Shown here piece by piece: positions 1 to 45,816 of a DNA stretch of 45,816 nucleotides. Both the position numbers and the translations under genes were made by a program. The first letter of the stretch is position 1, and every line of letters begins with the position of its first letter. The notes below the pieces were generated by a model. The model had not been told where the DNA came from. It did not search any database and was given only the letters and a program-made list of their open reading frames with translations. The DNA is from Thermincola carboxydiphila (GTDB lineage Bacteria; Bacillota; Thermincolia; Thermincolales; UBA2595): assembly GCA_016841325.1 (NCBI GenBank), contig JAENZJ010000020.1, forward strand, positions 1-45,816, in the 5' to 3' direction.

Positions 1-2
1 CA

Positions 3-227
3 ACAGGGGCTTTCACCCTGTAAGCAGTACCAAGCTTTGCTTGGCGTACTAACGCGGCGCCGGGTTCCCGAAGTGCCCACGCAGTGGGCATTTGGGCATC
101 AGCCGGGAACCCGGCTGATAGGCGACGTCGCGAGCGTTCTGCGCGAGTTATGACGTCGCCGTGCCCTCGGGAAACCGGCGCCGCGATAATCGGACGAGCG
201 AGCGCAGCGAAGCGATGTCCGCTTATC
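3..227. repeat. Cluster of consecutive GC-rich stem-loops
   Basis: Almost every base here lies in an inverted repeat. Positions 3-8 pair with 16-21, and 26-35 with 39-50 (2-nt bulge). An 18-bp stem, 53-70 with 168-185, has one mismatch and encloses three hairpins: 74-80/84-90, 98-107/110-119 (perfect 10 bp) and 121-129/152-160 (perfect 9 bp). A last stem pairs 185-195 with 217-227 with one mismatch. The block is GC-rich while the next 200 bases are AT-rich. No credible gene crosses it. It may be a structured RNA, a palindromic mobile element or the edge of a larger element cut by the window. I do not recognise the family. Confidence 0.6.
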
Positions 228-375
228 TACCGCATTGACGAACCAAACTTTCGTTTATACCACATATGAACTGACTTCTATTTCCCAACAATAATTTTTA
301 TTTCTCCAGGGCTCCCCAAATTCCTCCTTTTTCCACCAATGTCACAATTTGATTTCCTTATACTGAAAAAACCCA

Positions 376-434
376 TAAAAAATATACCCCCTCTATAGAA
401 CAGTTTTATTTAATCCACTGTCTACTATAGAGGG
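376..434 (-). terminator. Probable metK terminator
   Basis: Positions 389-398 and 425-434 form a perfect 10-bp stem, with further pairing of ACAG/CTGT inside. Read on the minus strand the hairpin is followed by TATATTTTTTATG, a T-rich tail. It lies about 50 bases past the metK stop codon, so it probably ends the coaBC-metK transcript. Confidence 0.6.
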
Positions 435-470
435 AGCATATCATTTAAGGGACACCCTGATTCTGTGTCT
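389..470. repeat. Dispersed terminator-like repeat, copy A
   Basis: This segment resembles 7577-7661. Both carry GTTTTATT near the start of the loop, the block GGGAGCATATCATT, and then a small hairpin ending TGTGTCT. The long stems differ in sequence but both pair, as expected for a conserved structure. Each copy lies just downstream of a minus-strand gene, here metK. It could be a duplicated terminator module or an insertion-sequence end remnant. Confidence 0.5.
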
Positions 471-472
471 TC

Positions 473-486
473 ATATCATTTGATAT
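473..486. repeat. 14-bp perfect palindrome at the metK stop
   Basis: ATATCATTTGATAT reads the same on both strands with a two-base centre and abuts the metK stop codon. It may be part of the transcript end. No function can be assigned from sequence alone. Confidence 0.4.
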
Positions 487-1677
487 TTACAGCCCGGCGT
501 CTTTCCTGAGGGCTTCCGCCTTGTCGGTGTTCTCCCACTTCAGGTCGACATCGGTCCGGCCAAAATGTCCGAATGCGGCAATCTGCCTGTAGATAGGCCT
601 TCTCAGGTCGAGATCCCTGATAATGGCTGCCGGTCTCAGGTCAAAGTGTTTCCTGACCAGTTCGACCAGTTTTTCCTCTTCCAGCTTGCCTGTTCCAAAG
701 GTGTCTACCATTATTGATACCGGCTGGGCTACGCCAATGGCGTAAGCCAGTTGGACCTCACAGCGCGCTGCCAGGCCTGCGGCGACAATGTTCTTGGCTA
801 CATAACGGGCAGCATATGCTGCTGACCTGTCAACCTTTGTGGGGTCTTTGCCGGAAAAGGCCCCACCGCCGTGACGCGCCATACCGCCGTAAGTATCAAC
901 AATGATTTTCCTGCCGGTAACCCCGGCATCACCCTGGGGTCCGCCGATAACAAACCGTCCGGTCGGATTGACCAGGATCCTTGTCCTATCATCCATCAAC
1001 CCGGCAGGAATCACCGGTTTGATTACTTTTTCAATGATTCCCTCCCTGATAGTATCCATAGATACATCAGGTTTATGCTGGGTAGATATAATTACAGTAT
1101 CAACCCTCTTGGGGACATCATCCTCATACTCGATGGTAACCTGACTCTTGCCGTCAGGCCTAAGAAAATTGAGTTCCCTCTTTCTTCTGGCCTCTGACAG
1201 TTTTCTGGTTAGTTTTTGAGCCAGTGAGATGGGTAATGGCATCAGTTCCGGGGTTTCGTTGGAAGCATAGCCAAACATCATCCCCTGGTCACCGGCGCCA
1301 ATTGCTTCAATCTCAGTGTCTGACATTTCGCCCGATTTTGCCTCAAGGGCCTTGTCAACACCCATTGCTATGTCAGGTGACTGCTCATCAATAGAAGTAA
1401 TCACCGCACAGGTATCACAGTCGAAACCGTATTTTGCCCTGGTATATCCAATCTCCCTGATGGTTTCCCTGACAACTTTGGGGATGTCCACATAGCATTT
1501 AGTGGTTATTTCCCCCATCACCAGGACCAGACCGGTGGTTACTGCGGTTTCACAGGCAACTCTGGCCATAGGGTCCTGCTCAATGATTGCATCAAGTACT
1601 GCATCAGAAATCTGGTCGGCTATCTTATCAGGATGGCCCTCAGTTACTGATTCTGATGTAAAAAGTCTCTTTGCCAA
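487..1677 (-). CDS. metK: S-adenosylmethionine synthase
   Basis: The enzyme makes S-adenosylmethionine from methionine and ATP in the cytoplasm. The 396-residue protein has the usual family length. It shows the N-terminal GHPDK motif (residues 14-18), GAGDQG at 127-132 and the glycine-rich phosphate loop [12 protein letters not shown] at about 270-281. The start codon is TTG, supported by a strong AGGAGGG ribosome-binding site 6-7 bases upstream. No SAM riboswitch is visible in the 78-base gap to coaBC, so metK is probably co-transcribed with coaBC. A T-tailed hairpin follows the gene. Nearby kamA is one likely consumer of SAM. Confidence 0.97.
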
Positions 1678-1755
1678 GATAGTCCCTCCTTCAGTGATTT
1701 GTAAGTCTTGCGGAAATGAAATTTCCTTTTATATCAAGGATTTGCCCCGGTACTC

Positions 1756-2946
1756 TTAAAACATAGCTATGAGCCTGTCCAAAATCCTGTGGGCAACTTC
1801 CTCTTTTGCCATCTTGTCAAGTTGTTCGATTCGCCCGTCTCTGTAAATTAACTTAACAATATTGGTATCTGTGCCAAAACCGGCTCCGGGCTGAGTAATG
1901 TCATTGGCAACTATTAAATCCAGATTTTTGGATTTAATTTTCCTGGCGGCATTTTCCACCAGGTTATCTGTTTCTGCGGCAAACCCGACCAAAACCTGTT
2001 TATCCTTATTTTCTCCCAGGTATTGCAAAATGTCAGGTGTTCGTTCAAAAACCACTTCCAGGTCACCCGGCCCCTTTTTCATCTTGACGGGAGAGGTTTC
2101 TTTAGGACTGTAATCCGCTACTGCCGCAGCCTTGACAACAATATCAGCCTCCTGATAATGTTCTTTTACAGCAGCAAACATTTCCCTGGCGCTCATCACA
2201 GGGATATGCTCCACACCCTTTGGTGCCGGAATATTAACCGGTCCGGAGACAAGTATAACTCTGGCCCCTCTGCTATGAGCCGCCCCGGCAATGGCATACC
2301 CCATTTTGCCGGTGCTGCCGTTAGTCAAAAACCTGACCGGGTCCAGGTATTCCCTGGTAGGGCCGGCTGTTATCAAAAATGTTTTCCCGGCAAGGTCGCC
2401 AGTCTTCTTAAGAATGCCTGTAATATCATCAAAGATAACATCTATTCCCGGGAGCCTTCCCTTGCCCTCATAGCCGCAGGCAAGACGCCCCCTGTCAGGT
2501 TCCACAAACCGGTATCCGTAACCTTCCAGCTTCCTGACATTATCCTGAAGGATCGGGTTTTCGTACATATGTACATTCATGGCCGGTACAAAAAGTACCG
2601 GTGCTTTGGTGGCCATGATTACTGCGGACAGGAGGTCATCGGCTATCCCGGCACTGACTTTGCCAATAATATTTGCTGTTGCCGGTACGACTGCCAGCAG
2701 GTCGGCCTTATCAGCAAGGGAAATATGCTTAACATCCCATTTATCAGGTATTTCAAACATTCCGCAGGTTACCGGGTTCCGGGATATGGTCTGCAAAGTC
2801 AGTGGTGTGATGAACTTTGTAGCAGCTCCGGTCATGACCACATGAACATCCGCTCCGGCCTTAACAAGCCTGCTGACCAGGTCTGGGACCTTATAGGCTG
2901 CTATTCCCCCGGTTATGCCAATAACGATACATTTTCCTGTCAACAT
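1756..2946 (-). CDS. coaBC: Bifunctional phosphopantothenoylcysteine decarboxylase / phosphopantothenate-cysteine ligase
   Basis: This flavoprotein performs two consecutive steps of coenzyme A synthesis. The N-terminal CoaC half (about residues 1-180) has the flavin fold start GITGGIAAYK, the active-site histidine in VKHISLA (His75), PAMN at 121-124 and the substrate-lid cysteine in RLACGY (Cys157). The CoaB ligase half starts near residue 185 with ITAGPTREYLDPVR and contains FLTNGSTGKMG. At 396 residues it is full length. It sits between rpoZ and metK on the same strand, 31 bases after rpoZ. Confidence 0.97.
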   Translation of the reverse strand: MLTGKCIVIGITGGIAAYKVPDLVSRLVKAGADVHVVMTGAATKFITPLTLQTISRNPVTCGMFEIPDKWDVKHISLADKADLLAVVPATANIIGKVSAGIADDLLSAVIMATKAPVLFVPAMNVHMYENPILQDNVRKLEGYGYRFVEPDRGRLACGYEGKGRLPGIDVIFDDITGILKKTGDLAGKTFLITAGPTREYLDPVRFLTNGSTGKMGYAIAGAAHSRGARVILVSGPVNIPAPKGVEHIPVMSAREMFAAVKEHYQEADIVVKAAAVADYSPKETSPVKMKKGPGDLEVVFERTPDILQYLGENKDKQVLVGFAAETDNLVENAARKIKSKNLDLIVANDITQPGAGFGTDTNIVKLIYRDGRIEQLDKMAKEEVAHRILDRLIAMF

Positions 2947-2977
2947 CAGGCTTCACCAACTTTTCCCGGAGTGGGCG

Positions 2978-3184
2978 TTACTTAATCCCGGTTTTAGTTC
3001 TTTCGTAATGAATCAGGTTTTGGGCTATTTCCTCCAAAGCAACTGAAACCGGTTTATAAGAATCAGATTCAATAAATTTGGGCATTCCTTCAGTAATTTC
3101 CCTGGCCCTTTTGGCTGCAGCGACAACCAGGGTGTACTTACTGTCTACATGTTTCATCAATTCATCCAAAGAAGGCTGCTTCAT
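2978..3184 (-). CDS. rpoZ: RNA polymerase omega subunit
   Basis: This small subunit helps assemble and stabilise RNA polymerase. The protein starts [10 protein letters not shown] and contains the family core [16 protein letters not shown] followed by [11 protein letters not shown] prefer the ATG at 3184 (68 residues) because GGTGAGGGGG lies at the right distance in front of it. A GTG at 3199 would overlap that ribosome-binding site. The position between gmk and coaBC is the standard Firmicutes arrangement. Confidence 0.93.
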
Positions 3185-3288
3185 TATTAACCCCCTCACC
3201 TATTCTTTGTCTCCGGTCCGGTGCGGCCGGAGTATCTCTTAAAAAAGTTAACTTAACTGATGGGCCCGGATGGCTGGTGTATACCGGT

Positions 3289-3921
3289 TTACTGACCTTC
3301 CTCTGTCAGGAGCGGCGCTTTGGGGTCCGCATCATGCCTAATCCGGTACCGGTGGGTACGGCTCTTTTCGGCAATAATTATACTCTCCACCCTGGCCACA
3401 GCTTTCTCCAACTCATCATTAACCACTACATAATTATATTCATGTAAGTAAGATAATTCCTCCATGGACTTGCCCAGTCTTTTGGCGATAACCTCCGGTG
3501 AGTCAGTGCCCCTGCCGGTTATCCGCGCCCTGAGCGCCTCCAGGGAAGGCGGGACAACAAAAATATATATGGCTTCAGGGGCTTTTTGCTTTACTTTAAG
3601 GGCGCCCTTTATATCTATTTCCAGCAGTACATCCCTGCCCTGAGCTAAAGCTCCGGTAACCGGAGCTTTTGGAGTCCCGTAATAATTATCATAAACCAGA
3701 GCCCATTCCATGAACTCGTCCCGGGCCAGCATTGCCTCAAATTCGGTTTTATCCTTGAAGTGGTAATCTTTCCCGTTAGTTTCGCCGGCTCTTGGTGGTC
3801 TGGTAGTGGCAGAAACCGAAAGAAATATATCAGGTCTCCGCTTTAAGAGGGACCTGCAGATGGTCCCTTTTCCTGTACCCGACGGACCTGAAATCACAAT
3901 AAGCAAACCCGGTACTGTCAT
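3289..3921 (-). CDS. gmk: Guanylate kinase
   Basis: The enzyme phosphorylates GMP to GDP with ATP. The P-loop GPSGTGKG lies at residues 12-19, followed by the GMP-binding segment SVSATTRPPRAGE and DYHF. The reading frame stays open upstream to 4014, but the ATG at 3921 gives 210 residues, the usual length. It also has GAGGGG nine bases upstream. It is in the remA-gmk-rpoZ-coaBC cluster. Confidence 0.95.
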   Translation of the reverse strand: MTVPGLLIVISGPSGTGKGTICRSLLKRRPDIFLSVSATTRPPRAGETNGKDYHFKDKTEFEAMLARDEFMEWALVYDNYYGTPKAPVTGALAQGRDVLLEIDIKGALKVKQKAPEAIYIFVVPPSLEALRARITGRGTDSPEVIAKRLGKSMEELSYLHEYNYVVVNDELEKAVARVESIIIAEKSRTHRYRIRHDADPKAPLLTEEGQ

Positions 3922-4076
3922 ACCACCATTCCCCTCTATTAATTTATTACCGGCCGGTCCCTCCCCTTGATCACAAACCCCGGGCATCAGCCGGTTACAC
4001 CTTAGAGCTGCCATTAGCCTGCCGGTCTTAGCCCTTCAACTGCCCTGGTCACCAAGCCACGAACCGGCAACTGTCT

Positions 4077-4349
4077 TTAGTCAGCCGGGTCTTCCTGGTG
4101 GGAATTATCCTTTGCTGACAGGCGGTGAGCTACTGTTTCAGGCTGGACTGCCGAAAGAATGACATGGTCACTGTCGGTAATAATAACAGCTCTGGTCCTG
4201 CGCCCATAAGTGGCATCAATCAGCATTCCGCGGTCACGGGCTTCGGTAATAATTCTTTTAATTGGCGCTGATTCAGGACTGACAATGGCAATAATCCTGT
4301 TGGCAGAGACAATATTGCCAAAACCGATATTGATTAGTTTGATATCCAT
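4077..4349 (-). CDS. remA: RemA-family regulator (DUF370)
   Basis: The 90-residue protein starts [12 protein letters not shown] and contains [13 protein letters not shown], both typical of the RemA/DUF370 family. In Bacillus subtilis RemA is a DNA-binding ring protein that activates matrix and osmoprotection operons. That role is known for the family and only inferred here. AGGAGGAAGG lies in front of the ATG. The yicC-remA-gmk order is conserved in Firmicutes. Confidence 0.93.
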
Positions 4350-4463
4350 TAACCCTTCCTCCTCAATTGGAAAATTAGTTGGAATCCAGTTTACAACGGG
4401 TACTGTTTAATATTTTCCCCGACAAGCATCCTTTTACTCGACAAATGTATGGATTACTCCATA

Positions 4464-5342
4464 TTATTCTATATTTTGCACCTGTTCTCTTATTTTCTCC
4501 ACTTCGCTTTTTGCTTTTATTACCATGGAAGATATCGCAGTATCATTAGCCTTGGAACCGATTGTATTAAACTCCCTGTTCAGTTCCTGGACCAGAAAAT
4601 CAAGTTTTCTGCCGGCAGGTTCTTCCTGTGACAAAGTGGTCCTGAGTTCCTGAAAATGGCTCCTGAGCCTTACCAGTTCTTCAGATATATTGCTGCGGTC
4701 AGCAAAAACAGCAAGCTCAGAAGCCAGCCTGGCTTCATCAATTTCTATCTCTGCATCCAGTTCCTTCAGCCTGGTCTTAAGTTTTTCGCGGTATTCAGCC
4801 ACAACAACCGGAGCTCTTTCGGCTATTGTTTCGGTATACTGCTCCAGCCTGCCGGTACGCATCAACAGGTCTTCCCTGAGCCTGCTGCCTTCGGTTGTGC
4901 GCATCTCCACAATCTTCGTCACAGCTTCTTCAACCGCCTTTTGCAGTACCGGCCAGATAAGGTCAAGGTCCTCCTGAACGTCTTCAGTTATTATCACATC
5001 GGGAAGCCTGGCAATATCAATTATTCCGGGTTTATCCGAAATTCCCAGTGTTTCCCCTAATTCCTCCAATGCATTATAATAAGCCATTGCAAGGTCTTTG
5101 TCAACTTGAATTGACTTATTTCCCCTGCCGCGGTCAGTGACATTTACAAAAACATCAAGCCTGCCCCGGGACACATATTCCTGAATCAGTTTTCTGATAC
5201 GGTCCTCCAGTGCTATATAATATTTGGGCAGCCTGACCACAACCTCACAAAACCGGTGGTTTACTGACCTGATTTCCACCGTGAAGGACTTTTCCTGAGT
5301 TTCATTCTCTCCCCTGCCGTAGCCAGTCATACTCTTTACCAT
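4464..5342 (-). CDS. yicC: YicC/YloC-family endoribonuclease
   Basis: The protein begins MVKSMTGYGRGE, the signature of the YicC family, and ends with the DUF1732 domain including LDFLVQELNREFNTIGSKA. Members have been described as endoribonucleases. The 292-residue length is normal. It is the first gene of the yicC-remA-gmk-rpoZ-coaBC-metK cluster. The ribosome-binding site is not strong (AAAGGGG about 17 bases upstream). Confidence 0.93.
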   Translation of the reverse strand: MVKSMTGYGRGENETQEKSFTVEIRSVNHRFCEVVVRLPKYYIALEDRIRKLIQEYVSRGRLDVFVNVTDRGRGNKSIQVDKDLAMAYYNALEELGETLGISDKPGIIDIARLPDVIITEDVQEDLDLIWPVLQKAVEEAVTKIVEMRTTEGSRLREDLLMRTGRLEQYTETIAERAPVVVAEYREKLKTRLKELDAEIEIDEARLASELAVFADRSNISEELVRLRSHFQELRTTLSQEEPAGRKLDFLVQELNREFNTIGSKANDTAISSMVIKAKSEVEKIREQVQNIE

Positions 5343-5511
5343 ATCTCTGCTGCTTCAACCCCTTTTTTATTTATTATGTACCGCTTTATGCATAATTTTG
5401 TGTATTATTACTGTTTTCCTGTTTATTATTCACTATTTCAGACCCTGCACAGAAATTATAGTTCTACCTAATCTGAGAAATTCCTTTAGGAATCTTAAAA
5501 AATCAATAAAA

Positions 5512-7443
5512 TTACGAACCTGAATCGTTTTTATGCAGCTTAAACCTGCCAGTCATAACATCAAGCTGTTGGGCCATATCGGCAAGAACATCAGAGGATG
5601 TGGCAATTTTCTCCACCACACTGCGCATCTCTTCACCGGAAGTCGCCACATCCCTGACAGCCTGAGAGGTCTGTGAAGAGACATATCCGATATTCGTAAC
5701 CATTCCCCTGACATCTTTACTGCCGGCAGCCATTTCACAGCTGACGGCGGAGTTTTCTTCCACAATTGCGGCAACAGTATCAATTGCGCTTACCATATCT
5801 CTGCTTTTTTCCGAAATCCTTAAAGTGGATTCATTGATCTGCTGGACCTGTTTATCAGCTTTTTCGGCCAGGTTAAGAATCTCCCGAAGCATGTCCCCGG
5901 CTTCGGCAGCACGGGTAAAAACAGTATCAACTTCTGATACGGCCACAGACATAGCCGAAACCGAGGTTTCTATTCCCCGGGTAATGGTCATGACCAGATC
6001 ACTAATCTCTTTGGTTGATTTGCCGCTGCGCTCCGCCAGTTTCCGCACCTCATCGGCAACCACGGCAAAACCCTTGCCATGTTCACCCGCCCTGGCCGCC
6101 TCAATGGCAGCATTCAGTGCCAGGAGATTTGTTTGTTCGGCAATATCATCTATTACCTGAATTATTTCTCCTATCTGCTGAGACCTGCTCCCCAGTTTAT
6201 CTATATTTTCGGCTGCCTCCTGTACTATACTGCGGATTTTTTCCATCCCGTCAACTGTACCTGTTATTACCTCCTTGCCCGCCTGAGCAGCTTCAGCAGT
6301 GCTGGCTGAAGAATCGGCAACAGTACGGCTGCTCTCAGCAACCTGGTGTATTTCATCAGCAATCTCGTTAACATATCCCGATGCCCTGCCCACATGTTCG
6401 GCCTGTTCCGCAGCACCTGAAGCTACCTGCTGCAGTGACAGGTTAAACTGGTCCATTACCCGGGCAGCCTTTTCCACACTTTCCCTCTGCTTTTCACTGC
6501 CTTCCTCAACAGCCCTGACCGTATCCTCAATTGCCGTAACTATTCTTTCCGTAGCCTGCCTGGCTTTGGAGGCAGTATCAGATAGACCCGAACTGGTGCC
6601 CGCCACCTTGTGGGTATTGTCCCTGATATTGCTGATCAAAGTCCTCAGATTTGCCAGCATTCGGTTAAACTGGGCTGCCAGTTCTCCAAGCTCGTCAGCT
6701 GAATTTACCGTAATCTCCTGTGTCAGGTCCCCCTTCATATCTGCAATCTCTGACAGTGTATTAACCATCCTCCTCATCGGGGAGGTCAGGTATGCGGCAA
6801 ACAGGATGCTGCAGACAATACCGATCAGGATTCCGGCACCTCCGGCGAAGCAGTATTGTTTAAGAAATTCGCTTTCTTCCCGGAGAACCTTTTCAGCTGA
6901 TAGGTCGATCCCCAGAATGGCAACAACTTCACCTGATGAGTCCTTTATGGGAGCATAACCGGTTTTGAAAGTCCCCCATTCATCGGTATAAAACTCACTG
7001 GTATAGCTGCTTTCTCCTTCAAAAGCACTTTTCATCTCTTTTTCCATACCGTTTTCGTACTCATCACCCAGGTGTGACATGCTTTCTTCATCTTCTTCGG
7101 CATCGACTACAAACATGACCCGTTCCTCATCAATCATAGCCATTGTGTAAACATAAGTGGCATCATTTTGTTCTTTTATCTGCTGCAGGACCCTTTTTAT
7201 CTGACGATAGGCTTCTGTAGCCTCGTCCTCCGGTGATTTCAGCGCTGCGTGCAGGTCACCGTCGATCATCAGTACGCCTGTGCGGGCAACCGCCATCAGG
7301 GTCCGTCCCATTTCATCCTCAAGGGAATTCTTTGCCCTGTGGAAACTAAGGTAACCTGTCAGAACCGTAACTACGAGTATTATTAAAGAAAAAACCAGGA
7401 TAAATTTCATTCTCAGGGTCATTCGCAAAGCCGGTTTACTCAT
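5512..7443 (-). CDS. Methyl-accepting chemotaxis protein with periplasmic-type Cache sensor
   Basis: This is a transmembrane chemoreceptor of 643 residues. A first membrane helix ([19 protein letters not shown]) is followed by an extracellular sensor of about 150 residues resembling a Cache domain, with YVYTMAMID and an acidic EEDEESM stretch. A second helix ([17 protein letters not shown]), a HAMP linker and the cytoplasmic signalling hairpin come next, the last with [16 protein letters not shown] and [15 protein letters not shown] chose the ATG at 7443 because GGGGGGAGAGGG precedes it and the signal-anchor follows directly. The open frame continues upstream to 7566. The ligand is not predictable and no che genes are nearby. 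Confidence 0.94.
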
Positions 7444-7567
7444 ACCCTCTCCCCCCAACTTCTTGTGGTATTTATTTCCTTTTATACTTCCTATATTTCT
7501 ACATTTTTGCGCTTTTTCCTGCATGAATGTATATATAGCTGTACATGGTTCGGCTTTTTTTGACATG

Positions 7568-7624
7568 AAAAATGCCCCCCTTGTGTTGGCAGGTTTTATT
7601 ATTTAACCTGCTCTGCCTAAGGGG
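7568..7624 (-). terminator. Probable dapL terminator
   Basis: CCCCTT (7577-7582) pairs with AAGGGG (7619-7624), and inside this GCAGGTT (7589-7595) pairs with AACCTGC (7605-7611). On the minus strand the hairpin is followed by CATTTTTCATG. It lies 46 bases past the dapL stop codon. Confidence 0.55.
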
Positions 7625-7661
7625 AGCATATCATTGTGAGACAGCCTTTCTTTGTGTCTCC
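7577..7661. repeat. Dispersed terminator-like repeat, copy B
   Basis: This is the second copy of the 389-470 element. It shares GTTTTATT in the loop, GGGAGCATATCATT, and the GACA...TGTGTCTC small hairpin. The long stem has changed on both arms relative to copy A and still pairs. Confidence 0.5.
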
Positions 7662-7670
7662 GGCCGTACC

Positions 7671-8843
7671 CTAAAACTCCAGTGGTCCGAGATGTTTCCT
7701 GAAACGGTCAATAGCTTCCTGCATGCGCTCCTTTTCCACTGTCAGCGCAATCCGGAAAAAGCCTTCACCGTATTCACCGTAACCATTACCGGGGGTAATC
7801 ACTACTCCGGTCTTCTCAAATACCATTTCGGCGAAAGACATCGATGTATACCCTTTGGGAACAGGAACCCATAAATAAATAGTTGCCTTTGGCATCTCAA
7901 GGTTCCAGCCCAGGCTGTTCAGGCCGTCAATAACAATTTTGGCCCTTTCTTTGTAAACCTCGCTCATTTCTGCCGGGCAGTCCTGGGGACCGGTCAGGGC
8001 TGCAATACCGGCATACTGTACTGCCTGGAAGGCCCCGGAATCCATATTTGACTTAATCCTGCCCAGGGCTTCAACAACACGGGAATTACCGACAGCCCAG
8101 GCAATCCGCCATCCGGTCATATTAAATGACTTTGAAAGTGAACCAAACTCAATACCCACATCCTTGGCTCCGGGATACTCCAAAAAGCTCGGAGGCCTGT
8201 ATCCGTCAAAAGCAATTTCCTGATAAGCCGCATCATGGCACACAATCACATCATATTTCCGGGCAAATTCGATCAGTTTCCGGTAAAAGTCATCATTGGC
8301 AACTGCCCCGGTAGGGTTATTGGGGTAATTAACAAACATCAGTTTTGCCCTTTGGGCGACATCCTCCGGTATTGCATCCAGATCCGGCAGGAAACCGTTT
8401 TCTGCCTTCAGTGGCATAGTGTACTGCTCTGCCCCTGCCAGCAGGGCTCCAATTCCGTAAACAGGATAGCCGGGGTCAGGGATCAGGGCCACATCTCCCG
8501 GGTCCAGGTAGCATAAGGAAATATGGGCAATCCCTTCTTTAGAGCCGATCAGAGTGACCACTTCGTTTTTCGGGTCAAGGTCAACTCCGAATCTTTCCTT
8601 ATAATACCCGGCCACTGCCTCACGGTACTTAATCATACCCACTGAGGACGGATAGCGGTGGTTCTCCGGATTGTGTGCCTGTTCGCAAAGCTTATCAATA
8701 ATATGTCCGGGAGTGGGCCGGTCAGGGTCCCCGATACCCAGGCTGATAACGTCAACCCCTTCGGCCTTTGCCTTTTCAATAGTCTTTTCAATACGGGCAA
8801 ATAAGTAAGGTGGTAACTGTCTGATTCTTTTTGCCTCTTCCAC
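7671..8843 (-). CDS. dapL: LL-diaminopimelate aminotransferase
   Basis: This PLP enzyme of the fold type I family probably converts tetrahydrodipicolinate to LL-diaminopimelate in lysine and peptidoglycan synthesis. It has the LL-DAP aminotransferase start [10 protein letters not shown], then [27 protein letters not shown] and the PLP-lysine segment [13 protein letters not shown]. The frame is open to 8981, but a GTG at 8843 with AAGGAGGT 11 bases upstream gives 390 residues, the family length. dapF lies directly upstream, which supports diaminopimelate as the substrate. The terminator-like repeat copy B follows the gene. Confidence 0.9.
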
Positions 8844-8872
8844 TTTTATAAACGACCTCCTTATATTTGTTG

Positions 8873-8899
8873 ACCGGCTGCCGGCAGCTGCCGGCCGGT
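8873..8899. promoter_or_regulatory. Strong hairpin between dapF and dapL
   Basis: CCGGCAGCTGCCGG (8881-8894) is a perfect 14-bp palindrome flanked by ACCGG/CCGGT. It lies about 20 bases before the dapL ribosome-binding site in the dapF-dapL transcript. It may be an mRNA processing or stability structure. Confidence 0.4.
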
Positions 8900-8952
8900 T
8901 TTGTTTAACTGCATGTGTCCCGGTGAGATCTGCTGCCGGCAAGGCGGCGGTC

Positions 8953-9780
8953 CTAATACTCTCCGGTAAAGACGTATTCACCCGGGCCGGTCATATAAAC
9001 ATGGTTATTATCAGCCCACTCAATCACCAGGTCACCACCTGCCAGGTGAACCGTTACCTTCCTGTCAGTAAAATTATTTAAAATACACGCTACCCCGGTG
9101 GCACAGGCTCCTGTGCCGCAAGCCAGGGTTTCCCCTGCCCCCCGCTCCCAGACACGCATATTAACCTCTTGTTTGTTAATAATCTGGACAAACTCTACAT
9201 TCGTCTTCCTGGGAAAAACCGGGTGACATTCCAGGGCCGGCCCAATTTGTGCCAGAGGGATATTATTAACATCACTGACAAAAGTGACACAATGCGGATT
9301 GCCCATAGACACACACGTTACCCGGCAGGTCTCTTCATTGACTGACACAGGTTCATCAACTACCCTGCCTTCCGGACCCTCCATCGGGATTTGCCCTCTA
9401 TCCAGGCGGGGTTCACCCATGTCCACCCTAACCGAGGTTACCGTTTCGCCCTCCAGGATAAGTTCCGGAACAATTATGCCGGCAAGGGTCTCGACTGTAA
9501 TCACTTTTTTCCTGACAATGTTATGTTCATAAACGTACCTGGCAAAACATCTTATTGCATTGCCGCACATTTCGGGTTCACTGCCATCGGGGTTAAATAT
9601 CCGCATCCTGATATCGGCTTCCCGCGAGGGAACGATTAATACAAGCCCGTCAGCTCCAATACCGAAGTGCCGGTCACAGACCTTTCTCGATAATTCAGCC
9701 AGATCTCCCGCTAAATCACATTCTAAAGTGTTGACCAGGACAAAATCATTACCCAGTCCCTGCATCTTGGTAAACTTCAT
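8953..9780 (-). CDS. dapF: Diaminopimelate epimerase
   Basis: The enzyme converts LL- to meso-diaminopimelate for lysine and cell-wall synthesis. Both catalytic cysteines are present, in EMCGNAIRC and in LACGTGACA. The start [14 protein letters not shown] is typical. I favour the ATG at 9780 (275 residues) because GGGGGT lies seven bases upstream. A GTG at 9789 would add three residues but overlaps the ribosome-binding site. It is the first gene of a dapF-dapL transcript, divergent from rqcH. Confidence 0.95.
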
Positions 9781-9804
9781 TTCTGCCACCCCCTTCCATT
9801 AAGA

Positions 9805-9826
9805 ATGCTTGGCTGGCACCAAGCAT
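9805..9826. promoter_or_regulatory. Hairpin in the dapF leader
   Basis: ATGCTTGG (9805-9812) pairs perfectly with CCAAGCAT (9819-9826) across a six-base loop. It is about 25 bases upstream of dapF. The role is unknown. Confidence 0.35.
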
Positions 9827-9890
9827 CAGAGGCAGTATATCTATTTTTATATCTTATAACAACTTTTTCCGTTTTGCAACACCACATCTA

Positions 9891-9902
9891 ATTGTATACA
9901 AT
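9891..9902. promoter_or_regulatory. Palindrome ATTGTATACAAT, possible operator
   Basis: A perfect 12-bp palindrome lies between the divergent dapF and rqcH genes. The core TTGTATACAA resembles operators bound by GntR-type regulators. No such regulator is encoded in the window. Confidence 0.35.
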
Positions 9903-9937
9903 ATATATACCTGATGCGGCTGTTTTTGGCCATTCAA

Positions 9938-9967
9938 TTGACTGACTTTTTAACAGAGTGTTATACT
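9938..9967 (+). promoter_or_regulatory. Sigma-A-type promoter for rqcH
   Basis: TTGACT (9938-9943) and TATACT (9962-9967) are separated by 18 bases, close to the vegetative consensus. The rqcH start lies about 40 bases past the expected transcription start. Confidence 0.65.
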
Positions 9968-10014
9968 ATAATGGCCGAAAACTGTTATTGTTATTCAACG
10001 AGAGGGGTGATCTG

Positions 10015-11766
10015 ATGGCTTTTGACGGACTGGTTATGGCTGCTGTCAGGGAAGAACTGAGAAAAACCGTTATTAACGGCCGGATTGAAAAAATATACCA
10101 GCCCCTGGCCAGGGAAATAGTCCTGTTAATTCACAGAGACCGCACCAAACACCGGCTCCTGATATCAGCTGATGCCGGAAAAGCCCGGATACATATTACA
10201 AAAACCGTCAGGGAGAACCCCCTGACCCCTCCCCTGTTTTGCATGGTCCTCAGGAAACACCTTGAAGGCGGAAAAATCACCGGTGTTGACCAGCCGGGTC
10301 TGGAAAGAATTCTGCTGATAAGGGTAGAGGCAACAGACGAGCTGGGCATCCTGGCAGAAAAAACTCTGGTATGTGAGGTTATGGGAAAACATAGCAATAT
10401 TATCCTGGTCAATCCAGGTTCCAATACTATCCTTGACGGAATCAACCGTTATTCGTATGCCACCAGCAGGCACCGCGAGGTATTGCCGGGACGCCGGTAT
10501 GTATTCCCGCCGGAATCAGAAAAGCAGGACCCGTCTACGGTAACTGAGGATGATTTCCGCTCAGCACTGTGGGACCCGTCCCGGGACCTGCCTGTGGAGA
10601 AAATACTGCTGGATAAGTTTGACGGTCTCAGCCCGCAGACATGTAGGGAAATAACTGCCCGGGCCGGCCTTGAGCCCAATACCGGAAGCCAGTTTCTTGG
10701 TGAATTGGAGCTGAATCAGCTCTGGAGAGCTTTTAAAACAATTCAGGAACAGCTCCGGTCCGGCGCCTTTAATCCGGTAGTCTGTTACAAAGATAACATT
10801 CCCGCCGCCTTCTCAGCAATAAACCTGACCCATCTTTCTGAAGCCCGCTGCAGCCAGGGAAGCATCAGTGAGGTTATTGATGAATTTTTCGCGGTCAGGG
10901 AACGCATGGAACAATTTCGGCAGGAAGCAGCAGGCCTGCTGAAGGTACTGAAAAATGAAATCAAAAAAGTCCGGAAGAAGCATTCCATACACACCCTGAA
11001 TCTGGAAAAAGCCGGTGAGGCCGAAAAACTGAAAATTTTCGGTGAACTGATTATTGCAAACCTCTACCGGATCCCGGAACATGCCGATACTGTTGAACTG
11101 GAGAATTACTATGACCCGGAAGGCAAAAAAGTCCGGATTCCGCTGGACCCCCGGTTTTCCGCAGCTGAGAATGCCCAGATATATTTCAGGAAATACAGTA
11201 AGGCCCGCCAGGCAGGTACCATCGCCAGGAACTATCTTCAGGAAACCGGTGCTGAACTCGATTACCTCAATTCTGTGGTCACCGCCGTTGAGCAGGCAGA
11301 AAACCTGACCGAACTGGAAGAGATAAAGGCTGAACTCATCAAAGAAGGATACCTTAAACCGGAAAAAACGGGTTCCAAAAATGCCAGGAAACCGGAAACT
11401 CATGCCGCCAAACCGGAACCCATGAAACTGAAAACAGATGACGGCTTTGAAATCCTGGTAGGCCGCAACAACAGGCAAAACGAATACCTGACCATGAAGC
11501 TGGCACAGCCGGACGATCTCTGGCTGCATGTTAAGGAAATCCCGGGCTCCCATGTCGTTGTCAGGGACCCCCTGGCTGCCGGAGTCCCTGACAGTGTCAT
11601 CCAGAGGGCCGCAGAGATAGCTGCATACTATTCCCGGGCCCGCGAATCCTCCAAGGTGCCTGTGGACTACACTTTACGGAAAAATGTCCGCAAACCCAAA
11701 GGGGCCAAGCCGGGAATGGTCATTTATGACAACCAGAGGACGGTCTTTGTGAAGCCAAATCTGTAG
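10015..11766 (+). CDS. rqcH: NFACT-family ribosome quality control protein (RqcH / Fbp-like)
   Basis: RqcH binds stalled 50S subunits and recruits alanyl-tRNA to tag incomplete chains; older annotations call it fibronectin-binding protein. The 583-residue protein has the NFACT-N start MAFDGLVMAAVREEL with RTKHRLLIS. A central coiled coil covers about residues 280-420. The C-terminal NFACT-R domain has DDGFEILVGRNNRQN, DDLWLHVKEIPGSHVV and YDNQRTVFVKP. I chose the ATG at 10015 because AGAGGGGTGA precedes it. It has its own promoter and a strong terminator, so it is probably monocistronic. Confidence 0.93.
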   Translation: MAFDGLVMAAVREELRKTVINGRIEKIYQPLAREIVLLIHRDRTKHRLLISADAGKARIHITKTVRENPLTPPLFCMVLRKHLEGGKITGVDQPGLERILLIRVEATDELGILAEKTLVCEVMGKHSNIILVNPGSNTILDGINRYSYATSRHREVLPGRRYVFPPESEKQDPSTVTEDDFRSALWDPSRDLPVEKILLDKFDGLSPQTCREITARAGLEPNTGSQFLGELELNQLWRAFKTIQEQLRSGAFNPVVCYKDNIPAAFSAINLTHLSEARCSQGSISEVIDEFFAVRERMEQFRQEAAGLLKVLKNEIKKVRKKHSIHTLNLEKAGEAEKLKIFGELIIANLYRIPEHADTVELENYYDPEGKKVRIPLDPRFSAAENAQIYFRKYSKARQAGTIARNYLQETGAELDYLNSVVTAVEQAENLTELEEIKAELIKEGYLKPEKTGSKNARKPETHAAKPEPMKLKTDDGFEILVGRNNRQNEYLTMKLAQPDDLWLHVKEIPGSHVVVRDPLAAGVPDSVIQRAAEIAAYYSRARESSKVPVDYTLRKNVRKPKGAKPGMVIYDNQRTVFVKPNL

Positions 11767-11769
11767 CAA

Positions 11770-11816
11770 AAAAGTAGAATGAGTCAGCCATCACAGGGCT
11801 GACTCATTCTACTTTT
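11770..11816. terminator. Bidirectional terminator after rqcH
   Basis: A 20-bp perfect stem (11770-11789 with 11797-11816) has an A-rich left flank and ends ACTTTT. It can stop rqcH on the plus strand and the small membrane-protein gene on the minus strand. Confidence 0.85.
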
Positions 11817-11852
11817 ATCAGGGTAAACAGTTGGTGTCATTATTTCTATTTT

Positions 11853-12179
11853 TTAATCAGTAAAAGCGAGGTAACCGGGAATAATAAAGTTTACAACAGG
11901 AATAAGCATCAGGAGACCCAGCCAGCCTTCCTTGCCGCGGGCCTTGGCAATTTCCATCCAAACCAGGATAGTGATAACAATATTGACCAGGGGAATGATA
12001 AACAGCACCAGCCACCACCCGGGTTTACCGGCAATCTTGCACATCAGGTAAATATTGGCAATAGGAATCCAGGCCAGCCATCCGTTTGACGTATTGGTTT
12101 TGTTGGCTATAGTCTGGAGAGCATATGACATATAAATATAAATTCCGATATAAATTATTAATGATAATAAATCTTCCAT
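11853..12179 (-). CDS. Small membrane protein, DUF5684-like
   Basis: The 108-residue protein is mostly membrane helices. It contains NGWLAWIPIANIYLMCKIAGKPGWW, then WMEIAKARGKEGWLGLLMLIP, a pattern I associate with the DUF5684 family of unknown function. AAAGGGG precedes the ATG. It lies downstream of another small membrane protein on the same strand, and they may be co-transcribed. Confidence 0.7.
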   Translation of the reverse strand: MEDLLSLIIYIGIYIYMSYALQTIANKTNTSNGWLAWIPIANIYLMCKIAGKPGWWLVLFIIPLVNIVITILVWMEIAKARGKEGWLGLLMLIPVVNFIIPGYLAFTD

Positions 12180-12296
12180 TTCGTCGCCCCTTTATATGAT
12201 TTTGCGGGTTCCTGCAGACAGCCCGCACATACTATGTTAACAAACAGCCTGACACCAACCGGAACCTTCACTGTTTCAAACCTGACTTCACAGCTT

Positions 12297-12638
12297 TTAA
12301 ACTTCATCTGCAGTTTGTCTTTCGGTTATTATATGCATAAAATAGTAAACTGCCATTACAATCACATTAAAGAAAAACATCAGGCACAGCCAGACGGTTT
12401 TTTCCGTATTTCCCAGCCTGGGGTTTCTGACCATGTGACCCACATATACGATTATATTTATTATAAAAGTAATAATAATCAAAAGATAAACACCCACAAA
12501 ACCGATAATTAGGTCCATGGGAGGGTCTCCAGCAGGATTTTGCACGGCAAAAACCATGAGTTTTGCAAAGATAATAACCAAAAGTAAAAAGGGCAGAAAA
12601 GTTGAAAGTCCTATCAGTACCTTTTTCCCTGTAGACAT
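12297..12638 (-). CDS. Hypothetical three-helix membrane protein
   Basis: The 113-residue protein has three hydrophobic helices (about residues 8-32, 43-68 and 82-103) and a short charged tail. The helix FFFNVIVMAVYYFMHI after NTEKTVWL vaguely recalls the PLDc_N helical module, but I cannot assign it. GGGGGGGAGGTG lies upstream of the ATG, so it is probably translated. Confidence 0.6.
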   Translation of the reverse strand: MSTGKKVLIGLSTFLPFLLLVIIFAKLMVFAVQNPAGDPPMDLIIGFVGVYLLIIITFIINIIVYVGHMVRNPRLGNTEKTVWLCLMFFFNVIVMAVYYFMHIITERQTADEV

Positions 12639-12753
12639 GTTAATTACACCTCCCCCCCTGGATATCTTGATGGTTTCGACAGATATCCCTGTTTTTCCTC
12701 TAAAATCGTCTTATATTTTGTCCATAGCAGGCCGGCCGCTGGTATCTAACAAC

Positions 12754-12790
12754 AAAGACCCGTTACGGTTTTCCGTGTAACGGGTCTTTT
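12754..12790. terminator. Terminator at the end of the pyrimidine operon
   Basis: AAAGACCCGTTAC (12754-12766) pairs perfectly with GTAACGGGTCTTT (12777-12789), with T-rich flanks on both strands. It lies immediately past the pyrE stop codon. Confidence 0.8.
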
Positions 12791-12793
12791 CTC

Positions 12794-13369
12794 TCATACC
12801 TGCCTGCTGCCCGGTTTTACCAGGGGCAGTCCCTCTCTGCATAAGGGACAGGCCTCAGGGTCATATGATTGTATTTCCATAGGGAGCACGGCTTCAGTTT
12901 TGACACCAAAGTCCACCTTGCCGTTGCTGCGGTCAACCAGAACCCCAACCCCGACCACCTCAGCGCCTGTCCGGCGGACAACATCAATTACCTCTTTGAC
13001 TGAACCTCCTGTGGTAACCACATCCTCAACAACCAATACCCTTTCACCCGGCTCAATAACAAAACCCCTTCTCAGGGACATTACGCCCTGTTCCCTCTCT
13101 GTAAATATTGTCCTGACCCCCATGGCCCTGCCCACTTCGTAGGCCACTAAGATCCCGCCCAGTGCGGGACCAATGACCGTATCTACCTTAATGCCGGCAA
13201 ACCTTTCGGCAAGGTCACTGCAGAGCTGTGACGCATATTCAGGGTACTGCAGGACCTGGGCACACTGCATATACTGGCCGCTGTGCCTTCCTGAAGTGAG
13301 CCGGAAGTGTCCGTTCAGCAGAGCCTTTGATTTGGTGAAAATTTCAATAGCCTGTTCTTTTGTTAACAA
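12794..13369 (-). CDS. pyrE: Orotate phosphoribosyltransferase
   Basis: The enzyme joins orotate to PRPP to form OMP. The PRPP-binding motif VLVVEDVVTTGGS and RHSGQYMQCAQ are visible in the 191-residue protein. A C-terminal tail has a CPLC pair. The start is TTG at 13369, overlapping the pyrF stop by seven bases, with GAGGG in the end of pyrF. This overlap indicates translational coupling. It is the last gene of the operon. Confidence 0.96.
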   Translation of the reverse strand: MLTKEQAIEIFTKSKALLNGHFRLTSGRHSGQYMQCAQVLQYPEYASQLCSDLAERFAGIKVDTVIGPALGGILVAYEVGRAMGVRTIFTEREQGVMSLRRGFVIEPGERVLVVEDVVTTGGSVKEVIDVVRRTGAEVVGVGVLVDRSNGKVDFGVKTEAVLPMEIQSYDPEACPLCREGLPLVKPGSRQV

Positions 13370-14091
13370 TTTAAACCCTCCTCCATTTCAGCAACTATTC
13401 TCTTGGCTGCCTCCACAGGGTCAGCAGCCCCTGTGATTGGCCTGCCAACCACCAGGTAACTGGCGCCTGCCTGAACCGCCTCTTTCGGTGTCATCACCCG
13501 TTTCTGGTCATTTACCTCTGCCCATGCAGGGCGTACTCCAGGGGTTACGATCACAAAATCGGGACCACATGCCTCCCTGATAGCAGTTATCTCTTTTGGT
13601 GAAGCTACTACGCCATTCAGTCCTGAATCCTGTGCCAGTCTGGCCCAGCGGACAACCTGGGAGGCCACACTCCCGGGAACGCCCATTTCATTGTTCAGGA
13701 TGTCCTGATTAATGCTGGTCAGGACGGTAACCCCGATAACCAGCGGCCCGGGCACACCGGACCTGCTGCTCTCCGCTGCGGTAAACTCCACGGCTTTGCG
13801 CATCATTTCTGAACCGCCGGCTGTATGTACATTATACATAAACACCTTCATCCGGGTCAGCACTGCCCCTGCCTTCCCCACCGTATTGGGAATATCGTGC
13901 AGCTTCAGGTCGAGAAAAACCCTGCCGCCAAGGCTGTGAATCCTGTTGACAACCTCGGGGCCCTCACTGTTAAACAACTGCATTCCGATCTTGAATACCC
14001 CTGCATGGTCCTGCAGCATTGACACGAGTTTTTCAGCCTCTTTTACGGTATCCACATCAAGCGCTACAATAAGCCTTTCTTTGGCAGACAT
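13363..14091 (-). CDS. pyrF: Orotidine 5'-phosphate decarboxylase
   Basis: The enzyme decarboxylates OMP to UMP. The catalytic LDLKLHDIPNTV and the phosphate-binding GVRP, VVGRPI and ALD motifs are present. The ATG at 14091 with GGAGGT seven bases upstream gives 242 residues, the family length. The open frame extends to 14136 without a better start. It follows pyrD and overlaps pyrE. Confidence 0.96.
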   Translation of the reverse strand: MSAKERLIVALDVDTVKEAEKLVSMLQDHAGVFKIGMQLFNSEGPEVVNRIHSLGGRVFLDLKLHDIPNTVGKAGAVLTRMKVFMYNVHTAGGSEMMRKAVEFTAAESSRSGVPGPLVIGVTVLTSINQDILNNEMGVPGSVASQVVRWARLAQDSGLNGVVASPKEITAIREACGPDFVIVTPGVRPAWAEVNDQKRVMTPKEAVQAGASYLVVGRPITGAADPVEAAKRIVAEMEEGLNC

Positions 14092-14107
14092 GTTGTACAC
14101 CTCCATT

Positions 14108-15067
14108 TCATTTCCAGGCGGCCCCCACCAGATCATTTATGTCTGTTATACCATTATCCCTCATATATTGTTGGATTCCGGTAATGATATCCATGGTGGC
14201 TGCCGGATTGACAAAGTTAGCGGTCCCCACGGCAACCGCGGTGGCCCCTGCCAGGATGAATTCAATAGCATCCTCAGCATTCATTATCCCGCCCATTCCC
14301 AGGATGGGCAGCCTCACCGCCTGGGCTGCCTGCCAGACCATCCGGACGGCCACCGGCCTGATAGCCGGACCGGAGAGTCCGCCCATGATATTACCGAGAA
14401 ACGGTTTCCTGGACCTGATATCTATTTTCATACCCAGCAGGGTGTTGATCAGAGCCAGGGCATCTGCCCCCGCTTCGGCAACCCTGCCGGCAATTTCAAC
14501 TATGTCAGTCACATTGGGTGACAGCTTGGCAATCAGGGGAAGTGTGGTATTCTCCCTGACCACCCGGATCACCTCTGCAGCCATCATGCAGTCAGTGCCA
14601 AAAACCATGCCACCCTGTTTCACATTGGGGCACGAAATGTTTACCTCCAGGGCCGATACGCCCTGGGCCCCGGACAGCCTCCGGGTAACCTCTGCATAGT
14701 CATCAAGAGAATTGCCGGCAATATTAACAATAACCGGTGTATCATAATTCCTGAGATAAGGCAGGTCTTCCCTGATAAAGTGGTCCACACCGGGATTCTG
14801 CAGCCCGATACAGTTAAGGATACCGGCAGGGGTCTCAGCAATCCTGGGAGTCGGGTTGCCCTTACGGGGTTCCAGGGTGGTTCCTTTTACAGTAATGGCG
14901 CCAAGCCTGTTAAGGTCCACATAAGGCGCATATTCGGGGCCAAAACCAAAAGTGCCCGAAGCAGTTGTCACCGGGTTTTTCATTTGCAGCCCGCCCAGGT
15001 TTACACTCAGGTTAACCCCCTGGCTGCCAGCTTGTCTGTCAGTCAGATTATCAGCCGGGTTAGTCAT
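14108..15067 (-). CDS. pyrD: Dihydroorotate dehydrogenase B, catalytic subunit
   Basis: This class 1B FMN enzyme oxidises dihydroorotate to orotate and passes electrons to PyrK and NAD. The catalytic cysteine is in [26 protein letters not shown] and the FMN-phosphate region GMGGI are present. The first 20 residues before VNLSVNLGG are non-conserved. The ATG overlaps the pyrK stop by eight bases, consistent with equal synthesis of the two subunits. Confidence 0.95.
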
Positions 15068-15878
15068 CCAGAATCACCTCACTTGCCTCAAAAACCGGAC
15101 CGTCTGTACATACCTTTTTATATTCAAAGCCCCCTGCGGAAGCGGGCTGCTCAGTGCCGCCACCGGTTCTGTTTTTACACACACAGGCCAGGCAGGCGCC
15201 TACCCCGCAGCCCATGTATTCCTCCAGGGAAACCTGACCGCTGAGCCCAAACCCTTTAGTCAGGCTTATCAGCCCTTTGAGCATGGGATAGGGGCCACAG
15301 GCAAAAAAGTAATCCGGTTTAGCAGCGGGAATAACGTCTTCAGCCAGCCCGGTGACAAACCCCTGATAACCAAAGCTGCCGTCATCTGTAGCTATCTTTA
15401 CTTTTACCCCCAGTGACTCCAGCTGCTCCCTGCCAATGACAAATGCCGCCGACCGTGCTCCCAACAGGACAGTCTGCTCAATTCCATAATGCTTCAGACT
15501 TTGGACAAGGGGGAACAGGGGAGCCACTCCGATACCTCCGCCCACAACCAGGGCCTTATTAATTCCGTCAGGAATTGTAAAACCATTTCCCAGGGGGCCC
15601 ATCAGGTCAATCCCGTCACCGGGGGACATCTCCGCCAGCATACGGGTCCCTGTCCCGACAACCTGATAGAGGAGGCTGATGGTGCCTTTGCCATAATCAA
15701 TGCCATGGAGGCTGATGGGCCTTCTCAGCAGCGGGTCCATGCCGCTGCTGCAGCGAATGTGGACAAACCGCCCGGGCTTGGCCAGTTTTGTTAACTGCGG
15801 AACATACACCCGCATCAGAAAATGTTCCGGACCAACTTTCGTATTCATAACAACTTCACCTAATCCAGAAAAAGACAT
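15060..15878 (-). CDS. pyrK: Dihydroorotate dehydrogenase B, electron transfer subunit
   Basis: The subunit carries FAD and a [2Fe-2S] cluster and links PyrD to [12 protein letters not shown] binds [12 protein letters not shown] binds the nucleotide, and the cluster cysteines are in [11 protein letters not shown] and KVCTDG. The 272-residue length is normal. The two genes upstream of it (aminotransferase, metallophosphoesterase) separate it from carB, which is unusual. Confidence 0.95.
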
Positions 15879-15899
15879 GGCGTAAATTCACCTCACATG

Positions 15900-17018
15900 T
15901 TAGTAGTCAGCGGCAAGATACTCTCCGACCTGACGCAGGGCTGTGGGAAAATCCCTTCTGCCCAGGCCCACCCTGAAGTGGTTGCCACTATAGTCAAAAA
16001 CCGTGCCCGGCAGTATCATAACATTTTTGCTGCTGACGATTTTTTCACAAAACTCCTCTGCGGGGATGCGCGGATCCAACTGCGGAAAGGCAACCGACCC
16101 TCCCCGGGGCGGCATCCAGGTAAACAGGTCGGGGTAACTGGCAAAAAATTCTTCGGCAATAGTCTTATTTCTGCAGATGATATCCATATTCCTGGCAATA
16201 ATTTTTTCTCTCGCCTCCAGTGCCATAAGAGCCAGGACCTCTGAGGGTGCGCTGCTGCAGATGGTGGTATAATCCTTAAAAGTGGCGAACCTTTTCAGCA
16301 GTTCCCGGTCACGGGTTACCAGCCAGCCTGTTCTCAGTCCGGGAAGCCCGAAGGCCTTGGAAAGTCCTGACAGGGTAATCCCCTTTTCATAACAGGCGGC
16401 CATTGTATCAAGACGTGATGTTGCATCAAATTCCATAAGCCGGTACATCTCATCGGAAAATATGTATATCCCCCTGCTGCGGGCCAGTTCTATTATCCGG
16501 TCATATTCTGCTTTTGAAGGTATATAACCGGTTGGATTATGCGGAAAATTAACTATAATCAGACGGGTTTCCGGCCTGAAAGCCTTTTCGAGGACATCAG
16601 TGTCCAGGTGCCATGAACCGTCGCCTGTTTCAAAACCCCACCGGGTGACAGTGCAGCCCAAAGATTCGGGAATTTCGTAGAGGGACTGGTAAGCGGGGTG
16701 AATCACAACCACATGGTCACCCTTGCCCAGGAGGGTATTTAAGGCAATAAATATCCCTTCTTCAGGAACAGCCGTCAGGATATCATCACCGGAAATCCCC
16801 GGGTAAAGGCCGGCCACCGCCTCGCGCAGACCCGGGTGCCCTGCTGACTCGGTATACCCGAGGCTCAGGCTGTCCCATAACTGCAGAGTGCGGGAATCAG
16901 CCATGGCCAGCAGTTCAGCCATGGTCAGGCTCTCACAGTCAGATGCACTTAACAGATACCTGACACTGAATTCATATTTGGCGAAAAACCTTTCCAGCTT
17001 AAATTCCTGAAGCTTCAA
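15900..17018 (-). CDS. PLP-dependent aminotransferase, class I/II
   Basis: This fold type I aminotransferase has 372 residues. NFPHNPTGY, SDEMYR and the PLP-lysine segment SGLSKAFGLPGLRTGW are clear, and the C-terminal arginine is in FRVGLGRRDF. The start is TTG with GGAAGGGG upstream, one base after the metallophosphoesterase stop. It is embedded in the pyrimidine operon between the metallophosphoesterase and pyrK. The substrate cannot be read from sequence. A link to carbamoyl phosphate or amino-acid supply is only a guess. Confidence 0.88.
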   Translation of the reverse strand: MKLQEFKLERFFAKYEFSVRYLLSASDCESLTMAELLAMADSRTLQLWDSLSLGYTESAGHPGLREAVAGLYPGISGDDILTAVPEEGIFIALNTLLGKGDHVVVIHPAYQSLYEIPESLGCTVTRWGFETGDGSWHLDTDVLEKAFRPETRLIIVNFPHNPTGYIPSKAEYDRIIELARSRGIYIFSDEMYRLMEFDATSRLDTMAACYEKGITLSGLSKAFGLPGLRTGWLVTRDRELLKRFATFKDYTTICSSAPSEVLALMALEAREKIIARNMDIICRNKTIAEEFFASYPDLFTWMPPRGGSVAFPQLDPRIPAEEFCEKIVSSKNVMILPGTVFDYSGNHFRVGLGRRDFPTALRQVGEYLAADY

Positions 17019-17019
17019 T

Positions 17020-17850
17020 TCAATGTCCCCTTCCTAAATTACTATGGTTCAAAGGCAGCAGGGTAACCAGTACAATTTCCGGCCTGATATTCAGTCTGAT
17101 GGGTAAATCACTCTCCCCGAGTCCCGGGCTGATAATCATCGTGGAATGGCCGGACTGATACCTGCCGTAACTCCACCGGGGGAATAACCCCTGACCGGGT
17201 GCAAAAACAGCACCCACCAGAGGAAACCTCACCTGTCCTCCATGGGTATGCCCGGTGAGTACAAGGTCCACTTTATTGGCTGCAGCCTCAGGGAAAATGT
17301 CAGGTGAATGGGCCAGCAGTATCTGCGGCGCTCCCCCGGCCGCTTTGAGGGATTCATCAAGTCTGTCCCTTCCGGTATGCGGGTCATCCACACCCAGGAT
17401 CCATATGGAGCCCCTGTCATCACCTGTATTCTCGGCTTTATTGTCCAGTATCCGGACCCCCAGGGCCACAAGTTTTTCCCGCTGCCGGAAACCTGTCTTC
17501 CACTCATGGTTGCCAGGTACAAAATAGACCGGTTTATCAGGCAGTTGTTCAATAATTTCTATCGCAGGGTCAAGGTCCGGCCTGAACTTATTAACCAGAT
17601 CTCCGGTAATGGCAACCAGATCAAACTGCTGCTGTCTGATTAAATGCATGAGGTTCTGCTGTCTTTTCCCAAACCGTTTTCCGTGCAGGTCGCTAAGGTG
17701 AAGCACTGTGAATCCGGCCAGACCTTCCGGCAGGTCTGACAGGTAAACACTGTACTTCTTAACCTTTAAGGTATATCGTTCCCTGTACCATATAAAAAAT
17801 AAAATAATTATTGCTGTTATTAGGATAATACCATATCCAAATATCCGCAA
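17020..17850 (-). CDS. Membrane-anchored metallophosphoesterase (YkuE-like)
   Basis: An N-terminal membrane helix (IILITAIIILFFIWY) is followed by a calcineurin-type domain. All metal-binding blocks are present: LSDLHG, TGDLVNK, GNHEWK, LAHSPD and TGHTHGGQ. Relatives include B. subtilis YkuE, proposed to act on phospholipids, and UDP-diacylglucosamine hydrolases. The start is TTG with GGGAGGAC upstream. It lies 130 bases downstream of carB with a hairpin between, and abuts the aminotransferase, so these two may be a later insertion into the operon. Confidence 0.88.
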   Translation of the reverse strand: MRIFGYGIILITAIIILFFIWYRERYTLKVKKYSVYLSDLPEGLAGFTVLHLSDLHGKRFGKRQQNLMHLIRQQQFDLVAITGDLVNKFRPDLDPAIEIIEQLPDKPVYFVPGNHEWKTGFRQREKLVALGVRILDNKAENTGDDRGSIWILGVDDPHTGRDRLDESLKAAGGAPQILLAHSPDIFPEAAANKVDLVLTGHTHGGQVRFPLVGAVFAPGQGLFPRWSYGRYQSGHSTMIISPGLGESDLPIRLNIRPEIVLVTLLPLNHSNLGRGH

Positions 17851-17932
17851 GTGGCTGTCCTCCCATTAACAGAGTTCCTGGCGTCAGGTAAGACAATATC
17901 CATGAGAATCAAGAGACAGTTTTATTGTATAA

Positions 17933-17961
17933 GTGGCCAGTGGTTTTTTACCACTGGCCAC
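17933..17961. terminator. Perfect 12-bp hairpin after carB
   Basis: GTGGCCAGTGGT (17933-17944) pairs perfectly with ACCACTGGCCAC (17950-17961). On the minus strand there is no long T run after it (TTATACAATAAAA), so it may be a partial terminator or a stability structure between carB and the metallophosphoesterase gene. Confidence 0.5.
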
Positions 17962-17978
17962 CCCGGGGGCAAAACCCT

Positions 17979-20900
17979 TTAAGCCAGATATTCCTGCAGT
18001 GGAATCATGGCAAAGTCTTTGCCCTGCTCTAATGACTGCAGTACACTGAGGATAACAGTTGTGGTATCAAGTGAAGTCAGGCATGGAATAGCATGTTCAA
18101 CTGCCGCCCTTCTTATGCGGAAACCGTCCCGTTCCGGCATTTTACCCCTTGTAAGGGTATTGATCACCAGGTCGATCTTACCCTGCCTTATAATATCTAT
18201 AATATTAGGTGAACCCTCTCTGATTTTGTTAACCTTCTCTACGGGCAGGCCGGCTTCATTGAGTACTCTTGCCGTACCGCATGTGGCTACCAGCCTGAAG
18301 CCCAGATCAACAAAGCCCTTCAGGATGGGTATTACTTCATCCTTGTCCTTGTCAGCCACTGTTGCCAAAATAGTACCTTTCCTGGGAATATCCAGCCCGG
18401 CAGCTACCAGGGCCTTATACATAGCCATGGAGAAGTCGGTATCAAAACCCATTACCTCACCGGTTGATTTCATCTCCGGCCCCAGGGAGGTGTCTACCCG
18501 AAGCAGTTTGGCAAAAGAGAATACCGGGGCCTTCACGGCTATATAGTCAGGGGCGGGATACAGCCCGCTTTGGTATCCCAGTTCCTTCAGGGTCTTGCCA
18601 AGAATCATTTTGGTGGCCACATTGACCATGGGCACTCCGGTAATTTTGCTGAGGTAGGGTACCGTCCGGCTGGAGCGAGGGTTTACTTCAATGACGTATA
18701 GCCGGTCATCATGGAGTACATACTGGATATTGATCAGGCCCTTAACATGGAGCGCCCTTGCCAGCCTGGTCGTATATTCAACCAGGTCAGCAGCCTGTTT
18801 GCTGTTAAGGCTGCGCGCCGGGTAAACAGCGATACTGTCACCTGAGTGGACCCCGGCCCTCTCGATATGCTCCATAATCCCGGGAATCAGCACATCTTCT
18901 CCGTCAGAAATGGCATCTACCTCAATTTCCTTACCTATCATATACTTGTCAACAAGTACCGGGTGTCTCGGTGATACATTAACCGCTGAGGTCATATACT
19001 CGAGGAGTTCATCCTGATTATAGACGATTTCCATGGCCCGGCCTCCAAGGACGTATGACGGTCTTACCAGGACCGGGAATCCTACCTCTTCGGCAATCTC
19101 CTGGGCCCCCTCCACCGATGTGGCAGTCCTGCCAGGCGGTTTGGGGATTTTCAGTTCCATCAGCAGTTGGTCAAATTTATCACGGTCTTCAGCCATATCA
19201 ATATACTTAACATCTGTACCCAGTATCTTTACCCCTGCTTCTGCCAGCGGCTCAGCAAGGTTGATGGCTGTCTGCCCGCCGAACTGGACAACCACACCCT
19301 CAGGTTTTTCCAGTTCAATAATGTTTAAGACATCCTCCGGGATCAATGGTTCAAAATAAAGCCGGTCTGAAGTGTCAAAATCGGTACTTACTGTCTCCGG
19401 GTTGTTATTAATGATAATGGTTTCTATACCTTCTTCCCTGAGTGACCACACCGAATGCACCGAGCAGTAATCAAACTCAATGCCCTGACCGATGCGGATA
19501 GGCCCTGACCCCAGGACAACAGCCTTACGGCGTTCCGTAGGGATAGCCTCATTTTCCTTTTCATATGCCGAGTAATAGTATGGTGTTACAGCTTCAAACT
19601 CAGCGGCACAGGTGTCCACCATCTTATAAACCGGCCGTAGTCCGTAATTCTTCCTAACCTCCCGTATTTCCTTCTCATCAAGTCCTGTCAGCTGGGATAT
19701 ATAAATATCAGGGAAACCCAGGTGTTTCGCTTTTGTCAGTACAGCTTCTGTCAGGAAACTGCTCCCCCCGGCCTTGACACCCTCTATGAGTTCAATCTCA
19801 AAATCAACAATGTTCTTTATCTTTTCCAGGAACCAGACATCTATTTTGGACATTTCGTGGAGGGACTCAACACTCATCCCGCGGCGCAAGCCTTCAGCCA
19901 CGAAAAAAATCCTTTCATCATCAGCGTTCCTGATTTTCGCCTCCAGGTCCTCCCGGGGGACACTGTCTATCCCCTTCATGGCAAGACCGGATAACCCTAT
20001 CTCCAGTGACCGGACAGCCTTCATCAGGCCTGACTCAAAAGTCCGGTCAATAGCCATAACCTCACCTGTTGCCTTCATCTGGGTCCCCAGGTTGCGGTCG
20101 GCAAAAGCGAACTTGTCAAAAGGCCAGCGCGGTATCTTGACAACAACATAGTCAAGGGCAGGTTCAAAAGCCGCATAAGTCTTTCCGGTAACCGCATTGC
20201 GGATCTCATCCAGGGTAAAGCCTATGGCTATTTTGGAAGCCACCTTGGCAATGGGAAATCCCGTGGCCTTGGAAGCCAGGGCGCTGGACCGGGATACCCT
20301 GGGGTTGACTTCAATAATAACATATTCAAAGCTGTTGGGATTTAAGGCCAGCTGGACGTTACAGCCGCCCTCAATCCCCAGGGCCCTGATTATCTTAAGT
20401 GATGCCGTCCTTAAAAGCTGGTATTCCTTGTCAGCCAGGGTCTGGGAAGGGGCCACAACGATACTGTCCCCGGTATGAATCCCGACAGCATCAATGTTTT
20501 CCATGTTACAGATGGTGATGCAGTTATCATTGCTATCCCTGATTACCTCATATTCAATTTCCTTCCAGCCGGCCACACTTTGCTCAATCAGGCACTGTTT
20601 AATCATGCTGAGCTTAAGCCCCTTTATGGCAATGGCCCTGAGTTCTTCAATATCATTGGCAATCCCGCCCCCGGTACCGCCCAGGGTATATGCAGGACGG
20701 ACGATCACCGGGTAACCGGTTTTTTCCGCAAAGGCCACCGCATCCTCAACATTGTCAACAATAGTACTTTCCGGAATCGGTTCCCCGATTTCCTGCATCA
20801 TGGCCTTAAACAACTCCCGGTCTTCAGCCTTCTTAATGGTCTCCAGAGGAGTACCCAGAAGTGCTACCCCCTCCTCTTCAAGAATACCCTGTTCCGCAAG

Positions 20901-21203
20901 CTCAACCGCAATGTTCAGGCCGACCTGCCCGCCCAGGGTGGGGAGCAGCCCGTCAGGCTTTTCCTTCCTGATAATCCTGGCCACAAACTCAGGTGTGAGG
21001 GGTTCAATATATACCCTGTCCGCAATATTGGCATCTGTCATAATGGTAGCCGGGTTGCTGTTTACCAGCACAACTTCCATGCCTTCCTCCCTCAGGGCCT
21101 GGCAGGCCTGAGTCCCGGCATAGTCAAACTCAGCCGCCTGACCGATAATAATAGGCCCTGAACCGATAACCATTACCTTTTTTATTTCTTCTCTAATGGG
21201 CAT
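17979..21203 (-). CDS. carB: Carbamoyl-phosphate synthase large subunit
   Basis: The large subunit makes carbamoyl phosphate from ammonia delivered by CarA, bicarbonate and two ATP. Two homologous ATP-grasp halves are visible, starting [15 protein letters not shown] and [14 protein letters not shown]. The C-terminal allosteric domain starts near [15 protein letters not shown]. The ATG at 21203 gives 1074 residues, the normal size, with GGAG nine bases upstream inside the carA end. The longer open frame to 21269 lacks support. It is five bases from carA. Confidence 0.97.
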
Positions 21204-21208
21204 AATAT

Positions 21209-22291
21209 TTATCTCCTCTCCTGCGTAATAAGCTGCATAAACTGACCAAACAGGTACTCGGAATCCCACGGTCCCGGTGCAGCCTCAGGATGGTACTGCA
21301 CGGAAAATACGGGGAGGGATTTGTGCCTGAGACCCTCTACCGTACCGTCATTAAGATTGATATGTGATACCACCACTTCATCCCGGGGCACAGAATCCGC
21401 AGCCACGGCATACCCGTGGTTTTGTGAAGTAATGTGTACCTTTCCGGTGGCCAGGTCCTTAACCGGATGGTTAGCGCCCCGGTGCCCGAACTTCAGTTTA
21501 TAAGTCTTACCGCCAAGGGCCAGGGCAATAATCTGGTGGCCCAGGCAAATACCGAACATGGGTATTTTACCAATCAGTTCCCTGACTGTTTCTATGGCAA
21601 AAGGCACATTTTCCGGGTCCCCGGGCCCATTGGAGAGCATGATGCCATCAGGATTGAGGGCCAGTACTTCCCGGGCAGTTGTGGTGGCAGGCACAACAAT
21701 GACTTCACAGCCCAGGTCATGAAGTGACCTGGCAATATTCAGTTTGGCCCCGAAGTCCATCAGGACTACACGGTAGCCGTCATTTGGCATGGTGAAACTT
21801 TCTTTGATGGTCACTTTGAGGACATGGTCAGAACCCATCAGATCCGGATGTCCGATAACCCTTTGCTTCATTTCTGCCACATCAATACTGTCACCGGTGG
21901 CAATTACAGCCCCCATTGTCCCGTGATTCCTCAGCCGCCTGGTCAGCGCCCGGGTGTCTATTTCACATATACCGGGAATACCGTTTTCCGTAAGGTACCC
22001 GGCAACAGTTTTTTCAGATCTCCAGTTGCTGGGAATCTCACAGAATTCCCTGACCACAAGGCCGAGGACAAAGGGTTTCCTGGACTCAAAATCATCAGGA
22101 TTAATCCCGTAGTTTCCAATCAAGGGATAAGTCATGGTAACAATTTGTCCACAGTATGAAGGGTCTGTCAGAATTTCCTGATACCCTGTCATACTGGTAT
22201 TAAACACTACCTCACCGAAATTCCGGGTCTCTGCCCCAAACCCATTACCCTCAAAAACCGTGCCGTCCTCAAGGACCAGTACTGCCTTCAT
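21209..22291 (-). CDS. carA: Carbamoyl-phosphate synthase small subunit
   Basis: The glutaminase subunit releases ammonia for CarB. The N-terminal CPSase domain starts [14 protein letters not shown]. The class I amidotransferase domain has the nucleophile in GICLGHQ and the partner histidine in YHPEAAPGP. Length is 360 residues. GGAGGGAT precedes the ATG. It is followed directly by carB. Confidence 0.97.
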
Positions 22292-22367
22292 TAGCCAATC
22301 CCTCCAGAGTATTTTATATGAAACGGTTCAACAAACCTCAGGTACCTGTAAATTGATTTTAATCCTG

Positions 22368-23660
22368 TCAGACCACAATTTGCCTGTTCTGCATCACTAT
22401 CTGTCCCCCTACTATGGTTACCACAGGCAGGCCTGTCAGTTCCCATCCGTTAAACGGGGAGTTCTTGGCCCTGGAGGCAAACCTGTTAACATCCACAATC
22501 TCTTTCAGTTCCGGGTCAATCACTGTAATATCGGCATCTGCGCCGACTCCCAGATGTCCCTTCCCTTCCAGTCCCAGAATACGTGCCGGGTTAACACTCA
22601 TTTTCATTACCAGTTCTTCAGGACTCAGGAGACCCGGTCTGACCAGTTCCCCGAAGGCCAGCCCCACAGCGGTCTCCAGCCCCACTATCCCGAAGGGCGC
22701 ATAATTGTATTCCACATCCTTTTCCTCAACTGTGTGAGGTGCATGGTCTGTGGCAATCACATCTATGGTTCCGTCACGGAGGCCTTCTTTCACTGCCCTG
22801 ACATCATCTGCACTGCGGAGCGGTGGATTCACTTTGGTCGCCGTGTCATAACTGCCCACAACCTCTTCTGTCAGGCTGAAATGATGCGGGGTGGCCTCTG
22901 CAGTAACCCGAATCCCCTTCTTCTTAGCCATTCTGACCAGCTCAACAGACCCTGCAGTACTGATATGGGCAACATGAAGCCAGGCTCCGGTCAGTTCTGC
23001 CAGCATGATATCCCTGGCTGCCATAGCCTCCTCTGCCAGCCTGGTAATTCCCTTAAGGCCGTAAACCGTGGAATAGTATCCCTCATGCATAACCCCGTCA
23101 GCGACAAGGTTCAGGTCTTCACAGTGGGAAATTACCGGCAATCCGAACATCCTGGCATATTCCATGGCCAGCCTCATCACCTGGGCATTCATCAGGGGCC
23201 TGCCGTCATCAGATATGGCTACCGCTCCGGCCAGCTTCATATCACCTATCTCGGCAAGCTCCTCGCCCTTGGAGCCCTTGGTAATGGCACCTATAGGGAA
23301 TACATTTACTGCCCCTTCAGCGGCAGCCCTGGATTTAATGAATTCCACCAGTGCGTGGTTATCTATAACCGGATTTGTATTGGGCATACAGGCCACACCG
23401 CTGAAACCTCCCCTGGCCGCAGCCCTGGTCCCGGTGGCGATAGTTTCCTTGGCTTCAAAACCCGGTTCCCGTAAATGGACGTGCATGTCAATAAACCCGG
23501 GCACCACCAGCCTGCCGGCTGCTTCAATCACTTCTGCCCCGTCAGCAGCAATGTTTTTATCCACTGCACTGATTTTCCCTTCGGCAACCAGGACATCAGC
23601 AGCCCGGGAGATTCCGTTCACCGGATCGACCACTCTTCCACCCTTAATTAACAGCTTCAT
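22368..23660 (-). CDS. pyrC: Dihydroorotase (class I)
   Basis: The zinc enzyme cyclises carbamoyl aspartate to dihydroorotate. Metal-binding [10 protein letters not shown] lies near residue 58 and TDHAPH near residue 305, with SHCED and ATPHHF between. The 430-residue length is typical of the Firmicutes form. Its start lies 17 bases inside the end of pyrB, with GAGGAGGT upstream, indicating coupling. Confidence 0.96.
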
Positions 23661-24585
23661 GGGGGTTACCTCCTCCTGTCAGCAGGTACAGCAAGGCCAT
23701 CCTGACGGCAACACCATTGGTAACCTGCTCATTTATAACTGCCTGAACACCGTCGGCAACATCAGGGGCGATCTCAATGCCCCTGTTCATGGGGCCGGGG
23801 TGCATTACCAGGGCATCGGGACGTGCCAGCCTGACTCTCTCAGCAGTCACTCCATACAGGCGGGAATACTCCCTGATGGTGGGAAACAAACCCTTCTGCT
23901 GCCTCTCCAGCTGCATCCGGAGTACCATTACCACATCCACATCGCACAGCCCCTCCTCAATGGAGGTATACGCCTTTACACCCAGTTTCTCAATATCGGG
24001 CGGCAGCAGCGTAGCCGGGGCTATTACCCGTACCTCTGCCCCCATTTTGGTAAGTCCCCAGATGTTTGACCTGGCCACCCTGCTAAACATAATGTCACCT
24101 ACAATAGCCACCTTAAGGCCTTCCAGCCTGCCCTTTTTCTCCCTGATGGTAAACATGTCCAGGAGCGCCTGGGTCGGGTGTTCATGGAAACCGTCACCGG
24201 CATTGATTACTGATGCCGAGAGGTGTTTTGCCAGGATATGGGGAGCGCCGGAGGCAGAATGCCTGATAATAACCACATCTGCTCCCATTACTTCAAGAGT
24301 CTTCCCTGTGTCCCTGAGAGTCTCTCCCTTGACTACACTGCTTGCCGATGTACTGATATTGATGGTGTCGGCACTCATGTATTTCCCCGCCAGTTCAAAA
24401 GATGTCCTGGTCCTGGTGCTGGGTTCATAAAAAAGGTTAATTACGGCTTTCCCCCTGAGGGTAGGCACCTTCTTAATCTGCCTGCGGATAATGTCTTTCA
24501 TCGGTTCAGCTGTTTCCAGGATAAGCTGAATTTCCCCAACCGACAGATCCTTTATCCCCAATAGGTCTTTCCGGTTCAGCCCCAT
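23644..24585 (-). CDS. pyrB: Aspartate carbamoyltransferase catalytic subunit
   Basis: The enzyme condenses carbamoyl phosphate and aspartate. The carbamoyl-phosphate loop [13 protein letters not shown], then [19 protein letters not shown] and HPTQALLD are all present in 313 residues. AAAGGAGGGAG precedes the ATG. No pyrI regulatory subunit is seen, as expected for Firmicutes. The 598-base region upstream is unusual and holds an attenuator, a large palindrome and a tandem repeat. Confidence 0.97.
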
Positions 24586-24650
24586 TGCTGCTCCCTCCTT
24601 TTATTTCGTTAACGCCACCTAATTGCGTTCGGGCTTTATGGGCGTCGCTT

Positions 24651-24716
24651 TGCTCTTTTATTTATTGCTCTTTTATTTATTGCTCTTTTATTTATTGCTC
24701 TTTTATTATTTGCTCT
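24651..24716 (-). repeat. 15-bp tandem repeat in the pyrB leader
   Basis: Three identical units of TGCTCTTTTATTTAT at 24651-24695 are followed by a variant unit (24696-24710) and a partial one. It lies about 65 bases upstream of pyrB, in the transcribed leader. Such repeats can change copy number by slippage. It is not CRISPR: there are no spacers. Confidence 0.85.
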
Positions 24717-24747
24717 TTGCACTTTGTTATTTTTTTTGGCTTCCCCT

Positions 24748-25074
24748 TTACGAGTTGCTCTGGAAATGACCGTCCTAAATGGTGAGGTGTTGTACAAGAT
24801 TTTCCTTGCACCGCCGCCGTTATGAGTTTTGCTGCAAAGCACCGGTAATAAGGCAGGGAGTCCCCGCATGTCCGAAGATGGCGAAGGCCGCCGGGAAGTT
24901 TTGGCCTGCCAAAACGAGAGGCGGCCATCTTGAGAAAAAGCCCAATGAGCCATCGAGTTCGGGGACGCTGCCTTATTGCCGGGGGTGGCAGCTTAGACTC
25001 ATAGGCGGCACTGCGGAAAATCGGTATACACCTCACCATATTCTCACCCGGTCATTTCCGGAGCTTACTCGTAA
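24748..25074. mobile_element. 327-bp imperfect palindromic element in the pyrR-pyrB gap
   Basis: The segment is a fold-back inverted repeat centred near 24907-24911. The ends TTACGAG and CTCGTAA match exactly. Inside them GGAAATGACC pairs with GGTCATTTCC, GGTGAGGTGT with ACACCTCACC, AATAAGGCAG with CTGCCTTATT, and TATGAGT with ACTCATA. The centre is TTTTGGcctgCCAAAA. By eye the arms are about three-quarters identical. Because of the symmetry, open frames on both strands encode similar peptides starting MVRC and ending near TPHHLxRSFPE. No transposase is visible, so it is probably a MITE-like element moved in trans, or an RNA hairpin in the pyr leader. Confidence 0.7.
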
Positions 25075-25084
25075 CGCCCCGGGA

Positions 25085-25180
25085 AACAAAAACTCCTTAC
25101 CGGCCTGCTAAAAGCCAATAAGGAGGTAAATGCCAAAAAACGTCTACCTGCCCTTATTGGCCTCACGGGACCAGTTTAAA
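25085..25180 (-). promoter_or_regulatory. PyrR-dependent attenuator 2, upstream of pyrB
   Basis: Read on the minus strand there is a PyrR-binding sequence TGGTCCCGTGAGGCCA (25158-25173). Next comes an antiterminator in which CCTTATTGGC (25114-25123) can pair with GCCAATAAGG (25152-25161). Last is a terminator, 25114-25125 with 25093-25104, followed by TTTTTGTTT. The mutually exclusive pairings are the known PyrR mechanism. When UMP is plentiful PyrR should favour termination and reduce pyrB-pyrE expression. Confidence 0.88.
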
Positions 25181-25183
25181 GGG

Positions 25184-25768
<585 letters not shown>

Positions 25769-25819
25769 TTAAAAGATCTTTAGGGATAATAAAAACTGTC
25801 ATAACTAACCAGGACACTA

Positions 25820-25901
25820 AAAAGCCTGCTTGCAGAGACGCAAGCAGGCATAGTTTCCCCAAAATGCAAAACTATATATTCCCTTACTAGCCTCTCGGAC
25901 T
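25820..25901 (-). promoter_or_regulatory. PyrR-dependent attenuator 1, leader of pyrR
   Basis: On the minus strand the PyrR-binding loop AGTCCGAGAGGCT (25889-25901) is followed by an ATAGTTT/AAACTAT antiterminator candidate. The terminator hairpin GCCTGCTTGC/GCAAGCAGGC (25824-25849) follows, with a TTTTT tail. This matches the arrangement known for pyr operon leaders. Confidence 0.88.
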
Positions 25902-25925
25902 AATTTAAAGGAGATATTTTTATTA

Positions 25926-25954
25926 AGTGTACCAGATAGGTACCTGAAAGTCAA
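25926..25954 (-). promoter_or_regulatory. Sigma-A-type promoter of the pyr operon
   Basis: On the minus strand TTGACT (25949-25954) and TACACT (25926-25931) are 17 bases apart. The -35 box overlaps the last codons of the stalk-domain gene. Transcription would start about 15 bases before attenuator 1. Confidence 0.7.
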
Positions 25955-26829
25955 CTTTTAATCACCAGTGTGGAAATTATTTTTTCTACTACCGCCAGGT
26001 CCTGTTCCATCGCCTCAGCATTGGTTTCGACACTATAAACTATGTTCCCGCTCCCTGCCTTGTGAGCTGAGAAAATATAAGTATAAGGGAGTGAACTCAC
26101 ATAAATATTTTCCTTGGTCATTCTAAATGAGGCTGCTGTTTCACTTTCCAGTTTCCAGCCCTCTGACAGCAACAGGTCTTTTTTCAGTTTCATAATAGTT
26201 GCCAGGTCCCTGTTGTCATAAGTCAACTCAAAATATGTTTCCTCGGGGCTCTCAACAATCAGGGCGCTTCCTTCGGAGACAGATTCCCAGTCCCCTTCAG
26301 GAAACAGGACAGAACTTCCTGTAATCGGTTCAATATACTCTTCCCAGTCTGATGTATCCACATTGACAACCTTGATTTTACGGGTGGCTGAATCCCAGTC
26401 CACCTTTGCTCCCATGGCTTCTCCCACAAACCTGAGGGGCACAAAGGTCCGGCCTCCTTTAATCATAGCAGGGACATCCAGGGTCCGGGGCTGGTTATCA
26501 ACATATGCCGTTTTGCTGCCTATAGCAACCTTGATAATGGTTCCGGAATCAGTTTCAATCACTACCGTCCTTGTAGATGGCAACCAGTCCACATAGGCAT
26601 CCAGGGCTTCAGCCACAAAACGCAGCGGAACCAGGGTCCTTCCCGAATCTATGAAAGGGGCCTGGTCAGAATAATAGGGACGCTCATTGATGTGAGACAG
26701 GTTTTGCCCGACAGTAAGTTCAACCACTTTGTAGAAGTCATAATAATCTACCGCTGCCGAGACAGGAGCCGCTAACAGACTAAGAATCAGAAACAGGAAC
26801 AGTGTGACAAACAATTTTTTTCTATGCAT
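25951..26829 (-). CDS. Secreted stalk-domain protein (copper amine oxidase N-terminal-like repeats)
   Basis: A signal peptide (KKLFVTLFLFLILSLLAAPVSA) is followed by two copies of the stalk domain, with TLVPLRFVAEALDAYVDW and TFVPLRFVGEAMGAKVDW. A C-terminal domain of about 120 residues has no recognisable motif. Such repeats occur in cell-surface proteins of Clostridia and have no enzymatic role by themselves. GGAGGGGAG precedes the ATG. The gene lies between the pyr operon and ablB. Confidence 0.85.
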   Translation of the reverse strand: MHRKKLFVTLFLFLILSLLAAPVSAAVDYYDFYKVVELTVGQNLSHINERPYYSDQAPFIDSGRTLVPLRFVAEALDAYVDWLPSTRTVVIETDSGTIIKVAIGSKTAYVDNQPRTLDVPAMIKGGRTFVPLRFVGEAMGAKVDWDSATRKIKVVNVDTSDWEEYIEPITGSSVLFPEGDWESVSEGSALIVESPEETYFELTYDNRDLATIMKLKKDLLLSEGWKLESETAASFRMTKENIYVSSLPYTYIFSAHKAGSGNIVYSVETNAEAMEQDLAVVEKIISTLVIKS

Positions 26830-26899
26830 TTACTCCCCTCCAGTTTTTTTTGTTAACCAAATTGTCAAGAAGTCTCCTTCTTCTTTAGGTGGAAAATGA

Positions 26900-27042
26900 A
26901 TTGAACGAACTGGCGTTCGGTGGCATAATTATAGTAAATGCTTACCAAAGACGGTGATACCATGCAATTGACATGAAGCTGTGGTCGCAGAACCAGGAAG
27001 CCCCCTGCTCTTAGCGTCAAGCGTAGCTGGGAGAGTATTCAC
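26900..27042 (+). ncRNA. Probable IS200/IS605-type right end with TnpB guide-RNA scaffold remnant
   Basis: Positions 26982-27042 read GTGGTCGCAGAACCAGGAAGCCCCC, then a hairpin-like GC-rich segment, then GAGTATTCAC. I recognise the order GCAGAACCAGGAAGCCCC...GTATTCAC from the 3' ends of tnpB genes, where it is both the transposon right end and the end of the omega/reRNA scaffold. No tnpB gene or left end is visible, so this would be a deletion remnant. The bases after 27042 (TACCAATTACATTATATAA) would be in the guide position. The assignment rests on recalled sequence, not on alignment. Confidence 0.5.
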
Positions 27043-27205
27043 TACCAATTACATTATATAATCATGTATAGGCCAACTTCAATCCCTAATCAGGAAATTT
27101 TGTGCAGTTTTGGCTCCGGCCCCCCCAAAATTGTCTTTTCAGACGTAGTACTAAGTGTAAGTTGTTCCAACTGAATTTACCCGAAAAGATTTTTTAACCA
27201 GTTTT

Positions 27206-27231
27206 GTAGAGATAAGCCCCAACGTCTCTAC
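27206..27231. repeat. Hairpin next to the ablB terminator
   Basis: GTAGAGA and TCTCTAC form a perfect 7-bp stem with a 12-base loop. It lies beside the bidirectional terminator at 27238-27261. Confidence 0.4.
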
Positions 27232-27232
27232 C

Positions 27233-27270
27233 AAAAAGGAGCAGCCTGACTCAGCTGCTCCATTTTTTTT
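27233..27270. terminator. Bidirectional terminator downstream of kamA-ablB
   Basis: GGAGCAGC (27238-27245) pairs with GCTGCTCC (27254-27261). A run of T follows on the plus strand and AAAAA precedes, so it works on either strand. It lies about 95 bases past the ablB stop. Confidence 0.8.
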
Positions 27271-27312
27271 CTTTGTGCTCAAGGCTTTGCGCCCCGGGTT
27301 TTGTTTTAAGCA

Positions 27313-27353
27313 GCTCTCGGAAATAACCCTGCTGTATGGTAATTTCCGAGAGC
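27313..27353. repeat. Palindrome resembling the ends of the 24748-25074 element
   Basis: GCTCTCGGAAAT (27313-27324) pairs perfectly with ATTTCCGAGAGC (27342-27353). The sequence resembles GCTCTGGAAATGACC near the left tip of the 327-bp palindrome. It may be a small deletion derivative of that element or simply a hairpin at the end of ablB. Confidence 0.45.
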
Positions 27354-27361
27354 TTGCCTGT

Positions 27362-28252
27362 TTACCGAAAACCTATACTTTTTTCCCAGATATTCATATT
27401 TTCATACCTGCCGCCAATGTCACAGTTGTTTATCAGTCTGCCCCTGTATGTATACCCTTTTTTGTACATCACGGCATTAATGGGCGGGATACCGGCTCTG
27501 GTAAGGCTGTACAGGCATTTGAGTTTCCTCCTGACCAGCTTTTCCTCAATGTGGTCAATCAGTAGTCCCATAACTCCCCTGCCCCTGTGTTCCGGGAGAG
27601 TAACACAGTCTGTAAGTTCAGCACTCAGGTGCCTGTTATCTATGTCGGCGGAAATCATTCCGGCAATTTCACCTTTGTGTTCTGCTATCAGCATGATATT
27701 CCCTTCTTCCCCGGTGAGGGCTTCAAAATACTGTCTTTCCTCAACCGGGCTGGGATAGGTCACAAAAACATCTCTGAAAATATCCATAACCGCATTTATA
27801 TCATCAGCCTGGAGGTTTCGGACTGTGTAGATGGTGCTGTCACTTCCTTTTTTCCTTTCAGCACAGCCCCGTTCTCTCTGGTGAATTTTTTTCAGAATGA
27901 GGTCCTCATTAACCAAATGTTCACTGCCAGACCTGTCCGGACTAAGGAACCGGCTCATCAAATATACAGGGTCACCCCTGAAATAAGTTTTCATCATGCC
28001 TTCGAGCCTGTAGCCAAAAGCCAGGAACTTCTGCCAATCATCACCGGGTGCATAAACAATGATTTTCCCTGCCTGGGACTCACTTCCCAGAATATCAAGA
28101 TAATTAACCAGAGCGCTAATATCCTGGGCCTGGTAATCCGGTACGCGGACCCGCCGGTTACGGCAGTCATCAACAGCCGTTACGGCAAAATCAGTGGTGT
28201 TGACCTTTATTATCCCGCTTTCCCTGTTAAAAAAACCTTTTTCTTCAATCAT
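27362..28252 (-). CDS. ablB: Beta-lysine N6-acetyltransferase
   Basis: The enzyme acetylates beta-lysine to N-epsilon-acetyl-beta-lysine, a compatible solute. The C-terminal GNAT domain is clear, with EHKGEIAGMISADID and LPEHRGRGVMGLLIDHIEE. The 296-residue length fits AblB. The start overlaps the kamA stop as ATGA, so the two are translationally coupled. The pairing with kamA is the main evidence for the substrate. Confidence 0.93.
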   Translation of the reverse strand: MIEEKGFFNRESGIIKVNTTDFAVTAVDDCRNRRVRVPDYQAQDISALVNYLDILGSESQAGKIIVYAPGDDWQKFLAFGYRLEGMMKTYFRGDPVYLMSRFLSPDRSGSEHLVNEDLILKKIHQRERGCAERKKGSDSTIYTVRNLQADDINAVMDIFRDVFVTYPSPVEERQYFEALTGEEGNIMLIAEHKGEIAGMISADIDNRHLSAELTDCVTLPEHRGRGVMGLLIDHIEEKLVRRKLKCLYSLTRAGIPPINAVMYKKGYTYRGRLINNCDIGGRYENMNIWEKSIGFR

Positions 28253-29523
28253 GATACTGTCTCACCGTAGTTCTCCCGTCTTTTTTCCCTGGAGTTGCCT
28301 TTGGGGACAAGGCTGACACTTTTATCATTAAAGAGTTTGGCCAGACCCTCCCTTGATTTTGTCCTGACATTTTTACACTCTCCGCATTCCCTGCAGACAG
28401 ATGTCTTATCATCAGGTTCGCGGTAAGAGCAGATAACACCCTCATAATTTCTGAGAACGATTTTGTTAGTTGACTGGGAAACAACATACTGCGGCCCAAC
28501 AGGGATTTTTCCCCCTCCACCGGGTGCATCAATCACATAAGTCGGGACTGCCAGCCCGGTCGTATGCCCCCTCAGTGTTTCCATTATTTCTATTCCCCTG
28601 GACACCGGAGTACGGAAATGGTCAATTCCCTGTGCCATATCACACTGGTACAGATAATACGGCCTTACCCTGATAGTAAGCAGTTTTTGAAAGAGTTTTC
28701 TCATCACATTGGGACAGTCATTAATACCGCGCAGCAGTACACTCTGGTTCCCCAGGGGCACCCCGGCTTCATTCAGCATACTGCAGGCATTTCTGGCTTC
28801 AGCGGTTATTTCCCTGGGATGGTTAAAATGAGTATTTATCCAGACAGGATGGTACTTCCTGATAATTCCGCAAAGGTCTTCAGTTATCCTCTGGGGCAGC
28901 ACCACAGGGGTACGTGTCCCGATTCTGATCATCTCAACATGCTTGATATGCTTAAGGCTGCCAAGGATGTATTCAACTGTTTCATCAGGTATTACCAGGG
29001 CATCACCCCCTGAAATAAGTACATCCCTGATACCGGAATTGTTCCTGATGTAGTTTATGGCCCGGTCTATGTATTTTTTGGGCAGAGCTTTATCCGTCTG
29101 ACCGGCAAAGCGCCTTCTGGTACAATGCCTACAGTACATGGAACACTGGTCGGTAACCAGGAAAAGCACCCTGTCGGGGTATCTGTGGGTAATTCCCGGG
29201 ACAGGTGAGTCTTTTTCTTCGTACAGGGGGTCTTCCATATCATAATCGGTGTGTTGTAACTCCAAAGCAGTAGGGATAGCCTGCTTTCTGACGGGACAGG
29301 AAGGGTCGTCACGGTCCATTAGGGTGGCATAATACGGGGTAATTGCCATACGCAGGGACTGCAGGCATTCCTGAACCCCTTTTGTTTCTTCTGCCGTGAG
29401 GTTGACAATACCCTGCAGGTCTGCAACAGAGGTGAGCCTGTTGGACATCTGCCACTTCCAGTCATTCCACTGGTCTGGTTCTACATCTTTCCACTTATCA
29501 AACTTTTTGTAATTTGCTAACAT
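28249..29523 (-). CDS. kamA: Lysine 2,3-aminomutase
   Basis: This radical-SAM and PLP enzyme converts L-lysine to beta-lysine. The [4Fe-4S] cysteines are in CSMYCRHC (Cys127, 131, 134), and the PLP lysine is in APGGGGKIPV (Lys339). Zinc-site cysteines appear as Cys270 and the C-terminal group Cys377/380/383. The 424-residue length is normal. AAGGAGGAATG leads into the ATG. With ablB it makes an osmolyte, suggesting the organism meets changing salinity. It has its own promoter and a long structured leader. Confidence 0.95.
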   Translation of the reverse strand: MLANYKKFDKWKDVEPDQWNDWKWQMSNRLTSVADLQGIVNLTAEETKGVQECLQSLRMAITPYYATLMDRDDPSCPVRKQAIPTALELQHTDYDMEDPLYEEKDSPVPGITHRYPDRVLFLVTDQCSMYCRHCTRRRFAGQTDKALPKKYIDRAINYIRNNSGIRDVLISGGDALVIPDETVEYILGSLKHIKHVEMIRIGTRTPVVLPQRITEDLCGIIRKYHPVWINTHFNHPREITAEARNACSMLNEAGVPLGNQSVLLRGINDCPNVMRKLFQKLLTIRVRPYYLYQCDMAQGIDHFRTPVSRGIEIMETLRGHTTGLAVPTYVIDAPGGGGKIPVGPQYVVSQSTNKIVLRNYEGVICSYREPDDKTSVCRECGECKNVRTKSREGLAKLFNDKSVSLVPKGNSREKRRENYGETVS

Positions 29524-29571
29524 TGCATTCCTCCTTCAAATTTGTATAGGTCTCGGTTCACAGAATAATTA

Positions 29572-29632
29572 AAACCCGGGCACTCTAACTCTCTTTCGCT
29601 AATGTCGAAAGAGAGTTAGAGTGCCCGGGTTT
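29572..29632 (-). terminator. 27-bp perfect hairpin before kamA
   Basis: Positions 29572-29598 pair without mismatch with 29606-29632 across a seven-base loop. On the minus strand it is followed by TTTTAATTATT. It sits 49 bases before kamA, in the position of an attenuator terminator, but its length and perfection exceed a normal terminator. Confidence 0.75.
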
Positions 29633-29639
29633 CGTCACC

Positions 29640-29863
29640 TGACTCACCCTAAACCACTGGCTGATTTATCCCCAGCCCCGGTCAGTTCGACCGGAACTAA
29701 AGGAAGGCCCCAGCTCCCTAATCCGGATTTTTCGATTCAGGTTTCGGCTTGAACACCCACAGTGTCAACATAGCCCTTACAACAATCCACAACTGCTGGA
29801 CGCCCCGGCGTATTGCTGCTCGAACTATACTTACTCCCTGAATTTACTTCACCCTAAATTTTC
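29640..29863 (-). ncRNA. Structured 5' leader of kamA-ablB (unidentified)
   Basis: From the predicted start near 29863 the minus-strand RNA folds as follows. ATTCAGG (29837-29843) pairs with CCTGAAT (29735-29741) and closes two arms. One arm has a CAGCAAT/ATTGTTG stem carrying two small hairpins; the other runs from GGCT to AGCC with a TTGA..CAC/GTG..TCAA stem. Further hairpins are CCGGTC/GACCGG and GGCTG/CAGCC. The strong hairpin 29572-29632 ends the leader. This looks like a riboswitch or attenuator. I compared it from memory with lysine, T-box, ydaO (c-di-AMP), cobalamin and M-box RNAs and found no match. Confidence 0.45.
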
Positions 29864-29869
29864 CCCTAT

Positions 29870-29898
29870 ATTTTACCATTAAAATGCCAGAATGTCAA
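29870..29898 (-). promoter_or_regulatory. Sigma-A promoter of kamA-ablB
   Basis: On the minus strand TTGACA (29893-29898) and TAAAAT (29870-29875) are separated by exactly 17 bases, a near-consensus vegetative promoter. It lies about 350 bases upstream of the kamA start, which implies a long leader. Confidence 0.8.
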
Positions 29899-29949
29899 GT
29901 GGCAGTAGCACTGCCGTTTCAGTGGCCTGAAGCTCCGGTCCGGGCCGGT

Positions 29950-30963
29950 TCAACTCTTCCCAAGCCTGAGTTCTGAAATAAGGTTTTGAAAATACGGCGG
30001 AATATCTGCCTCAAATTCCATAAATTCTCCGGTAACCGGATGCCTGAATCCCAGGAGACAGGCATGCAGCGCCTGGCCCTTCAGGCCCAGTGGGTTCTTT
30101 TGAGGTCCATAGACAGGATCCCCCGCCACCGGATGGCCCAGATAAGCCATATGTACCCTTATCTGGTGTGTCCGGCCTGTCTCCAGCTGGCACTCAATCA
30201 GAGTATAATGTTCAAACCGTTCCAAAACACGATACCTGGTTACGGCCTCTTTCGAGTTCCTGGTAATAACCGCCATTTTCTTGCGGTCCCTGGGATCACG
30301 TCCCAGGGGGGCATCTATTATACCACTGGGCTCAGTTACAACCCCATGGACCAGGGCAAGGTATTTCCTGGACACAGAGTGGTCTTTGAGCTGTCCTGCC
30401 AGGCTCACATGGGCATGGTCATTCTTGGCCACCACCAGGAGCCCTGAGGTGTCCTTATCAATTCTGTGGACAATTCCTGGTCTGATGACCCCATTGATGC
30501 CCGAGAGGTCATCACAGTGATACAAAAGGGCATTTACAAGTGTTCCCGAATAATTTCCGGCCGCGGGGTGTACCACCATGCCCTGAGGCTTGTTGACCAC
30601 CAGCAGGTCACTGTCTTCATATACAATATCCAGCGGTATGTTTTCGGCCGCAACTTCCTGCTGCTCAGGAGCAGGTATTTTTACACAGACCCGGTCACCT
30701 TCTCTGACCTTATAGTTTGATTTGGCTGCACTTCCGTTTACGGTAACTTCTCCACCGGCAACCAGTTTCTGTACTCTGGAGCGTGAAAGACCCGGGTCAA
30801 GAGAGGTTACCAAGATATCAAGCCGCATCCCTTCATCTTCACCTGTAACAGTATGTTCCAGTTGATGGCCGGGGCCGCTTAAATCCTCAGCTTCATCATC
30901 CCATTCATCAATTAACTCTTCCGGTATTTCCCGGATATCTTCTGTTCCTTTGTCACTATTCAT
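29950..30963 (-). CDS. RluA/RluD-family pseudouridine synthase
   Basis: This enzyme isomerises uridines in RNA, probably 23S rRNA. An S4 RNA-binding domain (about residues 45-100, with LSRSRVQKLVAGGEVTVNG) precedes the catalytic domain with HRIDKDTSGLL, catalytic Asp169. The N-terminal 35 residues are acidic and non-conserved. It follows lspA directly, the same order as in Bacillus (lspA-ylyB-pyrR). In this genome kamA-ablB and a stalk gene separate it from pyrR. Confidence 0.93.
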   Translation of the reverse strand: MNSDKGTEDIREIPEELIDEWDDEAEDLSGPGHQLEHTVTGEDEGMRLDILVTSLDPGLSRSRVQKLVAGGEVTVNGSAAKSNYKVREGDRVCVKIPAPEQQEVAAENIPLDIVYEDSDLLVVNKPQGMVVHPAAGNYSGTLVNALLYHCDDLSGINGVIRPGIVHRIDKDTSGLLVVAKNDHAHVSLAGQLKDHSVSRKYLALVHGVVTEPSGIIDAPLGRDPRDRKKMAVITRNSKEAVTRYRVLERFEHYTLIECQLETGRTHQIRVHMAYLGHPVAGDPVYGPQKNPLGLKGQALHACLLGFRHPVTGEFMEFEADIPPYFQNLISELRLGKS

Positions 30964-30990
30964 AATAAAATCTTCGTCTCCCGTGTTCTT

Positions 30991-31524
30991 CTAAGTATCC
31001 CTTTGTCCCGTATCTTCAACCAGACCGGTTTCCCCCTGTGGCAGAGCGGCTTCCTCCTGTTTCCGGTTCTCCCGGTCACCCTTCAGCAGTTCAATGAAAA
31101 GTATGCCAACACCGACAACTATTCCCATATCAGCGATGTTAAATACCGGCCAGACCCGGAAATCAAAAAAATCGACAACATGCCCAAACCTCAGGCGGTC
31201 TATAAGGTTCCCCACCGCACCACCCACCTGGAGTGCCAGCCCGGTCTTCAGGAGGACCTTTCCTGCCGGGATATGCCTTGCAAAAAGAATGATTCCCAGC
31301 ACCACAATGACCGTAACAATCACAAAAAACAGCGTCTTATACGGCAGCATGCCAAAGGCCGCTCCCGGATTCATGACATAAGTTATATGAAATACCGGTT
31401 CAATAACAGGTATGGAATCACCTTCACTCATCCTGCTCATAACAAACCACTTGGACAACTGGTCTGCAGCCAGGAGCCCCATAGCCAGTAATATGTACCG
31501 CAATGGCTGATACCTCCACATCAT
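30991..31524 (-). CDS. lspA: Lipoprotein signal peptidase
   Basis: This membrane aspartic protease cleaves signal peptides of prolipoproteins. Four hydrophobic segments are visible. NPGAAFGML, then NLIDRLRFGHVVDF and FNIADMGI carry the two catalytic aspartates. The C-terminal 25 residues are hydrophilic. GGAG lies seven bases before the ATG. It precedes the pseudouridine synthase by 28 bases. Confidence 0.95.
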   Translation of the reverse strand: MMWRYQPLRYILLAMGLLAADQLSKWFVMSRMSEGDSIPVIEPVFHITYVMNPGAAFGMLPYKTLFFVIVTVIVVLGIILFARHIPAGKVLLKTGLALQVGGAVGNLIDRLRFGHVVDFFDFRVWPVFNIADMGIVVGVGILFIELLKGDRENRKQEEAALPQGETGLVEDTGQRDT

Positions 31525-31614
31525 CTGTTTTCTCCATATTTATTTGCTGCTTAATTTTATCATACGGGTCAGGCAGATTCAAGTTTACGGGGTAAAAGGC
31601 GTGCTTACGCTGTG

Positions 31615-31663
31615 AAAGGAAGGGTCACCTGGTGTCAATTTTGACATGGGTAACCCTTCCTTT
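31615..31663. terminator. Long hairpin between the YteA-like gene and lspA
   Basis: AAAGGAAGGGT (31615-31625) pairs with ACCCTTCCTTT (31653-31663), with inner pairing TGTCA/TGACA. It lies just past the YteA-like stop on the minus strand and probably ends that transcript, although a T tract is lacking. Confidence 0.6.
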
Positions 31664-31675
31664 GAAGACTAATGG

Positions 31676-32416
31676 CTATAAGTGGGAATTCTCCTGTTTC
31701 CCTTTCTTTTCCCTGCTGTGAACGGTTTCATCATCTTCACCGTCAAAGTCCTGATAAATCATACCATCAACATTCTTTTCATAGGGAATCTGTTCCACCC
31801 TCTCAACAGTGCCGACATTTTCATCGGCATCAACATACATGTGGTCATAATCAGTCACCCCGTGGACACTGATGTCCTGGGGAGTCTCTGAGGTACCGAA
31901 CCTGGCCACTGACTGCCAGGTATCCTCACCGTCAAACATTATTTCATCCTCGGCATCCCCCAGTTCAAACTCTGAGTCATCATGTGTCAACCCGCCAAAC
32001 GGGGGTACAATCACATCTTCCTCAATCGGCCTCGGATGCCTGTCCGGCAGCAGTTCACCTGCTGCTTTACATTTTTTGCACATAGTGGTGGCCGGCATAG
32101 CTTCCAATCGCTCCAGGGGAATTTCAGCACCACAGGTATCACATTTTCCGTAAGAGCCTTCTTTAATCCTATTCAGGGCATCTTCAATTTTGGACAGATG
32201 TATTTGGGCTGTTTCCCTGAGGGCTATGTCCTTGCTTCTTTCAAAGGTCTCTGTTCCCAGGTCCGCCGGGTGATTGTCATACATTGAGAGTTCACTGATC
32301 GAATCCTGGACAGGCACCTCCAGGGCCCCTTCCTCCATGTGTGTTATCCGTTCCTCAATCTCCTGCTTCTCCTGCACCAGTTTTTGCCTGAACTGTTCCA
32401 TCAGTTTCCTGTCCAT
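31676..32416 (-). CDS. yteA: YteA/TraR-DksA-type zinc-finger protein
   Basis: The 246-residue protein has an N-terminal coiled coil and a C4 zinc finger (Cys92, Cys95, Cys113, Cys116; YGKCDTCGAEIP and TTMCKKCKAAG). The long acidic C-terminal half, with DDSEFELGDAEDE and YMVD-like motifs, matches the Firmicutes YteA type rather than true DksA. It could bind RNA polymerase in the manner of DksA, but this is unproven. AGGAGGCAG precedes the ATG. The yteA-lspA neighbourhood is common in Clostridia. Confidence 0.9.
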   Translation of the reverse strand: MDRKLMEQFRQKLVQEKQEIEERITHMEEGALEVPVQDSISELSMYDNHPADLGTETFERSKDIALRETAQIHLSKIEDALNRIKEGSYGKCDTCGAEIPLERLEAMPATTMCKKCKAAGELLPDRHPRPIEEDVIVPPFGGLTHDDSEFELGDAEDEIMFDGEDTWQSVARFGTSETPQDISVHGVTDYDHMYVDADENVGTVERVEQIPYEKNVDGMIYQDFDGEDDETVHSREKKGKQENSHL

Positions 32417-32453
32417 ATCTGCCTCCTGAATTGCGTCATAATTGCTTAACAGG

Positions 32454-32978
32454 CTACTCGATTATCCTCACAATCCCGTCCACCGGCCTGCGTGCCGGGG
32501 GCTTGCTTTTCCCCGCAGCATAGCCCACAGGTATCAGGGCAACCGGAATGGTGCCCCGGGGAATCTCCAGGGCTTCCATAACAAGGGTCTCATTAAAAGA
32601 ACCAACCCAGCAGGTCCCCAGTCCATAACCTTCCGCAGCCAGAAGGATGTTCTGGACGGCAGCTGCCGTATCCTGGATTACATACAGGTTGCGGCCGCGC
32701 TCCCGGTAACGGGCTGCCGTCATCTCCGGAACAGCACATACCACCATCACCACCGGGGCTTCACCCACAAAACGCTGATTTGCTGCCGCCGCAGCCAGCT
32801 CATATTTCTTTTTTTCGTTATAAACCACATAAAACTGCCACGGCTGGACATTGCCGGCACTGGGAGCCCATCTGGCGGCATCAATTATCCTCCCTATGGT
32901 TGCCCTGGGAATTTCATCAGCTTTGAAGCTTCTGGTACTGCGTCGTTCCAGAATGGCTTCAATGACATCTTTGGTCAC
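32454..32978 (-). CDS. Nitroreductase-family protein
   Basis: This is an FMN-dependent oxidoreductase of 174 residues. FMN-binding ERRSTRSF near the start, then RWAPSAGNVQPWQF and GLGTCWVGSF are typical of the family. I chose the GTG at 32978 because GGGAGGG lies six bases upstream; the frame extends to 33020. The natural substrate is unknown. It lies 37 bases upstream of yteA on the same strand. Confidence 0.9.
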   Translation of the reverse strand: MTKDVIEAILERRSTRSFKADEIPRATIGRIIDAARWAPSAGNVQPWQFYVVYNEKKKYELAAAAANQRFVGEAPVVMVVCAVPEMTAARYRERGRNLYVIQDTAAAVQNILLAAEGYGLGTCWVGSFNETLVMEALEIPRGTIPVALIPVGYAAGKSKPPARRPVDGIVRIIE

Positions 32979-33093
32979 ATCGGTCCCTCCCTTAATCATC
33001 GGTATCTCTATCAACATCATTCCCTGCTGCCCCTGTTTTTACTCCAGTATGTCCAACAACCGGTTTCAGGTGCTATGCGCTGTTGAGCTTACC

Positions 33094-33465
33094 TCACTGT
33101 AATTTGAGGTTGTTCTGTACAATTTTAACTATATCGGCAATGAACTCCCCGATAACCGGCAGGTTAAGAACCTGAAGCCTCTGTAGGGTATATATAAGCA
33201 AAGCGCCCAGCAGGGTAAATCCGACCGCCATGCCAAGACCCCGGGCCACTCCGGCAAAAAAGTTAATAAAAAACAGCCTTCCGGGGCGGTTCAATAAGTC
33301 AACATATTCCGCCAGCTTCATTTTCTCCATTGCTGTCCCCAGTTCGTCAATTTTACGGGCCAGATAACTGTTCTCTCCATTTTGTTTCTTTTCCGTCAGT
33401 AGAGCCACCCCCCGCAAGTCAGTAATAATTTGCCCACAATATTTTAAATAAACACATCCATTCAT
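33094..33465 (-). CDS. DUF5665-domain membrane protein
   Basis: The 123-residue protein has a soluble helix (LARKIDELGTAMEKMKLAEYVDLLNRP) followed by RLFFINFFAGVARGLGMAVGFTLLGALLIYTL, one or two membrane helices. This pattern belongs to the DUF5665 family of unknown function. The start is uncertain because no good ribosome-binding site precedes 33465; the conserved part begins near residue 25. Confidence 0.78.
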   Translation of the reverse strand: MNGCVYLKYCGQIITDLRGVALLTEKKQNGENSYLARKIDELGTAMEKMKLAEYVDLLNRPGRLFFINFFAGVARGLGMAVGFTLLGALLIYTLQRLQVLNLPVIGEFIADIVKIVQNNLKLQ

Positions 33466-33532
33466 TACAATATATTAACCGTCACCCTTTGTAGAATATA
33501 ATTAGACAAATTTCCCATAAGACCTTCCGGAT

Positions 33533-35770
33533 TTACTTGTGGATTAATATGCTTCCACCACCCAAAACCACTGCAGGGTCAGCTGTAACCTCAGCTCCTG
33601 ACTGATTGTCATAGACAGGGTCGCCCGTTATCCTGTCCCATATTTTGATCCGGAACTTATCGGGCCCTCCGGTATCGTCACCATCAAGAGCTGTCAAGAT
33701 AAACCCGTAACTACCCTTGCCATTGATGGTTCCCCGGCCTTTGAACTGCCCTTTGGTCCCGCTGACTACCAGCCATTCGTATTCCGAACTGGAAAAATCC
33801 AGACTGCCTGCCTTGAATTGGAATCTTGTGTTACCAGTGGGAACTGCAGCTCCTTTCAGGTACCTGGATACAAACCCGAAGTTTGCCCTCCCGGTCAACA
33901 GGGGGTCGGCTGCATAGGCCCCAATGGGTGAATATATCCAGCCTCCTCCGGTAATAAAACCTGCGTCAGCATCATATACGACTATGTACCGGTAATCCTT
34001 CTGCACAGCGGCCCCATCGTTGTCCCGCAGGGTCAGGATGACGGTATAGACACCTGCCTTGGTGTAGACGTGGCTGCCACTGGCAGTACCGGACCCCTGG
34101 CTCTCATTTATCCGGCCTGCTGAACTGCTCCCGTCACCCCACTCCCAGTCGGCGCTATGTAAGTCAGCCGTACCAGAGTCAGAAAAACCGGTGGTTACAT
34201 TTACTGTCGTGTTAACCTGGACCGGGTCTATGGGAGCACTGATTGCATCCAAAAAAGGAGCTGCATTATGGATAATTAACTCAAAGGATGTCTCCCCCAC
34301 ATTGCCCTGCCCGTCTGTGGCAGTAATTTTTATAGTACTGCTCTGGGCAGGCCCGTCAGTAGAAACAAAGGACCAGGTCCAGGTACCGTCACCATTGTCT
34401 GTTACCTCACCTGCTGAGGCTGTCAGGGTTACCGGGTCATTGTCAGGATCACTGATGGCTCCAGTGTTCACAATCAGCTGACCTTCCCCTGCTGTTACAT
34501 TTGCTCTGGCAACAGATATGACAGGCGGCCGGTTCAGGGCATGTCCAAACATTTCAGCAGGGTGACAGGCGCCACAGCTGCTGTCTCCTGATGTAATTGC
34601 CAGCTGTATATCCGGGTCCGGGTTATTGTGACATGTAAAACAGCTTAAAGGCATCCCCTGAGGGTCATACCTTCTCAGGTGTTCCCTGGTAAGTACAGTA
34701 CTGTGACACTCAGTGCAGCCGGTTGTGGTTGAGGAGTGCTCCACGGCAGTTTCAAAGATATTATGAACTGAAGGTACTGCCGTTGCTGCCCACCCCCTGT
34801 CATGACACCCTGTACAGCTGTAAATCACCTGAACCGGGTGCAGGGGCGGTTCTTCCAGAGGCAGCCCGTTCCTATGGTAGGCTGCAGGATAGTCTCTGGA
34901 GTCAAAATGGCAGTAATAGCAGTCATCAAGGGGGTAAACAGGATCTGTGGCGCTGAAGTTAACCCCATGGCATTTACTGCAGTTGTCCACCACATGCTCT
35001 GTCCTGTCATGGCAGCTCTGGCAGGTTGCATCATCTACCAAATATGTCATTTCCTCAAAAGTATTAACATAAAACTGCCAGGTCGCTTTTACGGTATTAC
35101 CGTGTATGTCTTTAAGGGTTAAAGAGGCATCATAAAATGTCTCATTGTCCAGCGGCTCTTCAGGTTTGTAGCTAACCGTTTCGTAGACAGAATCATATAC
35201 TGCCGCCACAGGTACATTATTTAGTGTCATCAATATCGTTGCAGGGTCGACAATATCCCCTGATGTCAAACCTGCACTGATTACCGGTGTCCTGTTGACA
35301 ACAGTCGCACCGTTGGCCGGACTGGTATTTAGTATTTTCAGCGGCTCGTTCACCGTAAATGACCAGCTGACTATACTGCTGTTACCCTTCCGGTCTTTGA
35401 CGAAAACCTCTGCAGTGTGACTGCCTGGAGCCAGGCTGACGGGAGCATATATTTCCAGGGTGGTATAATCATCTGCAGACTCATCAATGGGAGTATACTG
35501 GGCCACAGGGCTGACAGCCAGTCCGTCTACCTTCATGACAAGTGAAGAATAATCAATTAAATCAGTGTCTATGGCAACAAGGGAGATGACAATTTTTGTC
35601 TGTTTCACCGTAATTCCCCTGGCAGGGTATAGCTTGGTGAAGACAGGTCCGGTTGTGTCCGCAGATGCCGGTAAAGCAAATGCAAAAGTAAGAAATGAGC
35701 TTATTAATGCGGTCAGCAACATATATAGCGGCCATTTTTTTAAGTTCACTGAGATGCTGTAATCAGACAC
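33533..35770 (-). CDS. Secreted seven-heme cytochrome with Ig-like and PKD domains
   Basis: A signal peptide (about residues 1-37) leads to two Ig-like repeats (40-235), then seven CxxCH heme sites at residues 250, 264, 284, 319, 352, 377 and 399. A cadherin-like repeat (415-510) is followed by a PKD domain with DWEWGDGSSS and HVYTKAGVYTVILTLRD. A C-terminal beta domain starts FITGGGWIYSP. The start is GTG with GGAGGTAATACA in front. The layout suggests an exposed surface protein that holds a heme string away from the cell. Two Spo0A-box-like sites lie about 110 bases upstream. It follows the hexaheme gene but is separated from it by two terminators, so it is its own transcript. Confidence 0.88.
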   Translation of the reverse strand: MSDYSISVNLKKWPLYMLLTALISSFLTFAFALPASADTTGPVFTKLYPARGITVKQTKIVISLVAIDTDLIDYSSLVMKVDGLAVSPVAQYTPIDESADDYTTLEIYAPVSLAPGSHTAEVFVKDRKGNSSIVSWSFTVNEPLKILNTSPANGATVVNRTPVISAGLTSGDIVDPATILMTLNNVPVAAVYDSVYETVSYKPEEPLDNETFYDASLTLKDIHGNTVKATWQFYVNTFEEMTYLVDDATCQSCHDRTEHVVDNCSKCHGVNFSATDPVYPLDDCYYCHFDSRDYPAAYHRNGLPLEEPPLHPVQVIYSCTGCHDRGWAATAVPSVHNIFETAVEHSSTTTGCTECHSTVLTREHLRRYDPQGMPLSCFTCHNNPDPDIQLAITSGDSSCGACHPAEMFGHALNRPPVISVARANVTAGEGQLIVNTGAISDPDNDPVTLTASAGEVTDNGDGTWTWSFVSTDGPAQSSTIKITATDGQGNVGETSFELIIHNAAPFLDAISAPIDPVQVNTTVNVTTGFSDSGTADLHSADWEWGDGSSSAGRINESQGSGTASGSHVYTKAGVYTVILTLRDNDGAAVQKDYRYIVVYDADAGFITGGGWIYSPIGAYAADPLLTGRANFGFVSRYLKGAAVPTGNTRFQFKAGSLDFSSSEYEWLVVSGTKGQFKGRGTINGKGSYGFILTALDGDDTGGPDKFRIKIWDRITGDPVYDNQSGAEVTADPAVVLGGGSILIHK

Positions 35771-35876
35771 TGTATTACCTCCTAATATTTATTTTAGAAT
35801 TTGTGGCCATATTGATAATTTCTGTCACCTCCAGTATACATTAGACCACTTCATAAGTCTGGTAACCCTGGTACAT

Positions 35877-35893
35877 TTCGACATATTTCGACA
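35877..35893 (-). promoter_or_regulatory. Tandem Spo0A-box-like sites
   Basis: TGTCGAA occurs twice on the minus strand, at 35877-35883 and 35887-35893, exactly 10 bases apart. This is one helical turn. The consensus Spo0A box is TGNCGAA. The sites lie about 110 bases upstream of the seven-heme gene, within its promoter region. Confidence 0.55.
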
Positions 35894-35986
35894 TTATTTC
35901 CTTGTTTCCTTTTACCTAGTGTTAAAAATAAGAGGAGAATTCAAGTGGCAGTAACTCCCATAAACATTTATCACTAAAAAAACAAA

Positions 35987-36013
35987 AGAACAGGGCTGTT
36001 AATGCCCTGTTCT
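35987..36013 (-). terminator. Second terminator after the hexaheme gene
   Basis: AGAACAGGGC (35987-35996) pairs perfectly with GCCCTGTTCT (36004-36013). On the minus strand the tail is TTTTGTTTTTTT. Confidence 0.8.
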
Positions 36014-36030
36014 GAAAAGAAAAATTTTTT

Positions 36031-36059
36031 AAAAAAAAGGGGGGCCCGTTGAGCCCCCC
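36031..36059 (-). terminator. First terminator after the hexaheme gene
   Basis: GGGGGGC (36039-36045) pairs with GCCCCCC (36053-36059). On the minus strand it is followed by eight T. With the next hairpin it forms a double terminator, as often seen after highly expressed genes. Confidence 0.88.
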
Positions 36060-36105
36060 GATAAACTCAGAGTGTTTCCGAATCTGAATCCTGTTTATTC
36101 AATTG

Positions 36106-37557
36106 TTAGATAGTCGGGTTGGTTCCTGCTGCTTTTTGATCCCAGTAGTACTGAGTGTTCTTGAAGGTTTCAGCCTTGGAATCACTGTGACACTTCCAGC
36201 AAACAGCCATGTTGGTGTAACGCTTCAGAGCTGAGGATGCGTTTACATCAGGTGAGGTTACAGGCTGATCCTGAGCATCCAGCATGATTGAAGCATCAGT
36301 ACCGTGAGCGAAGTGGCAGGTCAGACATACCATGTTAGTGCCTTCACCGATCATACCGGCCTTGAGGCCCTGGCTGATCTTATGACGGAATGCTGAACTG
36401 AAGGTACCGGTTTCTTCTGCGGCGGTGTTAGCATTGTAGTCGGTGTGGCAGGCAGCACAGAATGCGTTAACACCTGACACGTAAGTGGTAACTTCATTTA
36501 CAGGTACATTGTTGGGAGCAGTGGCAATCTGATTCAGACCTACCTTAACAACAGTAGCCGGAGCTACATCCATTTGTACCTTGGTCAGGTCAGCCGGCAG
36601 TACGCCGCTTGGATCTGTGAAGTAGCCTTCATTGTAATGAATTTCAAGGACATCATTGTAAGACTGGGTCGGGTTGCCCTGAACCTTGTAGTTCCATTCT
36701 GCTGTTCCATCTGCGTCACTGTCATACAGAACACGGATCTGTGACCAGTAAACCTTGGGCCTTCCGTATGTGTAACCATAGAGCCATGGCTCTGTAATAG
36801 CATTTCCATCAGCATCTACTGCTGTGTAGTGTCCGGTAGCTGAATCAAGAGCAATGGTAGCATTTACAATCTTCTTACCACCGGTCGGGTTGCCGGCTGC
36901 ATCTGTAGGAGCAGTTGCACCCATGTTGTTGGGGTTGTAATGGAGAAGCCTGTCACTGTAGGAACCGTGCGGAGCGTGGCAGCTGGCACAGGTAAATTCC
37001 TTACCCCAGGTGTTTACATCAGTACTGGTCCTGTTACCACCAGGTGCTGCACTTGTGGTCATAACACCGGTAGCCATGTGGACTGATGCATTACCTACTA
37101 CCTTGTCAGGGTCACCGCCGAAGGTACCGGCATTGGAACCCTCGAATACGTTGTAGAAGCCTAAAGTACCGTCATGGCAAGCTGTACAGGTGTTATATAC
37201 ACCGTTTTTGAACAGCAGGTCCCTGCCTGAAGCGGTGTGAGTCTGGTGGCAGGAAGCACATGAGTTGGTGTCATTGGTGTACTCACCGTGTGTCGCGTGC
37301 CCTTCAACGTTTTTGATAACATCACTGAAACTTGTTCCATCATTTACATCTACGTTTTTACCTGTTTGGTTAGCGTTTACCAGCCCGGGTGTAACGGTAG
37401 TTGAATCAACATAACCACCGCCGGAAGTCAGAGGAGTATTGTACTTGTCAGAAGTTGTGTCCGGATCATAATCTCCAGGTGCGGCAAGTGCAACACTTAC
37501 TCCGAGTGTCAGCATTAAGGCCAGTGCTAACGCCATTACTAAGCTGAACTTTTTCAC
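36106..37557 (-). CDS. Secreted six-heme c-type cytochrome, OmcS-like heme pattern
   Basis: The 483-residue protein has a signal peptide (KKFSLVMALALALMLTLGVSVALA) and six CxxCH sites at residues 100, 124, 190, 367, 411 and 453. Extra histidines that could complete bis-His ligation are 87/90, 107, 160, 197, 392 and 418. The series CASCHQTH, CTACHDG, CASCHAPHG, CAACHTD, CLTCHFAHG and a C-terminal CWKCH resembles the OmcS series as I recall it (CEGCHTMH, CLNCH, CSSCHDPHG, CANCHTD, CLSCHRAH, CNKCH). The GTG at 37557 has AAAGGAGG upstream. A TTG further upstream, behind GGGGGTGAG, would lengthen the signal peptide. There is a 177-residue stretch between hemes 3 and 4 that is longer than in OmcS. 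I infer an extracellular electron-carrying, possibly filament-forming protein. Confidence 0.9.
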   Translation of the reverse strand: MKKFSLVMALALALMLTLGVSVALAAPGDYDPDTTSDKYNTPLTSGGGYVDSTTVTPGLVNANQTGKNVDVNDGTSFSDVIKNVEGHATHGEYTNDTNSCASCHQTHTASGRDLLFKNGVYNTCTACHDGTLGFYNVFEGSNAGTFGGDPDKVVGNASVHMATGVMTTSAAPGGNRTSTDVNTWGKEFTCASCHAPHGSYSDRLLHYNPNNMGATAPTDAAGNPTGGKKIVNATIALDSATGHYTAVDADGNAITEPWLYGYTYGRPKVYWSQIRVLYDSDADGTAEWNYKVQGNPTQSYNDVLEIHYNEGYFTDPSGVLPADLTKVQMDVAPATVVKVGLNQIATAPNNVPVNEVTTYVSGVNAFCAACHTDYNANTAAEETGTFSSAFRHKISQGLKAGMIGEGTNMVCLTCHFAHGTDASIMLDAQDQPVTSPDVNASSALKRYTNMAVCWKCHSDSKAETFKNTQYYWDQKAAGTNPTI

Positions 37558-37686
37558 TTTGTTTCCTCCTTTAATCTCTGCGGTCATTTTAGAATATTTC
37601 ACCATGCTTTTCAATGTCTCACCCCCTTTCTTCAGCAAACTCAGGTGATTGATCAGTGGAAAACCACATGATACCATGGTTATGAA

Positions 37687-38700
37687 TTACCGGGTCTGGA
37701 ATACGGCCACCCTTTGGTTGGTGGTATCTGTCACATATATCCGGCCCCTCTCGTCAACAAACAGGCCATTAGGCAGGGAGAACTGTTTTTCTCCTTCACC
37801 GTATCCACCAATGGAGAATACCTGTTTACCGTCTTTGTCAAAACCGTAAATCCTGTGGGTCAGATTGCTGACAGCATAGATATTGCCCTGAGAATCGACT
37901 CCGATACCCCTGGGGTTGACAAATACTGACTGGCCCTTGCCATCCTTGGAACCATTTACTGTCTTCTTGTATTTCCCGTCTTTGTCAAATACCTGGAGCC
38001 TCTGGTTTCCTGTATCAGTAATATAAACATTTCCGTCATTATCCACGGCTACCGCATTGGGAGCATTCAGCTCACCAGGCTTGGTGCCTTTCTTGCCATA
38101 TTCTTTGATTAATTTACCATTTAAGTCAAAGGTCTTAACTGTATGGCTCTTGACATCAGTTACATAAACCCGGTCATTTTTGATTGCTATCCCTGCAGGC
38201 ATCTGAAAAATATTTTCTGAAGCGTTTTTCTCAGCAAACAGGCCCTTGAAGTTACCGTCTTTGTCAAATCTGGACACACTCCCGTTATACAGGTCAGCCA
38301 CATAAATGGTCCCTTTACTGTCTCCGGCCAGCCCATACGGGAACTGGAACTGTCCCGGCTCGGTACCTGCTTTGCCAAAGGTCTTTATGGGATTTCCTTC
38401 ATAATCAAAGATTTGTACCCTCTTGTTATTTGTATCAGCTATATATATCTGTTCATTGGCTACGGTGACTGCCATGGGTTTGTCAAACTCACCGCCCCCG
38501 AACTTACCATAAATCAGTCTTACAAAAGACGGCTCACCCGAAGGAGTGGCAGCAAAGTTCTGCAGCCCGTTGAAGACATCTTTATTGGTCAGGTAACTGT
38601 ACAGAAATCCTGTCAGTGAGATTACAAACATCAACTGTACAATCCAGTAGACGTATTTTCGTTTGATGGTAATACCTGTTTTTCCCGCAACTTCTGCCAT
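37687..38700 (-). CDS. Membrane-anchored NHL-repeat beta-propeller
   Basis: One N-terminal helix (YWIVQLMFVISLTGFLYSYL) anchors an extracellular propeller of about six NHL blades. Repeated motifs include PMAVTVANEQIYIADTNNKRVQIF, PYGLAGDSKGTIYVADLYNG and PNAVAVDNDGNVYITDTGNQRLQVF. Such propellers often bind protein or carbohydrate partners. The neighbours are a TPR protein and the hexaheme cytochrome, so I infer a role in cytochrome assembly or docking. It lacks heme motifs. The ribosome-binding site is weak (GGGATGAT). Confidence 0.87.
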   Translation of the reverse strand: MAEVAGKTGITIKRKYVYWIVQLMFVISLTGFLYSYLTNKDVFNGLQNFAATPSGEPSFVRLIYGKFGGGEFDKPMAVTVANEQIYIADTNNKRVQIFDYEGNPIKTFGKAGTEPGQFQFPYGLAGDSKGTIYVADLYNGSVSRFDKDGNFKGLFAEKNASENIFQMPAGIAIKNDRVYVTDVKSHTVKTFDLNGKLIKEYGKKGTKPGELNAPNAVAVDNDGNVYITDTGNQRLQVFDKDGKYKKTVNGSKDGKGQSVFVNPRGIGVDSQGNIYAVSNLTHRIYGFDKDGKQVFSIGGYGEGEKQFSLPNGLFVDERGRIYVTDTTNQRVAVFQTR

Positions 38701-38790
38701 ATCATCCCGGCTTTAAGCAGCCGGTCTTCACCTCTCTTACGGTTTATTTTGCATATTTGTGGTATAACTGCTGGTACCAATGAGTTGAAG

Positions 38791-39456
38791 TTATTTAAGC
38801 CTGGCCAGGGCGTCCTTGGCTTCCTGGAACTTGGGGTCATAATCCAAGGCTCTCTGGTAAAGCTCCTTTGCCCCTTTTTCGTCCCCTGTTTTTTCCGCAG
38901 AAACACCTATCTGGTAAATCACATCTGCTGAACCCGGGTTTTCATCATTGGCCCTGTTGAGGGCAGTAATCGCCGACTTGTAATTGCCCTGGAGGTTATA
39001 CACAACACCCATCATCATAAAGGGCTTGTAATCCCTTGGTGCCAGCTTGGCTGCCTGGGAAAACGCTTCCAGTGCCTCATCATATTTCTGCATATCCTTA
39101 TAAACCAGTCCCATATTATAGTGAGGAGCAGCATATTTCTTGTCAAGGTCCGCAGCAATCTGGAACTGCTGCAGGGCTTCACTGTTTTTGGTTTTCAGGA
39201 ACAGGGTATAGCCGTAGTTGACTCTCATTTCAGGGTTTTTCGGTTCAGCTTCAACCTGGGACTTGTAAAATGCCAGCTGTTGGTCAATACGGGTTTCCTC
39301 TACTGACTTCCAGAAAAATGTCTTGCCCACCAGGAAACCTGATGCCACAAATACGGTTGCCGATACCAGAATAACAGCGATAGCCTGTAAAAGAGTAAAG
39401 GTCTTTTCATGTGAATTGATCCTTATTTTCCCGGCTTCTGGTGTTGCAGAACTCAT
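38791..39456 (-). CDS. Membrane-anchored TPR protein
   Basis: An N-terminal cytoplasmic segment and one helix (TLLQAIAVILVSATVFVASGFLVG) precede about four TPR units. Visible units include NPEMRVNYGYTLFLKTKNSEALQQF and YAAPHYNMGLVYKDMQKYDEALEAF. The 221-residue protein probably is an extracytoplasmic scaffold. AAGGAGGAAT precedes the ATG. It lies 14 bases after the 12-heme gene and 90 bases before the NHL gene. TPR proteins also occur in cytochrome maturation (CcmH/NrfG-like), so an assembly role is plausible. Confidence 0.87.
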   Translation of the reverse strand: MSSATPEAGKIRINSHEKTFTLLQAIAVILVSATVFVASGFLVGKTFFWKSVEETRIDQQLAFYKSQVEAEPKNPEMRVNYGYTLFLKTKNSEALQQFQIAADLDKKYAAPHYNMGLVYKDMQKYDEALEAFSQAAKLAPRDYKPFMMMGVVYNLQGNYKSAITALNRANDENPGSADVIYQIGVSAEKTGDEKGAKELYQRALDYDPKFQEAKDALARLK

Positions 39457-39470
39457 CAGTCAATTCCTCC

Positions 39471-40706
39471 TTATTGTACTGGTGTAATTTTTATCTTTGG
39501 CTGGGGAAGCTTTTTGCTGTCAGTATCCTTAATCCGGTGACATGTGGAACAAGAACTCCTTACATGGCACTGGAGACACTTGGGTTCAAGAACCGCATAC
39601 CTGGGTGGAACCTCTATGGGATGGGAAAGCCGCCAGGAACGATTCTTATGGATACTGGGATGGCATGAAGAACAGGCAGCCTTTTGGGTGGTCCCTTTGA
39701 CATCAGTTCTGGGGCTGTGGCAGACAAGGCACCTTTGTTCATCACTCTCTGCCCTCTTGCCGTGTTCAAAGGGCCAGTTGTCATCATGGGTCACAGGCCG
39801 CTTTTTATGACAATCAACACAGTATTCGTTGGTTTTGGCATAGTCGGTATAGTCAGAATCGGAACCTGTCTGCATGCTTGCCAGGTAGCTGGCCACCGGG
39901 TCCTCCTCATCAGGCATCTGGTTTGAGGTTACTCCGGGTGCCTTGATATATGAATGACAGGTATCACAGTAGTCAATATCCTTTTTCGCCTGCTGTCCGT
40001 GATTTACTTTAAATGAGCTCTCCCTGTGGTTTTCAGGCATCATATTGCCGCTGTGACAGGCCTCACAGGCCACAGTAACTCCCCGCCTGCCATGGCAGTC
40101 CATGCACAGCTGCATTTCCGGCAGGGTAAATTCCGGGTCCATTACCTTAGTCCCGGCAGCCCTGTCCCACTCACTAAAATCCCCTCCCATTGTCATTCCC
40201 CGGGAGGCTATATTTCCATGGGCCACTCCCTGGTGGCATTTAACACAGGCAACACCTTTTTCGTTATGCCTTTCATGGGGTATATACAGCCCCGGATATG
40301 AAGGTGATACCTTTCTGTCGGTGGAATGGCACTGCAGGCACCGGTCATCAGGGATTTCTTCCGTCATCCGTATTGGCAGTTCATAAGTCTTGGTTACATA
40401 ATGGTACAGTTCTTTGGTAGCAACAACCTTATGCTTAAGGGCATTGGTCAGCCCAGGGTCAACATGGCAGGTAACGCAGTCTACCTGGCTGTGGGATGAA
40501 GCCTCCCATGTAGCCACCTCGGGTTTCATTATGTGACAGGTTGCACAAAAATTCGGAGTCGAAGTTGCATAGGTCACTCCGATAAATGATACAATCATAA
40601 ACAAGAACACACCCATGGTGATGATTGTGAATTTAAGTATTTTCTTTGGGTCACTGAACACTTTTGCCAGAGGCAGTGTTCTCAATTTCTGTAAATCTAT
40701 TTTCAT
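39471..40706 (-). CDS. Membrane-anchored 12-heme cytochrome, NapC/NrfH-like N-terminus
   Basis: A single helix (KFTIITMGVFLFMIVSFIGVTYA) is followed by a NapC/NirT/NrfH-like tetraheme part, with CATCHIMKPE at residue 54, CVTCH at 77, CLQCH at 123 and CVKCHQGVAHG at 154. Eight more CxxCH sites follow at about 201, 214, 247, 296, 326, 345, 377 and 386, for 12 in total. NapC-type proteins oxidise menaquinol in the membrane and pass electrons outward. The extra eight hemes could extend the wire across the cell wall. GGAGGTCC precedes the ATG. It is the first gene of a four-gene transcript ending at the hexaheme gene. Confidence 0.92.
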   Translation of the reverse strand: MKIDLQKLRTLPLAKVFSDPKKILKFTIITMGVFLFMIVSFIGVTYATSTPNFCATCHIMKPEVATWEASSHSQVDCVTCHVDPGLTNALKHKVVATKELYHYVTKTYELPIRMTEEIPDDRCLQCHSTDRKVSPSYPGLYIPHERHNEKGVACVKCHQGVAHGNIASRGMTMGGDFSEWDRAAGTKVMDPEFTLPEMQLCMDCHGRRGVTVACEACHSGNMMPENHRESSFKVNHGQQAKKDIDYCDTCHSYIKAPGVTSNQMPDEEDPVASYLASMQTGSDSDYTDYAKTNEYCVDCHKKRPVTHDDNWPFEHGKRAESDEQRCLVCHSPRTDVKGTTQKAACSSCHPSIHKNRSWRLSHPIEVPPRYAVLEPKCLQCHVRSSCSTCHRIKDTDSKKLPQPKIKITPVQ

Positions 40707-41005
40707 GGCGGACCTCCAGGCCTGGTTTATGGTTGGGCTATAGGACTAAAACTGGTGGATATGTAGCCTTATCCGTGAGCCTTTGGAGCGTTCCGTTCCC
40801 GGTCAAACACAATGTTATCACAAGTCCGTGGTTCCGGCATGTGCCAGAAGTCCTGTAATTATACAGCCGGAAACTACTGATTATTTATGCCTGAATGACC
40901 CTGTACACGGTGAAAAAGGACATGTACTTTTGTATCTATCCGGCTCTTTCACAGGATAGCCGCCGGAATCTGTTTAAAGGAAAAAACTCAAGCTCCGGAG
41001 AGCTT
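40707..41005. other. Leader region of the cytochrome operon
   Basis: No gene is seen in these 299 bases. TATAAT occurs on the minus strand in GGCTGTATAATTACAG near 40855-40870, without a clear -35 box, so an activator such as the adjacent response regulator might be needed. I found no match to the GEMM or cGAMP riboswitch consensus. Confidence 0.4.
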
Positions 41006-41054
41006 TAAAAAACAGGGGCAGATGTTTCCCGCCGGAGGAATACATCTACCCCTG
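41006..41054 (-). terminator. Terminator of the response-regulator gene
   Basis: CAGGGGCAGATGT (41013-41025) pairs with ACATCTACCCCTG (41042-41054) with one mismatch, and the minus strand continues TTTTTT. It separates the regulator from the 12-heme gene. Confidence 0.8.
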
Positions 41055-41072
41055 TCCATGTTAAAATTTAAG

Positions 41073-41753
41073 TTAACTGCCGCTGCTTTCGCGGACGACC
41101 TTGGAATATGGTTTGGTCAGGTTATTCTTGACAGCATAAGCAGCAGCTTCTGCCCTATTGCTAAAATTAAGCTTGCTGAGGATACCGCTTACATAGTTTT
41201 TAATAGTATTGTTGCTTAACATCAAAATCTGGGCTATTTCTTTATTGGTCTTACCATCGGCAATCAAGGCCAAAATCCGTTTTTCCTGAGGGTTTAGCAG
41301 CACTTCTTTTTTCTCAGGAACTGAAAAACCGTTTTTCACCCTGTCTATTACCTTTGAGGTGATTGACGGGTCCAGCATGGATTTCCCTTCATGAACCATT
41401 CTGATTGCCCTGATAAGTTCTTCACCCTTCATCTGTTTTGGCAGCAAACCATTTGCGCCTGCCGAAATAGCCTCAAAAATGCTGTCTTCATCTGAAGGCG
41501 AGATTAACATAATTGTTTTTGTCCCTGGATGCTTTGCATTAACCCTTTTGCATACTTCAACGGCACAGCCGTCATTTAGACGGGAATCCATGATCAGGAT
41601 TTCAGGATTATGTTGGTCCACCTTTTTCATGACTTCAGTACATACCGCCGCCTCACCGACAACTTCAAAATCTTCTGCGCGTTTCAAAATAAAACTGATA
41701 CCCAGCCGGAAAACCTCATGACTGTCAGCAACCAGAATTTTGAGTTTCTTCAT
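41073..41753 (-). CDS. LuxR/NarL-type response regulator
   Basis: The receiver domain (about residues 1-120) starts KILVADSHEVFRLG with the phosphoacceptor Asp56 in EILIMDSRLND and LLPK near its end. The HTH domain has LNPQEKRILALIADGKTNKEIAQ and LSNNTIKNYVSGILSKL. The ATG at 41753 with GGGAGGAAAAT gives 226 residues; the frame extends to 41804. No histidine kinase is adjacent. Its location directly upstream of the cytochrome operon suggests it may regulate it. Confidence 0.92.
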   Translation of the reverse strand: MKKLKILVADSHEVFRLGISFILKRAEDFEVVGEAAVCTEVMKKVDQHNPEILIMDSRLNDGCAVEVCKRVNAKHPGTKTIMLISPSDEDSIFEAISAGANGLLPKQMKGEELIRAIRMVHEGKSMLDPSITSKVIDRVKNGFSVPEKKEVLLNPQEKRILALIADGKTNKEIAQILMLSNNTIKNYVSGILSKLNFSNRAEAAAYAVKNNLTKPYSKVVRESSGS

Positions 41754-42121
41754 ATTTTCCTCCCTCCATAATTCCCCCTGCAGTTCAGTACCTGACACTT
41801 TCATCAGAATACATGTATTTATACTGCATCATAATACTGCTTGCCACAGGCTTACCTGATGTAAACACCGGAGAGCAAATACAATATTATGTAAACTTCT
41901 CTACATTACTTTTCGACATGTCCATCAGGATTCCTTCCAATTTTGCGAATTGTCTGACTAGTAAATGTTGGGCTCCTAACCAATTGATTGGTATTTTCAA
42001 AAAAACAGGTAACATAATCCTGGTCTTCTCAATATCCATATATTATGAAAGATGTTTTACAGGTCACCAGGTGACCTCAGATACCAGGTGGTCTTATGAT
42101 ACCAGAAGGGAGAGATTATTC
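41754..42121. other. Divergent intergenic region with a Spo0A-like box and a palindrome
   Basis: The region separates the response regulator from the glycosyltransferase. It contains one TGTCGAA on the minus strand (41912-41918) and the perfect palindrome AGGTCACCAGGTGACCT (42061-42077), a candidate operator 45 bases before the glycosyltransferase start. The plus-strand frame is open through it, but its translation looks unlike any protein family. Confidence 0.45.
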
Positions 42122-43267
42122 TTGTCAGTTGCCATAATATCCCCCGGACTTCTTCCAATCCCACCGGTCCTGGGAGGCTCTGTGGAGACAGTGGTCCAGA
42201 AAATGGTTGAAAATATACCTGCAGAGATTAATATTGACATATTTGCCCGGACACACCGCTCACAGCCCCGGGAGGAAACCATCGGCAAGATACGCTACCA
42301 CAGGTTCCCTGCAGGCCCCGAGTATTTCCGGCAGATTCGTACCAGGGTAACTGCAGAAAAATACCCTGTTATCCAGGTAGAAAACCGCCCCCTGTTTATC
42401 CCCCGGACCAGGGCCGAAAGCCCGAAAAGTAAATTCATCTGCAGCCTGCACTCCCTGGTCCACATTGACCCACAGCTCATCAGGCCGGCAGGGGTGCTGA
42501 ATATATTTCGGCAGTGTACAAAAATCCTTGTTTACAGCGATTTCATGAAAAAGCGGCTGCAGGAAATGTTCCCCTCAACTGCCGACAGGGTCAGCTTCAT
42601 TCACCTGGGAACTGATCCCGGTCAGTTTAGGCCCCGCTGGGAACCAGATATCAGCAGCAAGGTGCAAAATCTGAAAAAAATTCTAAACATCCCGGAAGAC
42701 CACAAAACGGTCCTTTTTGCCGGACGCTTGATCCCCAAAAAGGGACCTGATATCCTGATCCGTGCCATGAAACACATATTAAGGGAATATCCCAGGTGCT
42801 GCCTGGTAATTGTCGGTGGAAGCTGGTTTGCCAACAGGAAGGCATCCCCTTATATAAAGGAACTGCGCCAACTTGCGGCCTCTATTTCGGGGAATATACG
42901 TTTCACCAATTATGTCAGCCAGGCCGAACTGCCCCTTTGTTTTGCCATGGCAGATGTCTTTGTGTGCCCTTCCCAGTGGGATGAGCCCTTTGGCCTGGTA
43001 AATGTTGAAGCTATGGCTTCAGGGGTGCCTGTGGTGGCATGCTCCCGGGGAGGGATTCCGGAAATAGTTAAAAACGGGGAAACGGGATTTCTGGTCCCAA
43101 ATGAAAAAGAACCAGGCTCTTATATTGAACCGGTTCTAAATCTGCTCAAAAATGACCAGCTGGCCCACAGCTTTGGTATTAACGGCCGCAAGGCAGTGGA
43201 ATCCTATTTTAACTGGCAGAGGGCGGGAAGTGAGTTATCCCGGCTGTATAAAACAATCCTCCGCTAA
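42122..43267 (+). CDS. Glycosyltransferase family 4 (CotSA-like)
   Basis: This 381-residue GT-B enzyme starts MSVAIISPGLLPIPPVLGGSVE, the nucleotide-side domain of GT4 enzymes. The donor-binding half has FAGRLIPKKGPDIL, VCPSQWDEPFGLVNVEAMASGVP and RGGIPEIV. It resembles CotSA, a spore-coat-associated glycosyltransferase of Bacillus. I set the start at TTG 42122, with AGGGAGAG upstream. The frame continues to 41813 but that part has no family similarity. The Spo0A-like box upstream would fit a sporulation role. Confidence 0.88.
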   Translation: MSVAIISPGLLPIPPVLGGSVETVVQKMVENIPAEINIDIFARTHRSQPREETIGKIRYHRFPAGPEYFRQIRTRVTAEKYPVIQVENRPLFIPRTRAESPKSKFICSLHSLVHIDPQLIRPAGVLNIFRQCTKILVYSDFMKKRLQEMFPSTADRVSFIHLGTDPGQFRPRWEPDISSKVQNLKKILNIPEDHKTVLFAGRLIPKKGPDILIRAMKHILREYPRCCLVIVGGSWFANRKASPYIKELRQLAASISGNIRFTNYVSQAELPLCFAMADVFVCPSQWDEPFGLVNVEAMASGVPVVACSRGGIPEIVKNGETGFLVPNEKEPGSYIEPVLNLLKNDQLAHSFGINGRKAVESYFNWQRAGSELSRLYKTILR

Positions 43268-44298
43268 AAATCAATTTTATGCTGAAAAAACCCAGCTTTT
43301 CTCATGGCCTTAAAAATGATACAGACAGCCGGACCCAGAAATATCCCCCCCAGCCCGATAACTTTAAAACCTACATACATGCTTATTATTGTGGTCAGTG
43401 GGCTTAATCCTATGTTTTGGCCCAGAATTTTCGGCTCTATGATCCGCCTGAGAACTATTATGAGCAAATAAAGGACTATAATTCCCACTGCGGTAAAACT
43501 GTCTCCTGTCATAAACAGAAATGCTGACCAGGGAAGCATCACAAATCCCGTTCCCAGGATAGGGAGGATGTCTACCAAAACAATCAGCAGTGCCAGAGCC
43601 AGGGCGTATCTGATATCCAAAATCAGGAGCCCCGCAACAATAAACAGGTATGTAATCAGGCTGATAATCAGCTGGGCCCGGACAAAACCAACTATAGCGT
43701 GATTGATGTCATCAAGAATTATCCTGACTTTTTCCCTTGCCCTGTCAGTGAAAAGCCTGAGGAAACTTTGCTTTAAATCCGGAAGCTGCAGGCTGAAGAG
43801 ATAAAAGCTCACCAGAGTCACAATTACCAAAACAAAGATATCGGGAACAGCTTTGGCTGTACCTACCAGGAATCCGGTACCGGTACTTATCTGGTTTCCC
43901 AGGTTAACTGCCTCTCCGATGGTTGTCTGGATACTCTGGATTATTTCCACAGGCACATCTTCAAAAATTTCCTGAGCCCTGAGCACAATTGACTCCAGGC
44001 TCCTGCCCAGGTTCTCGGCATATTCAGGCATCTGCCGGAGAAGAGCCGTAAACTGAATTACTATTTTGGTAGAACCTAAAATGGTCAGTCCACCGGCAAC
44101 TAAAAGAACAATAAGGTAATTTGCGGTTACAGCTATAATTCGCTTCCCCTTTAACAGCAAGTGCAGCTTTGACACAACCGGCTCAAACAGGATGGCAAGC
44201 ACAAGGGCTGTCAGGAAAGGTACAAAGTGTGGTGAAATATAGTATAGCAAAGCCAGGACTATTAAGGTATAGACCATTCTAACTATAGGATGTAACAA
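43264..44298 (-). CDS. AI-2E family transporter (UPF0118)
   Basis: The 344-residue protein has about seven to eight membrane helices and the family ending with PLTTIISMYVGFKVIGLGGIFLGPAVCIIF. Relatives export autoinducer-2 or transport ions such as Na+/H+. The start is TTG at 44298, with GGAGGT six bases upstream. Its stop codon overlaps the stop of the convergent glycosyltransferase, so the two transcripts overlap and no terminator lies between them. Confidence 0.9.
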   Translation of the reverse strand: MLHPIVRMVYTLIVLALLYYISPHFVPFLTALVLAILFEPVVSKLHLLLKGKRIIAVTANYLIVLLVAGGLTILGSTKIVIQFTALLRQMPEYAENLGRSLESIVLRAQEIFEDVPVEIIQSIQTTIGEAVNLGNQISTGTGFLVGTAKAVPDIFVLVIVTLVSFYLFSLQLPDLKQSFLRLFTDRAREKVRIILDDINHAIVGFVRAQLIISLITYLFIVAGLLILDIRYALALALLIVLVDILPILGTGFVMLPWSAFLFMTGDSFTAVGIIVLYLLIIVLRRIIEPKILGQNIGLSPLTTIISMYVGFKVIGLGGIFLGPAVCIIFKAMRKAGFFQHKIDF

Positions 44299-44354
44299 GA
44301 CCGCACCTCCATTCACAGACAGTATTCCATTTTCTACTTTACATAATATCGCAG

Positions 44355-44370
44355 GTGTTAGCAGTAACAC
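44355..44370. promoter_or_regulatory. Inverted repeat GTGTTA-N4-TAACAC
   Basis: The two 6-bp arms are perfect. The repeat lies between the divergent AI-2E gene and the 44430 gene, 17 bases before a TATAAT-like box (CATATAATGG). It is a candidate operator. Confidence 0.35.
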
Positions 44371-44429
44371 TTAAATTATACCTGCATATAATGGATAAAA
44401 CGACCTTTACATAAAAGGAGTGAAATAAA

Positions 44430-45017
44430 TTGTCAGACATTAATGTAATGATAACAGAACTCGGGCCCGCAACAGGTCTGTAATTGTCAGCAGAAATAGA
44501 TATAGATATTGCGGATGATGGTACATTTGCCGATTTTTGTGTCACCAATACCACTCCCACCAGTGCTGCCAACCCAGACCCGTTAATAGACCAGGTGTTG
44601 TTTAACCTGGCTACCTTTGATTCCACACAGACACAGCTCGCGATTTCACTGGTGACCTACATCCCGGCAGGCGGATCTCCGGTTGCCGGTGACTGGAGTT
44701 TTTTTGACAGCTCCGGTGCCCCGCCCAACGGTTTTGACCATAACAGCGGCGGCTGCGGCCTGTTCCAGTACCTGGTGGATGAAAACCCCAACCCGCCGGA
44801 CCACCGGCTTCATTCCGGGGATACCCTTTGTTTTCGTTTATCTGTAATAGAACCTGCTCTTAACCCTACATTACGATTCACTGAAGATACCTTCCTGAAT
44901 GCCCCCCTGGCCCAGAACGGTGACAGCCAGGTGGCCTTATCCTTCCAGCAGCTGGGGCCAGGTGGTGGAGGCAGTGACTGTATCGATGGTGACTTTGAGG
45001 AAAACGGTGAGGAATAA
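44430..45017 (+). pseudogene. Small acidic protein gene interrupted by an in-frame TAA
   Basis: AAAGGAGTG leads into a TTG at 44430, which opens SDINVMITELGPATGL and then meets TAA at 44481. The next codon is TTG at 44484, in the same frame, and a 177-residue frame follows: SAEIDIDIADDGTFADFCVTN to the acidic C-terminus. The two parts read as one continuous beta-rich protein. Either the gene has acquired a nonsense mutation, or translation re-initiates at the TTG, or this is a sequencing error. The protein is rich in Asp and has CGLFQYL, with a Gly-rich GPGGGGSD tail. I do not recognise the family. A strong terminator follows. Confidence 0.6.
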
Positions 45018-45044
45018 CAAGGGCTTAACCGCCTTTGAATCTTT

Positions 45045-45073
45045 AAAAAGGGGCGTAAATACGCCCCTTTTTT
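45045..45073. terminator. Bidirectional terminator
   Basis: GGGGCGT (45050-45056) pairs with ACGCCCC (45061-45067) across AAAT. TTTTTT follows, and AAAAA precedes, so it serves both the 44430 gene and the convergent UPF0210 gene. Confidence 0.85.
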
Positions 45074-45086
45074 CCGTTTTTTGTAG

Positions 45087-45816
45087 CTAATTCCGCAGGC
45101 TGTGTATCGGAGCCGGAATCCTGCCCCCTCTTTTTACAAATTCAATGGGACTGTATTTATTAACAGGCATGACAGGCGCCCGTCCCAGAAGACCACCAAA
45201 CTCAACATAGTCCCCTACACCCTTGCCGGGCGCCGGAATAATCCTGACTGCAGTTGTTTTTTGATTGATCACACCTATAGCCGCCTCATCGGCAATAATG
45301 GCCGCAATGGTTTCTGCACCGGTATCCCCCGGCACGGCAATCATATCAAGTCCTACAGAGCATACACAGGTCATCGCCTCAAGCTTTTCCAGACTAAGGG
45401 CCCCATCCTCGACCGCCCTGATCATTCCGGCATCCTCACTAACCGGTATAAAAGCGCCGCTCAAACCGCCCACATAAGATGAAGCCATAGCCCCACCCTT
45501 CTTAACAGCATCATTTAGGAGAGCCAGGGCTGCCGTAGTACCGTGGGTCCCGCAGCGTTCCAGCCCCATCGCTTCAAGGATCTCCGCCACACTGTCCCCG
45601 ACAGCCGGGGTAGGCGCCAGGGACAGGTCCACAATACCAAAGGTCACTCCCAGTTTTTCGGAAGCTGCCCGACCAACTAGCTCACCCATTCTGGTAACCT
45701 TAAAGGCAGTCCTTTTTATCATTTCTGCCAGGGTGCCAAAATCAGCCCCCTTCAGTTTTTCCACGGCCTGCTTGACCACACCCGGTCCGCTGACCCCGAC
45801 ATTGATGACACACTCA
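45087..45816 (-). CDS. UPF0210/DUF711-family protein (partial)
   Basis: Only the C-terminal part lies in the window; the frame is open to the last base, reading [12 protein letters not shown] before VVKQAVEKL. Family features are [32 protein letters not shown] and the ending [14 protein letters not shown]. The biochemical function is unknown; the fold is often related to PFL-like proteins. The gene runs off the right edge. Confidence 0.92.

Follow-up and report, generated by a model that had tools for sequence, protein, structure and literature searches.

An OmcS-homologous hexaheme cytochrome of Thermincola carboxydiphila, a paralogue of CwcA and candidate subunit of a heme wire

Contig JAENZJ010000020.1 of Thermincola carboxydiphila (assembly GCA_016841325.1), of which the stretch from position 1 to 45,816 was analysed (hereafter the window, 45,816 nucleotides), carries a gene for a six-heme cytochrome. 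The question raised by this locus is whether the encoded protein is related to OmcS of Geobacter sulfurreducens and whether it could polymerise through heme ligation shared between neighbouring subunits, as the original prediction, made from the sequence without database searches, had proposed. The gene runs on the minus strand from a GTG at 37557, which is preceded by AAAGGAGG, to a stop codon at the end of the open reading frame at 36106, and encodes a protein of 483 aa. Its ribosome-binding site, AGGAGG at 37570-37565, is good to strong. By inspection of the sequence the signal peptide ends at ALA, directly before APGDY, and the protein is predicted to be secreted. The features of the gene were located as follows.

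36106 to 37557, minus strand: hexaheme c-type cytochrome of an OmcS-like family, predicted to be secreted; GTG start at 37557; OmcS is the top PDB match of the family profile
37237 to 37260, minus strand: heme 1, CASCHQTH with a third His (His107, aligned with OmcS His16)
37174 to 37188, minus strand: heme 2, CTACH
36964 to 36990, minus strand: heme 3, CASCHAPHG (His197, aligned with OmcS His147)
36460 to 36963, minus strand: variable loop between hemes 3 and 4, 168 aa, a clade-level expansion by length comparison, without a recognised domain
36445 to 36459, minus strand: heme 4, CAACH (followed by TD), then FRH392
36304 to 36327, minus strand: heme 5, CLTCHFAH (His418, aligned with OmcS His335)
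36187 to 36201, minus strand: heme 6, CWKCH, close to the C terminus
35987 to 36059, minus strand: two strong intrinsic terminators in tandem, 3′ of the gene, at 36059-36039 and 36013-35987

It is clear from the translation that the six CXXCH motifs stand in the contexts originally listed, namely CASCHQTH, CTACH, CASCHAPHG, CAACHTD, CLTCHFAH and CWKCHSD, with CHxxH confined to hemes 1, 3 and 5 and with H107 as the third His of the first motif. The spare histidines that had been claimed were all there as well (H90 and H160, which precede hemes 1 and 3, and RH392, which follows heme 4), and so was the double terminator. Over the whole window, heme-motif matches at the DNA level numbered 29, where chance would give 3.6. 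A protein 95% identical to the window hexaheme is encoded on a contig of T. ferriacetica.

The relation to OmcS was determined by searches of the PDB. With the window protein alone (phmmer), OmcS was not found and the best match was MtrA; a profile of close orthologues did not find OmcS either. When paralogues from the same genome were added to the profile, OmcS was found with an E-value of 8.3e-8. A profile of 20 family members drawn from across Bacillota (profile A4) placed OmcS (6EF8) first among 177,635 PDB sequences, with 64.6 bits and an E-value of 1.3e-16, far above all other multiheme structures including the second match, the MtrA chain 6r2q (25.2 bits, E 1.2e-4). Chain A of 6r2q is labelled cystathionine beta-synthase, yet it holds many CXXCH motifs and is cited as MtrA in a paper. 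The OmcS sequence that served for the comparisons matched 6EF8 exactly along its full 407 residues. In hhalign, the family and OmcS were aligned with a probability of 99.4% and an E-value of 2.4e-21, all six hemes being covered, and the window protein shared 27% identity with OmcS over the aligned core positions. When the linkers of OmcS were shuffled with the CXXCH positions and all His kept fixed, none of 1000 shuffles reached the native score (maximum 29.8 vs 64.6). When the segments were permuted, the native order came 40th among 720 orders by full score and 23rd by best domain, so segment order adds only modest support.

These results bear on a simpler reading, that the gene encodes some generic cytochrome of the paired-CXXCH or MtrA/DmsE-like kind, whose resemblance to OmcS comes from the heme motifs only. 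The single-sequence match to MtrA is in keeping with it, as are the curated libraries, in which the only matches were to paired CXXCH, to cytochrome c7 and, below cut-off, to DmsE; however, the ranking by profile A4, the hhalign result and the loss of score in shuffles that kept the motifs and His all disfavour it, and we consider it very improbable. That the window hexaheme is an OmcS homologue within an electron-transfer operon is, by our estimate, close to certain, and the comparison with OmcS first drawn, with an alignment proposed as its check, is borne out by the profile, hhalign and the shuffles. The window hexaheme resembles OmcS (6EF8, 6NEF) in having six hemes in the same contexts, 12 matching candidate ligand positions and full-length profile homology. 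The two differ in loop lengths and in host, Thermincola being Gram-positive and without an outer membrane. Polymerisation has been demonstrated for OmcS and is proposed for the window hexaheme.

Twelve histidines of the window hexaheme were present at OmcS ligand positions, with His90 and His2 offset by three residues; H2, the OmcS counterpart of H90, lies three residues closer to heme 1. Exactly six His outside the CXXCH motifs were invariant in the 20 family members, and the columns invariant in these members and OmcS together comprised the six CXXCH, H107/H16, H160/H110, H197/H147, H392/H257, H418/H335 and a few others. His107 and OmcS His16 share one such column, in agreement with the correspondence first suggested, and His16 is, we take it, the residue that ligates heme 5 of the neighbouring subunit. 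It is plausible from this alignment that His107 would likewise ligate heme 5 of the adjacent subunit. The alignment is no proof of shared ligation, since six hemes and six distal histidines would also fit one self-contained chain. Because the AlphaFold model of the mature protein is unusable (pLDDT 31.7, with only eight sequences in the alignment), the case for His107 at heme 5 is argued from homology.

The OmcS homologue could also be a cell-wall monomer or short oligomer, with all hemes ligated within the chain and His107 bound to a heme of its own subunit. The six hemes and exactly six invariant distal His would suffice for this without a neighbour, and OmcZ filaments indicate that even polymers can do without intersubunit ligation (PMC9473688). 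However, His107 and the remaining ligand positions correspond to those of OmcS, in which the distal His of heme 5 is supplied by the neighbouring subunit (PMC6584659; PMC7096707), and we hold the monomer or short oligomer to be rather unlikely. Polymerisation of the window hexaheme is likely but unproven, and a polymer with shared heme ligation appears moderately probable.

Hemes 3 and 4 are separated by 177 residues counted from Cys to Cys (172 between the motifs), the size originally given, but the accompanying idea of a new surface domain was not supported. The loop measures 162-166 residues in near relatives, 57 in the CwcA candidate described below and 94 in OmcS, with a family range of 50 to 225, and a Pfam search of the insert returned zero matches. 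A single weak PDB match to a mucus-binding protein (E 9e-4) was judged unreliable, and AlphaFold on the loop alone gave a pLDDT of 36.0 from a shallow alignment. Variable loop expansion suits the gap better as a description than a new domain does.

An OmcS-like nanowire has already been put forward for Thermincola, in a 2021 paper on a sister protein. Faustino et al. modelled CwcA (Tfer_0075, TherJR_1122) on OmcS at 18% identity, with 12 residues left unmodelled, and proposed it as a nanowire through the cell wall whose heme 5 is maybe ligated by the next subunit (PMC7911101). The authors did not succeed in keeping CwcA in solution and took this as a sign of polymer formation (PMC7911101), and the instability of this sister protein in solution also speaks against the window hexaheme being a monomer. 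In the same genome, contig C23 carries 10-heme, 12-heme and 17-heme genes followed by TPR, NHL and a 341-residue hexaheme, in an order that equals the spacing from Tfer_0070 to Tfer_0075, and this hexaheme extends 15 residues past its last CXXCH, 12 of them beyond the end of OmcS. The 12-residue overhang, which matches the unmodelled residues, and the gene order indicate that the C23 hexaheme is CwcA, an assignment based on these two properties.

The window gene itself was rejected as the CwcA orthologue, since gene order puts CwcA at C23 and since the window protein and the C23 candidate fell into separate clades of the tree with 100/100 support. The window hexaheme is thus a separate paralogue of CwcA, and as a new member of the OmcS-like/CwcA family it is well supported. 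The two proteins share genus, family, six hemes, likeness to OmcS and the proposed ligation of heme 5 by the next subunit; if CwcA is indeed the C23 gene, they also have TPR and NHL neighbours in common. They differ in sequence (29% identity over the aligned core), in the heme 3-4 loop (172 residues in the window protein vs 57) and in their operons, with one 12-heme protein in the window and 10-, 12- and 17-heme proteins beside the CwcA candidate.

OmcE, with which the archaeal cytochrome filaments are grouped, is also among the closest known systems. In OmcE filaments of G. sulfurreducens (7TFS) the interfacial heme is ligated by the neighbouring subunit, as is proposed for the window hexaheme, but OmcE has four hemes and matches profile A4 only at an E-value of 0.92. 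With six CXXCH, the window protein was assigned neither to the OmcE-type tetraheme filament class nor to the OmcZ-type octaheme class.

The hexaheme gene is the last of a compact minus-strand set that encodes a 12-CXXCH protein, a TPR protein, an NHL protein and the hexaheme; a NarL-type regulator gene lies upstream of the set, beyond its own terminator-like sites. The neighbouring genes are as follows.

39471 to 40706, minus strand: 12-CXXCH membrane cytochrome of NapC/NirT/NrfH type (PF03264, E 3.3e-19; NrfH-like TIGR03153 below cut-off)
38791 to 39456, minus strand: TPR protein with an N-terminal hydrophobic segment (PF07719, E 1.3e-20), a conserved partner
37687 to 38700, minus strand: NHL-repeat beta-propeller protein with an N-terminal hydrophobic segment (PF01436, E 1.8e-40), which also precedes family members elsewhere
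33533 to 35770, minus strand: predicted secreted Ig/PKD protein with seven CXXCH, downstream, beyond the double terminator

The NapC/NirT/NrfH domain of the 12-CXXCH protein is N-terminal, and this protein is probably a quinol oxidase that would feed the conduit; the hydrophobic N-termini of the TPR and NHL proteins suggest membrane anchoring. At the place of the Ig/PKD heptaheme gene, the 95% identical relative has no such gene (L016, 7452-8002) and another relative (L018) has a 10-heme gene. The slot downstream of the hexaheme is thus an accessory place for terminal cytochromes, holding the Ig/PKD heptaheme gene, a 10-heme gene or neither.

As a predicted secreted protein of an electron-transfer operon, the window hexaheme could in principle be a terminal reductase at the cell surface and not a wire. 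However, each heme has a distal His within its reach in the ligand count, which leaves no expectation of an open catalytic site, a separate secreted heptaheme is encoded downstream, and the genus has a known terminal reductase in OcwA (PMC7911101). A terminal reductase is therefore, to our judgement, a most unlikely role.

TPR, NHL and a six- or seven-heme cytochrome were found together at about six loci of the Thermincola genome, about five of them outside the window (L024, L026, L027, L028 and L029, on contigs C48, C23, C40 and C17). Several extra TPR-NHL sets adjoin giant cytochromes, in which CXXCH motifs number from 15 to more than 30, and in L028 the TPR-NHL-hexaheme set is followed by an open frame (11427-19004) that exceeds 2500 residues and contains at least 33 CXXCH. 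Among 299 sampled Bacillota genomes, 26 carried family members at E-values below 1e-20. Thirteen exact hexahemes from diverse Bacillota loci were compared; an NHL gene lay directly upstream in 11, a TPR gene was present in 10 and a 12-heme NapC-type gene in seven. Longer relatives with 9 to 12 CXXCH (L085, L087, L088, L090, L091), mostly without TPR-NHL neighbours, may represent a different branch of use. Viral contigs and plasmids gave no relatives at the thresholds used.

The recurring four-gene set looks as if it were a conduit-assembly module, and it is less documented than the nanowire idea. In Geoalkalibacter, the gene for an OmcE homologue is accompanied by genes for two NHL proteins and for a putative quinol-linked cytochrome (PMC12016550), and NHL genes also occur in cytochrome clusters of Desulfovibrio ferrophilus; the function of the NHL genes in either setting was not established by those authors. 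TPR and NHL may serve in assembly or anchoring. More tentatively, we propose as a possibility, short of a probable one, that both membrane proteins form a dedicated and widely shared assembly and anchoring device for polymerising hexaheme wires of Gram-positives, with about six wire systems in a single Thermincola genome, several of which would have their own quinol-side and terminal cytochromes.

Taken as a whole, we favour with some confidence the reading in which this OmcS homologue and CwcA paralogue makes up the exported end of a conduit encoded by four genes and forms a wire by stacking. The 12-heme NapC-type protein would take electrons from menaquinol at the membrane and hand them to the hexahemes outside, and the membrane-anchored TPR and NHL proteins would help to assemble or anchor the hexaheme subunits. 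All six hemes would be bis-histidine ligated. By analogy with OmcS, the subunits would most likely stack, each His107 serving as a ligand of heme 5 in the adjoining subunit, and the stacked hexahemes would give a heme wire that spans the thick cell wall.

If the polymer is real, it would count as one of the first cytochrome wires from a bacterium that lacks an outer membrane, and it would account for the passage of electrons across the thick cell wall. The TPR-NHL-hexaheme set offers a handle on wire assembly, a question that Geobacter poses as well, and with it candidate wires of Bacillota are simple to list and to test.
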